From positions 2,054,501 through 2,118,500 of the forward strand of contig NZ_CP014691.1 in NCBI RefSeq assembly GCF_002005465.1: 64,000 nucleotides of DNA, in the 5' to 3' direction. Origin of the DNA: Neoasaia chiangmaiensis. GTDB lineage: Bacteria > Pseudomonadota > Alphaproteobacteria > Acetobacterales > Acetobacteraceae. Made by a program: the position numbers and the translations under genes. How positions within the stretch are numbered: the first letter of the stretch is position 1; each line of letters opens with the position of its first letter. The notes under the pieces are model-generated. The model searched no databases. It was not told the DNA's origin and was given only the letters and a program-made list of their open reading frames with translations. Shown piece after piece: positions 1 through 64,000 of this stretch.

Positions 1-360
1 TGTCGAGCGCAACTGGTTGACGGTCGGCGCGGCACGCGCGTCCAGCCATAACCACGCATCGCAGACCGGTTCGTCATCCGCGCCGACCAGCCATGTGCCA
101 TCGCCCTGCCCGGTCACGGCAATGGCGGCGCAACGGGACGGCAGATTATCGATCTTTTCGCCTAACTGGCGCAGGGCGCGCGCGCAATCCTCCCATGTCT
201 GGCCGAGGGATTGCGTCACGGCACCGCCCTGGCCCGCGACATAGCGGTTCGGCGCGGCGGCGCAGGCTATCTGTTCGCCACTGAAACTATAGGCGATGGC
301 CTTGATGACGGATGTTCCGGCATCGATGCCCACCAGCAAATCGGCCCGTGTCTGTTTCAT
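1..360 (-). CDS. FGGY-family polyol kinase, erythritol-kinase-like (5' part only)
   Basis: The first 120 codons of a kinase that runs off the left edge of the window. FGGY kinases phosphorylate sugars or polyols with ATP in the cytoplasm. The N-terminal phosphate-binding segment GIDAGTSVIKA is visible near residue 11, followed by TGQGDGTWLVG and DAWLWLDARA, which I recall as typical of erythritol kinases (EryA). The ATG overlaps the TGA of the SorC regulator (ATGA), so the two genes are probably translationally coupled. Together they suggest a polyol (possibly erythritol) catabolic operon like eryABCD. Substrate is inferred from resemblance; xylulokinase-like activity is the alternative. Confidence 0.8.
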   Translation of the reverse strand, partial: MKQTRADLLVGIDAGTSVIKAIAYSFSGEQIACAAAPNRYVAGQGGAVTQSLGQTWEDCARALRQLGEKIDNLPSRCAAIAVTGQGDGTWLVGADDEPVCDAWLWLDARAAPTVNQLRST

Positions 361-1388
361 GGTGATATCTCGACTGGACGGCTCGACATGACCGATGATC
401 GCGCCATTCGGCGATCTCCGGCCGTATCCGTCATGGCAGGAGGAATGCTCAGGACGCGGGCCGTTGTTTCATCCGTGATGAGGCCCGACAGAAGCCCGCT
501 CTTCAGCACGGACCGGAGGGCCGCGACCTTGCCCTCACCGCCCGCGATGGCGACGACGCGGCGATCGCGCAGGGCTGAAGCGGGCATGGACAGGATGCGT
601 GCCGAAAGCGGTGTTTCGACGATCGCCCCGGCAGCATCGAAAAAATGCCCCAGCATTTCGCCGACACCGCCTAGCGCGACCACGTGGGCCATGTCATCGG
701 GCGAAACGATCCGGGACGAGACAAGCTGGCCCTCGATATCCGCCGCGCCAATGCCGACGACCATCAGGCTTGCTGAATCCGCCATCGCCAGAACCTCCCG
801 CACGCCCCGTTGGGCGAGGATCACCGCACGATCCTCCGGCGTATTGGCGAAGAACGGCGCAGGCATCGCATAGGCTTCGGCCCCTGTTTTCTCGGCGAGC
901 CGGTGCATGACGTCGAAAGGATTTGCCGCGTAGTTGCGCGTCAGACCGCCGAGCAGCGAGACGAACCGCACATCTTTCGCCGCGATGCGCGACATGGCGG
1001 TCACCGCCGCCGCCAGGGAACGACCATTGCCAATGCCGATGACCGTGCTGGACGCCTTGTCGATTTCCGCATGCAGGAACGTGGCGCCCGCCGCGCCCAA
1101 CGCCGTCAGCGGCAAGCCGGTCTCGTGCAGGTCGGGCACGACCTGGCACATCGTCAGGCTGTACAGACCACAAAGAGCATTTTCCAGGGCGACGCATTCG
1201 ACGATGTCGCCTTCGACACGCACCTTGATCGCACCGCTCTGCTGCGCCCGTGCGATCAGCCGGTGCGCCTTGACGCCTGGAATTCCCAGCCGCGTCGCCA
1301 CTTCCGCCTGCGTCATGCCGCCGACATAGTGCAGCCAGGCGGCGCGGATCGACTGACCTTCCTCAGCGTTGCGTGACATATGGCTCAT
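357..1388 (-). CDS. SorC/DeoR-type sugar-binding transcriptional regulator (EryD-like)
   Basis: A 343-aa regulator. Residues about 13-55 form a helix-turn-helix (IRAAWLHYVGGMTQAEVA, then KAHRLIARA). Residues about 70-330 match the SorC sugar-binding domain, with the phosphosugar-isomerase-like pieces GIGNGRSLAAAV, LLGGLTRNYAANP and VAIAGGEGKVAALRSVLKSG. SorC proteins bind a phosphorylated sugar effector and control the adjacent catabolic genes. The ATG at 1388 has a GGGAGG Shine-Dalgarno 3 nt upstream, which lies in the 3' arm of an inverted repeat (1395-1425). The gene overlaps the downstream polyol kinase by 4 nt. Local control of that kinase is inferred. Confidence 0.88.
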   Translation of the reverse strand: MSHMSRNAEEGQSIRAAWLHYVGGMTQAEVATRLGIPGVKAHRLIARAQQSGAIKVRVEGDIVECVALENALCGLYSLTMCQVVPDLHETGLPLTALGAAGATFLHAEIDKASSTVIGIGNGRSLAAAVTAMSRIAAKDVRFVSLLGGLTRNYAANPFDVMHRLAEKTGAEAYAMPAPFFANTPEDRAVILAQRGVREVLAMADSASLMVVGIGAADIEGQLVSSRIVSPDDMAHVVALGGVGEMLGHFFDAAGAIVETPLSARILSMPASALRDRRVVAIAGGEGKVAALRSVLKSGLLSGLITDETTARVLSIPPAMTDTAGDRRMARSSVMSSRPVEISP

Positions 1389-1394
1389 CAGCCT

Positions 1395-1425
1395 CCCACT
1401 GGGACATGTGATAAATTCCAGTGGG
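1395..1425 (-). promoter_or_regulatory. 8-bp inverted repeat overlapping the SorC ribosome binding site
   Basis: A perfect inverted repeat: CCCACTGG at 1395-1402 and CCAGTGGG at 1418-1425, with a 15-nt spacer, just upstream of the regulator start (1388). In the regulator mRNA the second arm runs into the GGGAGG ribosome binding site. It can therefore act as an autoregulatory operator or as a hairpin that hides the Shine-Dalgarno. The role is inferred. Confidence 0.5.
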
Positions 1426-1715
1426 TGAAACTTATTTCATAACACTCGTTATGTTCAACCTAACGTTCTAACTGTTATTTTCACGTTTGCGTGTTTCCGA
1501 AATGCGGACTGAATCTATCGCGGTCTCAGAGAACAACCCCCGAATATGCTGGCGACACGGACGACTGTCTTCGTCGCGCGGCGCGTCATGATCGGTGCGT
1601 GTTATCTGAACGGCGCCTGACATCGTCCATATGGGTAGTTAAGGACAGCGATCGTCTGATCCGGCGTTGAAACGGGTCCGGACTCTCTGACGCGTCTGCG
1701 CGGATAATGCTTCGA
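1426..1715. other. Intergenic region between the SorC and AraC regulator genes
   Basis: No gene is visible. It should hold the promoter of the minus-strand SorC-kinase operon and the 3' flank of the araC-type gene. A short imperfect palindrome, ATAAC-actc-GTTAT, lies at 1439-1452 in AT-richer DNA. No convincing terminator was found. Confidence 0.4.
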
Positions 1716-2621
1716 TCAGGCAGAAACCGCCTGACCGCCCGCAAGCCGAATGGCGTGCGCATCACGGGCCGGTGGAACGCCGAACATACGCCGGTATTCG
1801 CGACTGAACTGCGACGGGCTGTCATATCCCACGGCAAATCCTGCTTCGGCAGCATCGACAGTGGCACTCAGGAGCTGTCGACGCGCCTCCTGCAAGCGCA
1901 GACGCGTGCGGTATTGCAATGGGCTCATCATGGTGGCGGCACGAAAATGCCGATGGAATGACGACGGACTCATGCCGGCGATCCGGGCGACGGTGGCGAT
2001 ATCGAACGCCTCCATATAATGGGTGCGTATCCAGCCGATCGCACGATTGAGTTGCGACAGATTGCTTCCCGCAGTGGCGATCTGTCGCAGGACATACCCC
2101 TGCGGCCCTTGCAGCAGTCGATAGAGAAGTTCGCGGATGATGGCGGGTTGGAGGATCGGAATATCCTGCGGATTTTCCAGCAGCCCGACAAGACGCGTAA
2201 CAGGATCGAGGATATCGATGGTCAGGGCGCTGACGGTCATGCATGACGGGCAGGCCGTTCCCGTGGCGGGAAAGGCGTTTTTCATCTCCAGCAGCAAATC
2301 CGCAATCTGTGCGGGATTCAGCGAAAGGCAGAGTGCGAGATAAGGCTTGCCCGGCGAAGCCTGCGTGATGCGCCCGGTGACCGGAAGATCGACGGCCGTC
2401 ACGAGATATTTGCTGGCATCGTAATCGAACACCTGATCGCACAGCATGACCTGTTTCGAACCCTGTACGATGACGCAAAAGCGCGGTTCGTAGACAACAT
2501 CCGCAGGCGTCGTGGGCGCATCGGCGCGAAACAGCATCAATCCCGGAACAACCGAGCGCGTGGTGGGCTCGACGCAGTGCCGGTCGATCGTGTCACGCAG
2601 CCGCAACAGCATCTCATGCAT
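1716..2621 (-). CDS. AraC-family transcriptional regulator with AraC_N domain
   Basis: A 301-aa protein. Residues about 20-170 match the AraC_N (PF06719-type) effector domain (LMLFRADAPTTPADVVYEPR, then QGSKQVMLCDQVFDYDASKY). Residues about 195-290 form the two AraC helix-turn-helix motifs (FDIATVARIAGMSPSSFHRH and AGFAVGYDSPSQFSREYRRMFG). It is divergent from the RND efflux operon across 477 bp that carry repeated sequence boxes, so local control of efflux is likely but inferred. The first ATG fits the family N-terminus. The effector is unknown. Confidence 0.88.
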   Translation of the reverse strand: MHEMLLRLRDTIDRHCVEPTTRSVVPGLMLFRADAPTTPADVVYEPRFCVIVQGSKQVMLCDQVFDYDASKYLVTAVDLPVTGRITQASPGKPYLALCLSLNPAQIADLLLEMKNAFPATGTACPSCMTVSALTIDILDPVTRLVGLLENPQDIPILQPAIIRELLYRLLQGPQGYVLRQIATAGSNLSQLNRAIGWIRTHYMEAFDIATVARIAGMSPSSFHRHFRAATMMSPLQYRTRLRLQEARRQLLSATVDAAEAGFAVGYDSPSQFSREYRRMFGVPPARDAHAIRLAGGQAVSA

Positions 2622-3098
2622 GGGGAATATTCCGGTTTCCGTTCAATCGGACGAAGCGCCCATAGTATAATCATGCCTGATCCGGCCAAAAGAATAGCAG
2701 GGCAATTCTGGTCGGATTGTGCAAGCATATGATCGGATCGGGCATCATTCCATATCCTGCGAGCGACGTCTTGCAGCAAAGTCCTATGTCCGGCGGGACT
2801 TTTTCGATCCTTTTTGGTCAGCATGGACATTCCATTGCCGACGGTGCGGCAGGATCGTGCAATCATCTGATCGGATTGCTCTACCGGCGCACATCAATGC
2901 GGTTGCATGATCCGCCCACGCCGTGAATTGCGGAGCAGGTCGAAATGGCGCCGGATGTCTCCGACGCCGTGACGGGCACGCGACACGGCACTCTGACTGT
3001 CATGGCGAAAAGCTTGCCGATTTGTCCGCGCACCGCGCTGCGCCGGACAAGCGGGATGTGGATTCCGCATTCCAAAGCCATCCGAATAGAGACATTCA
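2622..3098. promoter_or_regulatory. Divergent regulatory region araC / RND operon with repeated boxes
   Basis: A 477-bp non-coding interval between two divergent start codons. It holds two 25-bp direct repeats, GGATTGTGCAAGCAT... at 2714-2738 and GGATCGTGCAATCAT... at 2852-2876, with three mismatches. A shorter related box, AATCATGCCTGATCCGG, lies at 2669-2685. These are good candidates for binding sites of the AraC-type regulator. No -35/-10 pair was assigned with confidence. Confidence 0.5.
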
Positions 3099-6000
3099 AT
3101 GGGGATCGTCGCCTTTGCGCTACGGCGGCCTTACACGTTCCTTGTCGCGGGAGTCCTGATCCTGCTTCTGGGCGTGACAGCCGTCTTCCGAACACCGACC
3201 GATGTGTTTCCGAACATCGACATCCCGGTCGTGACCGTCGTCTGGTATTATGACGGGCTGGACGCCACCGAGACCGAGAAGCGGATCAGCACCTATACGG
3301 AATTTTCCGAAAGCTTCTTCGTCAACAACCTCCGCACCATCGAGAGCCAGACCACGCCAGGCCTCGTTCTGCAGAAACTGTATTTCCAGCCCGGCGTGAA
3401 CGTCGATCTCGCCGTGGCGCAGACCGTTTCGGCAACGAACTCAATTCGCGCCCTGCTGCCACCGGGCGTTCAGCCGCCGATCATCATGCAATACAGCGCA
3501 TCCAGCGTGCCGGTCCTCCAGCTTTCCCTCTCCTCGGAAAAGCTGACCGAAAGCGAACTTTACGACTACGGGATATATCGTGTGCGCCAGCAGCTCGCGC
3601 CCATTCCCGGAACGATGCTGCCGCCACCCTATGGCGGAAAAATCCGACAGGTGATGGTCGATATCGATGCGACGAAACTGGCCGGCGTGGGTCTGACACC
3701 ACTCGACGTTTCCAACGCAATCAATGTCCAGAACCTGACCTTGCCCGGTGGAACGGTGAAATTCGGCCCGACGCAATATGACGTGCGCATGAATGGCATG
3801 CCGGATGTCGCTGCGCGCCTGAACGACGTGCCGCTCAAGCGCGACCCGAAAACCGGCGCCATCGTGCGCATCGCCGACGTGGCGCAGGTGCGCGATGGCA
3901 CGGCGGTGCAACAGAACGTGGTGCGCCGCGAAGGCCGCCGCTCGGTGCTGCTGTCGATCATGAAGGCGGGCGATGCCTCGACATTGAATGTCGTCAACGC
4001 CATCCGCAATCAGGTTCTGCCGGTCACGCGGGCAGCAGCCCCGGCAGGCATGAAAATCGAGGAGTTGTTCGACCAGTCGCTGTTCGTGAAAGCGGCCATC
4101 ACAGGCGTGGCGTCCGAAGCGGTGATCGCCGGGCTCCTGACGGCCGTGATGATCCTGGCATTTCTGGCCAGCTGGCGCTCGACGCTGATCGTGGCGGTGT
4201 CCATTCCGCTGGCGATCCTCTCCTCCATCGCCGTCCTGTCCTGGACTGGCGAGACGCTGAACCTCATGACGCTCGGCGGCCTGGCACTGGCGGTCGGTAT
4301 TCTGGTGGACGACGCGACCGTCACCATCGAGAACATCCACCGTATCCGCCATGACGGCGTGGAGCTGCGTCAGGCCGTGCTCGACGGCGCGGCGGGTATC
4401 GCCCTGCCGACGCTGGTCTCGACGCTGGCGATTTCCAGCGTGTTCGTATCGGTTGAATTTCTTGTCGGACCATCACGCTTCTTGTTCACGCCGATGGCCC
4501 TGGCCGTGGTCTATGCCATGCTGGCGTCCTACGCGATCAGCCGGACACTGGTGCCGATTTTCGCGGCGCTGCTCCTGCGCTCCGAGGAGCGCCAGGCCGC
4601 CAGACGACGCGCCGCGGGATTGCCGCCAGATTGGATCACGCGCTTCGGTCTGGCGTTCGACCGGCGCTTCGACCGGTTCCGGGACGGGTATGTCCATCGG
4701 CTGCACGGGCTGATCGAAAGCGGCTGGAAAGTCCCGCTGTTCGCGGGCGTCACCATGACGGCCGCGGTCATCCTCGCGACGCAGGTGGGGCAGGATTTCT
4801 TTCCCGCCATCGATGCCGGCGAATTCAAGCTGCATGTCCGCGCGCCTGAAGGCACACGCATCGAGACGACGGAGCGGCTGTTCGATCGGGTCGAGGATGT
4901 CATCCGCAGTGTCGTACCCGAACGTGAACGCGCGCTCATCCTCGATAATATGGGCATCCCGTTCCGCTACTCCATGCCGTTCGACGACGGCACCACGGTC
5001 GGCCCCAATGACGGGCAGATCATGGTCGCACTCAAGGAGGGGCACCGTCCCACGGCGGACTATATCCGCACGCTCCGGACGGAGCTGACGCGACGCTTTC
5101 CGGAATGCGTGTTCTATTTCCAGCCTGCCGACATCGTGACGCAGATCCTGAATTTCGGCTTGCCGGCACAGGTGGATATTCGCGTGTCCGGATACGATGC
5201 GGCGAACAACCGCAAGGTCATGCAAGAGGTGCGGCAGGAGGTTGCGCGTATTCCGGGACTGGTGGACGTGCATCTGCACCAGCAGATCGCAGCCCCCGAA
5301 CTGGCTGTGGCGATCGATCGCGAACGGTCGCTCGACCTTGGGCTGACACTTAACGACGTGGCGCGCAACGTAATGGTGTCGCTTGCGTCGTCCAATACCG
5401 TCACGCCCAATTTCTGGGTCGATCCGGCAACGGGCATCCAATACCCTCTGGCGGTGCAGACCCCGCAATATCGCGTCAACAATCTGGGTGACCTGCGCAA
5501 TACCGTGATCGCGTCCGCTGTGGGCGCGCAACGCTCTTCGGCATTGTTGAACAACGTCGCGACCATCAGGCGTGGCATGTCCCAGAACGTCATTTCCCAC
5601 AGCAACATCCAGCCGACGCTGGATGTGGATGCCAGCGCGGAGGGGCGGGATCTGGGCAGCATCGCGCGTGATATCGACCGGGTGATCGCGCGTCATCGTG
5701 GCGAGCTTTCGCCCGGCAACGTGATTGCCGTGCAGGGCCAGATCGAGAGCATGCGTTCCGCTTTCGCCCGGCTGGGGATCGGTCTGATGGTGGCCGCGAT
5801 CGCCGTCTATCTGCTGATGGTGGTCAATTTCCAGTCGTTCATGGACCCGTTCGTGGTGGTGCTCGGCCTGCCGGGCGCGATGTGCGGGATCGTGTTCATG
5901 CTGTTCGTCACGGGCACGACGTTCTCCGTGCCGTCATTGATGGGCGCGATCATGAGCGTCGGCGTGGCAAGCGCGAACTCGATCCTGCTGGTGACCTTCG

Positions 6001-6284
6001 CCAAGGAGCGCCGCGCCGAAGGCATGAGCGCCGTCGAGGCCGCCATTGCCGCCGGTCAGGCCCGATTACGGCCGATCCTGATGACATCGCTGGCGATGGT
6101 GATCGGCATGTTGCCGATGTCGCTCGGGCTGGGCGATGGCGGCGAGCAGAACGCTCCGCTGGGACGCGCCGTCATTGGCGGGCTGATGGTGGGCACCTGC
6201 GCCACGCTGTTCATCGTCCCGTGGCTCTATACACGCCTGAGAAAACGAGAAAGCCGCATTCTTGAGGAATACAGTCATGTCTGA
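3099..6284 (+). CDS. RND-family multidrug efflux pump, inner-membrane permease
   Basis: A 1061-aa proton-driven efflux permease of the inner membrane, the usual length for the AcrB/HAE group. An N-terminal membrane segment is followed by a periplasmic porter domain, the membrane block near residues 335-480, a second large periplasmic domain and the C-terminal membrane block from about 890. The TM4 motif GGLALAVGILVDDATV with two adjacent Asp is the drug-type (HAE) proton relay, not the heavy-metal type. The gene is first in a pump-adaptor-channel operon, and its 3' end overlaps the adaptor start. Substrate is unknown; control by the divergent AraC regulator is inferred. Confidence 0.93.
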   Translation: MGIVAFALRRPYTFLVAGVLILLLGVTAVFRTPTDVFPNIDIPVVTVVWYYDGLDATETEKRISTYTEFSESFFVNNLRTIESQTTPGLVLQKLYFQPGVNVDLAVAQTVSATNSIRALLPPGVQPPIIMQYSASSVPVLQLSLSSEKLTESELYDYGIYRVRQQLAPIPGTMLPPPYGGKIRQVMVDIDATKLAGVGLTPLDVSNAINVQNLTLPGGTVKFGPTQYDVRMNGMPDVAARLNDVPLKRDPKTGAIVRIADVAQVRDGTAVQQNVVRREGRRSVLLSIMKAGDASTLNVVNAIRNQVLPVTRAAAPAGMKIEELFDQSLFVKAAITGVASEAVIAGLLTAVMILAFLASWRSTLIVAVSIPLAILSSIAVLSWTGETLNLMTLGGLALAVGILVDDATVTIENIHRIRHDGVELRQAVLDGAAGIALPTLVSTLAISSVFVSVEFLVGPSRFLFTPMALAVVYAMLASYAISRTLVPIFAALLLRSEERQAARRRAAGLPPDWITRFGLAFDRRFDRFRDGYVHRLHGLIESGWKVPLFAGVTMTAAVILATQVGQDFFPAIDAGEFKLHVRAPEGTRIETTERLFDRVEDVIRSVVPERERALILDNMGIPFRYSMPFDDGTTVGPNDGQIMVALKEGHRPTADYIRTLRTELTRRFPECVFYFQPADIVTQILNFGLPAQVDIRVSGYDAANNRKVMQEVRQEVARIPGLVDVHLHQQIAAPELAVAIDRERSLDLGLTLNDVARNVMVSLASSNTVTPNFWVDPATGIQYPLAVQTPQYRVNNLGDLRNTVIASAVGAQRSSALLNNVATIRRGMSQNVISHSNIQPTLDVDASAEGRDLGSIARDIDRVIARHRGELSPGNVIAVQGQIESMRSAFARLGIGLMVAAIAVYLLMVVNFQSFMDPFVVVLGLPGAMCGIVFMLFVTGTTFSVPSLMGAIMSVGVASANSILLVTFAKERRAEGMSAVEAAIAAGQARLRPILMTSLAMVIGMLPMSLGLGDGGEQNAPLGRAVIGGLMVGTCATLFIVPWLYTRLRKRESRILEEYSHV

Positions 6285-7458
6285 TCCCGTCCTCTCCCGG
6301 ACCGGCGACCGTGAAGAACGGCGCGGTCGTCCCGTCGCCCCCTTCGTGGGTCTCGGTGTCGTTCTTCTCCTGGGCTACGGCATCTACGCCCATGTGGAAC
6401 GCGGCATCGCCGTGCGCGCCCTGGCGGATGTCCGCCAGAACCAGTTGCCCGATGTCGGCTATGTTGTGGCACGCGTGGAGACGGCACCCGTCGCCCTCGA
6501 TCTTCCCGGTGAGACGGCGCCGCAGGAGACGGCCGCCATCGGCGCACGGGCATCGGGCTACGTGGCGGAACGGCGCGTCGATATCGGCGCGCATGTGAAA
6601 GCGGGCGATGTGCTGGCCATCATCCACGCACCGGAACTGGACCGTCAGGTGGCGCATGCGCAGGCCGCCCTGGCACAGGCCCGGGCCAATCTCGATCTTG
6701 CCCGCGTGACGGCGCGCCGGTCGGGCGGGCTTGTCGGCGGCGGCGCGGTCAGCAAGCAGAATTTCGATACCGATCGTATCACGCAGCAGGCGCAGGACGC
6801 CGCACGCGCCGCCGCCGATGCGGCGCTGGCCGAGACGGCGCAACGGCGCGCCTATACGACGATCACGGCGCCGTTCGATGGTGTCGTCACCGTGCGCAAT
6901 GTGGAAGTCGGCGATCTCGTCAGCGCGGACAACGCGCAGGCCGCGCCACTGTTCGTGGTGACACGCACGGACCGGCTGCGCGTGCGGGTGCATGTGCCGC
7001 AGGAGGAAGCCGGCACGGTGCATGTCGGCACGCCCGTCAGCCTGACGGTGCCGGATCGGCCCGACGGAAGCTTCACAGGCACGGTGACGCGCACGGGCCA
7101 TGCACTGGAACGTGACAGCCGGATGCTGCCGGTCGAGATCGAACTCGACAATCGCGAAGGCAAACTGGCGGCGGGCATTTACGGCGTCATTCATTTCGAC
7201 CTGCCCCGACCGACGCCGACAATCCTGATCCCCGCGGAATCGCTGATCTACAACGCCGATGGATTATCGGTCGCCACGGTGGACGACGACAATCGGATTC
7301 GCCTCCACAAGGTGACGGTCGGGCGCGACTACGGCGACCGGATCGAAATTCAGGGCGGCCTGCCGGATGGCAGCCGACTGGTCATGCATCCGCCATCGGC
7401 CCTGGCCGACGGCCGTCGCGTAGTGCCACACGACGCGAACGCGACGAAGGGAGCGTAA
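6277..7458 (+). CDS. RND efflux periplasmic adaptor (membrane fusion protein)
   Basis: A 393-aa HlyD/AcrA-type adaptor that links the inner-membrane pump to the outer-membrane channel. A single N-terminal membrane anchor (VGLGVVLLLGYGIYAH) is followed by the biotinyl-lipoyl half-motif GARASGYVAERRVDIGAHVKAG, an Ala/Gln-rich coiled-coil hairpin (about 115-185) and ITAPFDGVVTVRNVEVGDLV. The ATG at 6277 overlaps the pump's stop codon, which favours it over the in-frame 6262 start. Only 2 nt separate it from the channel gene. Confidence 0.92.
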   Translation: MSDPVLSRTGDREERRGRPVAPFVGLGVVLLLGYGIYAHVERGIAVRALADVRQNQLPDVGYVVARVETAPVALDLPGETAPQETAAIGARASGYVAERRVDIGAHVKAGDVLAIIHAPELDRQVAHAQAALAQARANLDLARVTARRSGGLVGGGAVSKQNFDTDRITQQAQDAARAAADAALAETAQRRAYTTITAPFDGVVTVRNVEVGDLVSADNAQAAPLFVVTRTDRLRVRVHVPQEEAGTVHVGTPVSLTVPDRPDGSFTGTVTRTGHALERDSRMLPVEIELDNREGKLAAGIYGVIHFDLPRPTPTILIPAESLIYNADGLSVATVDDDNRIRLHKVTVGRDYGDRIEIQGGLPDGSRLVMHPPSALADGRRVVPHDANATKGA

Positions 7459-7460
7459 CG

Positions 7461-8927
7461 ATGCGCGCCTTCATCAGACAACTCGGCACAGGCGCCTTGC
7501 TGTTGCTCGGCGGCTGCACGATGATCCCGGCCTATCATCGCCCCGCGGCCCCCGTCGCAGCGACATGGCCTGGTGAAACCGCTTCGCATACGGATCCGGG
7601 GGTCGCCGGTTTTGACGACTGGCGGACGTTTTACCGGGACCCGGTCTTGCAGACGTTGATCGCCACGGCGTTGAGCAACAACCGCGATCTTGAGATCGCG
7701 CAGCATCAGGTCGAAGCATCGAGCGCACAATTCGATATCGAGAATGCCGCGCTGTTTCCGACATTGAACGGCACAGCCGGCGCGAACGTGCAGAAAATGA
7801 ACTCTCGCATCTGGAGCCTTTCCCAGGGCAACGGCCCGTTCTACATGCGACAGTATGCTGTCGGGTTCGGCGTCTCGGCATATGAGATCGACTTGTGGGG
7901 ACGCATCCGCTCGGCCTCACATGCCTCATTCGACCGCTACGTCGCCGATGCACTCGGGCGCGAGAGCATGCGCCTGAGCATCATCGCCAGCGTGTCGACG
8001 GCGATGCTGAACTGGGTCGCCAATAACCAGGCACTTCTGGTCACGCGGAACGTGCTCGACAACCGCCGTCACACCTACGACCTCGTTCAGCAGACGGCGA
8101 ATATTGGTTCGGGAACGCAGCTCGACGTCGCGGAAGCGGAGTCCGCCTTGCGCGACGCCGAGACCAATCTCCAGATTTATACGCGCCAACGCGAACAGGC
8201 GATGAACCAGCTTGAACTGCTGGTCGGCACGCCGCTGGATGCCGCAACACGCGCGGCGCTGGAACGCAAGTCCTCGCTTGAAGGCATCGCGCCCTTTCCC
8301 GACGTGCCGGAAGGGTTGCCGTCGGACATGATCGCACGACGACCTGATATTCTTTCCGCCGAACAAACATTACGTGCCGCCAACGACGACATCGGCGCCG
8401 CCCGTGCCGAATTTTTCCCGAAAATCCAGATTACGGCCGCCAATGGAACAGCGAGCAACAATATCACACGGCTTTTCCAGAGCGGCATGGGCGCGTGGAA
8501 TGTGGCGCCGCAGATCACGCTGCCCCTGTTCGATGCCGGGCGTCTGACGGCGCAACTGCATCAGGCGAAAGCGCGCAAGAAAGAGGAAATCGCGCGGTAC
8601 GAAAAGACGGTGCAGACCGCGTTCCGGGAAGTGGCGGACGCACTGGCCGGGCGCGGGACCTATCTGGAGCAACTCCGTGCACAGGTCGCACTGGTCGAAG
8701 CGAGCAGCCGGCAATATCGGCTGGCGCTGGCCCGGTTCAAGGGCGGTTACGACCCCTATCTCGACACGCTTGTCGCGCAACGAACGCTTTATGCGGCGCA
8801 GCTTGGCGCCATCACCACGCGCCTGCAACAGATCTCCAACGCCGTGACACTCTACAAGACATTGGGTGGCGGATGGAGCGAGACAGTCGCGCCACGCAGA
8901 AGTCCGATAACGGACCATCTGCTCTGA
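7461..8927 (+). CDS. RND efflux outer-membrane lipoprotein channel (TolC/OprM-NodT family)
   Basis: A 488-aa outer-membrane factor. The N-terminus carries a lipoprotein signal with lipobox LLGGC (Cys at residue 19). Two repeated OEP domains follow; PDILSAEQTLRAANDDIGAARAEFFPKI near residues 295-325 and the closing FKGGYDPYLDTLVAQRTLY are typical of OprM/NodT proteins. It forms the trimeric outer-membrane duct for the pump encoded upstream and is the last gene of the operon. Confidence 0.92.
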   Translation: MRAFIRQLGTGALLLLGGCTMIPAYHRPAAPVAATWPGETASHTDPGVAGFDDWRTFYRDPVLQTLIATALSNNRDLEIAQHQVEASSAQFDIENAALFPTLNGTAGANVQKMNSRIWSLSQGNGPFYMRQYAVGFGVSAYEIDLWGRIRSASHASFDRYVADALGRESMRLSIIASVSTAMLNWVANNQALLVTRNVLDNRRHTYDLVQQTANIGSGTQLDVAEAESALRDAETNLQIYTRQREQAMNQLELLVGTPLDAATRAALERKSSLEGIAPFPDVPEGLPSDMIARRPDILSAEQTLRAANDDIGAARAEFFPKIQITAANGTASNNITRLFQSGMGAWNVAPQITLPLFDAGRLTAQLHQAKARKKEEIARYEKTVQTAFREVADALAGRGTYLEQLRAQVALVEASSRQYRLALARFKGGYDPYLDTLVAQRTLYAAQLGAITTRLQQISNAVTLYKTLGGGWSETVAPRRSPITDHLL

Positions 8928-9294
8928 CGGAGTACGGTAAAGCGACGGTCGGTCGGCTTGCCGACCACCGACGATCCGTTTTATCCAAAAGGCGAACGTC
9001 GTCAGGCGTGATGTCCAAATTCTCGCACGGCTCTGCAAGCACATGTTTCAAAACGCGATGATCATTTGCGGCACAGTCCATATCTTCAGGACGCACCTCG
9101 ACATCCTCAATCAGACGAAGCGGATGCGTCTTGCTCTGGGCCAGACGAACGTGCAAGGCCTCCAAGCAGCTTTGCGGGATGGAACGGAGGGCCGGTCTTA
9201 AAAGAAAAATTCGCCAAACCGGACGTCCGCCCCGACGACACAAAATCTCAGTTTCTATCGACAGCCGAACAAACCGCCGGAGAAAAACTGACGA
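8928..9294. other. Intergenic region downstream of the efflux operon, no supported gene
   Basis: The gap lies between the ends of two convergent units (efflux channel and TonB receptor). A minus-strand frame stays open through most of it (to 8812) and reads like a polar protein fragment (SKTHPLRLIEDVEVRPEDMD). I recognise no family and see no good start, so I do not call a gene. It could be a decayed coding remnant. Confidence 0.35.
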
Positions 9295-11706
9295 TCAGAA
9301 ATCGGCGCTAATCGTCCCGAAGAACTGCCGTGGCGCACCGAGCACGACCGACTGATAGTCGCCCGTAAGTGGGAAGCCATTCTGGCCCATGGTCGAAATG
9401 TAGTGCTCGTTGGCGAGATTATAGACATTCAGATCGAGCGTGACTTTATGCACGATCCGTGTCTGCAAGCGGTGCGCAAGCAGGCGGGTAAGGTCGTAAC
9501 GGATGCCGGCATTGGCAAGCCAGTAGGCCGGCACTTTCTCGTCACCCGTATAGCTCAGGTTTCGTGTCCCGATATATTGCGCGTCGATATGGAAAAAAGC
9601 TTCGTGCAGGGAATAGGCAAGCTGTCCCTTCCAGGAAAGGCGGGGATAGGCTACGACCTGTTGTCCTTTGACGGCGTAGGTTTGCACGCCGCTTGAGGTC
9701 GTTTGCGTCACGTCGTTCGAATAAGTGGCGTGATCGTAACTGATGCTGCTGGCGAGCGATAATCCATGCAGTGGCCTGAGTTCAAAACCGGCGTCTACGC
9801 CATTCATGGCGACATCGCCGACGTTCTTGATGACCGTATAAGGATTATTCGGATTACCTGTTGAGATTTGCTGAAGGCGGTTCGAGAAGTCTGTGTGGTA
9901 TGCATAGACGTTCCCGGTGAAGATGTGGCTCGTGTAGCGGTAACCGACGGCATAATTCCAGTCTGTCTCGGATGTGAGGCCAGCGCGACTGGCTTCGAAA
10001 GCAGCCTGGGTTGTCGCAAATGGTGAGGCGCCGCCGTTATAGCCCGCGACGGGAAGCACTTTCACATTATTCGCGACATCGAAATAAAATTGGTGACCAG
10101 GCAGAAAAGTCCATTCGCCGCTGACATGCGGCAGGAAAGGCTTCGTTGTCGTCACCCCGTCTCCCCCGGCGATTGCCGTCGTGCGCGTATAGGGTTCCCA
10201 GTTCGCCAGTGCGCCGACCCGTGTCGTGTTGATAACGGAACGGAAACCGGCATGAAGCGCGATCTGCGATGTTAGATGATATGTATCCTGGACATAGCCG
10301 ACAAATGTGTTCGTATTGAAAATCTGATTATATTCCGTACGATAGGGCGAGGTCAGATGCATTCCGTCCACAGGCCGTGCCGTGCCATTCAGGACATCTT
10401 CAAGCAATGGCTCGTCGTATGCGCGTTTGTCGGCATCGAATTTCGTGTTTTCGTACCAGACGCCCCCGTTGATTTCGTTTCCCGCGATCGAATAACTCAA
10501 TGACGAGAGAATACCGAAGCGTTGCGTACTGGGAATGGTCGCCTGTTCAACGAAAGGCGCGCCGGTTGTCGAACTCAGAAGGGGACTTGTGACGGTTCCG
10601 ATCTGATAACTGCTATGACCGTAGGCTGTCGTATTCCAGCGAAGGTTATCCGTCAGGGCAAGGTCAGCATGAATATTTCCGAAATATTGCTGCTGGTTAC
10701 CCGCACCGTCGAAGAACGAGGCGGTATAGGGGCTTGTGAGACGCTGATAGGCTGCGGGCACCGCGCCGCCGGGCCGGCCATTGGCAGCGAGAGCCAGCCG
10801 ATAGGCGACTTCGTACCCATTGGGGGTGCCTTCAAGGTTGTCGATGCCGTAACCGCCATGATGGAACATGTTCAGGTTGTAATCCTGGTAATTTTGCATC
10901 GCCTGATCGGCCCAGTCGAAAAAGGCCGAAATATTGCTGTCATGGCCGATCGGCTGAACGAGTTTCGCGTTGACCTGCTGTTCGAACTGATCCTGCCCGC
11001 CGCGCCATTTGGATGTGTCGTTACGGGCGTAGGAGACGTAGAATCGTGTTCCGGTGCGGTTCAGGTCGCCGCTATCGCCGCGCACAAAGGTGTGGAACAT
11101 CTCATTGCTTCCGAAGGTCTGCACAATGCGGGCGCCGGCCTTATGCGACGGATCGCGGGAAACGAACTGTACTGTTCCGCCGAGGTTACTGATGCTCGCC
11201 GCACCCTCCGAGCCGGCTGAAGCGGAAACGTCGATCCGCTCGATATTTTCCGAGGAAATTGCCACGGCGGGGTTGAGGCCGTTGTTATTGTTCCAAAGCT
11301 GGCTGCCGAGTGGTACGCCATCGAGGGTGAAGCCGATCTGGGTCTGGTCGAACCCATGCATGAGGAATGACTGTCCCCAAAGGTTGAGTCCCTGCGGATC
11401 GGCAGAATTATAGATCACGCCCGGCAGTGTCGTCAGCGCCTTGAGTGCATTCGTTCCCGGCGCGTAATTGGCGATCGTGCGTGAACTGATCGGCGTGACG
11501 ACCCAGTTCGCCTGGCGTTGCGCGTGCACAAGGACCGTCTCGCCTCGAGGCGACTGCTTCACGGCTGGTCGCGAAGTATCATTAGGGGGCGTTGATCGCT
11601 TGGAGGTCGCTGCCAGAGCGCGGCTATCCCAACCGCTCAATATCGTGCAGGCGACAAGCGCTGCCAGGCAGGCGTGATGTGGGTAAAGACGGGCCTGGAT
11701 GAGCAT
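9295..11706 (-). CDS. TonB-dependent outer-membrane receptor
   Basis: An 803-aa receptor with signal peptide (ATG at 11706; cleavage expected near ALAATSK). The plug domain (about residues 60-175) shows FLMHGFDQTQIGFTLDGVPLG and the IERIDVSASAGSEGAASISN-type segment. The remainder alternates polar and aromatic strands as in a 22-stranded barrel and ends in the terminal-aromatic segment FFGTISADF. Such receptors import scarce ligands using TonB energy. It is divergent from a desulfurisation-type gene set, which suggests an organosulfur ligand rather than iron; this is inference. An iron-siderophore role remains possible. Confidence 0.9.
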   Translation of the reverse strand: MLIQARLYPHHACLAALVACTILSGWDSRALAATSKRSTPPNDTSRPAVKQSPRGETVLVHAQRQANWVVTPISSRTIANYAPGTNALKALTTLPGVIYNSADPQGLNLWGQSFLMHGFDQTQIGFTLDGVPLGSQLWNNNNGLNPAVAISSENIERIDVSASAGSEGAASISNLGGTVQFVSRDPSHKAGARIVQTFGSNEMFHTFVRGDSGDLNRTGTRFYVSYARNDTSKWRGGQDQFEQQVNAKLVQPIGHDSNISAFFDWADQAMQNYQDYNLNMFHHGGYGIDNLEGTPNGYEVAYRLALAANGRPGGAVPAAYQRLTSPYTASFFDGAGNQQQYFGNIHADLALTDNLRWNTTAYGHSSYQIGTVTSPLLSSTTGAPFVEQATIPSTQRFGILSSLSYSIAGNEINGGVWYENTKFDADKRAYDEPLLEDVLNGTARPVDGMHLTSPYRTEYNQIFNTNTFVGYVQDTYHLTSQIALHAGFRSVINTTRVGALANWEPYTRTTAIAGGDGVTTTKPFLPHVSGEWTFLPGHQFYFDVANNVKVLPVAGYNGGASPFATTQAAFEASRAGLTSETDWNYAVGYRYTSHIFTGNVYAYHTDFSNRLQQISTGNPNNPYTVIKNVGDVAMNGVDAGFELRPLHGLSLASSISYDHATYSNDVTQTTSSGVQTYAVKGQQVVAYPRLSWKGQLAYSLHEAFFHIDAQYIGTRNLSYTGDEKVPAYWLANAGIRYDLTRLLAHRLQTRIVHKVTLDLNVYNLANEHYISTMGQNGFPLTGDYQSVVLGAPRQFFGTISADF

Positions 11707-11831
11707 CGACGGTTCCTGATATACCAAACAACGACAGAATGTCGTGTTTAAAGCGGCGGAAAGATATCCTGCGCTACGAACGGTGCATAAACCAGAAACA
11801 CGAGTCAATATCGTATCTAACGAATTGGTTT

Positions 11832-11863
11832 CTGTTTACACATACAGAAAGAGTGTTAAACAG
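11832..11863. promoter_or_regulatory. Near-perfect inverted repeat in the divergent promoter region
   Basis: CTGTTTACAC and GTGTTAAACAG face each other across about 11 nt of AT-rich DNA, between the TonB receptor and the SfnB-like gene. It is a plausible operator for coordinate control of both directions. Which regulator binds is unknown; none is encoded nearby. Confidence 0.45.
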
Positions 11864-11931
11864 AATATAGCGACCCTGATATGGGGAACCGCCTCAAGCA
11901 GCCCATCGTTGGGCGCCAAGGAGTTTCGAAC

Positions 11932-13176
11932 GTGTCATATTTCGATCTCGATCGTCCCCGCAGCCTGTGGGGCGATGCGCCTCTGAGTGATGGGCTCGAA
12001 ACCGCGAGATCCGCCTTCGCCCCGGTACTGAGCGCTATCGAAGAGGCTTCGCTTGCCGCCGAACTGCAACGCACCCTGCCTTTTGAGCCCATTGCGGAAC
12101 TCAGGCAGGTCCGTTTCCCAGCGTTGCGCGTTCCGGAAAACTACGGGGGGTTCGGCGCTTCGCTTGTCGAACTGTTCGAGTTTATCATTGCCCTGGGCGC
12201 TGCTGATTCAAACGTGGCGCAGGCTTTGCGCGCGCATTTCGGCTTCGTCGAGCATGTGCTTTCCACGCCGGATGGTGATTATCGACGCCGCTGGCTGGAT
12301 CGGCTGGGGCGAGGTGATATCGCCGGTGCGGCGGCGGCGGAAACACCGGGTGCTGCGCGCGATCGTTTCGAAACCGTCCTGTCTGAAAAAAATGGGCAAT
12401 GGGTTATCAACGGCACGAAATTCTTCACCACCGGCTCGCTTTACGCCGATTGGCTTACGGTAACGGCAACCGCGCCGGATGGCCGGACAGCCAAATGTGC
12501 TGCTTCCCGCCATGATGCAGGTCTTGAGATTCTCGATGACTGGGACGGAATCGGCCAGCGACTGACCGCCAGCGGAACAGCGCATTTCCGCGATGTGCAG
12601 GCACAAGATAACGAACATCACTACGGTAACACGGAGTTTCCGCACTCGCAGGGATTCTTCCAGCTCTATCATCTGGCCACGACGGCTGGCATCGCACAAG
12701 CTGCGGCACGCAACCTGTCTGACGCGGTGGCCCGGCGACGACGCAGCTTTACCCATGCGGCAGGCGAACTGCCTGCATCCGACCCGCAGATTCTCGAATT
12801 GGTCGGGAGAGTGTCGTCTGCCGCACATGCCGCCACGGCCATCGTCCGTCAGGCGGCACGCACGCTTCAGTTTGCCCAGCAAAGCGGACAGGATGCGGAC
12901 GGCCTGGCCATCAAGCGCGCCGAACTTGAAATTTATCAGGCTCAGGAAGTCGTCTTTCCTTTGACGCTTGATGCGGCCACGCTCCTGTTCGATGCATTGG
13001 GTGGAACGGCAACCTTGCGGCGTGCCGGTCTCGACCGCTTCTGGCGCAATATTCGGACGATCGCCTGCCATAATCCACGCGTTTATCGCACCCGCATCGT
13101 GGGCGATTATGCGGTCAACGGCACTTTGCCGCCGGCGCAATGGCGGGTTGGTGCCTCTTCCGTCTCGGGTGGCTGA
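11932..13176 (+). CDS. SfnB-like acyl-CoA-dehydrogenase-family protein (organosulfur metabolism)
   Basis: A 414-aa flavoprotein with the acyl-CoA-dehydrogenase/flavin-monooxygenase fold: an N-terminal helical part (RVPENYGGFGASLVE near residue 65), a middle beta part (NGTKFFTTGSLYADWLTVTA) and a C-terminal helical bundle ending DRFWRNIRTIACHNPRVYR. This layout matches the SfnB/DszC-like group that works with FMN monooxygenases in sulfone, sulfide or sulfonate breakdown. I chose the GTG at 11932 because AAGGAG lies 8 nt upstream; the ATG at 11881 has no such site. It heads an operon with an FMN monooxygenase, a transporter and a dioxygenase. The exact substrate is unknown. Confidence 0.78.
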   Translation: MSYFDLDRPRSLWGDAPLSDGLETARSAFAPVLSAIEEASLAAELQRTLPFEPIAELRQVRFPALRVPENYGGFGASLVELFEFIIALGAADSNVAQALRAHFGFVEHVLSTPDGDYRRRWLDRLGRGDIAGAAAAETPGAARDRFETVLSEKNGQWVINGTKFFTTGSLYADWLTVTATAPDGRTAKCAASRHDAGLEILDDWDGIGQRLTASGTAHFRDVQAQDNEHHYGNTEFPHSQGFFQLYHLATTAGIAQAAARNLSDAVARRRRSFTHAAGELPASDPQILELVGRVSSAAHAATAIVRQAARTLQFAQQSGQDADGLAIKRAELEIYQAQEVVFPLTLDAATLLFDALGGTATLRRAGLDRFWRNIRTIACHNPRVYRTRIVGDYAVNGTLPPAQWRVGASSVSGG

Positions 13177-13255
13177 AGCCTCCGCTTAACCTGACGCGAC
13201 TGCCGCGCCCGGCTTCGCTCTTCCTGTTCTTTCTCATGCCGAAGGGACCGCGTTC

Positions 13256-14632
13256 ATGCCCGACGCCCCCATCTTGCTCAGTGCCTTTACCATGGCGACG
13301 GTTTCTCATCTCAACTACGGCTTATGGCGCCATCCGGACGACCAGACGCATCGTTATACGGACATCTCTTATTGGGTCGAACTTGCGCAATTCCTGGAAA
13401 AATCCGGGTTCGATTGCGTGTTCATCGCTGATGCCCTCGGTATGATCGATGTCTATGGCGGTAGTGCGGATGCGTCGCTTCGGCATGGGGTGCAGTCTCC
13501 ACTGATCGATCCGCTTCTTCTGGTTTCAGCAATGGCTGCGGCCACCGATCGCCTGGGCTTTGGCGTCACATTGTCGACGACATATGAATTTCCCTACATC
13601 GCAGCACGGAAATTTTCGACGCTCGACCATCTGACGCATGGCCGGATCGGCTGGAATATTGTGACATCGCAGCAGGAGAGCGCGGCACGCAACCTGGGTC
13701 TCGATCAGCAGATTCCGCACGACGAGCGTTACGCGCGGGCCGAGGAGTTTATGGAGGTCGTCTATAAACTCTGGCAGAATTCGTGGGAGGACGACGCTGT
13801 CGTGCGCCGCACCGGGCCGGATGGCGAAAGCGTTTATACCGTGCCCGAGAAGGTTCATCCGATCCGTCATGAAGGACGGTATTTCCGCGTGCCTGACGGT
13901 CATGTTTCCGCGCCCAGTCCCCAGCGTGTGCCCCTTCTTCTGCAAGCGGGCGCCTCCTCAAGTGGTTCCGACTTCGCGGCGCGCCATGCGGAGGTGATTT
14001 TTGTCGTGGGTGCTGGCGCCCGGGGCGTGCGCGACAACGTCCGGCGCATCCGAGCCAAGGCTGAAGGTTTTGGGCGAGACCCGCGCAGTCTGAAGTTCCT
14101 CACCGCCGTTGCGATCGTCACAGGCGAAAACGACGAAGAAGCGCTCGACAAGCTATGCGAATACCAGCGTTATTATGACCCGACGGCCTCCATCGTGCAT
14201 TATGCCTCAATGACCGGCGTGGATTGGGCAGCGACCGCATCGGACGCCGTGCTGCATTATCGGACTACCCAGGCAAGTCAGTCCGTCCTGAAGCAGTTCG
14301 ATCCGGAAGTCAGTGGCCGGACATGGACCTTGTCCGAAGCTGCCAATCCGAAGGACGGCTTCGGGCGCGCCACGACCTTTGTCGGCGGCCCGAAAACCGT
14401 TGCCGATGCACTTGAAGCCTGGCTTTCCGATACCGAGACGGATGGGATCAATCTCATCCAGCTCATCAACCCTGCGAGTTATGCCGACTTCGCCCGGTAT
14501 GTGATGCCTGAACTTCGAGCCCGTGGACGGCTTCGTGCGTCGGACGCCACAACCCTGCGCGCGCGAATTTTTCCGGAGCATGGTTCGTCACGTCCACGTT
14601 CCGATCATCCGGCTGCCCGCCATGCCCGATAA
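13256..14632 (+). CDS. NtaA/SnaA/DmoA-type FMN-dependent (LLM-class) monooxygenase
   Basis: A 458-aa flavin-dependent monooxygenase using reduced FMN supplied by a separate reductase. Recognisable family segments are the N-terminal HLNYGLWRHPDDQ, FIADALGMIDVYGG, the long-insert type IGWNIVTSQQESAARNLGL near residue 135, YFRVPDGHVSAPSPQRVPLL and LLQAGASSSGSDFAARHAE. These place it in the NtaA/DmoA/DszA subgroup, which cleaves C-S or C-N bonds, rather than SsuD proper. Its end overlaps the MFS gene start by 11 nt. The flavin reductase partner is not encoded here. Confidence 0.85.
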   Translation: MPDAPILLSAFTMATVSHLNYGLWRHPDDQTHRYTDISYWVELAQFLEKSGFDCVFIADALGMIDVYGGSADASLRHGVQSPLIDPLLLVSAMAAATDRLGFGVTLSTTYEFPYIAARKFSTLDHLTHGRIGWNIVTSQQESAARNLGLDQQIPHDERYARAEEFMEVVYKLWQNSWEDDAVVRRTGPDGESVYTVPEKVHPIRHEGRYFRVPDGHVSAPSPQRVPLLLQAGASSSGSDFAARHAEVIFVVGAGARGVRDNVRRIRAKAEGFGRDPRSLKFLTAVAIVTGENDEEALDKLCEYQRYYDPTASIVHYASMTGVDWAATASDAVLHYRTTQASQSVLKQFDPEVSGRTWTLSEAANPKDGFGRATTFVGGPKTVADALEAWLSDTETDGINLIQLINPASYADFARYVMPELRARGRLRASDATTLRARIFPEHGSSRPRSDHPAARHAR

Positions 14633-15953
14633 TACTTCATTCCTTCGATCTGCGGATATGTTACCCAGCAGGGCGCGCGGGGATCGTTTGCCACGCGATT
14701 TCTCCTTTCAGTATGCCGGGTTGCTGCTCTTCATGATCGGCGATGGAATCGAGACGGGATTCCTGTCGCCTTATCTCGTTCATCTCGGCTTCGGCGTGCG
14801 CGATGTCTCGCTGGTGTTCACCATCTATGGCGTGGCCGTTGCGGCGGCGGCCTGGGCGTCGGGATTGTTGTGCGATGCGTTTGGTCCGCGCCGCGTAATC
14901 CTTACCGGTTTCGGCATCTGGCTCCTGCCGCAGCTGGTATTTCTGTTGATTGCCGTTCCCCATCAGTCTTTCTGGTTGGTTCTGATGAGTTACGGCATAC
15001 GGGGGGCCGGGTATCCTCTGCTGGCATATGGCATCCTGACGCTCCTGATGACGGAAGTGCGTCGGGAGGCGAGGGGACTTGCATCCGGCTTGTTCTGGTT
15101 TTGCTTTACGGCCGGTTTGCTGACGCTCGGCACGTTGCTCGCGCAGATATCCCTGCCGCATCTGGGCGAGTATCGGACACTCTGGGCTGCACTTATCGCC
15201 GTATTGGGCGGCGGCCTTCTGGCGCTCGTTGGGCTTGATCGTCGCGGTGGCTCGACAACCGTATCGGGTGAGGTCGGCGCAAATGGTAATATCGCTGCGC
15301 GAAAACGCCTTTCGCTCTCGGCGCTCGTGCCGCTTGCGCGCCTGCCGCGGTCGGTTCTGCTGATCTGCGTGGTGCGGGCCATCAATTCCAGCGCAACGCA
15401 CGGGATCATTGTTTTCCTGCCACTATTCTTCGTTCAGGATGCTCATATGACCACGGGGGAGTGGCTCACCTTCCTCGAAATCACCTATCTCGCGAATATC
15501 ATTGCCAATGCGATCGTGGGCGCGGTGAGCGATCGCGTTTCCTGGACGGGGATCGTGATCTGGGTGGGCGGTGTTGGCAGTGCCGCAACGTGTCTGCTGC
15601 TTTACTGGGTACCGCACTGGTATGGGGGCGCCGATCCATCGCTCGTTTATATGACCGGCGCGCTCTTTGGCGTGGCACTTGCCGGTTATGTGCCGCTTTC
15701 GGCGCTTGCGCCAACTTTGCTGCCTGAAAATCCGGGGCTGGCGATGTCCTTTCTCAATTTCGGCGCGGGGTGCAGCGTCTGGATCGGCCCCTTGGTCGTC
15801 TATCTTTTCCTGCCAGCGCTCGGGACCATAGGGGTCATTATCATTTATTCGGCGCTCTTCCTTTTGAGCAGTGTCCTCACGCTTGGGATCAGCGAGCCTG
15901 TCCATGCCCGTCGCGCGTCCATCACCGCGCCACTCAAAGGAATAAAATCATGA
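14622..15953 (+). CDS. MFS transporter (RbtT/CsbX-like), in the organosulfur operon
   Basis: A 443-aa inner-membrane secondary transporter with about 12 hydrophobic segments. The first half has FSFQYAGLLLFMIGDGIETGF and the cytoplasmic-loop motif ASGLLCDAFGPRRVILTG. A polar central loop (about 205-225) separates the halves. The start ATG at 14622 lies inside the end of the monooxygenase gene and the stop overlaps the dioxygenase ATG (ATGA), so all three are coupled. It resembles polyol/organic-acid MFS proteins; in this context it probably imports the sulfur compound or exports the desulfurised product. That role is inferred. Confidence 0.82.
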   Translation: MPDNTSFLRSADMLPSRARGDRLPRDFSFQYAGLLLFMIGDGIETGFLSPYLVHLGFGVRDVSLVFTIYGVAVAAAAWASGLLCDAFGPRRVILTGFGIWLLPQLVFLLIAVPHQSFWLVLMSYGIRGAGYPLLAYGILTLLMTEVRREARGLASGLFWFCFTAGLLTLGTLLAQISLPHLGEYRTLWAALIAVLGGGLLALVGLDRRGGSTTVSGEVGANGNIAARKRLSLSALVPLARLPRSVLLICVVRAINSSATHGIIVFLPLFFVQDAHMTTGEWLTFLEITYLANIIANAIVGAVSDRVSWTGIVIWVGGVGSAATCLLLYWVPHWYGGADPSLVYMTGALFGVALAGYVPLSALAPTLLPENPGLAMSFLNFGAGCSVWIGPLVVYLFLPALGTIGVIIIYSALFLLSSVLTLGISEPVHARRASITAPLKGIKS

Positions 15954-16825
15954 CGAACACAACAGCGGTACAGTTCGGGCTGGAGAAAGTCGGTGCCAGG
16001 CTCGGCGCGGTCATCCATGGGATGGATGCGCGTCAATCGCTTGACGCGGAACAGCAATCCTTCCTTCGCGACGCGCTCCTGCGTCACAAGGTGATTTTTC
16101 TCCGTCATCAACATCTCGACGATGCCCAGCATGAAATTCTGAGCCGCGTTTTCGGCGAGCCGATCCGTCATCCGACCATTCCTGCTCCGGATGGCACGGA
16201 CTTTATTTTCGACGTCAAATCCCGCCATGGTCGCTCAACCGATTCCTGGCACACTGATGTAACGTTTGTGCCGAATTATCCCAAGGCCTCGATCCTGCGT
16301 GCCGTGCAGATTCCGCCGTATGGCGGCGGCACGATCTGGGCGAATACGGCGACGGCTTACGACGATCTTCCGGAACCGCTCAAGGCGTTGGCCGACACTG
16401 CCTGGGCGATTCACAGCAACGATTACGACACGAATTTTCATAAGCATGATGCGCGAAAGGAAGAGATTGCCGATTTTCGTGCGGCATTCGTCTCGACAAT
16501 CTATCGTACTGAGCATCCGGTCGTGCGCGTGCATCCAGAGACTGGTGAACGTACGCTTGTGCTGGGTCACTTCGTCGTGGGACTGCGCGGCATTCCGACC
16601 CGTCAGGCCAATCGCATTGTTGAAATTCTTCAGGACTATGTCACGCAGATTGACAATACGGTCATCTGGCGCTGGCAGCCGGGTGACGTCGCGATCTGGG
16701 ATAATCGTGCAACACAACACTATGCGCCCGCCGATTTTGACGAGGAAGGGCGGCATCTGCGGCGTATCACGGTCGAGGGCGATATTCCGGTTTCAATCGA
16801 CGGACGTCAAAGCCGACCTTTCTGA
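15950..16825 (+). CDS. TauD/TfdA-family Fe(II)/2-oxoglutarate dioxygenase
   Basis: A 291-aa enzyme of the taurine/alkylsulfatase dioxygenase family. It couples 2-oxoglutarate decarboxylation to hydroxylation next to a sulfonate or sulfate group, releasing sulfite or sulfate. The iron ligands are visible as WHTDVTF (HxD, about residues 103-105) and the distal His in ATQHYAPADF. The 2-oxoglutarate-binding Arg lies in LRRITVEG near the C-terminus. It is the last gene of the operon and its ATG overlaps the MFS stop. Alkylsulfatase (AtsK-like) or sulfonate activity fit equally. Confidence 0.88.
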   Translation: MTNTTAVQFGLEKVGARLGAVIHGMDARQSLDAEQQSFLRDALLRHKVIFLRHQHLDDAQHEILSRVFGEPIRHPTIPAPDGTDFIFDVKSRHGRSTDSWHTDVTFVPNYPKASILRAVQIPPYGGGTIWANTATAYDDLPEPLKALADTAWAIHSNDYDTNFHKHDARKEEIADFRAAFVSTIYRTEHPVVRVHPETGERTLVLGHFVVGLRGIPTRQANRIVEILQDYVTQIDNTVIWRWQPGDVAIWDNRATQHYAPADFDEEGRHLRRITVEGDIPVSIDGRQSRPF

Positions 16826-16954
16826 CTGGCTCCTGTTGTCGATAGTTGGTGACCCTGTCTCCTGGAATGCCCTCGATTTGAAGCAAGGTCTGTTTTCTGG
16901 AGACGGATAATGAAGAAAGCCCGATTTATGCAGGACCAGATCATCGGGTCCTGA
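16826..16954 (+). pseudogene. IS3-family insertion sequence remnant (left end and first codons of orfA)
   Basis: A leader resembling an IS3-family left end (TGACCCTGTCTCCTGGAAT near 16850) precedes ATG at 16910. The reading MKKARFMQDQIIGS matches the start of IS3-group OrfA proteins, then hits a stop (16952-16954). The rest of the element is gone. It marks the left border of the decayed prophage region. Confidence 0.6.
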
Positions 16955-17067
16955 AAGAGCGTCGGGCTCGCGGCGAGAGTCTGGTATTCAGTCTTCTGGC
17001 TTGTGATTGTAGCACTGCTGATGCTGGCCCTTGTCAGGCTGTCATTTCTGGCAGCCTGACGGACACG
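16955..17067. other. Non-coding stretch with a 9-bp stem hairpin
   Basis: Between the IS remnant and the first integrase relic. GTCAGGCTG and CAGCCTGAC (about 17032-17059) can pair across a 10-nt loop. There is no clean T-run, so a terminator call is weak. The frame upstream of the hairpin reads a hydrophobic stretch (VFWLVIVALLMLALVRL) without a start, possibly a gene fragment. Confidence 0.35.
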
Positions 17068-17286
17068 TTATTCTTTATCGGCAGAGCTACGCTTTTCATG
17101 CGCGATGGCTTTCGCGGCCAGATCTTCCGTGTGAGACTGATAGTAGCGGTCCAGAGATTTGATATCCTTGTGGCCGGTCACGCGGCGGAGTTCGAGCGGG
17201 TTGGTGTAAATTCTTGCGAGATGGATCGTGGCCTCATGGCGAAGGTCATGAAACGTGAGGTCCCTGAGGCTGGCTTTGTTCGTCAC
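17068..17286 (-). pseudogene. Tyrosine recombinase (phage integrase) C-terminal fragment
   Basis: A 72-codon fragment matching the end of a tyrosine recombinase. LTFHDLRHEATIHLARIY carries the HxLRH box, VTGHKDIKSLDRYYQ carries the second His and the nucleophilic Tyr. The upstream catalytic Arg and DNA-binding domains are absent. It meets the plus-strand integrase relic head to head at about 17287, so it belongs to a different element from the tRNA-Glu prophage. Confidence 0.75.
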
Positions 17287-17289
17287 ATC

Positions 17290-17517
17290 CCGACCGGCTC
17301 GCGATGGTCATTCGCCAAGGCGTGCGAACGGGCCGGGCTGACGTGGAAATCCACGCCCCACCATCTCAGGCACTCGGTCGCATCCTGATTCGCGATGGAC
17401 CATGTGCCGATCGATCAGGCGGCGGACTGGCTGGCGACAGACCCTGCGACGCTACGGCGCGTCCATCGCGAGTTCGACCCGTCTTATCTTCGTGGCATTG
17501 CGGATGATTTTGAATGA
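17290..17517 (+). pseudogene. Decayed integrase of a second tRNA-Glu prophage
   Basis: A C-terminal integrase relic homologous to the integrase at 33769-34557. It shares the GSRWSFAKACERAGL region, TPHHLRHSVAS, then an in-frame TGA (17386-17388) where the other copy has Trp, then DHVPIDQAADWLATDP and REFDPSYL. The catalytic Tyr of the VYRKFD motif is His here (RRVHREFD). It ends 57 nt before the left att repeat, mirroring the 54-nt spacing of the right-hand integrase. It is the remnant of a related prophage integrated in tandem. Confidence 0.8.
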
Positions 17518-17573
17518 TAGTGGTCCATCTGGACCACAACACACCTTGTGGGTAACTAAAATTACCCAACAGA

Positions 17574-17626
17574 ATCAATGGCGTCCCGTACGGGATTCGA
17601 ACCCGTGTTGCCGCCGTGAAAGGGCG
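17574..17626. repeat. attL-side direct repeat (53 bp)
   Basis: Identical over 53 bp to 34611-34663, which covers the T-arm, variable region and 3' anticodon stem of tRNA-Glu. Similarity extends weakly upstream (GGTAACTAAAATTACCCAAC against GATAACTAGAATTACCCAAC at the right). Here the tRNA 5' half is missing, so this copy is the phage-side remnant. Confidence 0.9.
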
Positions 17627-17784
17627 TAAGTGATTACGCTATTTCAAGGCATTATATGCAATCATCAACAGGTATGCGGGCTCGTAAAACGGCTATAAAC
17701 AGCCATCCACGAAACCGTTGATGTTCAGGTGAACATTTTCACTCCCCCCTGTACTCCGCCGCCCGAATGTGAGATTCTGCGTGG

Positions 17785-17853
17785 GCTGCGGTGACCCGAG
17801 AAGAACGGCTGGGTAAAGCCAGTGGGCCGGTGAAACTCCGGATAAGCCGCAGC
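17785..17853 (+). other. Structured element A upstream of the phage tRNA
   Basis: A 69-nt block closed by a perfect 7-bp stem (GCTGCGG 17785-17791 with CCGCAGC 17847-17853). It contains internal hairpins GGCT-gggtaa-AGCC and CCGG-tgaaact-CCGG. The segment from 17793 resembles element B on the other side of the tRNA (GAAGAAC, then GGCCGGTGRAA). It is probably an RNA structure; the function is unknown. Confidence 0.45.
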
Positions 17854-17859
17854 ACATGA

Positions 17860-17936
17860 CGTAGGGTGGAGCAGCCCGGTAGCTCGCCAGCCTCATAAGC
17901 TGGAGGTCGTCGGTTCGAATCCGGACCCTGCAACCA
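17860..17936 (+). tRNA. Phage-encoded tRNA-Met (CAU), initiator-like with altered anticodon stem
   Basis: A full cloverleaf with encoded CCA. It has an unpaired C1:A72 end and an A11:T24 pair in the D stem, both hallmarks of bacterial initiator tRNA, and a CTCATAA anticodon loop. The three consecutive G:C pairs that initiators need at 29-31:39-41 are replaced by A-T, G-C, C-G (stem CCAGC/GCTGG). Pair 49:65 is a G-A mismatch. It may be a decaying copy or a tRNA with changed function. Confidence 0.85.
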
Positions 17937-17975
17937 GAAGCCGCGCGCCTATAGCTGCTGTATGGGTAACGCGGC

Positions 17976-18057
17976 ACCTGCACGCAGCACAGACCGGGAA
18001 GAACCTGGGCGGCCGGTGGAAGCCCGGCGATCAAGGTTCGAAGGCCGAGTCGCAGGT
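17976..18057 (+). other. Structured element B downstream of the phage tRNA
   Basis: A block closed by ACCTGC (17976-17981) and GCAGGT (18052-18057), containing GCCGG-tggaagc-CCGGC. From 17992 it reads GACCGGGAAGAACCTGGG then GGCCGGTGGAAG, parallel to element A. The two copies flank the tRNA. It does not fold as a tRNA. Confidence 0.4.
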
Positions 18058-18165
18058 AATTGCCACGACATTTTACCGAACAATTAACGATTTATACCAG
18101 TCGCGGGACGTTCCAAGAACGGATTGTTGCTAAGTGCTTGGAATAGAGTCGTTTTTCGGCTAGCT

Positions 18166-18333
18166 ATGACTCTCTTGATACGCGAAAGGGCCGGATTGGC
18201 GTCCGACCCTTTCAGCCACCAAAGCGAAGCAACCGCCTGGTGGGATGTGCTGAACATAGCACGCGGGGTGTACCTGCGTGAAGCACTATCAGTCAAGGAG
18301 GCGGTTGCGAACTTTCGGAGTAATAGTTCGTGA
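18166..18333 (+). CDS. Small hypothetical phage protein
   Basis: A 55-aa frame (MTLLIRERAGLASDPF at the start, ALSVKEAVANFRSNSS at the end). Its stop overlaps the GTG of the next gene (GTGA), which is the main support. No family recognised; an in-frame earlier start exists at 18124. Confidence 0.4.
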   Translation: MTLLIRERAGLASDPFSHQSEATAWWDVLNIARGVYLREALSVKEAVANFRSNSS

Positions 18334-18545
18334 GCGAGTCCTCGAACCCGCGACAGCCGTCGCGGAAACTGACGGAACACGAAGCCGTCATCATCATCAA
18401 TCGCATCAAAGGCCGCGAATTTCAGAACCGCATTGCGGCTGACTTTGATGTCAATCCTGGTCGTATCAGCGACATAAAGATGGGGCGACTATATCCACAT
18501 CTCCCACGGCCTCCACACTGGACGTGGCCGAAGAAAACAGACTGA
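18330..18545 (+). CDS. Small helix-turn-helix DNA-binding phage protein
   Basis: 71 aa. The core HEAVIIINRIKGREFQNRIA followed by DFDVNPGRISDIKMGRLYPHL reads as a helix-turn-helix of the kind found in small phage regulators that resemble homing-endonuclease repeat domains. The GTG start overlaps the previous stop, and a strong terminator follows directly at 18554, so it ends a short plus-strand operon. The target is unknown. Confidence 0.65.
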   Translation: MSESSNPRQPSRKLTEHEAVIIINRIKGREFQNRIAADFDVNPGRISDIKMGRLYPHLPRPPHWTWPKKTD

Positions 18546-18553
18546 CCAAAGGA

Positions 18554-18576
18554 GGGACGCTTCGGCGTCCCTTTTT
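18554..18576 (+). terminator. Rho-independent terminator
   Basis: GGGACGC-TTCG-GCGTCCC stem-loop (7 bp, UUCG tetraloop) followed by five T. It terminates the small plus-strand phage operon. Confidence 0.9.
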
Positions 18577-18579
18577 CTT

Positions 18580-18666
18580 TCACCCCCGCCAGTCCCGCAT
18601 AACGCCCCAGCAGACGACGGCCACGTAAGCGACGACGACCGCCGTCCAGTAGGCGACCTCAGCCAC
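18580..18666 (-). CDS. Very small single-membrane-segment phage peptide
   Basis: 28 codons from GTG 18666 (AEVAYWTAVVVAYVAVVCWG, then VMRDWRG). One transmembrane helix with a charged C-terminus. It overlaps the preceding tiny membrane frame by 8 nt and lies at the end of the late operon, where lysis functions often sit. The function is unknown. Confidence 0.4.
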   Translation of the reverse strand: MAEVAYWTAVVVAYVAVVCWGVMRDWRG

Positions 18667-18748
18667 GCCGTGAACTGAGGCCGCAAAATCGCGCGATACC
18701 GAGCGCGATCAGCGGGTAGGCGAGGATGGAGACGGCGACGAGGGTCAC
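18659..18748 (-). CDS. Very small hydrophobic phage peptide
   Basis: 29 codons from GTG 18748 (TLVAVSILAYPLIALGIARF). A single hydrophobic helix. Its GTG overlaps the stop of the upstream gene (GTGA). A holin-like or lysis-accessory role is possible by position only. Confidence 0.4.
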   Translation of the reverse strand: MTLVAVSILAYPLIALGIARFCGLSSRRG

Positions 18749-18933
18749 GACGACTGAATCGCCGCGTTCGTCGCTTGCGCCTGGGTGACCGCGGACGCGA
18801 TCTGGTCGTTCGTCGGGCCCGTCCCGGATTTGGATGCCGCAATGGCTTCCTCGATCACCTCGACGATGTTCGGGACTTCCTCAGCGGCAGCGACGACGCC
18901 CTGCACGATGGCAGTGATGAGGGCTGCATTCAT
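18745..18933 (-). CDS. Small phage protein with hydrophobic N-terminus
   Basis: 62 aa starting MNAALITAIVQGVVAAAEEV, then an Ala/Glu-rich helix (IVEVIEEAIAAS) and a polar tail. Its ATG overlaps the stop of the Gp49-like gene (ATGA). I recognise the look of acetobacterial prophage proteins of unknown function but no domain. Confidence 0.55.
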   Translation of the reverse strand: MNAALITAIVQGVVAAAEEVPNIVEVIEEAIAASKSGTGPTNDQIASAVTQAQATNAAIQSS

Positions 18934-19214
18934 TGTTCCGTTTCCTCATGAAGGCGGCTCCGAAGGTGGTATCCTTCCAACTGCCAGATTTGTTCGCGCG
19001 CATTCTGTAGCGCGATCTTGCGGCCAATTTCGGCGTCGAAGTTCTCTGGGCTTGCACACGCTGACGTCCCGACGAGCGTGAAGCCATTCTTGAGAACGAC
19101 CACCCCGATTGTCAGGCATTCGAGCGCCGGATGGTGCGGGCGGAATAGGTCGCTTGCGCGCCCCCAGAACTCGGCTGAGATCGTATCGTCGATATGCGAC
19201 GGGGTTAAGTGTGC
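18930..19214 (-). pseudogene. Gp49/Sf6 gene 66-family phage protein, 5' end lost in a fusion
   Basis: The frame carries the family signature LTIGVVVLKNGFTLVGTSAC, ASPENFDAEIGRKIA and QIWQLEGYHLR (N4 Gp49/Sf6 gene 66 family, function unknown). There is no start codon of its own: the frame upstream of about 19205 belongs to a different gene read in another frame. A deletion has joined the tail-fibre N-terminus to this gene. Confidence 0.75.
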
Positions 19215-19377
19215 CCTGCCGCCACGACTTGTTGGCCTGCTGGCTGGATGCCTGCCCTTGAACCACGCCGTTGACGAAAGTCCCACCAGTCGCGATGGCC
19301 GACTGATAGGCGGAGTCCGACAGGACATTTGCGCCTGAGCCGTAGGCAAACGGAACAAATCCGTTCGTGCCGCTCAT
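19205..19377 (-). pseudogene. Tail-fibre/tail-collar protein N-terminal fragment
   Basis: Begins MSGTNGFVPFAYGSGANVLS and continues to about residue 52 (QASSQQANKSWRQ), the typical virion-attachment start of a phage tail fibre. It then runs into the Gp49-like sequence out of frame. The ATG overlaps the DUF2612 stop (ATGA). The receptor-binding part is deleted. Confidence 0.65.
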
Positions 19378-19660
19378 GAGATATCTCCGCCGAAATCGTT
19401 ATCGATGACGAATTGAGGAATGAAGAAGAACGAGACGTCGATGCCGACCGGCTTGATCGGCAGATAGCCGCCTTGAAGCACGGCCTGGAGCACGCGAGAG
19501 ATGACGGCCGTCACTGTGAACTGAACGGCCATATCCTGCTCGTCGACTTTGATCGGTGCGGTCGTGCTGCCAACCGCCGTCTGGATGATCTCCACGGCGT
19601 CCGGCAGCGATCCGTCCCAGCGGTTGCAGAGGATCTTGGCGCGAATGGACGGTCGCGTTG
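19374..19660 (-). pseudogene. DUF2612-family tail protein, C-terminal part
   Basis: Reads AKILCNRWDGSLPDAVEIIQ, then DMAVQFTVTAVIS, LQAVLQGGYLPIKPVGIDVSF and FFIPQFVIDNDFGGDIS. This matches the C-terminal half of DUF2612 tail proteins, which normally follow baseplate J. Its 5' half and the whole baseplate J gene are missing. The frame joins the gp46-like fragment near 19655. Confidence 0.65.
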
Positions 19661-19953
19661 ACCGTCAGCACGCGGTTGGCCAACGAACTGCCGTAGGATG
19701 AAATCGCCTGAACGCCGGGCGTCGCCAGAATTCGGGCCTGAATGACGGCGTCATAGGTAGGTGTGGTGCCCCGGCCGAGAACCTGCGTTGCCCAGGGCAT
19801 GCCATCGGACGTGTCAGCGAACCACTCGCCAAGCCAGAGCTTGAGGCGTGTTTCAACGAGTTGACCTACCGCTGCTGGCGTATTCTGCTGGAATGCGGCC
19901 TGGCCTGTGCCGAACTGCATGTCGCCGTTCGCATCCATCATCCGCACACGCAT
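19655..19953 (-). pseudogene. Baseplate wedge protein (Mu gp46-like), 3' truncated
   Basis: The start at 19953 gives MRVRMMDANGDMQFG, then LVETRLKLWLGEWFADTSDG, VLGRGTTPTYDAVIQARILA and SLANRVLTVNATV, the usual body of gp46-like wedge proteins. After about residue 98 the sequence changes to out-of-frame DUF2612 coding DNA. The fusion removed its end and the next gene. Confidence 0.7.
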
Positions 19954-19956
19954 GGT

Positions 19957-20622
19957 CTATTCCGGTTTCTGGGTGGTCCCGCTGCCGGTCTGCACGCCGG
20001 GGTGAATATGCGAGGTGAGCGAGATCGGTCCGGCCTGAACGTCAGTGTCCGACGTGATCTTTCCGCCCGTTACTGCCAGGCCCGACGACGTCAGTTGCAT
20101 CCTGCATCCGCCCACCGTCATCGTGATCGAGCCGCTTTTGACGTCGATGACCGTCTGGCCATCGTCGGAGCGAAGCTGGGCACTGGCCTGACTGATGTTT
20201 GCAAGCGGGCGTGCGGCGCTGGTCAGCCCGACAAGGGCGATTCCGTCTGAGAGGTCGTGTTGGCGAAGGTCGTAGGCTGGCTGCGCCTCTCCATTTCTAA
20301 ACCATTCATCCAGCGAGCGGGATGCGAAGACGAGCAAGCATTCGTCCCCCTCATTGACTGGGAATGTCAGTGAAAAGCCGCCGCCCCGCGCAAAGTGAAT
20401 TGGGCAATGAGGCAAAAGAGGCAGGTCGTGCCAAGCAATTGTCAGGTCGTCGTTGACAAATCTTCCTTTGACAGCAGGCTGCACAGAAGCGAACGGAGCG
20501 CCGTTCTCGAACGAGACGCTTTGTATGACCCCGGGAAGGGCGGTCCACATGCGGGCCTGAAGGCCATGCAATGAGTCGACAAGATTTTGGTCTTTGTCGA
20601 AGAATCGCTCGCGGATATCCAT
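19957..20622 (-). CDS. Baseplate central spike protein (Mu gp45/Gp138 N-terminal family)
   Basis: 221 aa. The N-terminal half has the Gp138-type OB-like domain: LPGVIQSVSFENGAPFASVQ, PLLPHCPIHFARGGGFSLTF and VNEGDECLLVFASRSLDEW. The C-terminal half is beta-helical (ITMTVGGCRMQLTSSGLAVT, SDTDVQAGPISLTSHIHPG). The HxH (SHIHPGV) near the end resembles the metal-binding tip of contractile-tail spikes. It looks intact and lies 3 nt after the hub gene. Confidence 0.8.
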   Translation of the reverse strand: MDIRERFFDKDQNLVDSLHGLQARMWTALPGVIQSVSFENGAPFASVQPAVKGRFVNDDLTIAWHDLPLLPHCPIHFARGGGFSLTFPVNEGDECLLVFASRSLDEWFRNGEAQPAYDLRQHDLSDGIALVGLTSAARPLANISQASAQLRSDDGQTVIDVKSGSITMTVGGCRMQLTSSGLAVTGGKITSDTDVQAGPISLTSHIHPGVQTGSGTTQKPE

Positions 20623-20626
20623 AGCA

Positions 20627-21610
20627 TTAACTCGTTGCTGATATGGCCGCCTGACTGGTTACGGCCGAGGAATCGACGTCGATCGCCATGATGGTGGTGA
20701 GCCAGTCATTACCGCGGGTGTCTCCCATATGTTCAGCATAGGCCACGCGGTATTGCCCCGTCGCCGACAAGCCCGCTACCGACGCAGTGCCATCAGCGTT
20801 GACCGTGTAGTTTCCGCCGTTGACGCCGACACCAGGGTCGACCTCTTCTTGTGCGATAGTCGTTTTATGGCCTGTGTCGTTGCGAGAGTAGATGGCGACT
20901 ACGGCGTCTGGGACCATTCGAGGGTCGAGCAGGCAAGTCGCCTGAACACCCCCCTCGGTCTGCATCGGGATTCCGACTAGGCCTGTCGTCGGCGACAGAT
21001 GAATTGCCGAGGTCGCGTTGGAACTTGCGGACTTTTTGGCCGGCTGAAAGAAATTGATCGTCGAGCCATCGCATCGACCGAAGGCCGAAACATTGGCGGC
21101 TACCGTTCGCAGTGCATCACGGGCGTGCCCGTATATAACCTTGGGGCGGCCGCCGGATCCGGGAACGGCAGGAATTGTCCCCACCGTAATACCGTCGTCG
21201 CTCGCAGCCTGCGCGATCGCATGCGCCACGTCCGCATGCGTCCAGCCCTCGGCAAGAGATTGGTTCATTCCAGCTTCGGCATACCAGTCGTCATTCGTGA
21301 CCGCGAGAATATCGAGGTATGTGTCTACAGGGCTTTCACGGCCGAAACGGAACTGACGGATGTCGCCGGAGAACAGGAGGTCGCTCTTGCCGTTGTAGCC
21401 AACGGACAGCGAGACCGCCTTGTTATATTGGGCCTTTATCAGTGCCGCGCTATCATCGGACAGATTATAAACGCGAGCCCGTAGGGTCTTGGGCGTCGAG
21501 ACTACTCCATGCACGACGCTGAAGGTTATGCGCAGTTGAGACAAGTCGACGGTGCCGCCATTCCCATTTGCCGCAACGAGCGAGCAGGTACGGATAAACT
21601 TTCGGCTCAC
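20627..21610 (-). CDS. Phage baseplate hub protein
   Basis: 327 aa. VHGVVSTPKTLRARVYNLSD, KAVSLSVGYNGKSDLLFSGD and IRQFRFGRESPVDTYLDILA are typical of the hub protein that binds the tail tube and carries the spike. Position fits: plug, hub, spike, wedge is the usual order. The start overlaps the plug stop. The exact family name cannot be given without a search. Confidence 0.7.
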   Translation of the reverse strand: MSRKFIRTCSLVAANGNGGTVDLSQLRITFSVVHGVVSTPKTLRARVYNLSDDSAALIKAQYNKAVSLSVGYNGKSDLLFSGDIRQFRFGRESPVDTYLDILAVTNDDWYAEAGMNQSLAEGWTHADVAHAIAQAASDDGITVGTIPAVPGSGGRPKVIYGHARDALRTVAANVSAFGRCDGSTINFFQPAKKSASSNATSAIHLSPTTGLVGIPMQTEGGVQATCLLDPRMVPDAVVAIYSRNDTGHKTTIAQEEVDPGVGVNGGNYTVNADGTASVAGLSATGQYRVAYAEHMGDTRGNDWLTTIMAIDVDSSAVTSQAAISATS

Positions 21611-21927
21611 GTAGTTATCGCCACATAAAGGTGAGAGGTGGTGCCAAGATTGTCGAAGGTCGGCACCGCATCGGGGTCGCCGTCCGTCGTGACGAACAAG
21701 CCGGCGCCAAGCCCGAGGTAACCATACTGAGCCAGTAGGTCTGCGCCGGTTACAAGCGGGATGCCCTGGACAATCGCGTTTCCCGACGCATCGGCGATGT
21801 CGAGCACCCAGCCGCCCTGGTCCACGTTCTGGTAAGTGAAGCGCAGGTTGTATGTCGTGCCATTGATGCTGGCAGAGAACGTCTGCGGCGCGCCTGATAG
21901 CGGGACTTCATAGAAGGTTGTCGCCAT
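21607..21927 (-). CDS. Baseplate plug protein (Pam3 gp18-like)
   Basis: 106 aa. It contains FYEVPLSGAPQTFSASINGT, YQNVDQGGWVLDIADASGN, IVQGIPLVTGADLLAQYGYL and TSHLYVAITT. This matches the small plug proteins recalled from short-tube contractile phages, which sit in the baseplate between Dit-like and hub proteins. The 4-nt overlap with the hub supports an operon. It appears intact. Confidence 0.72.
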   Translation of the reverse strand: MATTFYEVPLSGAPQTFSASINGTTYNLRFTYQNVDQGGWVLDIADASGNAIVQGIPLVTGADLLAQYGYLGLGAGLFVTTDGDPDAVPTFDNLGTTSHLYVAITT

Positions 21928-22104
21928 GGATCTCAGCGCAATTTTGGGGATTTAATCGACCAATACGCTTATTTGTGCACGCGTACAAGTGGAGATTGCA
22001 TGGCCGATTCCTTAATGCTTAATCGGCCGAGATGGGAACCTCGCAAAATTCAGTTCGGCAGTGTATCATGACAGCCATGTCATGCAGAATGCTACCTGTC
22101 CTCA

Positions 22105-22386
22105 ATGGTTGTCATGTCGGTCAACGCTCTGAAGAACGCTGCATCGTCGAGCATCGCTCGCCCGAATCTCTCTAACAAAGACTTCGGACGTCATCCCGCT
22201 GAGGTCGCGGATGATTTAATCCGTCTGCATGCGGGGGCAACCGCCAGGTTGCTCAGCAACGAGCATGCGTATTGGCTCATTCATGGCATTATCGCCAAAG
22301 CCGACTTCTGTTTCAAAGTCCTTGAATATGTTAGGCAGAAATCTCTTGCTCATTCGCGCCAACGAGTGCCCAGGCAGCCATCATGA
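22105..22386 (+). CDS. Hypothetical phage protein
   Basis: 93 aa at most (LARPNLSNKDFGRHP-like start, LLSNEHAYWLIHGIIAKADF, then a basic tail). No family recognised. The TGA overlaps the ATG of the next gene. The start is uncertain; several in-frame alternatives exist. Confidence 0.45.
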   Translation: MVVMSVNALKNAASSSIARPNLSNKDFGRHPAEVADDLIRLHAGATARLLSNEHAYWLIHGIIAKADFCFKVLEYVRQKSLAHSRQRVPRQPS

Positions 22387-22604
22387 CCGTCCACGAATTC
22401 AGCCTCGACCGCATCGCCGCCGACCCGGAGAAGGGTGCCGAGCAGATGCAACGCTTGTTTGGTGCGGATGCTGACGAGGCCGCTCTACGCCAGGCTCAGC
22501 ACTTCATTGCAATCAACGATGTCGACCGCGCGTGTTTCTGGCTGGAGGTGAGGGCGCTCCTGCGGGAGATGGAACTGCGCGGGCGGATGGATACGGTGCA
22601 TTGA
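22383..22604 (+). CDS. Hypothetical acidic phage protein
   Basis: 73 aa, helical and acidic (SLDRIAADPEKGAEQMQRLF, DVDRACFWLEVRALLREMEL). It starts within the stop of the upstream frame (ATGA). It resembles unnamed small proteins of acetobacterial prophages; the function is unknown. Confidence 0.55.
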   Translation: MTVHEFSLDRIAADPEKGAEQMQRLFGADADEAALRQAQHFIAINDVDRACFWLEVRALLREMELRGRMDTVH

Positions 22605-22620
22605 AGCTGGCCCGCGGCCA

Positions 22621-23139
22621 CTATGCTTCTTCGCCGTTTGTGGAGCGCCCCGTTTTCTGACTTGAATGATCGCTTCGCTCTGACTTCACGATTCGACGCA
22701 GCAAGAGAGCGCCGAATCCTATGGTCAGCGTTGTGGTCGCCAAGATACCTGCGGTTGTAGGATGATCATGATCTGCCGCAGTAACGGCGCCATACAGCGC
22801 GGCTAGACCAAAAATAAGAGCCGCCAATACCGACGCCAAATCTCTTGCAAGGGCAAAAATCTGTTCCCGCCGAACAGTAACATTCTGCGTCGTGTTGTTC
22901 TCGCGTGCCATCGCTACAATGGCGCTTGCAATGGCGGGGTCGATATCTGCGTAAGCTTTTAGCTCGCTTGCCTGCGGCAGCGGACCGCGATGCGCCTTAA
23001 CGAAGAGATGCTGCTGCGTGATTTGCTGCGTAGCGCGCACATCTCTCTGCCGCTGACCTGGTCCTTCAGTTGAAAGGCGTGGCGCTGCCTCGTAGTCCCC
23101 CAAAGGAGACTGATACTCTTCTATTTCATTATCAGACAC
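22621..23139 (-). CDS. DUF2335 membrane protein
   Basis: 172 aa. HRGPLPQASELKAYADIDPAI is the DUF2335 signature segment, followed by IASAIVAMARENNTTQNVTV and two membrane helices (DLASVLAALIFGLAALYGAV and GILATTTLTIGFGALLL). DUF2335 proteins are common prophage cargo of unknown role. The 3' end faces the plus-strand gene pair at 22.1-22.6 kb. Confidence 0.75.
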   Translation of the reverse strand: MSDNEIEEYQSPLGDYEAAPRLSTEGPGQRQRDVRATQQITQQHLFVKAHRGPLPQASELKAYADIDPAIASAIVAMARENNTTQNVTVRREQIFALARDLASVLAALIFGLAALYGAVTAADHDHPTTAGILATTTLTIGFGALLLRRIVKSERSDHSSQKTGRSTNGEEA

Positions 23140-23356
23140 AGAGGCGGGTTCGGTCGCTGGCCTCTTGGCTCTTCAGCGCATCGCGCATAGCTTTCCCTGT
23201 TTGGTCCCAAGCGGCGCGCGAGATTTCGTCTGCTGATGTGGAAGGGTATGCTCTCGGAGGGCCACCTAAAGAAAACATGTCCGCAACAGCAGACACAAAA
23301 AGGCGGCCAAAGCCGCCACGTTCTATCTGTTTCCGCATCATGATCTCCTGTGTCAA
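23132..23356 (-). CDS. Small hypothetical phage protein
   Basis: 74 aa (RGGFGRLFVSAVADMFSLGG, then EISRAAWDQTGKAMRDALKS). It overlaps the DUF2335 gene start by 8 nt, which suggests coupling. No family recognised. Confidence 0.45.
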   Translation of the reverse strand: MTQEIMMRKQIERGGFGRLFVSAVADMFSLGGPPRAYPSTSADEISRAAWDQTGKAMRDALKSQEASDRTRLCV

Positions 23357-23474
23357 ACGTAGGATTCTTCCGTTGCTTCCGCCCGTAGAACACTACGCTT
23401 GCGCAGAACGTCATGCGGGCACCCGAGTTGTCAACCCTAGACCCATATTTTCAGGTCAAAGGTGGGCCGCGCTT

Positions 23475-23669
23475 TCACCCCATCTTCAGCCGGTCATTGC
23501 CGCCCATCGCGTCCATAGCATCAGCGGCCTTATGAACGGAGGCCTTCACGGTCGCCTTCGTTTGCTCAACAACACGTCGCGTGACTGAGGGCGCTTTTTG
23601 CTGCCTATGCTGCGCGGCATAGAAGCGCGCCATCGCGAGGCTTTTGTAGAACTCCAGCACACCGGACAT
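23475..23669 (-). CDS. Small basic hypothetical phage protein
   Basis: 64 aa, basic and helical (LEFYKSLAMARFYAAQHRQQ, VEQTKATVKASVHKAADAM). No domain recognised. It lies in a run of small minus-strand phage genes. Confidence 0.4.
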   Translation of the reverse strand: MSGVLEFYKSLAMARFYAAQHRQQKAPSVTRRVVEQTKATVKASVHKAADAMDAMGGNDRLKMG

Positions 23670-23809
23670 TGATACGATCTCCCCCGTTTTCGTGTAACGC
23701 CCCCAGAGAATATGGCATCTCGCCGCAAAGTGGCAAGATTTTGCAATGCACCATGCAACCCGCCATCTGCGTGATTCATTGCCCCGGAGGCAATTGAAGG
23801 GAGGATATC

Positions 23810-23956
23810 ATGATCAGAATGATGGCAGACTGCGCTCACAAGCCGTTTGCGCCGCCGCCATTCCCACCCATGGACGAACCACCGCCCAAGCCAGCGCCCG
23901 ATCGGGATGAGGACGAGCCATTTGAGCCGGACGAAGGCCCTGCGCAGACGCATTAG
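23810..23956 (+). CDS. Proline-rich acidic micro-protein
   Basis: 48 aa with a strong ribosome binding site (GAAGGGAGG 6 nt before ATG). After MIRMMADCAHKPF comes a run of APPPFPPMDEPPPKPAP and an acidic end (DRDEDEPFEPDEGP). It is probably disordered. It is convergent with the gene at 24007; the function is unknown. Confidence 0.5.
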   Translation: MIRMMADCAHKPFAPPPFPPMDEPPPKPAPDRDEDEPFEPDEGPAQTH

Positions 23957-23979
23957 CCGGCGCGCCCGAAGCATTCAGG

Positions 23980-24002
23980 AAAAGCCGCCCCGAAGGGCGG
24001 CT
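23980..24002 (-). terminator. Rho-independent terminator (minus strand)
   Basis: AGCCGCCC-TTCG-GGGCGGCT stem-loop (8 bp) followed by TTTTCC on the minus strand. It closes the KilA-N operon. Confidence 0.85.
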
Positions 24003-24006
24003 CCTG

Positions 24007-24384
24007 TTACGCATGTTCGAGACGGCGCGTCTTTCGCACGCGGTTGCGACGCTCGAGGACGTCGGCACACGCATCAAACGAGTTGCGTTGCTTCCGCTTC
24101 CGCAGGGTAGCGAGAGACGCCTCCATCCTCGGCAGGAGATCCCCGTATTCCTCTCGCGGCATCGTTTTCGCAATTTCCGGATCGGCCTTGATCGCTTGAG
24201 TCTGCTTCCAGAGGCGGGAGATGATCACCGCCGCGCCATAAAGGCTGCGCTCGCAGTTCGCGACGTTTGCTTGCTCCGGTGCATGCCGCAGCCGGTCCTC
24301 GACGATCTTTGCGCGTGACAGCCAGTCGATCTCGTCGAAGTCGTCCGGGACTGCATCCGTCGAGAGAAGGGCCAGCGCGTTCAT
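24007..24384 (-). CDS. Hypothetical phage protein downstream of KilA-N
   Basis: 125 aa, highly charged and helical (DDFDEIDWLSRAKIVEDRLR, YGAAVIISRLWKQTQAIKAD, then a basic tail KRKQRNSF...RNRVRKTRRLEHA). The start overlaps the KilA-N stop by 4 nt and a terminator follows. No family recognised; probably co-regulated with KilA-N. Confidence 0.6.
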   Translation of the reverse strand: MNALALLSTDAVPDDFDEIDWLSRAKIVEDRLRHAPEQANVANCERSLYGAAVIISRLWKQTQAIKADPEIAKTMPREEYGDLLPRMEASLATLRKRKQRNSFDACADVLERRNRVRKTRRLEHA

Positions 24385-25268
24385 GACACTGCCTCCGGCG
24401 TCTTGGCGAAAGGGACCACTGATCCTTCTGTCGCCATGTCTGCGCGGAGGGCGTCAACCAAGCTCGGATGCCAGTGCCACGCCTGCGCTGTCCCTGCAGA
24501 GTGCTGGCGATTGGTCTCATCCAGCTTGGCAAATGGCGCACCTTTCTTCGTTGGCTGCCAATGTCCACGATCATCTTTTTCCTGGTAGCCGTGGTGGAAT
24601 ATCAGCTTGTTCGCAGCCATCGCGGCGGAGCGCCCGGAACCGAGGCTTAAACGCTCTCCAACCTCAGTTGCGAGAAGGTAGGTGACCTGCTCGACGGCCG
24701 GCTGATAGGTAATACCCATAATTTCGAGAGGGTTCTCACCGCATTTCTTTTCGCAATAGCGCGCGCCGTAGAGGCCAGCCTGCGTGGTGTCCATACCCAT
24801 CAGCAGTGCAATGCCGTGACCAGTCTTGAAGGCAGACAGCGGGCTGGGGCGGCGGGAACGTGACTTGGGCAACATGATCTTGCCGGTCACCATCGCATCG
24901 AATGCGTCCAGCACAGCGAGGTGGAACGATGCGCTTATCCATTCACCATAGGCATATACGAGCAAACGATGTCCAAACGTTCCTGGTGTTTTCCCGCCAT
25001 TGATGACCTTAAGTGGTTGAAATTGCTCACTCGGGAAATTCCCCGACTGGCTCAATTCTGCCACCAGAGCTTTTGTCTGGGCGTTCTTCACCCATTCAGA
25101 AGGCGCTTTATTCGGATCGCCGCCGGAAGCTCTGTGACAATCGTTTAAGCTATAGCGGCCTTCGGCATCCTGTCGGATCGAGGTCGATAGGATGGTGAGT
25201 TCGTTGCCGACAACTGACGGTCCGTTTTGTGTTGCCGGGGACGAGGCTCTTTTGATAGTAAGGGTCAT
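24381..25268 (-). CDS. KilA-N domain protein
   Basis: 295 aa. The KilA-N domain spans about residues 25-130: IRQDAEGRYSLNDCHRASGG, PSEWVKNAQTKALVAEL, GTFGHRLLVYAYGEWISASF and HLAVLDAFDAMVTGKI. KilA-N proteins are phage DNA-binding antirepressor-type regulators. The C-terminal part (about 150-285) has GMDTTQAGLYGARYCEKKCG and LLATEVGERLSLGSGRSAAM and is a variable domain I cannot name. It shares an operon with the 125-aa gene. Confidence 0.85.
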   Translation of the reverse strand: MTLTIKRASSPATQNGPSVVGNELTILSTSIRQDAEGRYSLNDCHRASGGDPNKAPSEWVKNAQTKALVAELSQSGNFPSEQFQPLKVINGGKTPGTFGHRLLVYAYGEWISASFHLAVLDAFDAMVTGKIMLPKSRSRRPSPLSAFKTGHGIALLMGMDTTQAGLYGARYCEKKCGENPLEIMGITYQPAVEQVTYLLATEVGERLSLGSGRSAAMAANKLIFHHGYQEKDDRGHWQPTKKGAPFAKLDETNRQHSAGTAQAWHWHPSLVDALRADMATEGSVVPFAKTPEAVS

Positions 25269-25290
25269 TGCGGTGATTTCCTCACAGGTT

Positions 25291-25533
25291 TCATTGTGCA
25301 GAGGCGTCGGGGGTTGCTTGCAGGCCGTTCCCCGACGCCTTTTCCTTTTCCAGACCTTTCTGGATGAGATGTCTTATTGCCGCGGTTCTAGACGGCATCC
25401 CTGCCTTTATTCCCCAATGGTCGATCAGAAAGACTTCATCGTTGGGCATTTCCACAATGAGGCGACTGAATGACCCGGCAGGCCTTTTCCGGGGGTATTT
25501 AGGTGTAGCGCGAGACACTATGCACTCCGTCAT
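25291..25533 (-). CDS. Arc-like ribbon-helix-helix regulator
   Basis: 80 aa from ATG 25533. After a basic arm (KYPRKRPAG) comes SFSRLIVEMPNDEVFLIDHW, GIKAGMPSRTAAIRHLIQKG: a beta strand and two helices of the Arc/MetJ-type fold. I prefer the 25533 start, since the 25590 alternative would place coding sequence over the repeated operator sites upstream. It is the first gene before KilA-N, so it may control that operon. Confidence 0.65.
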   Translation of the reverse strand: MTECIVSRATPKYPRKRPAGSFSRLIVEMPNDEVFLIDHWGIKAGMPSRTAAIRHLIQKGLEKEKASGNGLQATPDASAQ

Positions 25534-25539
25534 TCGCAT

Positions 25540-25580
25540 ATGCACTGAATGTGCATTGCGTTTATGAAGCAATGCATTGC
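25540..25580. promoter_or_regulatory. Cluster of short palindromes between divergent RHH genes
   Basis: ATGCAC-tgaat-GTGCAT (25540-25556), then GCATTGC (25553-25559), GCAATGC (25569-25575) and GCATTGC (25574-25580) alternate in orientation. They lie between the start codons at 25533 (minus) and 25657 (plus). Likely operators for one or both ribbon-helix-helix proteins. Confidence 0.6.
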
Positions 25581-25656
25581 GCTGCGTCAAGCAAGATTTG
25601 CATGGAAAATGCTGTGCGTTTAATGATTATTGAAATTGCAGATTCGAGGATACAGC

Positions 25657-26181
25657 GTGGCAAACCAGCGAAGTCAGAAGAAGGTGTCAAAATCTGAGAG
25701 CCTGACTATTCGTCTCGACCCGAAAATGCGGTTTGCCCTAGAGTTTGTCGCAAGACTGAAGGGCCAAACAATCACTAAAGTCATTGAGCGAGCAGTGCTT
25801 GATATGGCTGACAGGACTGTTGTGGAGTATAAAAACGCCCCAGAGGGCTGTGACAGTGCCGATTGGAGAGATTTTTGGGATGTGAATGAGGGGATTCGCG
25901 CATTAAATATGGCGCGCACACCGGAGACACACCCAACTTTTGAAGAAGACGAGATTCTAGACTTCGTTCAACAACACCCGTCTTATTTCTTTCGGAATGG
26001 ATACGAGCGCTCCTTCAACCGAGAATACATCGATGTGCTCTGGCCCGAGATCGAGTTTCTCCTAGATGTGTGGCGAAGCACGAAATCGACAAATCGCGGG
26101 GCAGTTGTGGACATGATGGAGACTGCTCTCGCGAAGGCGGGATTGGAAACCCCACGAGCAGGCACGCCTCCGATTATCTGA
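25657..26181 (+). CDS. Ribbon-helix-helix domain protein with large C-terminal part
   Basis: 174 aa from GTG 25657, preceded by CGAGG. Residues about 13-50 (ESLTIRLDPKMRFALEFVAR, QTITKVIERAVLDMADRT) form an RHH DNA-binding domain. The rest (EEDEILDFVQQHPSYFFRNG, YIDVLWPEIEFLLDVWRST) is helical and unrecognised. It is divergent from the Arc-like gene over a palindrome cluster, which suggests a small regulatory switch. The region is AT-richer than the host genes. Confidence 0.65.
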   Translation: MANQRSQKKVSKSESLTIRLDPKMRFALEFVARLKGQTITKVIERAVLDMADRTVVEYKNAPEGCDSADWRDFWDVNEGIRALNMARTPETHPTFEEDEILDFVQQHPSYFFRNGYERSFNREYIDVLWPEIEFLLDVWRSTKSTNRGAVVDMMETALAKAGLETPRAGTPPII

Positions 26182-26274
26182 TTAAGAGCATGCAATGTCG
26201 TGCGTGCCATTGGGAATGATTGACCCGAATCCTCAAGTGCTGGCTTGGTATCCAAGCGAGTGTGCGAGGAGGGG

Positions 26275-26715
26275 ATGATGGAAATCCGTGACATGGGCCC
26301 CGGCAATGGTCCTGACGGCTTTGAATACGAGGTCAATAAGGAAAATAAGACAGCACGGATTGGTATCAAGCAAGGGCTCGTCACCAATTGGAGCGACGAC
26401 CTCACAAAGGACCAATTGACGGCTGTCTTGTGGCATTACGCACGCGCGCGTCGGCAGCTTGAAGAGGGTGAGGAGGTTCCACCACCCGAGGAGCAAGTTG
26501 CACATGTAGTCGAAGACCCTAGATGGTTTTCGGCCGCCGTCCCCGACAAAGGCGGTTCGCTGCTAATCTTCAATCACCCATACTTTGGCGCTCTGGGGTT
26601 CGTCACGCCGTTCAAATGGGCGGCGACGCTGATGCGGCTATTGGCGCAGCAAATAGAAGTATTTGTGCAGAGCAGCACGGAAAAGGCCGATCAAAAGGAT
26701 GGGGCTGAGAGATGA
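26275..26715 (+). CDS. Hypothetical phage protein
   Basis: 146 aa from the ATGATG after GAGGAGG. It has FEYEVNKENKTARIGIKQGL, LTKDQLTAVLWHYARARRQL and GALGFVTPFKWAATLMRLLA. No family recognised. It overlaps the next gene by 4 nt (ATGA). Confidence 0.55.
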   Translation: MMEIRDMGPGNGPDGFEYEVNKENKTARIGIKQGLVTNWSDDLTKDQLTAVLWHYARARRQLEEGEEVPPPEEQVAHVVEDPRWFSAAVPDKGGSLLIFNHPYFGALGFVTPFKWAATLMRLLAQQIEVFVQSSTEKADQKDGAER

Positions 26716-27098
26716 GTGCCCCAGAGTCTAACAGCGGTCACCTTGTGAGGATTTTTCCACCTGGCCCGAAGGCGCGGGCAGCTAACGATTCAGGCCTTGG
26801 TACGGGAGGTGGAAACACCTTGCCACCAGATGGCAGTGGCCCATATGATTCAGATATGGAGCCACGCATCGTAAAGCTTGAGACGAAAATGGACGCGGTC
26901 CTTGATACCCTCAAGGAGATCCGGACTGATATGCGCGAATTCCGGGTAGAGACGCGTGATCTGCGCAAAGAAATGGCCTCTGAGTTCAAGGCCGTTCGCC
27001 ATGAAGGTATCAAGGTCGCGCTCTGGCTGCTTAGCGCCGGCGTCGCAGCATTTGCGATACTCGCTGGTATAGTAGCCAAAGGGTTCCACTGGTTCTAA
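26712..27098 (+). CDS. Coiled-coil protein with C-terminal membrane anchor (XhlA-like)
   Basis: 128 aa. A disordered N-terminal half is followed by a coiled coil (PRIVKLETKMDAVLDTLKEI, RTDMREFRVETRDLRKEM) and a single C-terminal helix (VALWLLSAGVAAFAILAGIV). The pattern resembles XhlA/haemolysin-type or phage membrane-tethered accessory proteins. It is coupled to the gene upstream. The role is uncertain. Confidence 0.6.
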   Translation: MSAPESNSGHLVRIFPPGPKARAANDSGLGTGGGNTLPPDGSGPYDSDMEPRIVKLETKMDAVLDTLKEIRTDMREFRVETRDLRKEMASEFKAVRHEGIKVALWLLSAGVAAFAILAGIVAKGFHWF

Positions 27099-27148
27099 CG
27101 ACGAAATAAAGACTTCGTCTGGGGCCGCACAATGACGGAAGCCACGCC

Positions 27149-27285
27149 TTGCTGACTTTGCTCACAATTGCCGCCGCGCTCTATTTCCTCCCAACCGTCA
27201 TCGCGGCAGTGAGAGGCGTCAATCGACTTGCATCTGTGCTCGTTGTGAATGCTTTCCTCGGCTGGACACTGATCGGCTGGGGCTG
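27149..27285 (+). pseudogene. Superinfection immunity protein, 3' truncated
   Basis: TLLTIAAALYFLPTVIAAVR and VLVVNAFLGWTLIGW match the two membrane helices of the small superinfection immunity family (PF14373-type, T4 Imm-like). The family normally continues GWVVALVWA; here the sequence switches after LIGWG into DNA that reads as the antisense end of the ORF6N gene. A deletion removed the last residues. Confidence 0.65.
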
Positions 27286-27834
27286 CCACCCGCACTCCTT
27301 CGGGAGATCAATCTGCATTTGCTCGCGAACTTGAGCATTCGCCTTTAGGCGCGCCTGCGTGAGGTCCATTCCCTCACGCTTGTTGTAGGCGAGCAATGAG
27401 CCATGGAGTGCAATCGCCTTGCGAAGAAGTGCGGCACGAGCAAGGGCCTCTTTCTCGATGGACGGCAGACCTGACGACTTCCTGGCATCTTCCTTCGCGC
27501 GGAAATAGCTGCGGACCAACTGCCGCTGGACTTGCCATGAGAGATCGTCGGTCAGTGATTTCGCCAGCATGGCATAGCCGGACGCGGTGAGAATTATTCC
27601 CTTTGGGGTCCGAGGCTTAAAAGCCTGTGCAAGCGACTGCCGACGAATTTCGTCGGAAGTCAGTTCAAAGAAATCCTCGGCCTCAACGAAGTGGCTGCGG
27701 TTTTCGCGAAAGTTACGCCCCGCTGTTCCCGCAGGGCGTTGATGGAGTGTATCAATCATCTCAAAAGTGATGACGCGTTGGGCCTGATACTCCACGACGT
27801 TCACGGCACGGGCGTTGATAATGATCTGGGTCAT
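27181..27834 (-). CDS. ORF6N domain protein, C-terminus altered by fusion
   Basis: 217 aa. The ORF6N domain (about residues 8-105) has VNVVEYQAQRVITFEMIDTL, NFRENRSHFVEAEDFFEL and GIILTASGYAMLAKSLTDDL. It is a phage DNA-binding/antirepressor domain related to KilA-N. From about residue 185 the frame reads through the antisense of the truncated superinfection immunity gene, so the natural C-terminus has been replaced. The N-terminal domain looks intact. Confidence 0.75.
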   Translation of the reverse strand: MTQIIINARAVNVVEYQAQRVITFEMIDTLHQRPAGTAGRNFRENRSHFVEAEDFFELTSDEIRRQSLAQAFKPRTPKGIILTASGYAMLAKSLTDDLSWQVQRQLVRSYFRAKEDARKSSGLPSIEKEALARAALLRKAIALHGSLLAYNKREGMDLTQARLKANAQVREQMQIDLPKECGWQPQPISVQPRKAFTTSTDASRLTPLTAAMTVGRK

Positions 27835-28154
27835 GCCACGTCTCCCGCGCCCGAAGAGAGTTCGCGCAGATGAACCGTCTTATTCTGCTCTCGATCAAGT
27901 TGCGTTAGCCATGCAGTATCTTCAGAGAAACGAGATTCCAACGCGTCTCTAAACTCCCAGGCGATCTTGCGTTCTTCGATGCCGGCTTCTGGATCGGAAA
28001 GAACAGCGTCCGCGATCTCGAAGGCGTATCCAATACGCAAAGCCTGTTTGCGGCATTCCGCGAGTAGTTCCGCACGGCCTAGAGTGATGATGTAACCTTC
28101 GTAGGTCGGATCATTGATTGCCCCACTGGGGGCGGGTGTGCTATCCGCGTTCAT
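27831..28154 (-). CDS. Hypothetical phage protein
   Basis: 107 aa, mostly helical (LAECRKQALRIGYAFEIADA, EERKIAWEFRDALESRFSED). Its stop overlaps the ORF6N start by 4 nt. No family recognised; probably co-transcribed with the RHH gene upstream and ORF6N. Confidence 0.55.
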   Translation of the reverse strand: MNADSTPAPSGAINDPTYEGYIITLGRAELLAECRKQALRIGYAFEIADAVLSDPEAGIEERKIAWEFRDALESRFSEDTAWLTQLDREQNKTVHLRELSSGAGDVA

Positions 28155-28170
28155 CGCAGTTTTCTCCAGA

Positions 28171-28356
28171 TTACTGTTGAAAGGCGTCGGGGTTTGCCGC
28201 CAAGCTTGGCCCCGACGTCGTTTCTGGCTTCAGAATTTCCCGCAAGATTGCTGAGATTTCTCCGTTCGCTGACCGGTCATTCATGACGCCACGAATTTTC
28301 AAGGCGCGGATTATTGACCTTTCGAGCCGAAAGGTGATGCTTGTTGTGTCTTTCAT
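28171..28356 (-). CDS. Arc-family ribbon-helix-helix regulator
   Basis: 61 aa from ATG 28356. TTSITFRLERSIIRALKIRG then SANGEISAILREILKPE is a complete RHH unit (strand, helix, helix). It is first in the ORF6N operon and divergent from another RHH gene, with two perfect palindromes between them. It probably represses its own promoter and perhaps the divergent one. Confidence 0.7.
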   Translation of the reverse strand: MKDTTSITFRLERSIIRALKIRGVMNDRSANGEISAILREILKPETTSGPSLAANPDAFQQ

Positions 28357-28370
28357 GGCTTCTCCAATTC

Positions 28371-28416
28371 GCACTCCAAGAGTGCAAAGCCATAATGCAC
28401 AGCACTCTTGGAGTGC
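28371..28416. promoter_or_regulatory. Two perfect 15-bp palindromic operators between divergent RHH genes
   Basis: GCACTC-CAA-GAGTGC (28371-28385) and GCACTC-TTG-GAGTGC (28402-28416). The centres are 31 bp apart, three helical turns, so dimers bound at both sites would face the same side of the DNA. They sit between the starts at 28356 (minus) and 28455 (plus). Binding by the RHH proteins is inferred. Confidence 0.75.
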
Positions 28417-28454
28417 GCAATAGATATTTTCGTGCTGTTGGATATTATGCACTC

Positions 28455-28910
28455 ATGCAAGACCTGAAACGCGCCTCGATCACAATCCGACTTGGTGAAG
28501 ATCTCCTTCACACCTTGCGTGTGGAAGCGGCTAAGCGCCCACAATCGGTCAATGCCGAGATTGTGCAGCGTCTTGTAGAGTCACTTGTCCGACCGCAAGT
28601 GAACTCACTGCCAATGGATGGAAGTTTTACTCAAGAAGAGATGTCCTTGATCGGGCTGTGGCGTGAAATGAACTACAAGGAGAGGGCTGCCATTTTGTCG
28701 GTGGCAGAGAGAATCGTTGATCATGCACCTGTAGCTTCGTCATGGACGCCGCCCTCGCATCAGATGCTGCCCCGCCAAGATAATAGGAGTGGCATAGCAA
28801 CTAGCTCCGAGATTATTGATGCGTGGAATGCGATAAGCGACGAAGACCGGGTCGCTCTGAGTATTGCGATTAGAAATGCGCTAATCGCGTCTTCGCGCGA
28901 CGCCAGCTAG
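28455..28910 (+). CDS. Arc-like RHH regulator with C-terminal domain
   Basis: 151 aa from ATG 28455. Residues 1-45 (LKRASITIRLGEDLLHTLRV, EAAKRPQSVNAEIVQRLVES) form the RHH domain. Residues about 60-150 hold two similar helical segments (TQEEMSLIGLWREMNYKERA; SSEIIDAWNAISDEDRVALS), which look like an internal duplication that may multimerise or sense a partner. It is the plus-strand side of a divergent pair. Confidence 0.68.
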   Translation: MQDLKRASITIRLGEDLLHTLRVEAAKRPQSVNAEIVQRLVESLVRPQVNSLPMDGSFTQEEMSLIGLWREMNYKERAAILSVAERIVDHAPVASSWTPPSHQMLPRQDNRSGIATSSEIIDAWNAISDEDRVALSIAIRNALIASSRDAS

Positions 28911-29033
28911 CTACCGATAGCTAACCGTGAGCGAGCATATGCAACCCCTCACAGCCCCGGCTTGCGCACCAGTGCTCGGATGTCGGAAAGGTCAGGGCCA
29001 TATGCCATCGCGCGCGGACCTACCGACAGATAA

Positions 29034-29055
29034 CCCTTGAATATGCACTCAAGGG
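29034..29055. promoter_or_regulatory. Palindromic operator overlapping the higBA promoter
   Basis: CCCTTGA-atatgcac-TCAAGGG, a perfect 7-bp inverted repeat with an 8-nt spacer, 16 nt before the toxin ATG and next to the TATATA-like sequence at 29058. Antitoxin autorepression through this site is expected from HigA-type systems. Confidence 0.65.
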
Positions 29056-29071
29056 AATATATAGAAGCACT

Positions 29072-29431
29072 ATGCCGTGGGTCGTTGAGCACACTGACGA
29101 ATTCGAGGCGTGGTTTGATTCGCTATCTGAGAAAGAACAGGAAGACGTCTACGCGTCAGGCCTGTTACTGGAGGAGCGCGGGCCAAGCCTGCGCTTTCCG
29201 ATGTGTTCAGGTGTCAGCGGTTCCCGTCATGACCATATGCGTGAATTACGGATCCAGAGCGGCGGCCTACCTATCCGGGTATTCTACGCGTTCGATCCTC
29301 GCCGCGCCGCCATTCTGTTGATAGGGGGCGGAAAGGTAGGGAACGACCGCTTTTATAGCCAGATGATCCCGGTTGCCGATGATTTGTATGACGCGCATCT
29401 CTCCGAGTTAAGAAGGGAGAAGCTGATATGA
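29072..29431 (+). CDS. higB: HigB-type toxin (RelE/ParE superfamily)
   Basis: 119 aa. VVEHTDEFEAWFDSLSEKEQ, LRFPMCSGVSGSRHDHMREL, RIQSGGLPIRVFYAFDPRRA and AILLIGGGKVGNDRFYSQMI fit the phage-derived HigB-like family of ribosome-dependent mRNA interferases. The toxin gene comes first, as is usual for hig loci, and overlaps the antitoxin gene by 4 nt. It probably stabilises the prophage. The symbol is assigned by family pattern. Confidence 0.82.
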   Translation: MPWVVEHTDEFEAWFDSLSEKEQEDVYASGLLLEERGPSLRFPMCSGVSGSRHDHMRELRIQSGGLPIRVFYAFDPRRAAILLIGGGKVGNDRFYSQMIPVADDLYDAHLSELRREKLI

Positions 29432-29769
29432 CCAAACGCAAGACACTCGCATCGCTCGGCGCGAAACTCACGCCGACAGCCCGCGAACGTGCGTCCGTCA
29501 AAGCCCGCGCGATGTCAGACGCCATGGACCTCGCAGAGCTTCGTAAAGCACATGTCCTGTCGCAGAAGCAGATTGCTGAACTTCTGGGCGTCAACCAAGC
29601 ATCCGTCGCAAAGATGGAAAAGCGCGCAGACATGTATGTCAGCACCCTCCGAAGCTACATCCAGGCGATGGGCGGCGAGTTGGAGATCGTAGCGCGTTTT
29701 CCTGACCATGCGGTGCCCATTCGCAGCTTTGCCGAGATCGGGCAGGATGAGGAACTGTGCGACGCCTGA
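29428..29769 (+). CDS. higA: HigA-type XRE antitoxin
   Basis: 113 aa. Residues about 35-90 are an XRE helix-turn-helix (LRKAHVLSQKQIAELLGVNQ, ASVAKMEKRADMYVSTLRSY, IQAMGGELEIVARF). It neutralises the toxin encoded just upstream and represses the shared promoter. The ATG overlaps the toxin stop (ATGA). Confidence 0.85.
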   Translation: MTKRKTLASLGAKLTPTARERASVKARAMSDAMDLAELRKAHVLSQKQIAELLGVNQASVAKMEKRADMYVSTLRSYIQAMGGELEIVARFPDHAVPIRSFAEIGQDEELCDA

Positions 29770-29823
29770 TCACCTATCGTCCCCACATTGACCCGACTCC
29801 GCCCGTACTGATCCTGTGGCGTA

Positions 29824-30000
29824 ATGAGCGATGAGAAGAAGCCTGAGCCGAAGGATGACTCCAACAAGGCAGCCAAACCGCCTTCTGCTGAAGAGTTCCA
29901 GAACAGGCTTTCAAAGACCCGGCAAATGGCCTTCGATCATATGCCAGAAGACCTGGCGAAGCGGCTGCGAAGTGGCGATGCCGACAAGGGCAGAGAGTAG
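29824..30000 (+). CDS. Small charged hypothetical protein
   Basis: 58 aa (MSDEKKPEPKDDSNKAAKPP, then FQNRLSKTRQMAFDHMPEDL). It follows the higBA genes after 54 nt and overlaps the end of the minus-strand membrane gene. No family recognised; GC and codon use look coding. Confidence 0.4.
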   Translation: MSDEKKPEPKDDSNKAAKPPSAEEFQNRLSKTRQMAFDHMPEDLAKRLRSGDADKGRE

Positions 30001-30447
30001 AGCGCCCGATAAGGCCAGTTTCCAGGATTGTCGCAACAGCGCCTGATCGTGAATGACGTAGCCTATATTCTTCTCAGTGGCGGCATTGCTGGCGTGCGCA
30101 AGCCATAACGTGCCGTTCGCCTCTGTTTGCGGCGTCATGCCACGGAGAACCTCGTCAAGCCCATCAGGCGATGCGTTCTTGGATAGCCACTTCGTGGAAT
30201 AGAGAACGCGGAAACTCTGAACCGCTGCCGCTCCGAAGAATACGGCGGCGCATGCTGCCGCGATCCAATATCCCTCACCATGCAGCGCATACGCCGTCGA
30301 CGCGCTACCCAGCGTGAGGGTCCATCCCAAAAACGCAGAAGCGCGCGACTTAACCCGCTCAAGCGTCGTCACCGCTTCCGCATACCGCGCATCGGCAGAC
30401 ACCCGCTTCTCTTTCGCCAGCCATAGCTCGAAGTTCTCGTCGGTCAT
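29911..30447 (-). CDS. Hypothetical membrane protein
   Basis: 178 aa. A charged N-terminal helix (ADARYAEAVTTLERVKSRAS) precedes two membrane helices (FLGWTLTLGSASTAYALHG; WIAAACAAVFFGAAAVQSFR) and a third near the C-terminus (SGALLSALVGIATSQPL). No family recognised. It resembles prophage-borne immunity or moron membrane proteins in general form only. Confidence 0.55.
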   Translation of the reverse strand: MTDENFELWLAKEKRVSADARYAEAVTTLERVKSRASAFLGWTLTLGSASTAYALHGEGYWIAAACAAVFFGAAAVQSFRVLYSTKWLSKNASPDGLDEVLRGMTPQTEANGTLWLAHASNAATEKNIGYVIHDQALLRQSWKLALSGALLSALVGIATSQPLRQVFWHMIEGHLPGL

Positions 30448-30692
30448 GTGGGGTCCTTTTGGTGGGGAGGGGGCAGATAGTACAGACCGAGCGCTCGATC
30501 TGCGTTCTATCTGCTCTCGTTACGCTCTCTTAACGCTCTTCGGTTTGGGTTGACGGGAGCGCTAGAGAGGAAATGTCTCGCCGAATTGCAGCAAGCTCAG
30601 TAGAATTCGAGCACGGTCCCGGCATATAAGATCGATGTCTGACTGTATTTCCGAATGGAAACGAAGATCAATATGGTGACTCCGGAGGCGAA
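30448..30692. other. Non-coding gap between divergent phage genes
   Basis: The promoter region for the exported protein at 30693 (plus) and the membrane protein at 30447 (minus). A short direct repetition of CTGCGTTCTATCTGCTCTCGTTACGCTCTC character is visible near 30500-30540; no clear operator. Confidence 0.3.
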
Positions 30693-31469
30693 ATGCGAAG
30701 AATACTACTGACGTGTGCGCTGCTGTTCGCGACCTCGTCCGAGGCTCAAGAGTGGCCATATGCGCCTGTGCCACCGATGGACGGCCCGTCGATATCAACC
30801 TTACCGCCAAATATGATCCCACCGGAGTATTATTCCGCTCGGAACTCCGTAACGGGGGACCCAATCGTTGACGCGATGCGGATGCCATCAGGGGTGGCGG
30901 TTCCTTGGTCGTCTTCGTCTTTGCCTGAAGTCGATTATGTCGCTGCTTGCGGCTCCATGCCGACTGCAAATCAGAAACAGATTTGCGGAAACTACGAGGC
31001 AATGTCGAAAGAGGATTTGACCGAAAATTGGCAAGAAATACCAATTGCCATTCAGGCACGCTGCGAAGCATCTGCAAAACGCCAGGGATTTGCTCTTTAT
31101 TATACCTCTCTCGACTTGTGCATTGCTAATGCAGTTCGTGGGTCCGCCGCAAATGTTGCCCCTCCTACTCAACCAGAATCCAATCAAGAGGTCGAAGGGA
31201 AGCCAGTGGGTCCGATCTACCCTGAGTCAGAACTCGAGGACAACAAAACAGGGTTTGTCAAAACGTCCTGTCGCATGGTGAGAGGGGAACACGGCTTGTG
31301 GCGCGCGAGAGAATGCCGAGTATTATCATCAGCCGGCGGGCAAGATTTTATTAATAGCGCGGCGGAAGCGGACGCTCGATCTACCTGGTCTGACGATCAG
31401 ATTGCTGGCAAAATAGATTCAAATGGGCGCATGGAAAGAACGCATTCGTTTTCTGTCAACCAAGAGTAG
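30693..31469 (+). CDS. Exported cysteine-containing protein, prophage cargo
   Basis: 258 aa with a signal peptide (RRILLTCALLFATSSEAQEW). The mature part has paired Cys in CGSMPTANQKQICGN, ARCEASAKRQG...SLDLCIANA and TSCRMVRGEHGLWRARECRV, which suggests disulfides. GC is lower than in the host genes. It is the only plus-strand gene right next to the tape-measure fusion and is not a structural protein. The function is unknown. Confidence 0.65.
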   Translation: MRRILLTCALLFATSSEAQEWPYAPVPPMDGPSISTLPPNMIPPEYYSARNSVTGDPIVDAMRMPSGVAVPWSSSSLPEVDYVAACGSMPTANQKQICGNYEAMSKEDLTENWQEIPIAIQARCEASAKRQGFALYYTSLDLCIANAVRGSAANVAPPTQPESNQEVEGKPVGPIYPESELEDNKTGFVKTSCRMVRGEHGLWRARECRVLSSAGGQDFINSAAEADARSTWSDDQIAGKIDSNGRMERTHSFSVNQE

Positions 31470-31479
31470 AAATTGAATC

Positions 31480-32631
31480 TCACTTCAATCCTATCATGCC
31501 CGCCCATTTCGAGTAGGTTTCGCTTAACGATGGGTCGTTCACGGGCGTGAGTTGCTTTGTACCCATGTATAAAACTGACTGGGTGTTGGCCGGCGTTGCC
31601 TGAGTAGAAGCGTCTGACAAGTTCGATGAAGCGCTTGCATTCGCTGTCACACTTCTTGCCATCAGCACCTCTTGGCAGGTTGCGGTGACGAACATCGAAT
31701 ATGCACTCTCGGGCGTCGTTTCGGTGGCCACGCTCGTGATGATCATGTTTTTGTAGAGATGTTTCATCGTCACGATCGTGCATAGCTCTCGCCTCTTCTG
31801 AAGTGCCAGCAATGCATCATAAACTTTGCGGACATACCCCTCGCCAAGATTTTGCAGAGAACTGCTGTCAGCAAAGTCGTCGGCAACATCCGCCAGCGCC
31901 TGCATGCTGGCGTTTGACCATCCGTACGATAGCTCAAGTTGAGCTGGCATCTTGAAGGCGTGGTCAGATATCCCATCCTTGATGCCCTGCTTGTCAGCAT
32001 TGCCATGCACGGTGACGTTCACGGTGGCATTGTTGTGGATCGCCGAGTTGTCGTTGTTCTGTGTGGCGTAGGACGGATTGCGAGAAAGAATATCCGCTGC
32101 AATGGCGGCACGGTTGGACTCTTCTGTGCCGAAGCGATTGGCTGGCCGCTCGAACTGGTCGCTGAAAATCGACGAGGACTGAGCAAAGTCTTGAGCGCTG
32201 CGCAGCATAGCGAGCGCGTTACGCGCGCCAGGGTCTCCCCCCTGCTGCATTTCTAGAGCGGCAGCCCTCAACTGCTCCGTGAATGGCGCTGTTCGCACAT
32301 CAATTCCGAACCGACGCAGAATATCGTCGGCGCGCGCTTGATGCCATTGGAATACGCCAAATGCCTTGCCGCCGTCTCCGCGCCGTCCTTCGTTTAGGCC
32401 GCTCTCTTGGACCCCGCTTGCAACGATGCCCGCGGCTTGCTCCCGGGTAAGGCCCAGTGTTTTCTGGAAGAAGTTGAGCGCCATCTGCTCGCGCGACAAA
32501 ACCTCTCCTTGCGGGAGAGAGCCGATCCGTCCTTGCGCCCTAAGGCGCGAGATCGCAGCACCCTCATTTGTATTGGCTGATGTAGGGTGGAACGCTTCAT
32601 ACACGAGTCCCAAGGGGCCAAGGACGCGCAA
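31480..32631 (-). pseudogene. Fusion of tape-measure C-terminus (tail lysozyme) with Dit-like baseplate protein
   Basis: 383 codons in one frame. Residues about 50-150 hold a phage tail-lysozyme-type domain (FFQKTLGLTREQAAGIVASG, VQESGLNEG, AFGVFQWHQARADDILRRFG). At about residue 222 (VNVTVHGNADKQGIKDGI) it switches in frame to a Dit-like tail protein (SDHAFKMPAQLELSYGWSNA, VRKVYDALLALQKRRELCTI, TSVATETTPESAYSMFVTAT). These are normally two proteins. The start is itself lost in the junction with DUF2213. It could still be expressed as a chimera. Confidence 0.7.
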
Positions 32632-32639
32632 GCGTGTCC

Positions 32640-33007
32640 TGATGCTCGCCTTCGCCGCGTCGGAGATGTGTCAGCGTTCCGCGCGAAAATGCCTGGTAGT
32701 TGTCCGGATTCAGCATCACACCCGGCGGGTGATTGAGCGTGACGGGCACCCCCTCAAACGAGGAGATGGCATCCGGGTGGAACAGGGTCTCGGCGTCACG
32801 GTGAACCGTGATTGTGCCGTCCTTCGCAGGCTCTGCAGGTAGTTCGCTCTGGTCGTAGGTCATCTGACCCAGTCGCGCGATCGGCACATTGCGGCAGAGC
32901 AGAGAACCATCTGGCAATCGCTCTCGCGTTTCGCCTATTCTCTGCACGGAATAGATATCCGCGCCACGATTAGGCGCGAAGTCCAGCGTGGAGATATGTT
33001 TGAGCAC
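32640..33007 (-). pseudogene. DUF2213 head protein (protease/scaffold), N-terminal part
   Basis: Reads [60 protein letters not shown] and [20 protein letters not shown], which is the N-terminal domain of DUF2213 phage proteins encoded before the capsid gene. After GEHQDTL it runs out of frame into the tape-measure sequence. The rest of the gene, capsid and tail genes are gone. The GTG at 33007 is a likely start. Confidence 0.7.
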
Positions 33008-33302
33008 AGGCAATAATCCTGAACCGATCGATATCGGTTGGGTGGTCGATGAACTACGCATGACGGCGTATGAGAATGCCGATTGCGGCGCGCTTGAGCC
33101 GCTGCTGATGATGCGGCAGTCGCCGGAATATTCAGCGGCGTGGCTGGTCGTTCAGTGGTGGCGCATTCTGAAGTCTGCCGCCCCGAACGATGAACGGGCG
33201 GCGGCGATGCTGACGCTGGTGAAGGGTAGCGTGACCAAGGAAGACTGGCCCGAAGGCGCGGATGACATCACACCGCCGGATTTGAAGCTGGTCGGACTTT
33301 AA
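33000..33302 (+). CDS. Hypothetical phage protein
   Basis: 100 aa from TTG 33000 with GGAGA 8 nt upstream. It has [40 protein letters not shown] and a C-terminal acidic part. It slightly overlaps the divergent DUF2213 start. No family recognised; starts at 32988 or 33060 are possible. Confidence 0.45.
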
Positions 33303-33478
33303 TGAACTGCCCAGCGGTCATCGGACGGGACGTCTTCACAGCACGGCACGGTTTCGATCCGCGCCTCCTGAAGAACTATGCCGATCGCGAGTAACTTTGC
33401 ACGCAACTCGCCGATGCTCATGTCCTCCGCCAAGGCGCCAATGGTAAGGATGACGGGGCTTTTGAACGTGATCGCCAT
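33299..33478 (-). CDS. Small hypothetical phage protein in the head-gene region
   Basis: 59 aa (AITFKSPVILTIGALAEDMS, IGELRAKLLAIGIVLQEARI). Its ATG lies 4 nt after the stop of the head-morphogenesis fragment, so it belongs to the same minus-strand operon. No family recognised. Its end overlaps the stop of the plus-strand gene. Confidence 0.5.
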   Translation of the reverse strand: MAITFKSPVILTIGALAEDMSIGELRAKLLAIGIVLQEARIETVPCCEDVPSDDRWAVH

Positions 33479-33481
33479 CAG

Positions 33482-33760
33482 TCAGTCGTCTCCGTCAAGG
33501 ATCGGCACCTGGTAGCACCTGCAGTTGTAAATGCCCCCAGGCATAAGGGGCTGGCCATCTACCACCGGCGGATTGGCATACTCACAGATCACGCCGTTCA
33601 TCGCTCGATGGCTGGCCCGCGTCCGCGTGTCACGATGACTGCGCCACCGGAAATGCGTGCACCCGGCCGCCTGCGCTCGAACCTGAGTGAGGACTGAAGA
33701 CGCCCGCGCCGTCTCGGTACGGGCGATGCAAACCGCCCGAAGCGCACAAGCGCCTGATCG
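33482..33760 (-). pseudogene. Phage head morphogenesis protein (SPP1 gp7/Mu F-like), C-terminal fragment
   Basis: Reads LRAVCIARTETARASSVLTQ, CTHFRWRSHRDTRTRASHRA and PGGIYNCRCYQVPILDGDD. IARTETARA and the Cys-bearing end (NCRCY) are the signature of minor head proteins of the Mu gp30/SPP1 gp7 family. Its 5' part, portal and terminase are missing: the frame runs antisense into the integrase gene at about 33760. A deletion has brought head genes next to int. Confidence 0.75.
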
Positions 33761-33768
33761 AATGCACT

Positions 33769-34557
33769 GTGCCGCTAAAGGAAAAACTTGGACACTTGCG
33801 CGTGGATCAGATCAGCCAACGGCAATGGAACGAATACGCAGCCACGCGCGTGAAAAAACCAAACCCGAGAAGAAAAACGCTCGAAGGATACGAGCCGACT
33901 CCCGTATCCTCGGGAACCCTGCGACGAGAGTTTAACGTTCTGCGCGCGGCTCTCCGTCAGTCATGGAAGGATGGCAATCTTGTAAAGCCGCCAGTTCTCG
34001 AGGTGCCGCGCGACAGTGCGCCACGCGACAAGTTCCTGACCAAACAGGAGGCGCGTCGGCTTCTTGATGCATGCGAAACGCCGCACGTGCGCATATTCGT
34101 CGCTCTCGCCATGTTCACCGGCGCGCGCAAGGGGTCGATCTTGGCTCTGACCTGGGACAGGGTGCACTTTGATTCCGGCCGCGTTGATTTTCAGGAGCCA
34201 GGACGGACCCTCACGGTAAAGCGCCGTGCTGTCGTGCCAATGGCGCCAGCGCTGCGAAAGGAACTGGAGGACGCTGCGCGATTTCGCACGTGCGATTACG
34301 TAGTGGAATGGAACAGCAAGCGCGTGACATACGGATTGCGTTGGTCGTTCCGCAAACTCTGCCAGAGAGCGGGTCTATCGTGGATGCCAACGCCTCATCA
34401 TTTTAAGCATAGCGTGGCATCGTGGATGGCGATGAACAAAGTGCCGATCGACCAGGCGGCCGACTGGCTGGCGACCGATCCCAAGACATTGTGGAACGTC
34501 TACCGCAAATTCGACCCAAGCTATCTGGAGGAGGTAACATCGACGTTCGATCTATAG
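33769..34557 (+). CDS. int: Tyrosine-type phage integrase, N-terminally truncated
   Basis: 262 aa from GTG 33769. It contains the central part of the core-binding domain and the whole catalytic domain: TGARKGSILALTW (first Arg), PHHFKHSVASW, PIDQAADWLATDP and VYRKFDPSYL (Tyr nucleophile). The usual HxxR of box II reads HFKH, so the second Arg is Lys. Family members are about 330-400 aa; the arm-binding N-terminus is missing and an in-frame stop lies at 33688-33690. It sits 54 nt from attR. Activity is doubtful. Confidence 0.85.
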   Translation: MPLKEKLGHLRVDQISQRQWNEYAATRVKKPNPRRKTLEGYEPTPVSSGTLRREFNVLRAALRQSWKDGNLVKPPVLEVPRDSAPRDKFLTKQEARRLLDACETPHVRIFVALAMFTGARKGSILALTWDRVHFDSGRVDFQEPGRTLTVKRRAVVPMAPALRKELEDAARFRTCDYVVEWNSKRVTYGLRWSFRKLCQRAGLSWMPTPHHFKHSVASWMAMNKVPIDQAADWLATDPKTLWNVYRKFDPSYLEEVTSTFDL

Positions 34558-34610
34558 GTGTTCACTTGAACACCTAAGCCATCTGTGGATAACTAGAATT
34601 ACCCAACAAG

Positions 34611-34663
34611 ATCAATGGCGTCCCGTACGGGATTCGAACCCGTGTTGCCGCCGTGAAAGGGCG
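34611..34663. repeat. attR direct repeat (53 bp) within tRNA-Glu
   Basis: Identical to 17574-17626. Here the repeat continues into the complete tRNA-Glu gene, so this is the chromosome-restoring copy. The recombination core should lie within the tRNA 3' half. Confidence 0.9.
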
Positions 34664-34691
34664 GTGTCCTAGGCCTCTAGACGAACGGGAC
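34616..34691 (-). tRNA. tRNA-Glu (UUC), prophage integration site
   Basis: 76 nt with CCA. The acceptor GTCCCGT pairs with ACGGGAC, the anticodon loop reads CTTTCAC (UUC) and the T loop is TTCGAAT. The 3' 48 nt are duplicated at the far prophage end. Confidence 0.95.
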
Positions 34692-34737
34692 TGGAGGCGT
34701 GAGCGGTGGGTATCCCAGGCTGGTGCCGGGGTCAAGC

Positions 34738-36546
34738 CTAAATTAGTGCGATATCGGCAATGAATAACGTCAGCGTCTCGCGATCCTGCCATCGCTCACT
34801 GCGCAGATGCCCGGCAACATGCAGCAGTGGGGCGCTGGAATCTTCCAGAACATCCGCGAAAGGCTTGTCCGCCGCGCGGAACACCAGGCCGCGCAGGCGT
34901 CCGCCATCCTCGCCCTGCAGGATGGCCCGCAGCGTATTGCCGTCCCGGCCGATACGCTCGACTTTCACGCAGCGCACGCGGCTGATCGCCAGCAGCGGTT
35001 CCTCATTCCCCATGCCGAAGGGTGCAAGACGACCGATTTGCGCGGCGACTTCGGAAGTCGCACCGCGAAGGCTCAGTACGCCGTCCAGCAGCAGGTCATC
35101 CTGCGCGGGACGTTCTCGCGCGGCGGATAGTCGTTCATCCAGAAAATGATGGAAAGAGTCCGCCTGCCCGGCGGCAAGAGAGAATCCGGCCGCCATGGCA
35201 TGACCGCCGCCGGTCAGCAGCAATCCGGCCTGGCGCGCCGCAATGACGGCGGCGCCGAGATCCAGGCCGGGCACGGAGCGTGCTGACCCCTTGATGACGC
35301 CGTCTTGCAGGGCACCGACCAGGGCCGGACGGTTGAAGCGTTCCCGCACGCGACCGGCAACGATGCCGACCACGCCGGGGTGCCACGCATCGCCGCGCAG
35401 GAACAGGACGGCATGACCGGCATCGACCTGCGTCTGCGCCTGTTGCAGGGCCGAGGTAAGGATGTCCGCCTCCACCGTCTGGCGTTGACGGTTTACCTCA
35501 TCGAGCTTTTCGGCGAGCGTCCGTGCCTCGAAAGCATCATCGGCCAGCAGCAGTTTCAGCCCGAGATCGGCCTGCGCGATGCGACCGCCGGCATTGATGC
35601 GGGGACCGAAGGCAAAGCCGCAGGCCATCGCGCTGGCGCTCTCCTTCACCATCGCGACGGAAGCCAGCGTGGCGAGGCCGAGGCGCTCTCCACGCCCCAG
35701 AACGCGCAATCCCTGCGCCACCAGCGCGCGATTGAGGCCCTGCAACGGCATAACGTCGCAGATCGTCGCGAGCGCCACGAGGTCGAGGCGACGCAGCAGG
35801 TTGGGTTCGGGGTGTTCGGTGAACCATCCCTGCGCCCGAAGATCGCGCAACAGCGCGACGCCGGTCAGGAAGGCGACGGCCGTCGCGCAGAGCGTGCCGA
35901 GTTGGGATGTGCAGTCGAGCCGGTTCGGATTGACGACGATACCGCGCGGCAAAACGCCGCCGTCCGGCTTGTGGTGGTCCAGCACGATCAGGTCGACGCG
36001 CCCGGCGAACGGGTCGAGGATCGGTGCGGCAGCGGTGCCGCAATCCACGCAGACCAGCAGTTGCGCACCGCGCGCCATCAAGCCGTCGAGCGCGGCGGCA
36101 TTAGGGCCGTAGCCCTCTTTCTGGCGATCGGGGATGTGGGTTTCCACGGCGCAACCGAGTTCGCGCAGCAGGTCCGTCAACAATGCCGTGCCGCAGGCGC
36201 CATCCACGTCATAATCGCCGAAGACGCCGATGCATTCCCGCTCCCGCACGGCACGCGACAGTCGCGCCGCAGCCGCCTCCATGTCCTTCAGGCAGGACGG
36301 ATCGGGCAGCCAGTCGCGCAGTCGTGGATCGAGAAAGGCTTCCGCGCGGCCGAGCGCGACGCCGCGCGCCGCCAGAATACGACCGAGAAGCTCGGGAATA
36401 CCGGCGCGCTGGGCGATGGCAAGACTGTGGCGCAGGCCATCTTCCGCAAGTGCGGCGTCGCGCCAGACCCAGCGTCTCCCGCCGGCGCTGTGGCCGACGT
36501 TGAGAACGAGAGGCGCGGGGTCGAGGCAAAGTGCGGCATCGGACAT
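34738..36546 (-). CDS. recJ: Single-stranded-DNA-specific exonuclease RecJ
   Basis: 602 aa from ATG 36546. RecJ degrades ssDNA 5'-3' in recombination and mismatch repair. The DHH phosphoesterase motifs are visible as GVFGDYDVDGACGTALLTDL (about residue 80), VCVDCGT and VLDHHKPDG, and the DHHA1 motif as LLLTGGGHAMAAGFSLA. A C-terminal OB-like domain follows. It is the last gene of the hom-glpX-recJ run, 28 nt after glpX. An upstream in-frame start (36714) overlaps glpX and is less likely. Confidence 0.93.
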   Translation of the reverse strand: MSDAALCLDPAPLVLNVGHSAGGRRWVWRDAALAEDGLRHSLAIAQRAGIPELLGRILAARGVALGRAEAFLDPRLRDWLPDPSCLKDMEAAAARLSRAVRERECIGVFGDYDVDGACGTALLTDLLRELGCAVETHIPDRQKEGYGPNAAALDGLMARGAQLLVCVDCGTAAAPILDPFAGRVDLIVLDHHKPDGGVLPRGIVVNPNRLDCTSQLGTLCATAVAFLTGVALLRDLRAQGWFTEHPEPNLLRRLDLVALATICDVMPLQGLNRALVAQGLRVLGRGERLGLATLASVAMVKESASAMACGFAFGPRINAGGRIAQADLGLKLLLADDAFEARTLAEKLDEVNRQRQTVEADILTSALQQAQTQVDAGHAVLFLRGDAWHPGVVGIVAGRVRERFNRPALVGALQDGVIKGSARSVPGLDLGAAVIAARQAGLLLTGGGHAMAAGFSLAAGQADSFHHFLDERLSAARERPAQDDLLLDGVLSLRGATSEVAAQIGRLAPFGMGNEEPLLAISRVRCVKVERIGRDGNTLRAILQGEDGGRLRGLVFRAADKPFADVLEDSSAPLLHVAGHLRSERWQDRETLTLFIADIALI

Positions 36547-36574
36547 AGCCGCACTATAAACCGGAATGGAAGGA

Positions 36575-37570
36575 TCAGCGACCCGTCCAGGTCTTTGTCG
36601 AGAAATCGTGGCGGCCTTCGACGAATCGCACGGTGCCGGATTTCGAGCGCATGACGATCGAATGGGTCCGAACGCGCGTGGGGCTGAAACGCTGCACACC
36701 ACGCAGCAGCGCACCGCCGGTCACGCCCGTCGCGGAGAACAGCACGTCCCCGCGCGCCATGTCGTGCAGGCCCAGCTTGCGGGTGGGGTCCTTGCCGGGT
36801 GCCATTTCGCGGGCGCGTTCGACCTGGGTGTTGTCCTCGAACAGCAGGCGGCCCTGCATCTGGCCGCCGACGCAGCGAACGGCCGCGGCAGCCAGTACGC
36901 CCTCCGGCGCACCGCCGGACCCCGCGTACACATCGACACTGCTCTCGTCGATACAGGCGGCAATGGCGGCGGCGACATCGCCATCCGTCAGCAGCGTGAC
37001 GCGCGCGCCGGCTTCACGGGCGCGGGCGATCAGTTCCTCGTGGCGTTCGCGATCCAGCGCGCACATCACCAGTTCGCTGACCGGCTTGCCCTTGGCCTTG
37101 GCGAGATCCCTCAGCGTGGTCTCGATCGGGGCATCGATGTCGATCAGATCGTCGGGCAGGCCCGGGCCGACCACCAGCTTTTCCATGTAGATGTCCGGCG
37201 CGTGCAGGAAGTTGCCGCTTTCGGCCAGAGCCAGCATGGTCATGGCATTCGGCAGGTCCTTGGCGCACAGGTTGGTGCCTTCCAGCGGGTCCACGGCGAT
37301 GTCCATCGCCGGGCCGCCCGCACCGACCTTCTCGCCGATATAGAGCATCGGCGCTTCGTCCATTTCACCTTCGCCGATAACGACCGTGCCATCGATGGCG
37401 ACCGTGTCGAAGGCGTGGCGCATGGCTTCGACGGCCGCGCCGTCAGCTTCGTTCTTCTTGCCGCGTCCCGTCCAGTTGGAGGACGAAATGGCGGCGGCTT
37501 CGGTCACGCGGACCAGCTCAAGCGCCAGGTTCCGATCGGTGACCTGATAGCGGGGCTGCGAGTTCGGCAC
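36575..37570 (-). CDS. glpX: Class II fructose-1,6-bisphosphatase
   Basis: 331 aa. It hydrolyses fructose 1,6-bisphosphate to fructose 6-phosphate in gluconeogenesis and the Calvin/pentose pathways; it is metal dependent. Motifs are GRGKKNEADGAAVEAMR, VVIGEGEMDEAPMLYIGE, AMDIAVDPLEGTNLCA and YAGSGGAPEGVLAAAAVRC. I chose GTG 37570, since GCAGGAG lies 9 nt upstream; a TTG at 37588 is in frame. It lies between hom and recJ. Confidence 0.93.
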   Translation of the reverse strand: MPNSQPRYQVTDRNLALELVRVTEAAAISSSNWTGRGKKNEADGAAVEAMRHAFDTVAIDGTVVIGEGEMDEAPMLYIGEKVGAGGPAMDIAVDPLEGTNLCAKDLPNAMTMLALAESGNFLHAPDIYMEKLVVGPGLPDDLIDIDAPIETTLRDLAKAKGKPVSELVMCALDRERHEELIARAREAGARVTLLTDGDVAAAIAACIDESSVDVYAGSGGAPEGVLAAAAVRCVGGQMQGRLLFEDNTQVERAREMAPGKDPTRKLGLHDMARGDVLFSATGVTGGALLRGVQRFSPTRVRTHSIVMRSKSGTVRFVEGRHDFSTKTWTGR

Positions 37571-37657
37571 TGTCGATATCTCCTGCAAAAAAACGAACGG
37601 CCCGGATGTTTGGGGCCCTGTTTTCCCTTTATGCAGCCATACGGCGAAAAAGCGGCA

Positions 37658-38968
37658 TCACACCGTCTCGATTTTGAGCAGAAGCGGTGTGCCGACGACC
37701 GATTCCAGTGCTTCCAGCGCGCTGATGACCGAGATCATCGCTGCCTCTGTCGTGTGATGCGTCACCAGCGCCAGCGGCACCGTGCCACCCGGCTCGCGCG
37801 CGGCATCATGTTGTGACAGCGCACGCAGGGAAACGCCCGCATCGCGCAGGGCCGCCGCGATATCGGCCACCACGCCCGGGCGATCGCGCACGATGACGCG
37901 AAGATAGTATTCGCCCCCGAGCGCGCTGCGCGGGGCGCAGGCGATTTCGGCTTTTGGCGCGACACCCCAGACCGGCAGGGCCGTGCCTCGGGCCAGGTCG
38001 ATCACATCCGCGACAACAGCGCTCGCCGTGGGACCGGCACCGGCGCCGCGCCCCTCGATCAGCATCGGGCCGCTGAAGGCGCCTTCCGTCACCACGGCGT
38101 TGAAAACCCCATCGACATGCGCGATCGGTGCATTCTTCGGCACGAAGCAGGGGCGCATCCATGCTTCGATCGCATCGTCACCGGTGCGCCGTGCCGTGCC
38201 GAGCAGTTTGATGCGGTAACCGAGTTCGCGTGCGAAATGCTGGTCGCAGGCCTGAATGGCGCGGATGCCATCCACATGCAGGCCGTCGAAAGCGACCGGC
38301 TGGCCGAAGGCGAGCCCGGCGAGGATGGCCAGCTTGTGCGCGGCATCCCATCCGTCCACATCCGTCGACGGATCGGCTTCCGCGTAACCCAGGGCCTGCG
38401 CTTCCGACAGCACGTCATCGAAATCGCGACCGGTGTCGCGCATGGTGGTCAGGATATAGTTGCAGGTGCCGTTCAGGATGCCGCCGACGCGCAGCAGACG
38501 ATCGGCGGCAAGCCCCTCACGCACCAGCTTGATGGCGGGAATGCCGCCGGCGACGGACGCCTCGAACAGCAGGGCCGCGCCGCTTTCGCGCGCTATGCGC
38601 GCCAGATGCGCACCGTGCAGGGCAAGCAACGCCTTGTTGGCTGTCACCACGTCGCGCCCGCGTGACAGGGCGGATTCGACCAGCGTGCGCGCCGTTCCTT
38701 CCGCGCCGCCGATCAATTCCAGAACGACGTCGATGCCATCGTCGCCGGCCAGGGCGGCGGCATCGTCATGCCAGCGCAGGCCGGCCAGATCCACGCCGCG
38801 ATCCCGTGTCCGGTCACGCGCGGAGACAGCGACAACCTCGATAGGCCGTCCGGCGCGCGCTGTAATGGCGGCGGCATTGTCGCGGAGGAGCTGAAGAACG
38901 CCGACGCCGACCGTACCGAGGCCCGCGATGCCGAGACGAAGGGCCGGTTTGCCGCTGGCTCCGCTCAA
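37658..38968 (-). CDS. hom: Homoserine dehydrogenase
   Basis: 436 aa. It reduces aspartate semialdehyde to homoserine for threonine and methionine synthesis. The NAD(P) motif GIAGLGTVGVGVLQLL is at the N-terminus, TANKALLALHG near residue 110, GGILNGTCNYILT near 180, and GYAEADPSTDVDGWDAAHKL in the catalytic domain. The C-terminal 80 residues are an ACT regulatory domain (YLRVIVRDRPGVVADIAAAL), so threonine feedback is likely. The TTG start overlaps the aminotransferase TGA. Confidence 0.94.
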   Translation of the reverse strand: MSGASGKPALRLGIAGLGTVGVGVLQLLRDNAAAITARAGRPIEVVAVSARDRTRDRGVDLAGLRWHDDAAALAGDDGIDVVLELIGGAEGTARTLVESALSRGRDVVTANKALLALHGAHLARIARESGAALLFEASVAGGIPAIKLVREGLAADRLLRVGGILNGTCNYILTTMRDTGRDFDDVLSEAQALGYAEADPSTDVDGWDAAHKLAILAGLAFGQPVAFDGLHVDGIRAIQACDQHFARELGYRIKLLGTARRTGDDAIEAWMRPCFVPKNAPIAHVDGVFNAVVTEGAFSGPMLIEGRGAGAGPTASAVVADVIDLARGTALPVWGVAPKAEIACAPRSALGGEYYLRVIVRDRPGVVADIAAALRDAGVSLRALSQHDAAREPGGTVPLALVTHHTTEAAMISVISALEALESVVGTPLLLKIETV

Positions 38969-40179
38969 GGGATGGACTCCATCGTCGCCGCCTGCGGCAC
39001 GCCATGCCGTCCGAGGAATCCCTTGATGGCGCGCGTCGCCTGACGCAGGCGCTGCGTGTTTTCGACCAGACCGATTCGCACAAAACCCTCACCGTATTCG
39101 CCGAAGCCCAGGCCCGGCGCGACCGCGACGCCAGCCTCCCTGAGCAGCAGCTTGCTGAAATCCACACTGCCCATCGACGCGAACTTCTCGGGGATCGGCG
39201 CCCAGGCGAACATCGAGCCTTGCGGCGCGGGCACGTTCCATCCGGCGGCATCCAGGCCGCGCAACAGGACGTCGCGCCGCTCCTTGTAGAGCTGGCGGAT
39301 TTCCGCGACGCAATCCTGCGGGCCACTGAGCGCGGCGACGGCCGCAACCTGGATCGGCGTGAAGGCGCCGTAGTCCAGATAGGATTTGATGCGCGTCAAC
39401 GCCTGGATCAGGCGCGGATTGCCCGCCGCGAAACCCATGCGCCAACCCGCCATGGAGTAGGTCTTGGAAAGGGACGTGAACTCGACGGCGATGTCCTTGG
39501 CGCCCTCGACCTGAAGAATCGACGGTGGCGGCTCATCGCCGAAATAGATCTCGCAATAGGCGAGATCGGACATGATCCAGATCTCCTCCCGGCGGGCGAA
39601 AGCCACCAGCTCCTTGTAGAAATCGAGCGATGCGGTGAATGCCGTCGGGTTCGACGGGAAATTGACGATCAGCGCGGTCGGTTTGGGGACGGAGTGGCGC
39701 ACGGCGCGTTCCAGCGCGCGCAGCATGTCCTCGTCCGGCGTGGCGGGAATCGAGCGGACGGACGCGCCGGCGATGATGAAGCCGAACTGGTGAATCGGAT
39801 AGGAGGGATTCGGCACCAGGATCGTATCGCCCGGGCTGGTGATGGCGACGGCCAGATTCGCCAGGCCTTCCTTTGAGCCCAGCGTGGCGATGACTTCCGT
39901 TTCCGGATCGAGATGGACGCCGAAGCGGCGATCGTAATAACCCGCGAGGGCACGCCGCAGGCCCGGGATGCCGCGGCTCACCGAATAGCGATGCGCCCGC
40001 GGGTCGGCCACGGTCTCGACCAGTTTCCTGACGATATGCGGTGGCGTGGGGCTGTCGGGGTTGCCCATGCCGAGATCGATGATGTCCTCGCCCCGGGCTC
40101 GGGCAGCGGCCTTGGCCTTGTTCACTTCGGCGAACACGTAGGGCGGCAGGCGGCGGATGCGATGGAACTCTTCGGTCAT
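38965..40179 (-). CDS. PLP-dependent aminotransferase (AlaC/LL-diaminopimelate aminotransferase-like)
   Basis: 404 aa, fold-type I class I/II aminotransferase. Motifs are IIDLGMGNPDSPTPPHIV, YSVSRGIPGLRRALAGYY, TLGSKEGLANLAVAI, VNFPSNPTAFTA and the PLP lysine in SLSKTYSMAGWRMGFAAG. It resembles E. coli AlaC and alphaproteobacterial proteins often labelled LL-DAP aminotransferase. Next to hom it may make alanine or serve the aspartate family. The start ATG 40179 matches the family; an upstream GTG is in frame. Confidence 0.85.
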   Translation of the reverse strand: MTEEFHRIRRLPPYVFAEVNKAKAAARARGEDIIDLGMGNPDSPTPPHIVRKLVETVADPRAHRYSVSRGIPGLRRALAGYYDRRFGVHLDPETEVIATLGSKEGLANLAVAITSPGDTILVPNPSYPIHQFGFIIAGASVRSIPATPDEDMLRALERAVRHSVPKPTALIVNFPSNPTAFTASLDFYKELVAFARREEIWIMSDLAYCEIYFGDEPPPSILQVEGAKDIAVEFTSLSKTYSMAGWRMGFAAGNPRLIQALTRIKSYLDYGAFTPIQVAAVAALSGPQDCVAEIRQLYKERRDVLLRGLDAAGWNVPAPQGSMFAWAPIPEKFASMGSVDFSKLLLREAGVAVAPGLGFGEYGEGFVRIGLVENTQRLRQATRAIKGFLGRHGVPQAATMESIP

Positions 40180-40271
40180 GGGTGCCTCGACGGCGTAGGA
40201 AAGTTGATATTCCGGCGTGACGGACACGCCGGAATCATTACTAGACGGGATCGGAAAAGAGGGAAACCGGC

Positions 40272-41249
40272 TTAAGGGCGGAGGCTGATCCGTGCGCCAT
40301 GACCGATGGCGCTGGCGGCGATGCGGATATCGGCTCCGTCCACGCCCTGGGCAATCAGCGCATCCGCCAGGGTGCGTGCCCGCAGCAGGCCAAGGCGCAG
40401 GCTGGCGGCCTGATCGATGATGGCAAGCGATGTCGCATCGCCGAAGCCCGTCACGTAAACCGGCGCATGCGGTCCGCGCCCGTCCAGAGCATGGCCGATG
40501 TCCTGTTCCTGCCCCGGTGCGAGCTGATCCGAGGATTGGCCGAAGCGGAACAGGCGGCCATGCGGATCGGCAAGGGCGTAGGCCGGCGCCGGACGGTCCG
40601 GCAGGGCCGCATCGCGCGGAATATCGAAACCGGGAAACTGCGGCGCGGCGGGCGGCAGACTGCCGATCTGCGGCAGTTCCCCCGGCTTGATGGGGGGTGG
40701 CGCGAATTGCGTGACGGCCGGCATCGCCAGTTCGGGCGCATGCTGGTCGGCTGTCGCCTGCGTATGCCGCGCGGGCGCGGGCGTCGTGGACGACGCACCG
40801 GACGTGGCCGTCGTGCTGGTGTTGCCCGTCGTCTGGCCGGGGGCATCGACCGTCATGGAGGAGCCGCTGTCGCTATCGGCCGACGGTGTTCGTGGCTTCG
40901 GCGCCGGCGGACGGGGTGGTGCAGCGGTGGACGCAACCGGCAACGGCCCGTCGGCGGCCGCCAGCCGGTTGCCGAAATTGCGTTGCGCTTCCATCTGGTC
41001 GGTCAGATTGGTGCGGGCGGCGGGGCTGGGCATCTCCGGCGGTGTCGTGGGCGTCAGGCCGACATGGGGATAGGGGTTATGGGCGCCCGGCGGCGGCGGA
41101 CGCTGCTGCGCGATCGCGCCGCCTTCGTATTGATGCCACCAGTTGCCCACCGTATCGACGGCATCGCGATGGGCGCAGCCGGTCAGGCTTCCCAGGAATG
41201 CGGATGCGAAGAGGATCCGTCTGCCGGTTTCTTGCCAGTCGTTGCGCAA
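40272..41249 (-). CDS. OmpA-like outer-membrane lipoprotein
   Basis: 325 aa. A lipoprotein signal with lipobox SLTGC (Cys about residue 25) leads a long Pro/Thr/Ala-rich disordered linker (about 50-230). The C-terminal 95 residues are an OmpA/MotB-type domain: PGQEQDIGHALDGRGPHAPV, YVTGFGDATSLAIIDQAASL and LRARTLADALIAQGVDGADI. Such proteins tether the outer membrane to peptidoglycan. The domain is somewhat divergent from the OmpA consensus. Confidence 0.72.
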   Translation of the reverse strand: MRNDWQETGRRILFASAFLGSLTGCAHRDAVDTVGNWWHQYEGGAIAQQRPPPPGAHNPYPHVGLTPTTPPEMPSPAARTNLTDQMEAQRNFGNRLAAADGPLPVASTAAPPRPPAPKPRTPSADSDSGSSMTVDAPGQTTGNTSTTATSGASSTTPAPARHTQATADQHAPELAMPAVTQFAPPPIKPGELPQIGSLPPAAPQFPGFDIPRDAALPDRPAPAYALADPHGRLFRFGQSSDQLAPGQEQDIGHALDGRGPHAPVYVTGFGDATSLAIIDQAASLRLGLLRARTLADALIAQGVDGADIRIAASAIGHGARISLRP

Positions 41250-41389
41250 AATTCGTTCGTCCCCAGTCTCGGCAGCATGTTCGGCACCTTATATCAGAAC
41301 CTTACCGTCTTGCCGCTACTCTGGCGAGAGTCCGGCAAAAACGCGCCCGGCCCTTGTGGCTCGCGCGGTCAAGGCGCAGGATAGAGGAC

Positions 41390-42112
41390 ATGACCATGCA
41401 GTCGGCACATAGGAACAAGACCATGCGCGGCACGACGCCCAACGGCATCCCCGGACGCTCCGTCCGCCTCGATGACGAACCCGATCCCCGCAACCCGGAC
41501 GTGCCGGAGCCCGAAGGCCCGGAGCCGAAGGAGCCGGACGACAACAAGACGCTGAACTCGCCCATCAACGAACTTGAGGGCAAGCTGTTCGAACAGCGCA
41601 AGGTGCTGATCTTCGGCGCGATCAACGACAAGATCGCACGCGACGTGACGGGGCGCCTGCTGGCGCTGGCCGGGGCATCGGACAAGCCGATCGATGTCTA
41701 CGTCAATTCCCCGGGCGGTCATGTCGAGAGTGGCGACACGATCCATGACATGATCCGGTTCGTCGATTCGGTGGCGCCGGTCAACATGATCGGAACGGGC
41801 TGGGTCGCCTCGGCGGGCGCGCTGATCTATGCGGCGGGCAGGCCGGAGCGCCGCGTCTGCCTGCCGAACACGCGCTTCCTGCTCCATCAGCCGATGGGCG
41901 GCGTGCGTGGTCCCGCGACCGATATCGACATTGAGGCACGCGAGATCATCAAGATGCGCGAGCGCCTCAACCGCCTGTTCGCGCGCGAAACCGGACAGCC
42001 GTACGAGAAGATCGCCAAGGACACCGATCGCAACTACTGGATGTCGGCGGAGGAGGCGATTGCCTACGGTCTCGTCAACCGCGTCATCAACGCGATGAAC
42101 GACCTGGGCTGA
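41390..42112 (+). CDS. ATP-dependent Clp protease proteolytic subunit (ClpP family)
   Basis: 240 aa, with a longer disordered N-terminus (about 45 residues rich in Pro/Glu/Asp) than standard ClpP. Catalytic residues: Ser in GWVASAGALIYAAG, His in RFLLHQPMGG, Asp in KDTDRNYWMSAEEAIAYGL. PIDVYVNSPGGHVESGDTIH is typical. The M after the active Ser in canonical ClpP (ASMG) is Ala here, suggesting a second, divergent ClpP paralogue. A terminator follows. Confidence 0.88.
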   Translation: MTMQSAHRNKTMRGTTPNGIPGRSVRLDDEPDPRNPDVPEPEGPEPKEPDDNKTLNSPINELEGKLFEQRKVLIFGAINDKIARDVTGRLLALAGASDKPIDVYVNSPGGHVESGDTIHDMIRFVDSVAPVNMIGTGWVASAGALIYAAGRPERRVCLPNTRFLLHQPMGGVRGPATDIDIEAREIIKMRERLNRLFARETGQPYEKIAKDTDRNYWMSAEEAIAYGLVNRVINAMNDLG

Positions 42113-42121
42113 CCCTGTGTT

Positions 42122-42149
42122 CCATGCGCTCTCGCGGGCGCATGGTTTT
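42122..42149 (+). terminator. Rho-independent terminator after clpP
   Basis: CCATGCGC (42122-42129) and GCGCATGG (42138-42145) form an 8-bp stem with an 8-nt loop, followed by TTTT. Confidence 0.8.
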
Positions 42150-42214
42150 CATGGATTCAATCAGCGCACGTCGGTGACGGTCGGCGTGCGCGCCGTCTTG
42201 CAGAGCGCACCTTC

Positions 42215-43204
42215 ATGAACAATCTCGCCGATATCTATCGCCACCTCCCCGATCAGCCCTCCGAAAAGACACTGGCCCGTGCCGACTACGAATCGCGGCA
42301 CTGGAGCAGCAGCATCCCGGGGCCGCTCAAGCCGGGAACGGAAGATCACAAGCGGGCCGTGGCGCAGATGTTCCGCGAGACGTTCAATCCTTACAAGCCG
42401 TCGGTCATCGCCTGGCCGAAACTCGATCCCGATACGCTGCACCGCATCACCTCCCTGCCGATCTGGGACATCGCGGTCGAGACCGAAGGCAAGGCCCGGC
42501 TGCGCATGGCGGCGTATGCGTCCATGCTCGACGACCCGGACATGAAGGATGCGCTGTCGCGCAATGCCTGGGAGGAGAACCGGCATAAGGAAGTCCTGAC
42601 CAAGCTGGTCGAGGCCTATGACATCAAGCTCCCGCCGGAACCGGACTATATCGAGCCGAAAGATACCGAATGGGCCTATCTGGTCACCGGTTTCTCGGAG
42701 TGCGTTGACAGCTTCTTCGCCTTCGGGCTGTTCGCTCTGGCGGAACGCGCCGGCCTCTTCCCGATGGAGCTGATCGAGACCTTCGAGCCGGTGATGCAGG
42801 AAGAGTGCCGGCACATCCTGCTGTTCGCCAACTGGCTTGCGTGGCATCGCGCGACCATGCCCTGGTGGAAGCGACCTTGGTTCGAAGCCCGCGTTCTCGC
42901 TGTATGGGTGTTCCTCGGCTACGAACGCGTCGGTCTGGCCCGCTCGCTGGACGGCGAGGGCAACGAACGTGCGCAGGATAACAACTTCACGGTCAGCGGC
43001 GCCAAGGACATGACCAACATGGATATCGCGCTGCCGGACCTCATGCAGCTTTGTCTGAGCGAGAACGACCGGCGTTTTGCCGGCTACGATCACCGTCTGC
43101 TTCGACCGACGACCATGCCCAACATGGTTCGCGCAGCGCTGGCGGGCATGAAGCTATGGAACAATGTGGCGGCACGCTTCACGAAAATAAAAGAGGCCGC
43201 ATGA
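42215..43204 (+). CDS. Ferritin-like diiron protein, first of a tandem pair
   Basis: 329 aa. Two carboxylate-His iron-binding boxes are visible: WEENRHKEVL (about residue 123) and MQEECRHILLF (about 194). Further Glu residues in helices such as TGFSECVDSFFAFGLFA complete a four-helix diiron site of the ferritin-like/ribonucleotide-reductase-like fold. It overlaps the next, paralogous gene by 4 nt. It could be a diiron oxygenase or hydroxylase; the substrate is unknown. Confidence 0.75.
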   Translation: MNNLADIYRHLPDQPSEKTLARADYESRHWSSSIPGPLKPGTEDHKRAVAQMFRETFNPYKPSVIAWPKLDPDTLHRITSLPIWDIAVETEGKARLRMAAYASMLDDPDMKDALSRNAWEENRHKEVLTKLVEAYDIKLPPEPDYIEPKDTEWAYLVTGFSECVDSFFAFGLFALAERAGLFPMELIETFEPVMQEECRHILLFANWLAWHRATMPWWKRPWFEARVLAVWVFLGYERVGLARSLDGEGNERAQDNNFTVSGAKDMTNMDIALPDLMQLCLSENDRRFAGYDHRLLRPTTMPNMVRAALAGMKLWNNVAARFTKIKEAA

Positions 43205-44064
43205 GCCTGCTCGAAGCCGGGTCGGACGCACATAAAGAGTTCTTCTGCCGACAATTCATCGACACGCATCAGGTCTTCGACCCCGAAGCGCTTCCGTGGC
43301 CCGAATTGACCGAGGCGGAACTGGAACGCCTGCGTGCGGTGCCGTTCTGGCAGGAGGTCTATCATACCGAGCGTCGGGCAGGCGCGATCGTGGATGCCTT
43401 CACACCGCAGGTGACCGACCCGGCCGTGCGGGAGGCCGTGCGTCTGCAAGGTTATGAGGAGGCCCGCCATGCGGACCTGATCCGCGTGATGATCGAGCGC
43501 TACGGTCTGGACGCGCACAGGCAGCCAATCGAGGCATTCCCGGCCGATCTGGAAACGGCGTTCATCGATTTCGGCTTTGGCGAATGTCTCGATGCGTTTC
43601 TGGGCTTCGGCGCATTCAAAAGCGCTCGCCAGTCGCAGTTTCTGCCTGAATCGATGTTCGAAATCTTCGATGTTCTGATGTTCGAGGAAACGCGGCACAT
43701 CGTATTCTTCATCAATTACATGGCCTGGCGCGAGCGCCAACGCGGGCTCGGTCGCCTCCGCCGCGAGGCGAAATCCTTGCGTTTCTATGGGCGCGCCCTG
43801 GGGCGGCTACTGGGTATGGTCCGGCGCGGCCAGCAGCCCAACGATGGACGGGACTTCGCCGTCACCCAGACGAACCTGTTTCTCGACGGCTTCTCGTTTC
43901 GCGGCTTCGTCGAGGACTGCTATCGCGAAAATGCCCGGCGCATGCATGCCTTCGACCCCGACCTGATGCAGCCGCGGCTTCTGCCCGGTATCGCCGACCT
44001 TGCGCTACGCGGCCTGGGCGTATGGGACAAAGGGCGCCCATTTTTGCGCCGCCGCACGATATGA
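43201..44064 (+). CDS. Ferritin-like diiron protein, second of a tandem pair
   Basis: 287 aa, clearly related to the gene upstream. The iron boxes are GYEEARHADLI (about residue 87) and LMFEETRHIVFF (about 158), with FGFGECLDAFLGFGAF between them, matching the paralogue's spacing. The ATG overlaps the previous stop (ATGA), so both subunits are probably made together and may form a heteromer. A bidirectional terminator separates it from recA. The function is unknown. Confidence 0.75.
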   Translation: MSLLEAGSDAHKEFFCRQFIDTHQVFDPEALPWPELTEAELERLRAVPFWQEVYHTERRAGAIVDAFTPQVTDPAVREAVRLQGYEEARHADLIRVMIERYGLDAHRQPIEAFPADLETAFIDFGFGECLDAFLGFGAFKSARQSQFLPESMFEIFDVLMFEETRHIVFFINYMAWRERQRGLGRLRREAKSLRFYGRALGRLLGMVRRGQQPNDGRDFAVTQTNLFLDGFSFRGFVEDCYRENARRMHAFDPDLMQPRLLPGIADLALRGLGVWDKGRPFLRRRTI

Positions 44065-44067
44065 GAT

Positions 44068-44109
44068 CTGCCCCGGCGGTGTTCGCGCCGGGGCAGGTCT
44101 GAGTTTTTA
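44068..44109. terminator. Bidirectional terminator between the diiron genes and recA
   Basis: CTGCCCCGGCG and CGCCGGGGCAG form an 11-bp stem (44068-44096), followed on the plus strand by GTCTGAGTTTTTA. It lies between two convergent genes. The T-run overlaps the recA stop region. Confidence 0.75.
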
Positions 44110-45153
44110 CTCTGCGTCCGCAATGGCGTCGGCAGCTTCCTGTTCGTCGGGCGTCGTCATCATCGCATCGGCAACGACCCCCGCCTGTTCACGGACCCGA
44201 CGCTCGATATCGGCGGCCATTTCCGGATGATCGCGCAGAAACTGCTTGGCGTTCTCACGACCCTGGCCGACGCGTTGGCTGTCATAGGAGAACCATGCGC
44301 CGGATTTCTCGACGATTCCGGCCTTGACCCCGAGGTCGATGAGTTCGCCCATCTTGCTCACGCCTTCGCCATACATGATGTCGAATTCGACCTGGCGGAA
44401 GGGCGGCGCCATCTTGTTCTTCACGACCTTGACCCGCGTCTGGTTGCCGACAACCTCGTCACGATCCTTGATCGAGCCGATACGACGGATATCCATGCGC
44501 ACGGATGCATAGAACTTGAGGGCGTTGCCGCCCGTCGTGGTCTCCGGGCTGCCGAACATGACACCGATCTTCATGCGGATCTGGTTGAGGAAGATCACCA
44601 TCGTGTTGGAGCGCGACACCGAGCCTGTCAGTTTGCGCAACGCCTGGCTCATGAGGCGCGCATGCAGGCCGACATGGCTGTCGCCCATGTCGCCTTCCAG
44701 TTCCGCGCGCGGCACCAGGGCGGCGACGCTATCCACGACAAGCACGTCGACCGCGCCTGAACGAACCAGCGTATCCGCGATCTCCAGGGCTTGCTCACCC
44801 GCGTCCGGCTGGCTGAGCAGGAGGTTGTCGACATCGACGCCCAGCTTGCGGGCATAGCCCGGGTCCAGCGCGTGCTCGGCATCGATGAAGGCGCACGTGC
44901 CGCCTTTCTTCTGCGCTTCGGCAATCGCATGCAGGGCCAGCGTCGTCTTGCCCGAACTTTCCGGTCCATAGATTTCGACGATGCGGCCACGCGGCAGACC
45001 GCCGATGCCCAGCGCGATGTCCAGCCCCAGCGAACCGCTCGAGATGACATCGGCCTGTTGCTTGGGCCTCTCGCCCATGCGCATGATCGATCCCTTGCCA
45101 AATGCGCGCTCGATCTGGCTGAGCGCGCCTTCCAGGGCCTTGGTCTTGTCCAT
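44107..45153 (-). CDS. recA: Recombinase RecA
   Basis: 348 aa. It forms ATP-dependent filaments on ssDNA for homologous recombination and SOS induction. Motifs are the Walker [36 protein letters not shown], the L2-region [20 protein letters not shown] and [20 protein letters not shown] 45153 has GAGG 7 nt upstream; an ATG at 45159 is in frame but too close to that site. The upstream region carries GTTC/GAAC boxes. Confidence 0.97.
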
Positions 45154-45232
45154 GGTCATCCCTCGTTGTCCGCTTTCTTCATTGTCGTTCAAGTACGATA
45201 CGACGGCAATGCGTCTCGCGCATTAACCTTTT

Positions 45233-45261
45233 GTTCGCATATGTTCCTATTGAGAACATAT
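45233..45261. promoter_or_regulatory. Palindromic GTTC/GAAC region upstream of recA
   Basis: A perfect palindrome, ATATGTTC-ctattga-GAACATAT (45239-45261), with another GTTC 10 bp upstream of the first (45233). Alphaproteobacterial LexA boxes are usually GTTC-N7-GTTC; here the direct repeat spacing is 6 and the 7-nt spacing is inverted. It is a candidate SOS operator with unusual geometry. Confidence 0.5.
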
Positions 45262-45316
45262 CATGACCAAACCCCCGTTTGCCAAGACCCTTCATCGAAA
45301 AATCCCGCATGTTTCA

Positions 45317-46369
45317 TCACCGGTTCATCCCGCGCTTGATGCGCCAGACCTGAGCGATGATCGCGGCCACGATCCGGAAATGCTCGATCGGAATCTCGGT
45401 ATCCAGCGGTAGAGGAAAAAGCGCACGGGCCAGGGGTGGGTTCGGCATAATGGGCACATTATTCCGACGGGCCAGATCCCGGATTCGCGCGGCAACGTCA
45501 TCCACACCCTTGGCGACGATCCGGGGTGCGCTGGGCGACTTCTGATCATACATGAGGGCGACAGCGTAGTGGGTCGGATTGGTCACGACGACTGTGGCGG
45601 TCTTGACGGCTTCCATCATGCGTTGCCGTGCCAGGCGCGCGCGCATCTGCTTCAGCCTGCCCTTGATATGGGGATCGCCTTCCATCTGGCGATATTCTTC
45701 CTTGACCTCCTGCAACGTCATTCGCAGTTTTGAAACACGTCGCTGCCAGTTCCATAGGATATCGATGCCGGCAAAGACGATCTGCGCACAAAGCAATGCC
45801 GCGCCGACCTGAACGATCGCGTGCATCAATCTCGCCAGAAGGATCGGAAGGCTGTAGCCGATAAGCGATGCGCTTTCATGAAGCAGGCTGCGAGCCTGCC
45901 AGAACATGATCGCACCGAAGGCCGCGCATTTTCCGATGGACTTCAGAGCGTCCATGAGCGCGCTGGCGCCAAGGATGCGACTTAGCCCCTTCATGGGCGA
46001 AAGCCGGCCGGGGTCGGGTGCCAGCGCGGAGAGGCGAAACAGGAAACCGGTTTGCAAAAGGCCGATGGCCAGGGCGAAAGTGGCGACCGCTCCGCCGAAG
46101 GGCAGGAAGAAGGTCAGCGCCGCGCGCAGACTGACCCGCATGGCAAGCTGCGGCGAAAGATCACCATCGCCCGCATGCAGCATCAGTCCACGCAGGATGG
46201 CGCCCTGCCGCGCGGCGCTTGCGGGTACGAATGCCACCATCATCAGGACGGCGACCAGCAGCATGGCAGCGGATATTGCCTCGCGCGAGAAAAGAACGTT
46301 GCCCTCCTCTCGCGCCTGTTCGAGGCGCCGCGCCGAGGGGGCATAGGGTTTTTCCTCCGACTCGGCCAA
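45317..46369 (-). CDS. flhB: Flagellar type III export protein FlhB
   Basis: 350 aa. Four membrane helices in the first 220 residues, then a cytoplasmic domain with the autocleavage motif NPTH (VVVTNPTHYAVALMYD). FlhB gates substrate switching from rod/hook to filament proteins. PRIVAKGVDDVAARIRDLAR and VPIMPNPPLARALF are family hallmarks. It follows fliR after 3 nt in the flgBC-fliEQR-flhB operon. Confidence 0.95.
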   Translation of the reverse strand: MAESEEKPYAPSARRLEQAREEGNVLFSREAISAAMLLVAVLMMVAFVPASAARQGAILRGLMLHAGDGDLSPQLAMRVSLRAALTFFLPFGGAVATFALAIGLLQTGFLFRLSALAPDPGRLSPMKGLSRILGASALMDALKSIGKCAAFGAIMFWQARSLLHESASLIGYSLPILLARLMHAIVQVGAALLCAQIVFAGIDILWNWQRRVSKLRMTLQEVKEEYRQMEGDPHIKGRLKQMRARLARQRMMEAVKTATVVVTNPTHYAVALMYDQKSPSAPRIVAKGVDDVAARIRDLARRNNVPIMPNPPLARALFPLPLDTEIPIEHFRIVAAIIAQVWRIKRGMNR

Positions 46370-46372
46370 GCC

Positions 46373-47185
46373 TCACAGTCCCGGCAGATGACTGAGCATG
46401 TCGAACGACCAGTTACCCCAGACGACCGTCATCGGGCGCAGCAGCAGGGCCAGAAGCGCCAGACCGCCAATAATCTGAAGCGGCGTTGCCAGATTATATA
46501 TCTGGAGATTGGGAATCACACGGCTCACGATGCCAAGCGCGATCTGCCACAGGACAGACAGCAGCAGGAACGGGGCGATCAGTTCGAGCGACAGCACGAA
46601 CATCCGCTCTGTCGTCTGGATGACGACATGCGTCGTATCCTCCAAAATCGGCCACTGAACCGCGCCCCAGAGGGCGCCGCCGGGCGGGATGAAGTCATAA
46701 CTGCCGACGAGGGCACGGATCGGGTAAATGTAGATGCCGCTCGTCAGCAGCAGGACAGGCGCCAGCAAGCTGAAGAAACGACTGAGCACGGACGTCTCCG
46801 CGCCCAGTTCGGGGTCGGGCTGAAGGACGCTCGACAGTCCCGTCAACAGCGAAAGGAACTGACCGGCCAGCGGCAGGATCATCGCCGCGAGCCGCGCGAG
46901 CCAGCCCAGGAAAAGGCCGACGAACAACTCGACGGAAGCGAGTGCCAGGACGCGCAAGGGCGCGGCATCGGTCAGACCGTCGGCGGCAAAAATGGACGCT
47001 GCCGTGGGGGCGATGAGAAAGGTCAACCCAACGGCCAGTCCGGCACGGACCGTCATCGGCGAACTCGTCTCGCCAAGGCCGGGCATCAGCATCACAACCG
47101 CACTGACACGGCATAGCACAAGCGCGAACAGCAAGGCCGTTGCGGGCAGCGAGACCAGCAGGATGCTGTCGGCGGGGCCGCTCAT
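46373..47185 (-). CDS. fliR: Flagellar export gate protein FliR
   Basis: 270 aa with several membrane segments (LLVSLPATALLFALVLCRVS; SSPMTVRAGLAVGLTFLIAP; LFVGLFLGWLARLAAMILPL). FliR is part of the FliPQR core of the export gate. PNLQIYNLATPLQIIGGLAL is typical. The start overlaps the fliQ stop. Confidence 0.93.
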   Translation of the reverse strand: MSGPADSILLVSLPATALLFALVLCRVSAVVMLMPGLGETSSPMTVRAGLAVGLTFLIAPTAASIFAADGLTDAAPLRVLALASVELFVGLFLGWLARLAAMILPLAGQFLSLLTGLSSVLQPDPELGAETSVLSRFFSLLAPVLLLTSGIYIYPIRALVGSYDFIPPGGALWGAVQWPILEDTTHVVIQTTERMFVLSLELIAPFLLLSVLWQIALGIVSRVIPNLQIYNLATPLQIIGGLALLALLLRPMTVVWGNWSFDMLSHLPGL

Positions 47186-47454
47186 GTTCCGCCAACGAGG
47201 ATCAACTGGTCGAACATGAAGCGGGCGAAATCAAGCAGTGTCGCTGTCATGAAGGGGCCGGAAAAGACCAGCAACATGGCGATGGCCAACAGTTTCGGCA
47301 CGAAAGCCAGGGTGGCTTCGTTGATCTGCGTCACGGCCTGAAGAAGCGAGATCAGCAATCCGACGACCAGTGCGGCCAGCAGGGCCGGTGCGCTCAGCTT
47401 GAGCGTAACGATCAGCATCTGGTGCAGGATCGCCGGAAGATCGATCGCCTCCAT
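47182..47454 (-). CDS. fliQ: Flagellar export gate protein FliQ
   Basis: 90 aa, two membrane helices (LSAPALLAALVVGLLISLLQ; LAIAMLLVFSGPFMTATLLD) joined by AVTQINEATLAFVPKL, the family signature. Standard length. It overlaps fliR by 4 nt and abuts fliE. Confidence 0.95.
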   Translation of the reverse strand: MEAIDLPAILHQMLIVTLKLSAPALLAALVVGLLISLLQAVTQINEATLAFVPKLLAIAMLLVFSGPFMTATLLDFARFMFDQLILVGGT

Positions 47455-47768
47455 CAGATCGACATGCGCATGACGTCCTGATACGCCTGCACGAACCGAT
47501 CGCGCAGCGCCGTCGTCGTTTGCAAGGCTAGTTGCGCGTTGGATACGGCCGTGACGATCTGCGTCATGTCGCCGCCGCCCTGAATTCCCTGCGCCGCCTG
47601 TTTTTCCGCGTCATGGCCGGTCGCGATCGCATCCGAGACGGCCTGTTTCAGCATGCTGCCGAAACTGCCGGTGCCGTCGGTCGTGCCGTTGTCCACCGGG
47701 GCGGTCGCATCGAGGCCCTGCAGGGTCCGCGCATAGGCGTTGCGTGCCTGTGTGACATCGCCGATCAT
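47454..47768 (-). CDS. fliE: Flagellar hook-basal body protein FliE
   Basis: 104 aa. FGSMLKQAVSDAIATGHDAE and TQIVTAVSNAQLALQTTTAL, RDRFVQAYQDVMRMSI match FliE, the adaptor between the MS ring/export gate and the rod. It overlaps flgC by 4 nt. Confidence 0.92.
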   Translation of the reverse strand: MIGDVTQARNAYARTLQGLDATAPVDNGTTDGTGSFGSMLKQAVSDAIATGHDAEKQAAQGIQGGGDMTQIVTAVSNAQLALQTTTALRDRFVQAYQDVMRMSI

Positions 47769-48172
47769 TTCAGAAGGTCCAGTGTGCGCGACAGCATGGA
47801 GCGGGTGACCTGCATCGTATTGAGGTTGGCCTCGTAGGATCGTTGGGCTTCGTGCATGTCCATCATCTCCACCATGGTATCGACGTTGGCGACCTTGACG
47901 TATCCGCGTGCATCGGCGGCGGGGTGCGAAGGATCGAAACGCGTCTGGAAATCAGACTGGTCTCGCCCGATCTCGCTGACCTGCACGTTGCTGGCGCCGG
48001 TTTCCGCATCGATGGCTTCCGAAAAGGTGATCGTCTTGCGGCGATAGGGATCGGCGCCAGGCGTGGAACCCGTCGTGTCCTGATTGGCAAGATTCTCGGC
48101 GACCACGCGCAGGCGCTGGGCCTGCGCATCCATCCCACTGGCCGAGACGCCGATTGCACCGGAAAGATTCAT
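47765..48172 (-). CDS. flgC: Flagellar basal-body rod protein FlgC
   Basis: 135 aa. The N-terminal AIGVSASGMDAQAQRLRVVA then ENLANQDTTG and the C-terminal VDTMVEMMDMHEAQRSYEAN are the conserved axial-protein ends. It is a proximal rod component, 12 nt after flgB. Confidence 0.95.
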   Translation of the reverse strand: MNLSGAIGVSASGMDAQAQRLRVVAENLANQDTTGSTPGADPYRRKTITFSEAIDAETGASNVQVSEIGRDQSDFQTRFDPSHPAADARGYVKVANVDTMVEMMDMHEAQRSYEANLNTMQVTRSMLSRTLDLLK

Positions 48173-48184
48173 GGATCGTCTCCG

Positions 48185-48607
48185 TTATTTGCCAAGCACG
48201 GTCTGGAACATGTTCATGTATTTACCGTAGAGATTGACGACCAGATGCTGCTGGTCGCTGACATCGGCAATCTGCTCCATCTCGTGCTCAAGCGAGACGC
48301 GGTTGCCGTCCAGCGCCCGCTCGGGCGAGGGCCTTGCCATCGTTTCGGCGCTTCCGTCGCCATCGCCGATATGGGCAGGGTTGGTCCGTACCGGCGTTAC
48401 GTCGTCCGCGTTCAGCGACGGTTGAAATGGCGTGACATCACGAGGCGTGTAGTCCGGTGTGTCGGCATTCGCCACGTTGCTGGCGAGAACCTGCTGCCGG
48501 GTCTGCAACCAGGCCATGCGGTTCTGGCCGAGCGCCAGAAGATCCGTTCCGCCCGTGGTGTTCTGTCCCGCACCGACACGGGTCATGGCGATATCGGCAT
48601 TCAGCAT
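48185..48607 (-). CDS. flgB: Flagellar basal-body rod protein FlgB
   Basis: 140 aa. QTRQQVLASNVANADTPDYT is the axial-protein N-terminal motif and VVNLYGKYMNMFQTVLGK the end. It is the first gene of the minus-strand flagellar operon and divergent from fliO-fliP. Confidence 0.93.
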   Translation of the reverse strand: MLNADIAMTRVGAGQNTTGGTDLLALGQNRMAWLQTRQQVLASNVANADTPDYTPRDVTPFQPSLNADDVTPVRTNPAHIGDGDGSAETMARPSPERALDGNRVSLEHEMEQIADVSDQQHLVVNLYGKYMNMFQTVLGK

Positions 48608-48794
48608 GGTGGCGGCGTCTCACTGCTTTCAATTGTCCGTTCTGGCGGCAGAATGACGGCGGATGGTTAATGTTTCGTTGCTGGCTGTTCCTGGAATCGG
48701 AAAAATTTCCTGACGTCGGTCCGGTTGGAATTAACCGGATCTTCAGGAATGCGCGCCTACATCCGTCGGCACGGGACCACGGAGGGCGCGGAAC
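48608..48794. promoter_or_regulatory. Divergent flagellar promoter region with a palindrome
   Basis: Lies between flgB (minus) and fliO (plus). TCCGGTT-ggaatt-AACCGGA (48720-48739) is a perfect 7-bp inverted repeat and a likely operator for a flagellar regulator. No sigma-54 GG-GC box was found. Confidence 0.45.
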
Positions 48795-49061
48795 ATGGCG
48801 ATTTCTGAAATATTGCAGTCTTGTGCTGCCTTGCTGGCTGTCGTGGCAATCCTGTTGTCGGTTCGGCCCCTGCTGCGCCGTGTCAATGCCCTGCGCTCAT
48901 CCGGTTTGAATGGCGCGATCAATGTGCAGGGCGCCCTGAACCTGGACCGCAACCGGCGGCTGATGTTGATCGACTGCGATGGCGCACGTGCGCTGGTGCT
49001 TATAGGTGGAACGCGCGACATCGTCCTGCCATGGCCCCCTGGCGAGAAGTCATCGCCATGA
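48795..49061 (+). CDS. fliO: Flagellar biosynthesis protein FliO-like
   Basis: 88 aa. A single N-terminal membrane helix (ILQSCAALLAVVAILLSVRP) followed by a small beta domain (INVQGALNLDRNRRLMLIDC, GARALVLIGGTRDIVLPWPP) typical of short FliO proteins that assist FliP assembly. It overlaps fliP by 4 nt. Confidence 0.82.
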   Translation: MAISEILQSCAALLAVVAILLSVRPLLRRVNALRSSGLNGAINVQGALNLDRNRRLMLIDCDGARALVLIGGTRDIVLPWPPGEKSSP

Positions 49062-49792
49062 AACGCCTGATCGTTATTCTGGGCCTGGGGATGATGGTCT
49101 GGCCGCATTACGGCTGGGCGCAGTCGCTCAGCCTCGATTTCGGTCAGGGCGGTCCGGGGACGACAAGTCGCCTCGTGCAGCTGACGGCGCTCATCACGCT
49201 GCTGTCACTTGCGCCCAGCCTGCTGGTGATGGTCACGGCGTTCACGCGAATCGTCATCGTTCTGTCGTTGCTGCGGAGCGCGCTCGGCACACAAGGCACG
49301 CCGCCGAACACGGTTCTGATCGGCCTTTCGCTTTTTCTCACGTTGTTCGTCATGCAGCCTGTTCTCGACCGGTCATGGACGAAGGGGCTGTCGCCGATGA
49401 TGACGGGACGCATGACGGAAATGGATGGACTGCGCGCCGCAGCCGAGCCGTTTCGGAGCTTCATGGCGGTGCATGCGCGCCGGGAGGATCTGTCGGCCTT
49501 CCTGAACATGGCGCATCTGCCGTCCCCGGCGCGAGCCGTCGAGACACCATGGCGCGTCCTGATTCCGGCGTTCATGGTCGGGGAGTTGCGACGGGGTTTC
49601 GAGATGGGCTTCCTGCTCTATCTGCCGTTTCTCGTCATCGATCTGGTGGTATCCAGTGTGTTGATGAGTCTGGGCATGATGATGTTACCGCCCAGTACGG
49701 TATCCCTGCCGTTCAAGCTGATCTTCTTCGTGCTTGTGGATGGCTGGCAGCTCGTGGCGGGCAGTCTGGTTCGTAGCTTCGGGATGGGCTAG
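49058..49792 (+). CDS. fliP: Flagellar export gate protein FliP
   Basis: 244 aa with signal peptide (LIVILGLGMMVWPHYGWAQS) and four membrane helices. Motifs are TAFTRIVIVLSLLRSALGTQ, PPNTVLIGLSLFLTLFVMQP and LLYLPFLVIDLVVSSVLMSL, GMMMLPPSTVSLPFKLIFFV. It forms the FliPQR export channel core. The stop overlaps the end of the convergent GGT-like gene. Confidence 0.95.
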   Translation: MKRLIVILGLGMMVWPHYGWAQSLSLDFGQGGPGTTSRLVQLTALITLLSLAPSLLVMVTAFTRIVIVLSLLRSALGTQGTPPNTVLIGLSLFLTLFVMQPVLDRSWTKGLSPMMTGRMTEMDGLRAAAEPFRSFMAVHARREDLSAFLNMAHLPSPARAVETPWRVLIPAFMVGELRRGFEMGFLLYLPFLVIDLVVSSVLMSLGMMMLPPSTVSLPFKLIFFVLVDGWQLVAGSLVRSFGMG

Positions 49793-51162
49793 CGGTCATC
49801 GCCCGTGGCGAGCCCGGTACCACGTGGATCAGTCTCGCCGATGCATGTGCCGCCGCGACAGACGGCGGCATTCAGGCGACCGCTGCCCTCATGGGGAAGG
49901 GCTGCGTCCTGCAACACGGCCTGCGTGCCGGCTCCCAGGGCATCGGCTGCATCGTTCTGGCCGGAACTTGCCAGCGCGCCGCGCAATGTGCCGCGGGATT
50001 GCACGATGGCCGCGCCCAGCAGCGGCTGCGGGCCATGCGCCGGGGAGGCGCCGATCACGACGCCCGTTCCCGGGGCCACGCGACCGGTGCCGAACAGATT
50101 GCCGTCCGTCAGTGCACAGGCGACGGCGCCGCCCTGACGATCCGTCACCACGAGCGACGTCGACGCTGGCAATGCACCCAACGCGCCGTTGCCGCGTGCG
50201 CCCGAATCCAGCGCGGCCTGCGCTGCGGCCACCAGATCCGTACTGTTGCCGCCAGCCGCATGCGCCGCGCGCCAGGCCGCGACGGCGCCCTGCGCCGAAC
50301 CGCCGTTCCGCACCATGCTGGCGGCACCGTAACCACCATCGGCAGGCGGTGGCAGGAAATAGGCCGTATTGCGACCGGACGTGACCTGTAATGAAGGCAC
50401 CTGTGCCGGCAGGGCCGTGCGCAGCGCGGCGACATCAAGGGCGCCTCCGGCGGCGGATGCGGATTCGGCATAGATTGCACCCAGGGCGCCATTATACAGA
50501 TCGCCGACGCCGACATGGCTGATGCGTTCGAGGAAGTTGGCTAGCTGCGGCTGCGACAGGGCGTCGCCATCCTGCAACACGGCGTCTTCGGCGCGCGTAA
50601 ACGTGTTGCGTGCGGTTTCGTCGGCCAGCAATGCGTTGTGGACGGCTGCCAGATCGGCGCCGAAGGCACGGCTGACGGTGATTCCGTTCCGCGCCAGAGC
50701 GATGGCCGGCTGCATCGTATCGGCGAACTCGACGCTACCGTAGCGTAGTTGCATGAGGAAAAGACCGCGGGGCGTCATGGGCACGGCTGCCGGCCGGGCG
50801 CCGGCCGGCGCGCTCGACGCAGCGTTTTGCGGCGCGGCAGGCAGGAACAGGAAGGACTGTGGTGCTTCACCGGGGCGCGCGGCGATGCATGCGCCGCCGC
50901 CACCCAGGGACGCGCGGGAAGGCAACGTGACGGAAAGGGCCAGGGCGGTGGCGGTTGCGGCGTCGGCTGCGTTGCCGCCATGCGCCAGCACGTCGCGCCC
51001 GGTCAGGGCCGCCTGTGGCTCATCCGCGACGACCGTGCCGACATAGCCGGTCAGAACCGTATCGGTATGTTTGCCGCCGCCGAGTACATCGAAACCGGGC
51101 GGAAGCACGGCGCATCCGGCCAGTGATCCCGCAGCCAGGCCTGCAAGCGTTCGGACGGCCAT
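49789..51162 (-). CDS. Gamma-glutamyltranspeptidase-like lipoprotein
   Basis: 457 aa from ATG 51162, with lipobox SLAGC (Cys at residue 17), so probably membrane anchored. GRDVLAHGGNAADAATATAL, LSVTLPSRASLGGGGACIAA and the NLFGTGRVAPGTGVVIGASP segment fit the GGT/cephalosporin-acylase fold. It is about 100 residues shorter than usual GGTs. Where GGT has the nucleophile TTHYS, this protein has ASTSLVV, so catalysis is uncertain. It is convergent with fliP. Confidence 0.68.
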   Translation of the reverse strand: MAVRTLAGLAAGSLAGCAVLPPGFDVLGGGKHTDTVLTGYVGTVVADEPQAALTGRDVLAHGGNAADAATATALALSVTLPSRASLGGGGACIAARPGEAPQSFLFLPAAPQNAASSAPAGARPAAVPMTPRGLFLMQLRYGSVEFADTMQPAIALARNGITVSRAFGADLAAVHNALLADETARNTFTRAEDAVLQDGDALSQPQLANFLERISHVGVGDLYNGALGAIYAESASAAGGALDVAALRTALPAQVPSLQVTSGRNTAYFLPPPADGGYGAASMVRNGGSAQGAVAAWRAAHAAGGNSTDLVAAAQAALDSGARGNGALGALPASTSLVVTDRQGGAVACALTDGNLFGTGRVAPGTGVVIGASPAHGPQPLLGAAIVQSRGTLRGALASSGQNDAADALGAGTQAVLQDAALPHEGSGRLNAAVCRGGTCIGETDPRGTGLATGDDR

Positions 51163-51456
51163 TCCGGCAGCGCGCCGATGAAGGCGGCGAGAGCGACTGG
51201 GGGCGTCCGTTCGACGTTGCACCACGTGCGGGTTCTCCAATGACCCCTTCGGGCCTCTCGATGTTCCGTGCCGGGACGCCTTCACGACGCCAGGACGGCG
51301 AATCCCGAAGCGAATCCGTCCCGAGTACGCATCTAACCGCGTTCCTGTTTGGCGGCAACCGGGCCTTCGCGACTTCGCATGGCTGGCGTGCACTTTGCGT
51401 CCGTCCGCTCGATCGCCTATGCACCACGTCATCCGCGACATCCCGGAGCATCGATC
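51163..51456. other. Divergent upstream region of the GGT-like and DsbA-family genes
   Basis: 294 bp. The minus-strand frame of the GGT-like gene stays open to 51441 but starts far from its lipobox, so I regard this as mostly non-coding. No clear promoter or operator was assigned. Confidence 0.3.
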
Positions 51457-52227
51457 ATGTCACGTCTCTTCACCGTTCGGCTTGCCGGCACCGTTCTCCT
51501 GACCGCACTCTGGGGAGGCAACCTCACAGCGGCCTCGGCGCAGACCAGCGGCAGCTTTTCGCCGGACCAGCGCCGCCAGATCGTGGAGATCATGCGGGAT
51601 GCCCTCAAGAGCGACCCCACCATCCTGAGCGATGCGATCGTCGCCCTGCGCCAGGGCGCGGAACAGCAGGAGCAGTCCAAGGCGCTCGGTGCCGTGCGCG
51701 CGGACAAGGCAGCCTTGCAGACCGCGCCGGCCTATGCCGTGCGCGGCAACACGAATGGCGATCTCACGGTTGTGGAGTTTCTCGATCCACGATGCGGCTA
51801 TTGCCGTAGCCTCGTTCCGGTGGTGGACAAGCTGCTGGCCGATGATCCCAAGCTGCGTCTGGTCGAGAAGGTCGTTCCGGTGCTGAGCGAAAAGAGCATG
51901 CTGGACACGCAGGCGATCTTCGCCGCCGCCCGGCAGGGCGGATATGACAAGATGAAGCGTGCATTGATGCAGGATACGGCAACGCCCAGCGTCGAGCGTA
52001 TTCGCCAGCTGGCCAGCGCCAACGGACTGGATGCCGACAGGCTGGCGAAGGACATGCACGATCCCGATGTCTCGACGCAGATCAACACGAATCTGGCGCA
52101 GGCTCGTGCCATCGGTCTCGATGGCACACCGACATTCGTGTTCGGCACGGATTCCATCGCGCCGGGCGCCATGAGCCTGCAGGACATGCAGGGCAAGATC
52201 GCCGCGGCCCGTCGGGCGCGCGGCTGA
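51457..52227 (+). CDS. DsbA-family periplasmic thiol:disulfide oxidoreductase (Com1-like)
   Basis: 256 aa. A signal peptide (LAGTVLLTALWGGNLTAASA) and an N-terminal helical region (QRRQIVEIMRDALKSDPTIL) precede a thioredoxin-fold domain with the CGYC active site (VVEFLDPRCGYCRSL, about residue 112) and the cis-Pro GTPTFVFG. This is the layout of Com1/27 kDa outer-membrane-type DsbA proteins. It introduces or rearranges disulfides in exported proteins. Confidence 0.88.
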   Translation: MSRLFTVRLAGTVLLTALWGGNLTAASAQTSGSFSPDQRRQIVEIMRDALKSDPTILSDAIVALRQGAEQQEQSKALGAVRADKAALQTAPAYAVRGNTNGDLTVVEFLDPRCGYCRSLVPVVDKLLADDPKLRLVEKVVPVLSEKSMLDTQAIFAAARQGGYDKMKRALMQDTATPSVERIRQLASANGLDADRLAKDMHDPDVSTQINTNLAQARAIGLDGTPTFVFGTDSIAPGAMSLQDMQGKIAAARRARG

Positions 52228-52251
52228 AGTAAAGCCTTTCCCGCCGCGCGA

Positions 52252-53772
52252 CTACAGGAACGCGAACAGCAACGCGGGAACCAGTGCCTGCACGCGATGC
52301 CGGGCGACAGGCGACAGCATGGCCAGCGCGCGCTGCCGGTCGTCGAATGACGGCAGGCTGGCGTGGGCGCCGAGCCAGACACAAAGCTCGGCTTCACTCA
52401 GTCCGGCCGGATCGCGTGGCGTCGGCAGATCGATCAGCGACGGCACAGCATCCGGCCCGATGGTGGGCACCAGCGTGAAATGTTCCCAACCGGAACAGAC
52501 AAGACGGTCGGCGGCCATGTCGCCGGCACCGGCGGGCGGGGCAGCGACGAAGCGGGGCGGCGTGATCGTCATCAGGCCGACATGCTCGTCTGCGGCATTG
52601 ACGATACGCAGTAACGGGTTGCCGGGTGCGACGCTGTCTCCGGAAAGCCGGACAGGACCTTCGTCGGCCGCGAAGAGCGTGACGAATTGTGGTGTCGAGC
52701 CCTGGATCACCCCATAGACCGGCGGCAGATCAGAGGCGTCGCCGTGGCCGGTGGTGACCGTCCGGTCGGGGCTCAGACGCAGGGTCGGGCCGGTCGCGGC
52801 CCGGATGCCGACGACACGCACGCCGTCGGGCCATGGCTTGCGCGTGACCTCGGCGGCGTCCCGCGCGTCGTCGCGGTCGGGGAGAGGATCGATGCGCGGG
52901 ACAGGCGCGTCGTTTGCCGGCGGGCGGCCCATGGCCGCAAGGCGCATGCAGGCGATGTCGAGGCAACGCATGAGGATCGTCTCGAAAAACGGTCGCGCGC
53001 GCTCCAGCCCGCGCGTCGCACCATCATCGGCATGATCGTTGTGATCGCGTTCAACACGTTGCTGGGCCCATCGGGCCGGTGTGACCGGCATATCCGCCAG
53101 CCGGTCGATCGTGTGTTGCACGCTGCGGCAGCCGTATCGCAGGATACGCCCGTGCCGCCAGTCGGCGGGCATTTCCCGACCGTCCCAGGCGGGGACATCG
53201 CCGCTGGCGCTCCGGTAGCGCTCGTCGGGTATGTCAAGACGATGCGCATCGATGGTGCCGGTGGGTAGGGCCGCCGGGCGCACGAAACTTTTGCCGAGAC
53301 GGTTCTCGCGCACTTCCATGTCGCCACGCCGTGTGAAGGCGGCGGGTGCCATGTCCCGGGGGCGCAAGGCATGGCCGTTGCCGCCGAACAGGCAGCCGCT
53401 GAACGCGATCGCCTCGCCATCGGCGAAACAGGGCTGACCGAAGAACGCCCCTGCTGACTCATGCTCGCCGAGATCGAGATATTCATCGGCATCCAGGAAA
53501 CCGATCCAGTCGACGTCGTTCCGCAGATGATCGACGGCGGCGCGCCAGGCGGCCTGTCGGCGAAGATGGGCATTGGGCAGCGTCATGTCGCTGCGTTGGG
53601 CATCGACAGGTCCGACCTGCGCGGCGGCCTGAATGACGTCCCATGTACCGTCCGTCGAATGGTCGTCGAAGACGATCAGTCGGTCGATGCCCAAACCGAG
53701 ATGCCACGCCACCCAGCCGGCAATATCCGAATATTCGTTACGGACGAAAAGGACGCAGGCAGTCAGGGGCAT
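52252..53772 (-). CDS. Glycosyltransferase family 2-type protein
   Basis: 506 aa. The N-terminal domain has VRNEYSDIAGWVAWHLGLGI, DRLIVFDDHSTDGTWDVIQA and the DWIGFLDADEYLDL donor-binding DxD, as in GT2 and GT92-like enzymes. The C-terminal 220 residues are a separate domain that I cannot name. It is likely cytoplasmic and involved in surface polysaccharide or protein glycosylation. It is a single gene on the minus strand. Confidence 0.75.
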   Translation of the reverse strand: MPLTACVLFVRNEYSDIAGWVAWHLGLGIDRLIVFDDHSTDGTWDVIQAAAQVGPVDAQRSDMTLPNAHLRRQAAWRAAVDHLRNDVDWIGFLDADEYLDLGEHESAGAFFGQPCFADGEAIAFSGCLFGGNGHALRPRDMAPAAFTRRGDMEVRENRLGKSFVRPAALPTGTIDAHRLDIPDERYRSASGDVPAWDGREMPADWRHGRILRYGCRSVQHTIDRLADMPVTPARWAQQRVERDHNDHADDGATRGLERARPFFETILMRCLDIACMRLAAMGRPPANDAPVPRIDPLPDRDDARDAAEVTRKPWPDGVRVVGIRAATGPTLRLSPDRTVTTGHGDASDLPPVYGVIQGSTPQFVTLFAADEGPVRLSGDSVAPGNPLLRIVNAADEHVGLMTITPPRFVAAPPAGAGDMAADRLVCSGWEHFTLVPTIGPDAVPSLIDLPTPRDPAGLSEAELCVWLGAHASLPSFDDRQRALAMLSPVARHRVQALVPALLFAFL

Positions 53773-53911
53773 GACGCAGTGGTTTCCGGCAAGTTTCGAT
53801 CCGATGGGGCATCATGGAAAACAGACGACCGCCGGGAGAATAGACGCGCCGCCCGGGATGTTCCAGAAGTGCGGCCGGCGACAGCAATCGCCGGCGCAGC
53901 GGGATGTCACG

Positions 53912-54721
53912 TTACGGCTTGCGGAACTTCAGCACGAAATTATCGCCTTCGCCGATCGCCTGATAGCGGGCGCGGTCCTGCTGACCCAGCGCAAGCGTCG
54001 GCGGCAGGGTCCAGACACCTTTCGGCCAATGCGTCGTATCCTTCGGATTGGCGTCGATTTCGGATGTTCCCACCAGCTTGAAACCGGCTTTCTCGATCAG
54101 GGTGATCGCGTAGTCCTGCCGGACGTAGCCGTCCCTGGCCTGCGGGTCCTGCGGCTGGTCCGGGCGGGCACGGTGATCCTCGACGCCGAAGATGCCGCCG
54201 GGTTTGAGCGCCTTGTAGGCGGCGGCAATCATTTCAGGCGCGTCGCCCTGTTTCATCCAGTTGTGCAGATTGCGGAATGTCAGCACCACGTCCGCGCTGT
54301 TCGGCGGCGCGATGTCGTCATGCCCCTGAGCCAGCACCGATTTGCGGATGCGGCCGAAATGATCGGGGTCGGCGTTGAATTTGGCCTGCTCATTGGGGCT
54401 GAACGTTGCGAATGCGCTCTCGACATGGGTGCCGTCTGGTGCGCCCATCGCAGCGATATACTGGCCATGATCGTGGAGATAGGGCGCGAGGATTTCCGTC
54501 CAGTAGCCACTGCCCGGCCAGATCTCGACCACGGTCGAATGAGGTGTGATGCCGAAGAAGCGCAGTTCCGTTTCCGGATGACGGGCGGTATCGCGCTGCG
54601 TGAAGGCCGGGGTGCGCCACGATGCGCTGACGGCCTGATGCAGCGCATCATCGGCCAGGGCCAGACCGGGCGAGGCCAGTCCGAGAAGAACCAGCATCGA
54701 GGAAGCGAGTGTTCTTTGCAT
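53912..54721 (-). CDS. Exported class I SAM-dependent methyltransferase
   Basis: 269 aa from ATG 54721 with signal peptide (LASSMLVLLGLASPGLALAD). The SAM-binding motif reads VVEIWPGSGYWTEILAPYL (about residue 65), followed by DVVLTFRNLHNWMKQGDAPE and ALKPGGIFGVEDHRARPDQP. A secreted methyltransferase is odd, since SAM is cytoplasmic, yet this family (with GGYWT-like motifs) is widespread in Proteobacteria. Substrate unknown. Confidence 0.78.
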   Translation of the reverse strand: MQRTLASSMLVLLGLASPGLALADDALHQAVSASWRTPAFTQRDTARHPETELRFFGITPHSTVVEIWPGSGYWTEILAPYLHDHGQYIAAMGAPDGTHVESAFATFSPNEQAKFNADPDHFGRIRKSVLAQGHDDIAPPNSADVVLTFRNLHNWMKQGDAPEMIAAAYKALKPGGIFGVEDHRARPDQPQDPQARDGYVRQDYAITLIEKAGFKLVGTSEIDANPKDTTHWPKGVWTLPPTLALGQQDRARYQAIGEGDNFVLKFRKP

Positions 54722-54743
54722 GGGATCGGAGAACTCCAGGGGG

Positions 54744-55173
54744 TCAGTGTTCGCCGGCGCGGCGCATCGGCATGGCATCGATGATGCCATAGATTTCGTC
54801 GAGTGGCGTCGGCTTGCTGCTGCGCCATTTCGTGCCGCCATCCTTGCCGATCACCCGCAGGGCAAACGGCGTGTCACGGGAGACACCATATTCGTTCCGC
54901 ACCATGGCGGGGCTGATCTGATGCGGCGTCCCGCGCCAGAACTGCGCGGCGCGCTCGCCGATGATGGCGATGACGACCATGTCCCGGTCGGCCAGTCCAT
55001 CCGGATCGGCCTGCACGAGACGTGCCTGCTCCTTCAGGGCGGCATTCTCCTCACTGGCAAATACGAGGAGGAGGCGATCGTGCCACTGATAATCATGTAA
55101 CGTGCCGCTGGCACAGCCGCGCGTAACGACGAACAGGATTGCGATGATCGCGACCAGCACCAGACGTTGCATT
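54744..55173 (-). CDS. DUF4174 domain protein
   Basis: About 143 aa from ATG 55173. It starts with a membrane/signal helix (LVLVAIIAILFVVTRGCASG), then LHDYQWHDRLLLVFASEENA, DMVVIAIIGERAAQFWRG and GVSRDTPFALRVIGKDGGTK, WRSSKPTPLDEIYGIIDAMP: the thioredoxin-like DUF4174 fold. An upstream in-frame start exists at 55211. It lies 22 nt before the methyltransferase gene, so they may be co-transcribed. Confidence 0.75.
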
Positions 55174-55269
55174 CCCGAACCTCCTGCCTGGCGAAGAGAA
55201 TGGGGCATAACGTCTGAACGTTGCGTTAAAGTTCCTTGAACGACGGGGAATTTTTCAGGACGGCGTCGT

Positions 55270-56532
55270 TCAGGCCGGGTCGGTCTCCATGTGTTCGCCC
55301 GGCAGTTCGTCGGGTTCGGCAAGGGCGATGCCGCCGACGACGACGCTGGAAGCGAGCACGAAGCCTTCCGCCGAGATCGGCAGGCTCGGCCCACGGCCGA
55401 AGATCGGGATGAGTTGCCCTGCCAGTCCCTGGCCGATCGAACCGATAGCGTAGCCCAGCCCCATGCCGAAACTGCGCGTCTCGGAAGGAAAGCGCTTGGC
55501 CAGATAATGCGGCACGAGCGCGAAGATGCCGGAGGCCGCCATGCCCATGACCAGCGCGGATGCCAGCATGACGCCGTAGAGCGTTGCGCTGAGGAAGGGG
55601 TAGATTGTGACGATGACCACGGCCAGCGTGCCCAGCATGACGGGCAAATCGCCGAAGCGTCCGGCCATCCAGCCGCAGGCGAGTTTGCCGAGCAGCGAAC
55701 CGATGCAGAACAATCCGATCGGCCAGAAGACCATGGCGGGGGAGAGATGATGCACGCTGCGCAGGATTGTCGGGTAGAAGCTGTAGATGGCGGCTTTCTG
55801 GAATTCGAGGAAGGACATCAGGGCGATGGCCTGAATGGCCGCGAGATCCAGCCGGAAGCGTGCGCGCGGCGGTCGACCTCTTTCGGCCCGCAAGGCCTGG
55901 TTTTTGCGCCAGACGGGACTTTCCTGCACGCCCCACCGGACGAAGATGGCCAACAGGGCGGGGGCCAGCCCGATGAAGAACAGCAGCCGCCATGAATAAT
56001 GCGGCAGCACGACGGCCTGCACGGCGGCGGCGGCAAGGAAGCCCATTTCGTAACCCGCCATCATCAACGCGGAGGCCATGGGGCGGCTTCGTGCCGGCAC
56101 GGTCTCCATCAGCAGTGCCGCCGAGGCGGTCCATTCGCCACCGAAGCCGATGCCGAACATGAACTGGATGACCATCATCGCCGTCAGGCTCCAGGCCAAG
56201 CCGGACAGGCCTGAGAAGATGCCGAACCACAGGACGCCGATCATGAAGGCCAGCCGCCGGCCGTAGCGGTCCGCCAGCCACCCCCAGCCGGTATTGCCGA
56301 GCGCGCGACCGAGACTCTGTATGAAGATGACGGTGCCCATGGCACCAAGCGTGCAGCCGAAGCTTTTGGCGATGTCCGGCAGGGTCAGAAGCAGGGCGGT
56401 CTGGTCGAAGGCGTCGAGAAACCAGCCCATGAAAGCCGCCAGCGTGATGCGCCAGTAGGGGCGCAGGGCGGTAAGGTCGCTGGCAGACGCGTCGGAACGC
56501 GGCGAGGCCGTTTGGCGGGAGTTGTCCGTCAT
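55270..56532 (-). CDS. MFS transporter (organic-acid/sialate-type)
   Basis: 420 aa from ATG 56532 with 12 predicted membrane helices. RITLAAFMGWFLDAFDQTAL, GWGWLADRYGRRLAFMIGVL and FGIGFGGEWTASAALLMETV are typical of the metabolite:H+ symporter group (ShiA/JEN/sialate). It probably imports a carboxylate. The 5' leader (56533-56700) carries a motif resembling a glycine riboswitch end. Confidence 0.88.
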   Translation of the reverse strand: MTDNSRQTASPRSDASASDLTALRPYWRITLAAFMGWFLDAFDQTALLLTLPDIAKSFGCTLGAMGTVIFIQSLGRALGNTGWGWLADRYGRRLAFMIGVLWFGIFSGLSGLAWSLTAMMVIQFMFGIGFGGEWTASAALLMETVPARSRPMASALMMAGYEMGFLAAAAVQAVVLPHYSWRLLFFIGLAPALLAIFVRWGVQESPVWRKNQALRAERGRPPRARFRLDLAAIQAIALMSFLEFQKAAIYSFYPTILRSVHHLSPAMVFWPIGLFCIGSLLGKLACGWMAGRFGDLPVMLGTLAVVIVTIYPFLSATLYGVMLASALVMGMAASGIFALVPHYLAKRFPSETRSFGMGLGYAIGSIGQGLAGQLIPIFGRGPSLPISAEGFVLASSVVVGGIALAEPDELPGEHMETDPA

Positions 56533-56611
56533 GGTCTCGTCCTTGAGATTTTGGGGAGGTGTTTGAAGAAAGGCGCCTCCGAAGCAGGGCGCGCGCGAAA
56601 GCGAACTCAAT

Positions 56612-56638
56612 CAATCGCCTTTCTGCCCGAGAGTTTCG
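56612..56638 (-). promoter_or_regulatory. Glycine-riboswitch-like motif in the MFS leader
   Basis: On the minus strand, GAAACTCTCGGGCAGAAAGG resembles the 3' conserved block of glycine aptamers (AAACTCTCAGGCAAAAGGACAG). The matching 5' GGAGAG strand is not visible, but CTGC-t-CCCG about 40 nt upstream can pair with CGGGCAG. A structured leader of uncertain type. Confidence 0.35.
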
Positions 56639-56759
56639 TTTCCCGTCGAGGGTTTTTCTGCGGGAGCAGCCATTGAGGCGTCAAAGTTACGCCGCGTTAG
56701 CAAGTTGTTAGCTCATGTCGGGGCATTGTCCGGTCGGCGTCGTCTGAAGGAGATCCGCG

Positions 56760-57695
56760 TTGGCCGACATGCATCATGCCTCTTCCGATATGTCGGTGCC
56801 GGACAGTTCCGAATGGTTGCGGGAAGCCGTTGCGCAGGACGATCCGGAGATTCTGCGGGATTCGTTCGCCACCACGCTGCGCCGCCGCCGTGCACGTCAG
56901 CGCCCGAAAGCGCCCGTGTTGCAGTGGGTTCCCCGTTGGCGCTTGCAGGCGGCCCGACCGCCCGTGCTTGTCGGCGGCGAAGCGACGGGTGCCGCCGCAT
57001 GTCCGACGCTCGTTTCGCAGGCGTCGGCAGGAGCCCGCCGCAGGAGAGCCAGCCGGAACCCTTGGGAACGCGATGCGGAAATCCTGCATCAGGCGTGCCG
57101 GGAGGCAGCGGTCTGGGCCGAACCATGGCGCCTGATGGTGACGCCGGGTCATGTGTCTTGGCCCGATGCGGAATTTCTGGAGCGGTTGAATGATGTCGTC
57201 GCGACCACCGGCATGGCGCTGGACCGGCTCGATATTGCCGTGCAGGAGGAGACGCTGGCGCGGGACGACCCGCATCTGGTTTACAGTCTGGCGATCCTGC
57301 GCGATCGGGGCGTCGGTATCTGGCTGACCCGTTTTGGGCATGAGGTGTCGAGCCTGACCCTCCTGCGCGATTGCGCGGGTAGCGGGTTGCTGAATGGCGT
57401 GCGTCTGGATGCGCGGCTGCTGACCCAGGCACCGGCTTATGTGCCGGCTGACGGGGCTGTCGATGCCACAGCCGCGCTGGACAGGACGACGACCGGTTTT
57501 TTCGAGGGCGTCCTGTCGGCGGTCCAGGCGCTTGGGTTGAGTGTGCAGTTGACGGACGTCGACGACGAGGCGGCGCTGCGCTTCGCCATGCGCGTTGGGT
57601 GCGCCGAGGTATCGGGAACACATTGTGCGTTTCCCGGCAGCGGGGCGATGGCCCCAACGCCCCTGAGGGCGGACCTGCCGCCCCTTGCCGGTTAG
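56760..57695 (+). CDS. Degenerate EAL-domain protein
   Basis: 311 aa. Residues about 125-305 follow the EAL fold: LDRLDIAVQEETLARDD, LAILRDRGVGIWLTRFGHEV, SSLTLLRDCAGSGLLNGVRL, AVQALGLSVQLTDVDDEAAL and RFAMRVGCAEVSGTHCAF. The catalytic residues of c-di-GMP phosphodiesterases are replaced: the Asp pair of DDFG is TRFG and the Glu of EGVE is TDVD. It is probably not an enzyme but a c-di-GMP sensor or adaptor. The basic N-terminal 60 residues are unrecognised. Confidence 0.68.
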   Translation: MADMHHASSDMSVPDSSEWLREAVAQDDPEILRDSFATTLRRRRARQRPKAPVLQWVPRWRLQAARPPVLVGGEATGAAACPTLVSQASAGARRRRASRNPWERDAEILHQACREAAVWAEPWRLMVTPGHVSWPDAEFLERLNDVVATTGMALDRLDIAVQEETLARDDPHLVYSLAILRDRGVGIWLTRFGHEVSSLTLLRDCAGSGLLNGVRLDARLLTQAPAYVPADGAVDATAALDRTTTGFFEGVLSAVQALGLSVQLTDVDDEAALRFAMRVGCAEVSGTHCAFPGSGAMAPTPLRADLPPLAG

Positions 57696-57981
57696 CCTCA
57701 TTCGATCAGAATGCTGTTTTCGAACAATGGGATCTCGGCCTCGAACCTCAAGGACGATATGGGCCTTGGCGTTGCGACAGGAAAGGAAATGATGAATCGG
57801 CATCACTCCCGAAGATTCGCGCCGCGCATGCGGTGGTCGCACGATTTGATATCGGTCCGGCCCTTGCTTAAGATAGACCGTTATCGGTTTCGCTGAATGA
57901 AATCAGCGTGACCGGAGTTTAACTTGTAATCGACGCGCAAGGCGCTGTTGTGCGGGATATCAGAGCGAGGGACCATTATTC
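57696..57981. other. Upstream region of hemA, no gene seen
   Basis: 286 bp, likely to hold the hemA promoter. A short plus frame (57711-57896) has no ribosome binding site or recognisable product and is not called. Confidence 0.35.
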
Positions 57982-59202
57982 ATGACCGGCGCAGCCACGA
58001 CATATGACGATTATTTCCAGCGTGCGCTGGATGGCCTGAAGGCAGACGGCAGCTATCGGCATTTCGCCGAACTGGAGCGTCAGGCCGGGCGTTTTCCCAA
58101 GGCCTATCATCATGGCATGGGCCGCGAGGTCACGGTCTGGTGTTCCAACGACTATCTGGGCATGGGGCAGCACCCGTCGGTCCTGTCCGCCATGCATGCC
58201 AGTCTGGATCATAGCGGCGCGGGCGCGGGCGGCACGCGCAACATCTCCGGCACCAATCACGAACATGTCGAACTTGAACGCGAACTGGCCGACCTGCACG
58301 GCAAGGAAGCGGCCCTGCTGTTCAATTCCGGCTATCTGTCGAACTGGGCGACGCTCGGCACCATCGCCGCGCGCATGAAGGACTGTGTCGTTCTTTCAGA
58401 CGCCGCCAATCATGCTTCCATGATCGAGGGCATTCGCCATTCGCGGGCGGAGAAGCAGATTTTCCGGCACAATGACGTTGCGGATCTGGAAGCGCGGTTG
58501 AAGGCGCTGCCGCGTGATGTGCCGAAGATCATCGCCTTCGAGTCCGTCTACTCCATGGACGGCGATATCGCCCCGATCGAGGAAATCTGCGATCTGGCCG
58601 ATCGTTACGGCGCGATGACCTACCTGGATGAGGTTCATGCCGTCGGTCTTTACGGCCATCAGGGCGGCGGCGTTGCGGAGCAGCGTGGGCTCTCGCATCG
58701 TCTGTCGGTCATCGAGGGAACCCTCGGCAAGGGGTTTGGTGTTGTCGGCGGTTATATCGCGGGGTCGGCGGCGCTGTGCGATTTCGTGCGGTCGTTCGCA
58801 TCCGGCTTCATTTTCTCCACGGCATTGCCGCCGATGATCGCAGCGGGAGCGCTGGCCAGCATCCGCCATCTTCGTGGCAGCCAGGATGAGCGCGAGCGGC
58901 ATCAGGCACGCGTGGCCTATCTGCGCGCCGCCCTGGATCGTGCCGGAATTCCGCATATGGACAATCCGTCGCATATCGTGCCGGTCATGGTCGGTGACGC
59001 CACGCGATGCCGGGCGCTGTCCGATCTGCTTCTGTCGCGGTTCGGGCATTATATCCAGCCGATCAACTATCCCACCGTCGCGCGCGGCACCGAGCGGCTG
59101 CGCATCACGCCGGGCCCGCTGCACAGCACGGCGGATATCGATGATCTGGTCGCGGCACTTGCCGCGCTCTGGCAAGAGCAGGGGATGGCCGCCGCTGCCT
59201 GA
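57982..59202 (+). CDS. hemA: 5-aminolevulinate synthase
   Basis: 406 aa. It condenses glycine and succinyl-CoA to 5-aminolevulinate, the first haem step in alphaproteobacteria (Shemin pathway); PLP dependent. Motifs are [80 protein letters not shown] and the PLP lysine in [20 protein letters not shown]. Length is normal. A strong terminator follows. Confidence 0.97.
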
Positions 59203-59291
59203 TCCGGTGCCGCGGTCGCTGATTTTGTCCGCGACCGCCACCGCGTTCACATGAGCGGCGACCGGACGTCCCCACGGACCGGCCCGTTTTC

Positions 59292-59326
59292 AGGCCACCC
59301 CGATGACAGGAGGGGTGGCCTTTTTC
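59292..59326 (+). terminator. Rho-independent terminator after hemA
   Basis: AGGCCACCCC and GGGGTGGCCT form a 10-bp stem with a 10-nt loop, followed by TTTT and C. Confidence 0.92.
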
Positions 59327-59426
59327 ACGTCATGACGCCTGTTTTTCGTCCAGCCGCCCTCGTTTTTTCATATCTCGTCTGGCAAGGGATACCCCCCGCC
59401 TTCTCCACGTCCTGAAAGGAAACAGC

Positions 59427-62102
59427 ATGCAGGCCGACGCCGGCACGCCGATACGATCGCGTTCGCATCCGTCACGATTCATCGTCGCCCGACTCCTTGG
59501 CCTTGTGGCGATTGCCGCCATGGTATCGTTCCAGGTCGGCCCGGCCGCGGCGGAAACCCCGGCAAAAGCCGATGCAACGGCCGCCGCGCCGCGCCTGTCC
59601 AACGCACAGGCCCAGCAACTTCTGGGCGTTCTGAAGGACGACACCAGGCGGCAGCAGTTCATCACAACGCTGCAGAATCTGACGGTGGCGCAGGAAGCCG
59701 CACCGGCCGGCGCCGCCAAGGCTCCGACGGCGGACCCCAAATCGCTGCGCCCCGACGGGCTGGGCGCCGATCTTGTCGGTGGACTGACCTCCTTCGGTCA
59801 TTCGGCCGGCCATCAGACGCAGGCGTTGTTTCGCACGGTCGTGGATTTCCGCGAAATCGCGCCCTGGACGCGGCAGATCGAACGTGATCCGCAGGCACAG
59901 GCCCGCATCCTTCAGCTTCTGATCCGCGCGGCTATCCTGATCGTCGTGAGTGGCGCGCTGTTCGTGCTGGTGCGTCTGGCACTCCGCAAGCCACGCCGCA
60001 AGCTGGAAGAAGCCGCGCGTATTCGCAGCCTGCATGAACTGGTCGATGAACGGCACGATCGGCAGGCGGCGGAAGCGGCTGCCAATCGCGATGCAGCCGC
60101 CGAGAGTTCGGCTGAAACCGCGTCGCCCGCCACCGGCGCTGCGCCGCAGGAAAGCCCGGCCCTGCCGCCCGGCACCGACAGCCAGGCGGAAGACGCGCCG
60201 GAGAAGGCATCGCGTCGTGTTCCAGTCGGTGACGAGATTGCCGACGATCCGGAGATATCGGAACCGGAAAAGATCGCCCGCAATCAGGCGGAAATCGAGG
60301 AAGACCGCGCCGCGCGTGTTCGCCATCAGGGCGCCCTGGCGCGCCTGATGCTGTCGATCCGCCGGCTGCCCTACACTTTTGGCGCGTTTCTGCTCGATCT
60401 CATGCCTGTTGCAATGGTGCCTTTGACGGCGCTTGTCGTGGCTGCGGCCGATCCGGGCGCCACGCCGGCGACCGAGACGGCCCTGCGGGATATCGCGTTG
60501 GTGGCGATGATCGGCGGTAGCGCCGTCGCGGTGGCGCGCGCGCTTCTGGCCCCGTCGCATCCCTGGCTTCGCCTGTTGATGATTTCCAACTGGGCGGCGG
60601 AATACCTGTTCCGATGGACGCGTCTGCTGGTCATCATCGGCGCGACGGGGGCCGCGATCATCGGCCTGCTCGGCGATTGTGCCCTGCCGGATGCCATCAC
60701 CACGGCGCTGGCGAAAGTTCTCGCGTTGATCCTGCACGTATCGGTTGCTGTGATGATCCTGCGCAGCCGTGCGCATGTCATGGCGCTGTGCCAGCGTGCA
60801 ACACGCATCGGTTATGCGTCCCACGCGCTTTTGCTGGTCGGGCGCGTCTGGTGGATCGCGGCGTTGTTCTTCGATCTCAGCCTCTGGCTGGTGTGGGCGG
60901 CGGAAATCCGCCACGGGTATGCGGCGATCTGGGAAATCTTCCTGCGTAGCGTCGCCGCGCTGGTGATTGTCCGGATTTTGAGCATCGCCACGTATGGCCT
61001 GCTGGAGCGCGCCTTCCGGCTCGCGCCGGACTGGGCGGCTCTGACGGACGACACAAAGGGACGCCTGAGCGCCTACTATCCGATCGCGCGGCGTATCCTC
61101 GGCGTGCTCACCGTGCTGGTGACCGTGCTGGCGCTGGCGGTTGCCTGGGGTGTGCCCGTGCGGGCGCTGTTCGGTCCCGGCGGGATCGGCAGCCGGGTGG
61201 CCTCCTCGACCTTCACGATCCTGGTAGCGCTGACGCTGGCCGCCGTTGTGTGGGAGATCGCGAACCTCGCGATGGAGCGGCATATGAAGCGCGTTGTCGA
61301 TCTGGAGGACGGCAAGGTCCGGGTCGCACGTATTCGTACGCTTCAACCGATGATGCGGATCATCCTGATGGTCGTGCTGTCTGTCGTCATCGGCCTGACG
61401 GTTCTCAGCCAGCTCGGCATCAATACCGGACCGCTGCTGGCGGGGGCATCGATCTTCGGTGTGGCGCTGGGCTTCGGTTCGCAAAAGCTGGTTCAGGATT
61501 TCATCAACGGCATCTTCCTGCTGCTGGAAAATGCGCTGACGGTTGGCGATGCCGTAACCCTGAATGGCACTTACGGCATCGTGGAGCGGCTTTCGCTGCG
61601 CACGGTGCATGTGCGGGCCAATGACGGGTCGATGAACATCTTCCCGTTCAGTTCACTGGGCCAGATCACCAACTACAATCGCGACTTCGCCCGTGCGATC
61701 ATCGTGGCCGAAGTCGGCTATGATGTGGATACGGACGACGTGGTGAAGGCGATCAACGACATTACTGCGGAGATGCGCGCCGATCCGGATTTCAAGGATC
61801 TGATCATCGACGATTTCCAGATGTGGGGCGTGGACTCGCTCAACGATTCGTCGGTGACGGTGCGCGGCACGCTGCCGACGACGACGGCGGGTCGCTGGCC
61901 GGTGCAGCGCCAGTTCTATCGTCGCATGAAGAAATGCTTCGATGCGCGCGGCATCACCATTCCTTTCCCGACGCGAACGCTGGAAATCGACGGACTGGAA
62001 AAGCTGGTGAACTACAGGGTGCCGTCAGGCATGGACGCTGCGCCGCCGCCGAAAGAGGCGGCGGAAGTGCAAACCGGCGCGGCCAGCAAACAGGGCGAGT
62101 AG
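59427..62102 (+). CDS. Large MscS-family mechanosensitive ion channel
   Basis: 891 aa. A signal-like N-terminus (LLGLVAIAAMVSFQVGPAAA) and a periplasmic segment precede about 11 membrane helices and the MscS core: ILMVVLSVVIGLTVLSQLGI, LLAGASIFGVALGFGSQKLV (TM3 pore helix), NGIFLLLENALTVGDAVTLN, GIVERLSLRTVHVRANDGSM. Residues about 195-300 are a long acidic, Ala/Glu-rich cytoplasmic loop between helices. It releases solutes during osmotic downshock. It is similar to the MscK/YbiO-type large channels. Confidence 0.9.
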   Translation: MQADAGTPIRSRSHPSRFIVARLLGLVAIAAMVSFQVGPAAAETPAKADATAAAPRLSNAQAQQLLGVLKDDTRRQQFITTLQNLTVAQEAAPAGAAKAPTADPKSLRPDGLGADLVGGLTSFGHSAGHQTQALFRTVVDFREIAPWTRQIERDPQAQARILQLLIRAAILIVVSGALFVLVRLALRKPRRKLEEAARIRSLHELVDERHDRQAAEAAANRDAAAESSAETASPATGAAPQESPALPPGTDSQAEDAPEKASRRVPVGDEIADDPEISEPEKIARNQAEIEEDRAARVRHQGALARLMLSIRRLPYTFGAFLLDLMPVAMVPLTALVVAAADPGATPATETALRDIALVAMIGGSAVAVARALLAPSHPWLRLLMISNWAAEYLFRWTRLLVIIGATGAAIIGLLGDCALPDAITTALAKVLALILHVSVAVMILRSRAHVMALCQRATRIGYASHALLLVGRVWWIAALFFDLSLWLVWAAEIRHGYAAIWEIFLRSVAALVIVRILSIATYGLLERAFRLAPDWAALTDDTKGRLSAYYPIARRILGVLTVLVTVLALAVAWGVPVRALFGPGGIGSRVASSTFTILVALTLAAVVWEIANLAMERHMKRVVDLEDGKVRVARIRTLQPMMRIILMVVLSVVIGLTVLSQLGINTGPLLAGASIFGVALGFGSQKLVQDFINGIFLLLENALTVGDAVTLNGTYGIVERLSLRTVHVRANDGSMNIFPFSSLGQITNYNRDFARAIIVAEVGYDVDTDDVVKAINDITAEMRADPDFKDLIIDDFQMWGVDSLNDSSVTVRGTLPTTTAGRWPVQRQFYRRMKKCFDARGITIPFPTRTLEIDGLEKLVNYRVPSGMDAAPPPKEAAEVQTGAASKQGE

Positions 62103-62133
62103 CGCGCCCTGCCTGCATCGTCCGGCGTGCCGC

Positions 62134-62313
62134 TCAGTTGTCGAGCTGGCGCGCCTCTTCCGGCAGCATGACGGGAATGCCGTCACGCACCGGATAGGCA
62201 AGATGCGCGCGGGGGCTGATGAGTTCCTGCGCTTCGCGGTCGTATTGCAGCGGCCCTTTGGTGACGGGACAGACAAGCATCGAAAGCAGGCGGGGGTCGA
62301 GTTCGGTCGTCAT
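62134..62313 (-). CDS. Trm112-family protein (YcaR-like)
   Basis: 59 aa from ATG 62313. [48 protein letters not shown] is the standard bacterial Trm112/YcaR pattern. Only one Cys of the usual CPxCKG remains (CPVTKG), common in proteobacterial members. It is an activator or stabiliser of methyltransferases in the family. It lies 1 nt after the LON-domain gene, so they are co-transcribed. Confidence 0.88.
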
Positions 62314-62314
62314 A

Positions 62315-63022
62315 TCATTCCTCATAGTCATCATCGTCATCGGGATCGACGTCTTCTTCCAGAAGGGTGAACAGCACTTCCGCTCGCGCGTCGATCGTGT
62401 CGGCTTCCAGCAAGGCCTGTTTTTCGTCGGCGCTGAAAGGCACGAGCATCGGCAGGACGACGAGAAGCGTGTCGTCCTCCATCTGCTCGATGACGGTCCA
62501 GCTCGTGCGGAGTTGATGCGCGGCGAAATAGCGCTTGAGCGATTCCATCAGGCGGTCGCGATCGATGGGCGCCGGTTCAAGTTCCGTCAGGTCGGCGGCG
62601 TAACCGGAGGCGTCGATGTTGGCGATGCGATAGCCGCGGGGCCCGTCCGACTCGCGCAGGATACGGAAACGCGCAACGCCGCTCAGCGTGATGGCGAAGG
62701 TGCCGTCCGCACGTTCGGTGAAAGCCGTGATACGACCGAGGCAGCCGACCTGATAGAGCGGCGGCGCGGGTTCGTCATCGGCTTCATCGCGCGGTTGCAC
62801 CATGCCGATCAGGCGGTTGCCGGCCAGCGCGTCCTCGATCAGCGCGATGTAACGCGGCTCGAAGACGTTCAGCGGCAGCTTGCCCCAGGGCAGGAGCAGC
62901 GCGCCGGAGAGGGGGAAAAGCCCGACCTGCGCCGGAATGTCGGCCAGCGTGGCCTCGTGCAGGCGCGGCAGGCGGCGGGGGATATCGTCCCCGCCAAAGA
63001 CGTCGCCGGAAGTTTCGCTCAT
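62315..63022 (-). CDS. LON substrate-binding-domain protein
   Basis: 235 aa. The LON N-terminal-type domain covers about residues 25-215: [79 protein letters not shown]. There is no ATPase or protease part. Family members (YbbN-neighbour type) are of unknown biochemical role. The gene overlaps the YbbN-like gene stop by 4 nt. Confidence 0.88.
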
Positions 63023-63996
63023 GCGAAAAGCATGGCCGACAGCTTGCGGCGCGCCGGCAGGGTGGCCGGGTCGGCATTACCCCAGGCCTCGAAGAAGCGC
63101 AGCAGTTCGGTCTTGGCCGCGCCGTTGTTCCAGTCGCGGTCCGTCCTGATGATGTCGAGCAGCGCCTGCGCCGCTTCCGCACGCTGACCGGCACCGTTCA
63201 GCGCGCCGGCCAGCCTGAAGCGAAGCGTATGGTCGCCGGGGCTTGCGGCCAGTTCCGTCCGCAGCCCATCCAGTGCGGCAGCGGCGGCGCGGCCTTCCTG
63301 ATGCAGGGCCAATGCTGCACGGGCCCCGCTGACTTCCGGGTGATCGGCCAGCTTGGCGGGAACCTGGCTCAGCGCCTCGGCGGCCCCCGCATCGTCGTCC
63401 AGCGCGATCAGCGCGCGGATCATGCCGCCCCAGCCATCCGGATTCTCCGGCTCGATCTCCAGAAGGGAGGCGAACAATCCGACCGCTTCCTCGGCACGGT
63501 TCTCCTGTAACGCGGTGCGCGCGGCGGCAAGGATGTCGGCGCTGGGCATGGCGCCGCCGGTCAATTTCAGCAGCGCCTCGATGAAGCGCTTCACTTCGCT
63601 CTCCGGTTGCGCGCCCTGGATCAGGTCGACGATCTGGCCCTTGTAAAACGCGGCCACCAGCGGGATCGACTGGATCGGCAGGCCGATCTGCGCCAGTTGC
63701 CCGGCGAGGGCCTGGTTGGCCTCGATATCCACCTTGACCAGCTTGACGCGTCCGCCAGCCGCCGTGACCACCTTTTCCAGAACAGGCGTGAACTGGCGGC
63801 AGGGACCACACCACGGTGCCCAGAAGTCCACCAGGACTGGCAGGTCGCGGCTGGCATCCAGCACTTCCGGCATGAAGCTGCGCTGGTCGGCATCCACGAT
63901 CATCACACTGCCGGCCTGGGGTGGCGCAGGTGTGTCGCTGATGAAGGAGGAGCCGGGTTGCTGACTGCCGCGCGGCTGTCCGATGAGATGATCCAT
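63019..63996 (-). CDS. Thioredoxin-domain co-chaperone YbbN/CnoX-like
   Basis: 325 aa. Thioredoxin domain at about residues 35-135 with LVDFWAPWCGPCRQFTPVLE (WCGPC active site) and IQSIPLVAAFYKGQIVDLIQ. The C-terminal half is a TPR-like tail (ARTALQENRAEEAVGLFASL; GAQRAEAAQALLDIIRTDRD), as in E. coli YbbN/CnoX, which protects proteins from oxidation and hands them to GroEL. It heads an operon with the LON-domain and Trm112-like genes. Confidence 0.9.
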   Translation of the reverse strand: MDHLIGQPRGSQQPGSSFISDTPAPPQAGSVMIVDADQRSFMPEVLDASRDLPVLVDFWAPWCGPCRQFTPVLEKVVTAAGGRVKLVKVDIEANQALAGQLAQIGLPIQSIPLVAAFYKGQIVDLIQGAQPESEVKRFIEALLKLTGGAMPSADILAAARTALQENRAEEAVGLFASLLEIEPENPDGWGGMIRALIALDDDAGAAEALSQVPAKLADHPEVSGARAALALHQEGRAAAAALDGLRTELAASPGDHTLRFRLAGALNGAGQRAEAAQALLDIIRTDRDWNNGAAKTELLRFFEAWGNADPATLPARRKLSAMLFA

Positions 63997-64000
63997 AAAA

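Follow-up and report, generated by a model that had tools for sequence, protein, structure and literature searches.

An initiator-type tRNA with a reversed 31:39 pair in a decayed prophage of Neoasaia chiangmaiensis, and its counterparts in phages

Neoasaia chiangmaiensis carries, inside a prophage, a tRNA gene that resembles an initiator in its body and departs from the host's own initiators in its anticodon stem. This raises the question of whether such a gene still serves initiation, has been turned to another use or is decaying with the element around it. Here, we analysed the gene within a stretch of 64,000 nucleotides of the chromosome (referred to as the window), and compared it with the initiators of the host and its class, as well as with similar tRNAs in phages and viral contigs.

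A tRNA with a CAU anticodon was called on the plus strand at 17860-17936/17933 by ARAGORN and Rfam (RF00005; 48.4 bits, gathering score 29, E 2.8e-7), and the initiator marks that a sequence-only reading had named, C1:A72 and A11:T24, are indeed present. Read from the sequence, the acceptor has C1xA72, G2:C71, U3.G70 and A4:U69, the D arm has A11:U24, the anticodon stem consists of C27:G43, C28:G42, A29:U41, G30:C40 and C31:G39 below a CUCAUAA loop, and CCA is encoded. The T stem contains a G49.A65 mismatch that the earlier reading had passed over. At minimum energy the bare sequence keeps its anticodon stem and does not form the cloverleaf (z -0.63), a fold of bare sequence being no test of a modified tRNA. 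Unpaired 1:72, A11:U24 and the CAU anticodon are traits of bacterial tRNA-fMet, and 29:41 and 30:40 equal those of the host initiator. The traits of elongator tRNA-Met or tRNA-Ile2 (CAU), a D arm with G24 and an A31:U39 pair, are absent, with U24 and C31:G39 in their place. From the three consecutive G-to-C pairs of the strict initiator rule (29:41, 30:40 and 31:39), the tRNA has 30:40 only; this rule is unfair in Alphaproteobacteria because the host's genuine initiators also fail it at 29:41.

The tRNA lies in a decayed 17-kb prophage with the following features:

17574 to 17626, no strand: left attachment repeat of 53 bp, the 3' part of tRNA-Glu(TTC) (repeat identity)
17860 to 17936, plus strand: initiator-type tRNA(CAU) (sequence, ARAGORN, Rfam and host comparison)
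18946 to 21927, minus strand: tail-end module with a tail fibre remnant, baseplate wedge, spike (GpV-like apex), baseplate hub and gp18-like plug (PHROG/Pfam-type profile matches)
24381 to 25268, minus strand: KilA-N protein; its alignment with the counterpart in Komagataeibacter phage phiKX2 gives 35% identity over 296 positions (profile match and alignment)
31480 to 33061, minus strand: head and tail remnants, namely a DUF2213 protease fragment and an ORF matching tape-measure and Dit-like families (profile matches)
33769 to 34557, plus strand: tyrosine integrase adjoining the right repeat (PHROG phrog_1, E 1.3e-37; PF00589)
34611 to 34663, no strand: right attachment repeat, extending into an intact tRNA-Glu gene (repeat identity)
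34616 to 34691, minus strand: intact tRNA-Glu(TTC), the integration target (ARAGORN, Rfam)

The prophage location proposed earlier is thus borne out by 53-bp tRNA-Glu repeats identical on both sides, with integrase and baseplate genes between them; a 32-bp core of the repeat occurs exactly twice in the genome. The tRNA is prophage-encoded, lying between the attachment repeats in the company of phage genes, adjoins the left repeat and faces opposite to the tail genes. The pattern of tRNA-dependent lysogeny is not seen, as the target tRNA-Glu is still intact and the cargo tRNA is Met-type. No terminase, portal or major capsid protein was found among 14 prophage ORFs scanned (ten, then four), and the double match of one ORF to tape-measure and Dit-like families is a sign of internal deletion. 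Two antirepressor-like proteins are present, KilA-N and ORF6N. Within the host's family, a similar baseplate hub was detected in three of 147 genomes including its own; the stretches taken from the hub loci of the two relatives (G013 and G343), 19.9 kb and 15.3 kb long, contain no tRNA.

Two side observations concern the history and cargo of this element. Just outside the left repeat (17290-17518) lies a second, broken integrase C-terminal remnant with about 75% DNA identity to the end of the prophage integrase, which suggests serial insertions at the same tRNA-Glu. At 29072-29769, a toxin-like gene (phrog_3445) precedes a helix-turn-helix gene, and the two may form a toxin-antitoxin pair of the HigBA type within the prophage.

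The sequence on both sides of the tRNA is also structured (17770-17859 and 17937-18075):

17782 to 17859, plus strand: structured leader with arms TGGGCTGCGG/CCGCAGCACA, ending just 5' of the tRNA (fold of 17770-17859, z -1.9)
18012 to 18028, plus strand: hairpin GCCGG-UGGAAGC-CCGGC, 3' of the tRNA (structure search)

The loop UGGAAGC also stands downstream of the tRNA in phiKX1/2 and in viral contig L090, on different stems. The shared hairpin had looked like a new structured RNA, but a pattern scan for it matched L090 only. Within 17500-18500, no Rfam family other than tRNA reached its gathering score, and three sub-threshold matches had E values of 0.1 to 1.7. No sigma-70-like promoter was found in 17500-18600. 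In addition, 45 bases elsewhere in the host genome (G000:C1:1953327-1953371) are 93% identical to the sequence at about 17747-17791 upstream of the tRNA.

The host genome contains three further close matches, identical over the tRNA and all adjoining 23S rRNA, and these rrn-linked initiators have A29:U41, G30:C40 and G31:C39. The window tRNA shares with the host tRNA-fMet C1xA72, A11:U24, the CUCAUAA loop, A29:U41, G30:C40 and CCA, and differs from it at 13 of 77 positions: 31:39 is C:G instead of G:C, 27:43 is C:G instead of U:A, the acceptor has U3.G70 and A4:U69, and the T stem is changed at G49.A65 and elsewhere. The earlier base reading of the stem as A-T, G-C, C-G was therefore right, whereas the claim that three G:C pairs had been replaced was not: the middle pair is unchanged, the host also has A29:U41, and among the three pairs the difference is limited to 31:39, still G-C in composition but reversed. 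Among 289 alphaproteobacterial genomes, 171 had a match; nearly all matches listed had the arm TCAGG-CTCATAA-CCTGA and shared A29:U41 and G30:C40 with the host, and among them C31:G39 was found in the window copy only. In the host's family the C31:G39 pattern occurred in one of 397 genomes, which is the window's own.

According to PMC11497404 and PMC4611024, 16S G1338 contacts 29:41 and A1339 contacts 30:40 in the P site. Since both contacted pairs equal those of genuine host initiators and 31:39 is not contacted, the idea that the P-site pairs were replaced fails, and what holds is that the stem differs from the host's. The swap may nevertheless have an effect of some kind, as G31-C39 is described in PMC4611024 as supporting the stacking of the 32-38 pair in free tRNA. 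C3:G70 is named in the literature as an aid to formylation; the U3.G70 of the window tRNA departs from it and is also present in phiKX1/2, a Devosia prophage and viral contigs L357-L359.

These same sequences, namely Komagataeibacter phages phiKX1 and phiKX2, a plasmid-prophage of Devosia sp. SL43 and L357-L359, have the acceptor CGTAGGG/CCCTGCA of the window tRNA, and all of them retain G31:C39. By whole sequence the nearest is L358, with five differences in 77 positions (31, 39, 57, 64 and 65), of which only position 65 breaks a pair, followed by the Devosia tRNA (7/77), L359 (9/77), phiKX1/2 (10/77) and L357 (11/77); the L358, Devosia and phiKX1/2 tRNAs have an initiator body. The Rfam score of 48.4 bits compares with 59.4-62.9 for L035, L037, L357, L358 and L359, a sign of mild decay of the window tRNA.

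The tRNA of phiKX2 lies opposite to the late genes, as in the window, and adjoins int, although the relationship between phiKX2 and the window prophage is distant. Besides the KilA-N proteins, similarity was found at the spike C-terminus (42% over 84), and BLASTP did not detect any between the hub and wedge proteins. In a tblastn search of the first 50 kb of phiKX2 with the ORFs of the window, the integrase matched weakly (27% over 75), and the other matches were limited to the tRNA region and frames overlapping the genes already matched. Single tRNA-Met or tRNA-fMet genes have been reported in Sinorhizobium phiLM21-like prophages (PMC12429752), which resemble the window in having a solitary CAU tRNA on a temperate alphaproteobacterial phage. 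The phiLM21 tRNA, which is preceded by a NusG-like antiterminator and an HNH gene and followed by the terminase, has G31:C39 and U29:A41, unlike that of the window.

An initiator-type tRNA on a phage is not in itself unusual and is of a known kind: in addition to the Sinorhizobium cases described in PMC12429752, a pattern neutral to the stem matched at least 120 IMG/VR stretches. The recurrent C31:G39 form is a variant of it. The C31:G39 pattern (U24 in an initiator-type D arm, CTCATAA loop, C31:G39) matched at least 120 stretches of IMG/VR, whose samples are non-random, versus 49 stretches in 84,980 species genomes; the search patterns demand the CTCATAA loop, a portion of the D arm and an AGG that follows the stem, and miss other forms. 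Among the matches listed, the viral set comprised 86 distinct tRNAs (120 minus 17 poor tRNAs and 17 duplicates), with G:C at 30:40 in 80 and 1:72 unpaired in 44, G.U in three and paired in 39. The genome set comprised 39 (49 minus eight poor and two duplicates), with G:C at 30:40 in 36 and 1:72 unpaired in 24, G.U in one and paired in 14. The arm CCAGC-CTCATAA-GCTGG was exact in three of 11 phage tRNAs read, as well as in many viral contigs. Rhizobium phage RHph_TM3_3_3, Microbacterium phage Pumpernickel and Streptomyces phage Wakanda have an anticodon arm identical to that of the window in tRNA-Met genes whose acceptor ends and hosts differ from the window's. The Pumpernickel tRNA has G11:C24 and U1:A72 and is thus not a strict initiator body.

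The genomic surroundings of these genes point to phages. At these loci no 23S rRNA was detected with one host-made probe, which distant rRNA could escape. We scanned one large adjoining ORF at each of 20 of the 41 non-poor genome loci against PHROGs (1e-8) and found a packaging, virion or integrase gene at 12: terminase, portal or tape measure at ten (L163, L165, L171, L172, L176, L180, L191, L192, L203 and L211) and integrase at two (L174 and L196). A helicase or primase was found at two others (L198 and L199); neither an integrase nor a helicase is by itself proof of a phage. Two loci had other PHROG matches (L188, unknown; L185, sulfotransferase), and the scanned ORF had no match at four (L168, L177, L181 and L195). 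At a threshold of 0.001, one of two ORFs of L175 matched a transcription antiterminator and neither of two ORFs of L209 had a match. Next to viral C31:G39 tRNAs we found terminase (L059, L122, L076 and L116) and portal genes (L116 and L122), and no PHROG match for the ORFs of L045 (two), L070, L090, L156 and one of L059. The RHph_TM3_3_3 tRNA follows a NusG-like antiterminator.

The tRNAs of Pumpernickel and Wakanda sit inside tRNA clusters. Among the matches listed, no non-CAU tRNA was present in 38 of 70 viral C31:G39 loci of at least 8 kb and in 50 of 73 stem-neutral viral loci, although other tRNAs may sit outside because these loci are partial. For loci without other tRNAs, codon compensation is a less natural explanation than the provision of one initiator; other loci do have further tRNAs.

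We built a tree from 221 distinct tRNAs after removing columns 31 and 39. It required 56 changes of the C31:G39 state, compared with a mean of 72.9 and a lowest value of 61 among 200 shuffles, and the best identity of 29 of 122 C31:G39 rows lay outside their own state. With 64 columns and many unresolved forks, the tree reveals scatter and does not count origins.

Phage initiator-type tRNAs also vary at the acceptor end. Both 1:72 (GxA) and 2:71 (UxC) are unpaired in L051, L065, L070, L119, L209 and others, as well as in phiLM21 and RHph_TM3_3_3. Position 1:72 takes the forms CxA, UxU, CxU, AxA, AxC and U:A (L043-L047 and L212-L322), and the host's three initiator genes have the single form C1xA72.

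Which stem pairs are held and which are free can be read from the stem-neutral set. Among the matches listed, its 113 distinct tRNAs had a standard pair at 31:39 in every case (G:C 100, C:G 5, U.G 3, G.U 2, A:U 2 and U:A 1), G:C at 30:40 in 111, and A:U (63), G:C (34) or U:A (16) at 29:41; C31:G39 would rise to nine of 117 if four further stretches, presumed to be L048-L051, were added. As a control, 115 listed phage CAU tRNAs with an elongator D arm had A:U at 31:39 in 87, G:C in 25 and C:G in two, and G:C at 30:40 in 91. As elongator-type phage CAU tRNAs mostly have A31:U39, the C31:G39 stem of the window is not that of an elongator. In the phage tRNAs sampled, G:C at 30:40 is held harder in the initiator type than in the elongator type, in line with what selection on the P-site contact would produce. 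Our reading of these counts is that selection probably acts on the helix and on 30:40 and leaves 31:39 free; positive selection for C:G is not implied.

We consider that the window tRNA is a phage-borne auxiliary initiator-type tRNA in which 31:39 is free to change, with a probability of about 0.55. To judge from sequence comparison, the reversed pair seems to be a phage variant that is tolerated or favoured, and not simple decay, because the swap occurs in many unrelated phages and is rare in bacterial genomes. We infer that MetRS would charge such a tRNA through its CAU anticodon, that MTF would formylate it on account of the unpaired 1:72 and of A11:U24, and that it would enter the P site since the contacted pairs A29:U41 and G30:C40 equal those of the host initiator. 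As 31:39 is not contacted, phage copies could flip it to C:G with the helix kept. Phage initiator-type tRNA genes are often found next to int or close to where antiterminator and terminase meet, and commonly no other tRNA accompanies them; they are therefore likely to supplement the initiator tRNA in the course of the phage cycle. The window copy itself, in a dead prophage and with one real flaw (G49.A65), may be weakly active or silent.

On the other hand, the tRNA may be a relic drifting with a dead prophage, its stem change being meaningless, which we regard as rather unlikely. This reading draws on the same facts that speak against an auxiliary initiator: the prophage is gutted with genes fused or truncated, the T stem has G49.A65, the Rfam score is 11 to 14.5 bits under that of five relatives, 17500-18600 contains no promoter-like site, and the closest relatives have G31:C39; for decay there is also the failure of the bare sequence to form a cloverleaf, and against the auxiliary initiator there are also U3.G70, the several neighbour ORFs without a PHROG match and the paired 1:72, an elongator trait, in 39 of the 86 viral C31:G39 tRNAs listed (plus three G.U). 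Simple decay is opposed by 31:39, which was altered on both sides and yet remained paired, by the intact C1xA72, A11:U24, G30:C40, loop and CCA, and by the identical anticodon arm in phages of three other hosts and many viral contigs. Thus, the decaying copy that the sequence-only reading had offered agrees with the state of the prophage and with G49.A65, but not with the compensated swap. Whether relatives share the altered stem, which that reading had proposed as a check, has a mixed answer: the closest relatives lack it, yet it recurs widely in other phages.

It is improbable, in our opinion, that the tRNA is a nuclease-proof initiator, in which the swap alters C39 at the A38/C39 bond cut by VapC and the phage initiates after a toxin has removed the host tRNA-fMet. 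According to PMC4105405, which cites Winther and Gerdes, 2011, the bond that enteric VapCs cut in tRNA-fMet lies between A38 and C39, and the changed C39 of the window tRNA adjoins this site; a VapC of the alphaproteobacterium Bosea degrades tRNA-fMet (PMC8522696), phage tRNAs have been suggested to escape anticodon nucleases through changes in their anticodon loop (PMC10264068), and the host genome has three PIN-domain genes with unassigned targets. However, G31:C39 is kept in 100 of the 113 phage initiator-type tRNAs listed, and evasion by the swap is therefore not general. Moreover, the excerpts of the literature examined do not mention a need of VapC for C39 or G31, and in the S. flexneri VapC example phages generally avoided encoding tRNA-fMet (PMC10264068). 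It is equally doubtful that C31:G39 tRNAs as a group are a recurrent phage countermeasure, with the P-site grip unchanged and the 38/39 bond recoded so that tRNA-fMet-specific VapC-like toxins cannot cut; if true, phage translation would continue after host initiation was shut down.

The least probable reading is that the initiator body has become an elongator Met tRNA, or that it is a decoy diluting host initiation. It could draw on the paired 1:72 of the 39 viral tRNAs mentioned above, but the window copy has C1xA72 unpaired, keeps G30:C40 and lacks the common elongator type at 31:39 (A:U in 87 and C:G in two of 115, among the matches listed), and its conversion to an elongator is ruled out by the unpaired 1:72 and the elongator control sample.

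With regard to phage initiator-type tRNAs in general, no description of a reversed 31:39 pair was found in the open-licence literature, which hints at its novelty. In the phage copies sampled, 30:40 is nearly fixed, 29:41 is A:U, G:C or U:A, and 31:39 is reversible. Phage variation therefore appears to be a natural test of which initiator G:C pairs matter, and its outcome agrees with the P-site structures. These tRNAs are natural variants ready for tests of initiator selection and of whether phages shield initiation from tRNA-cutting toxins.
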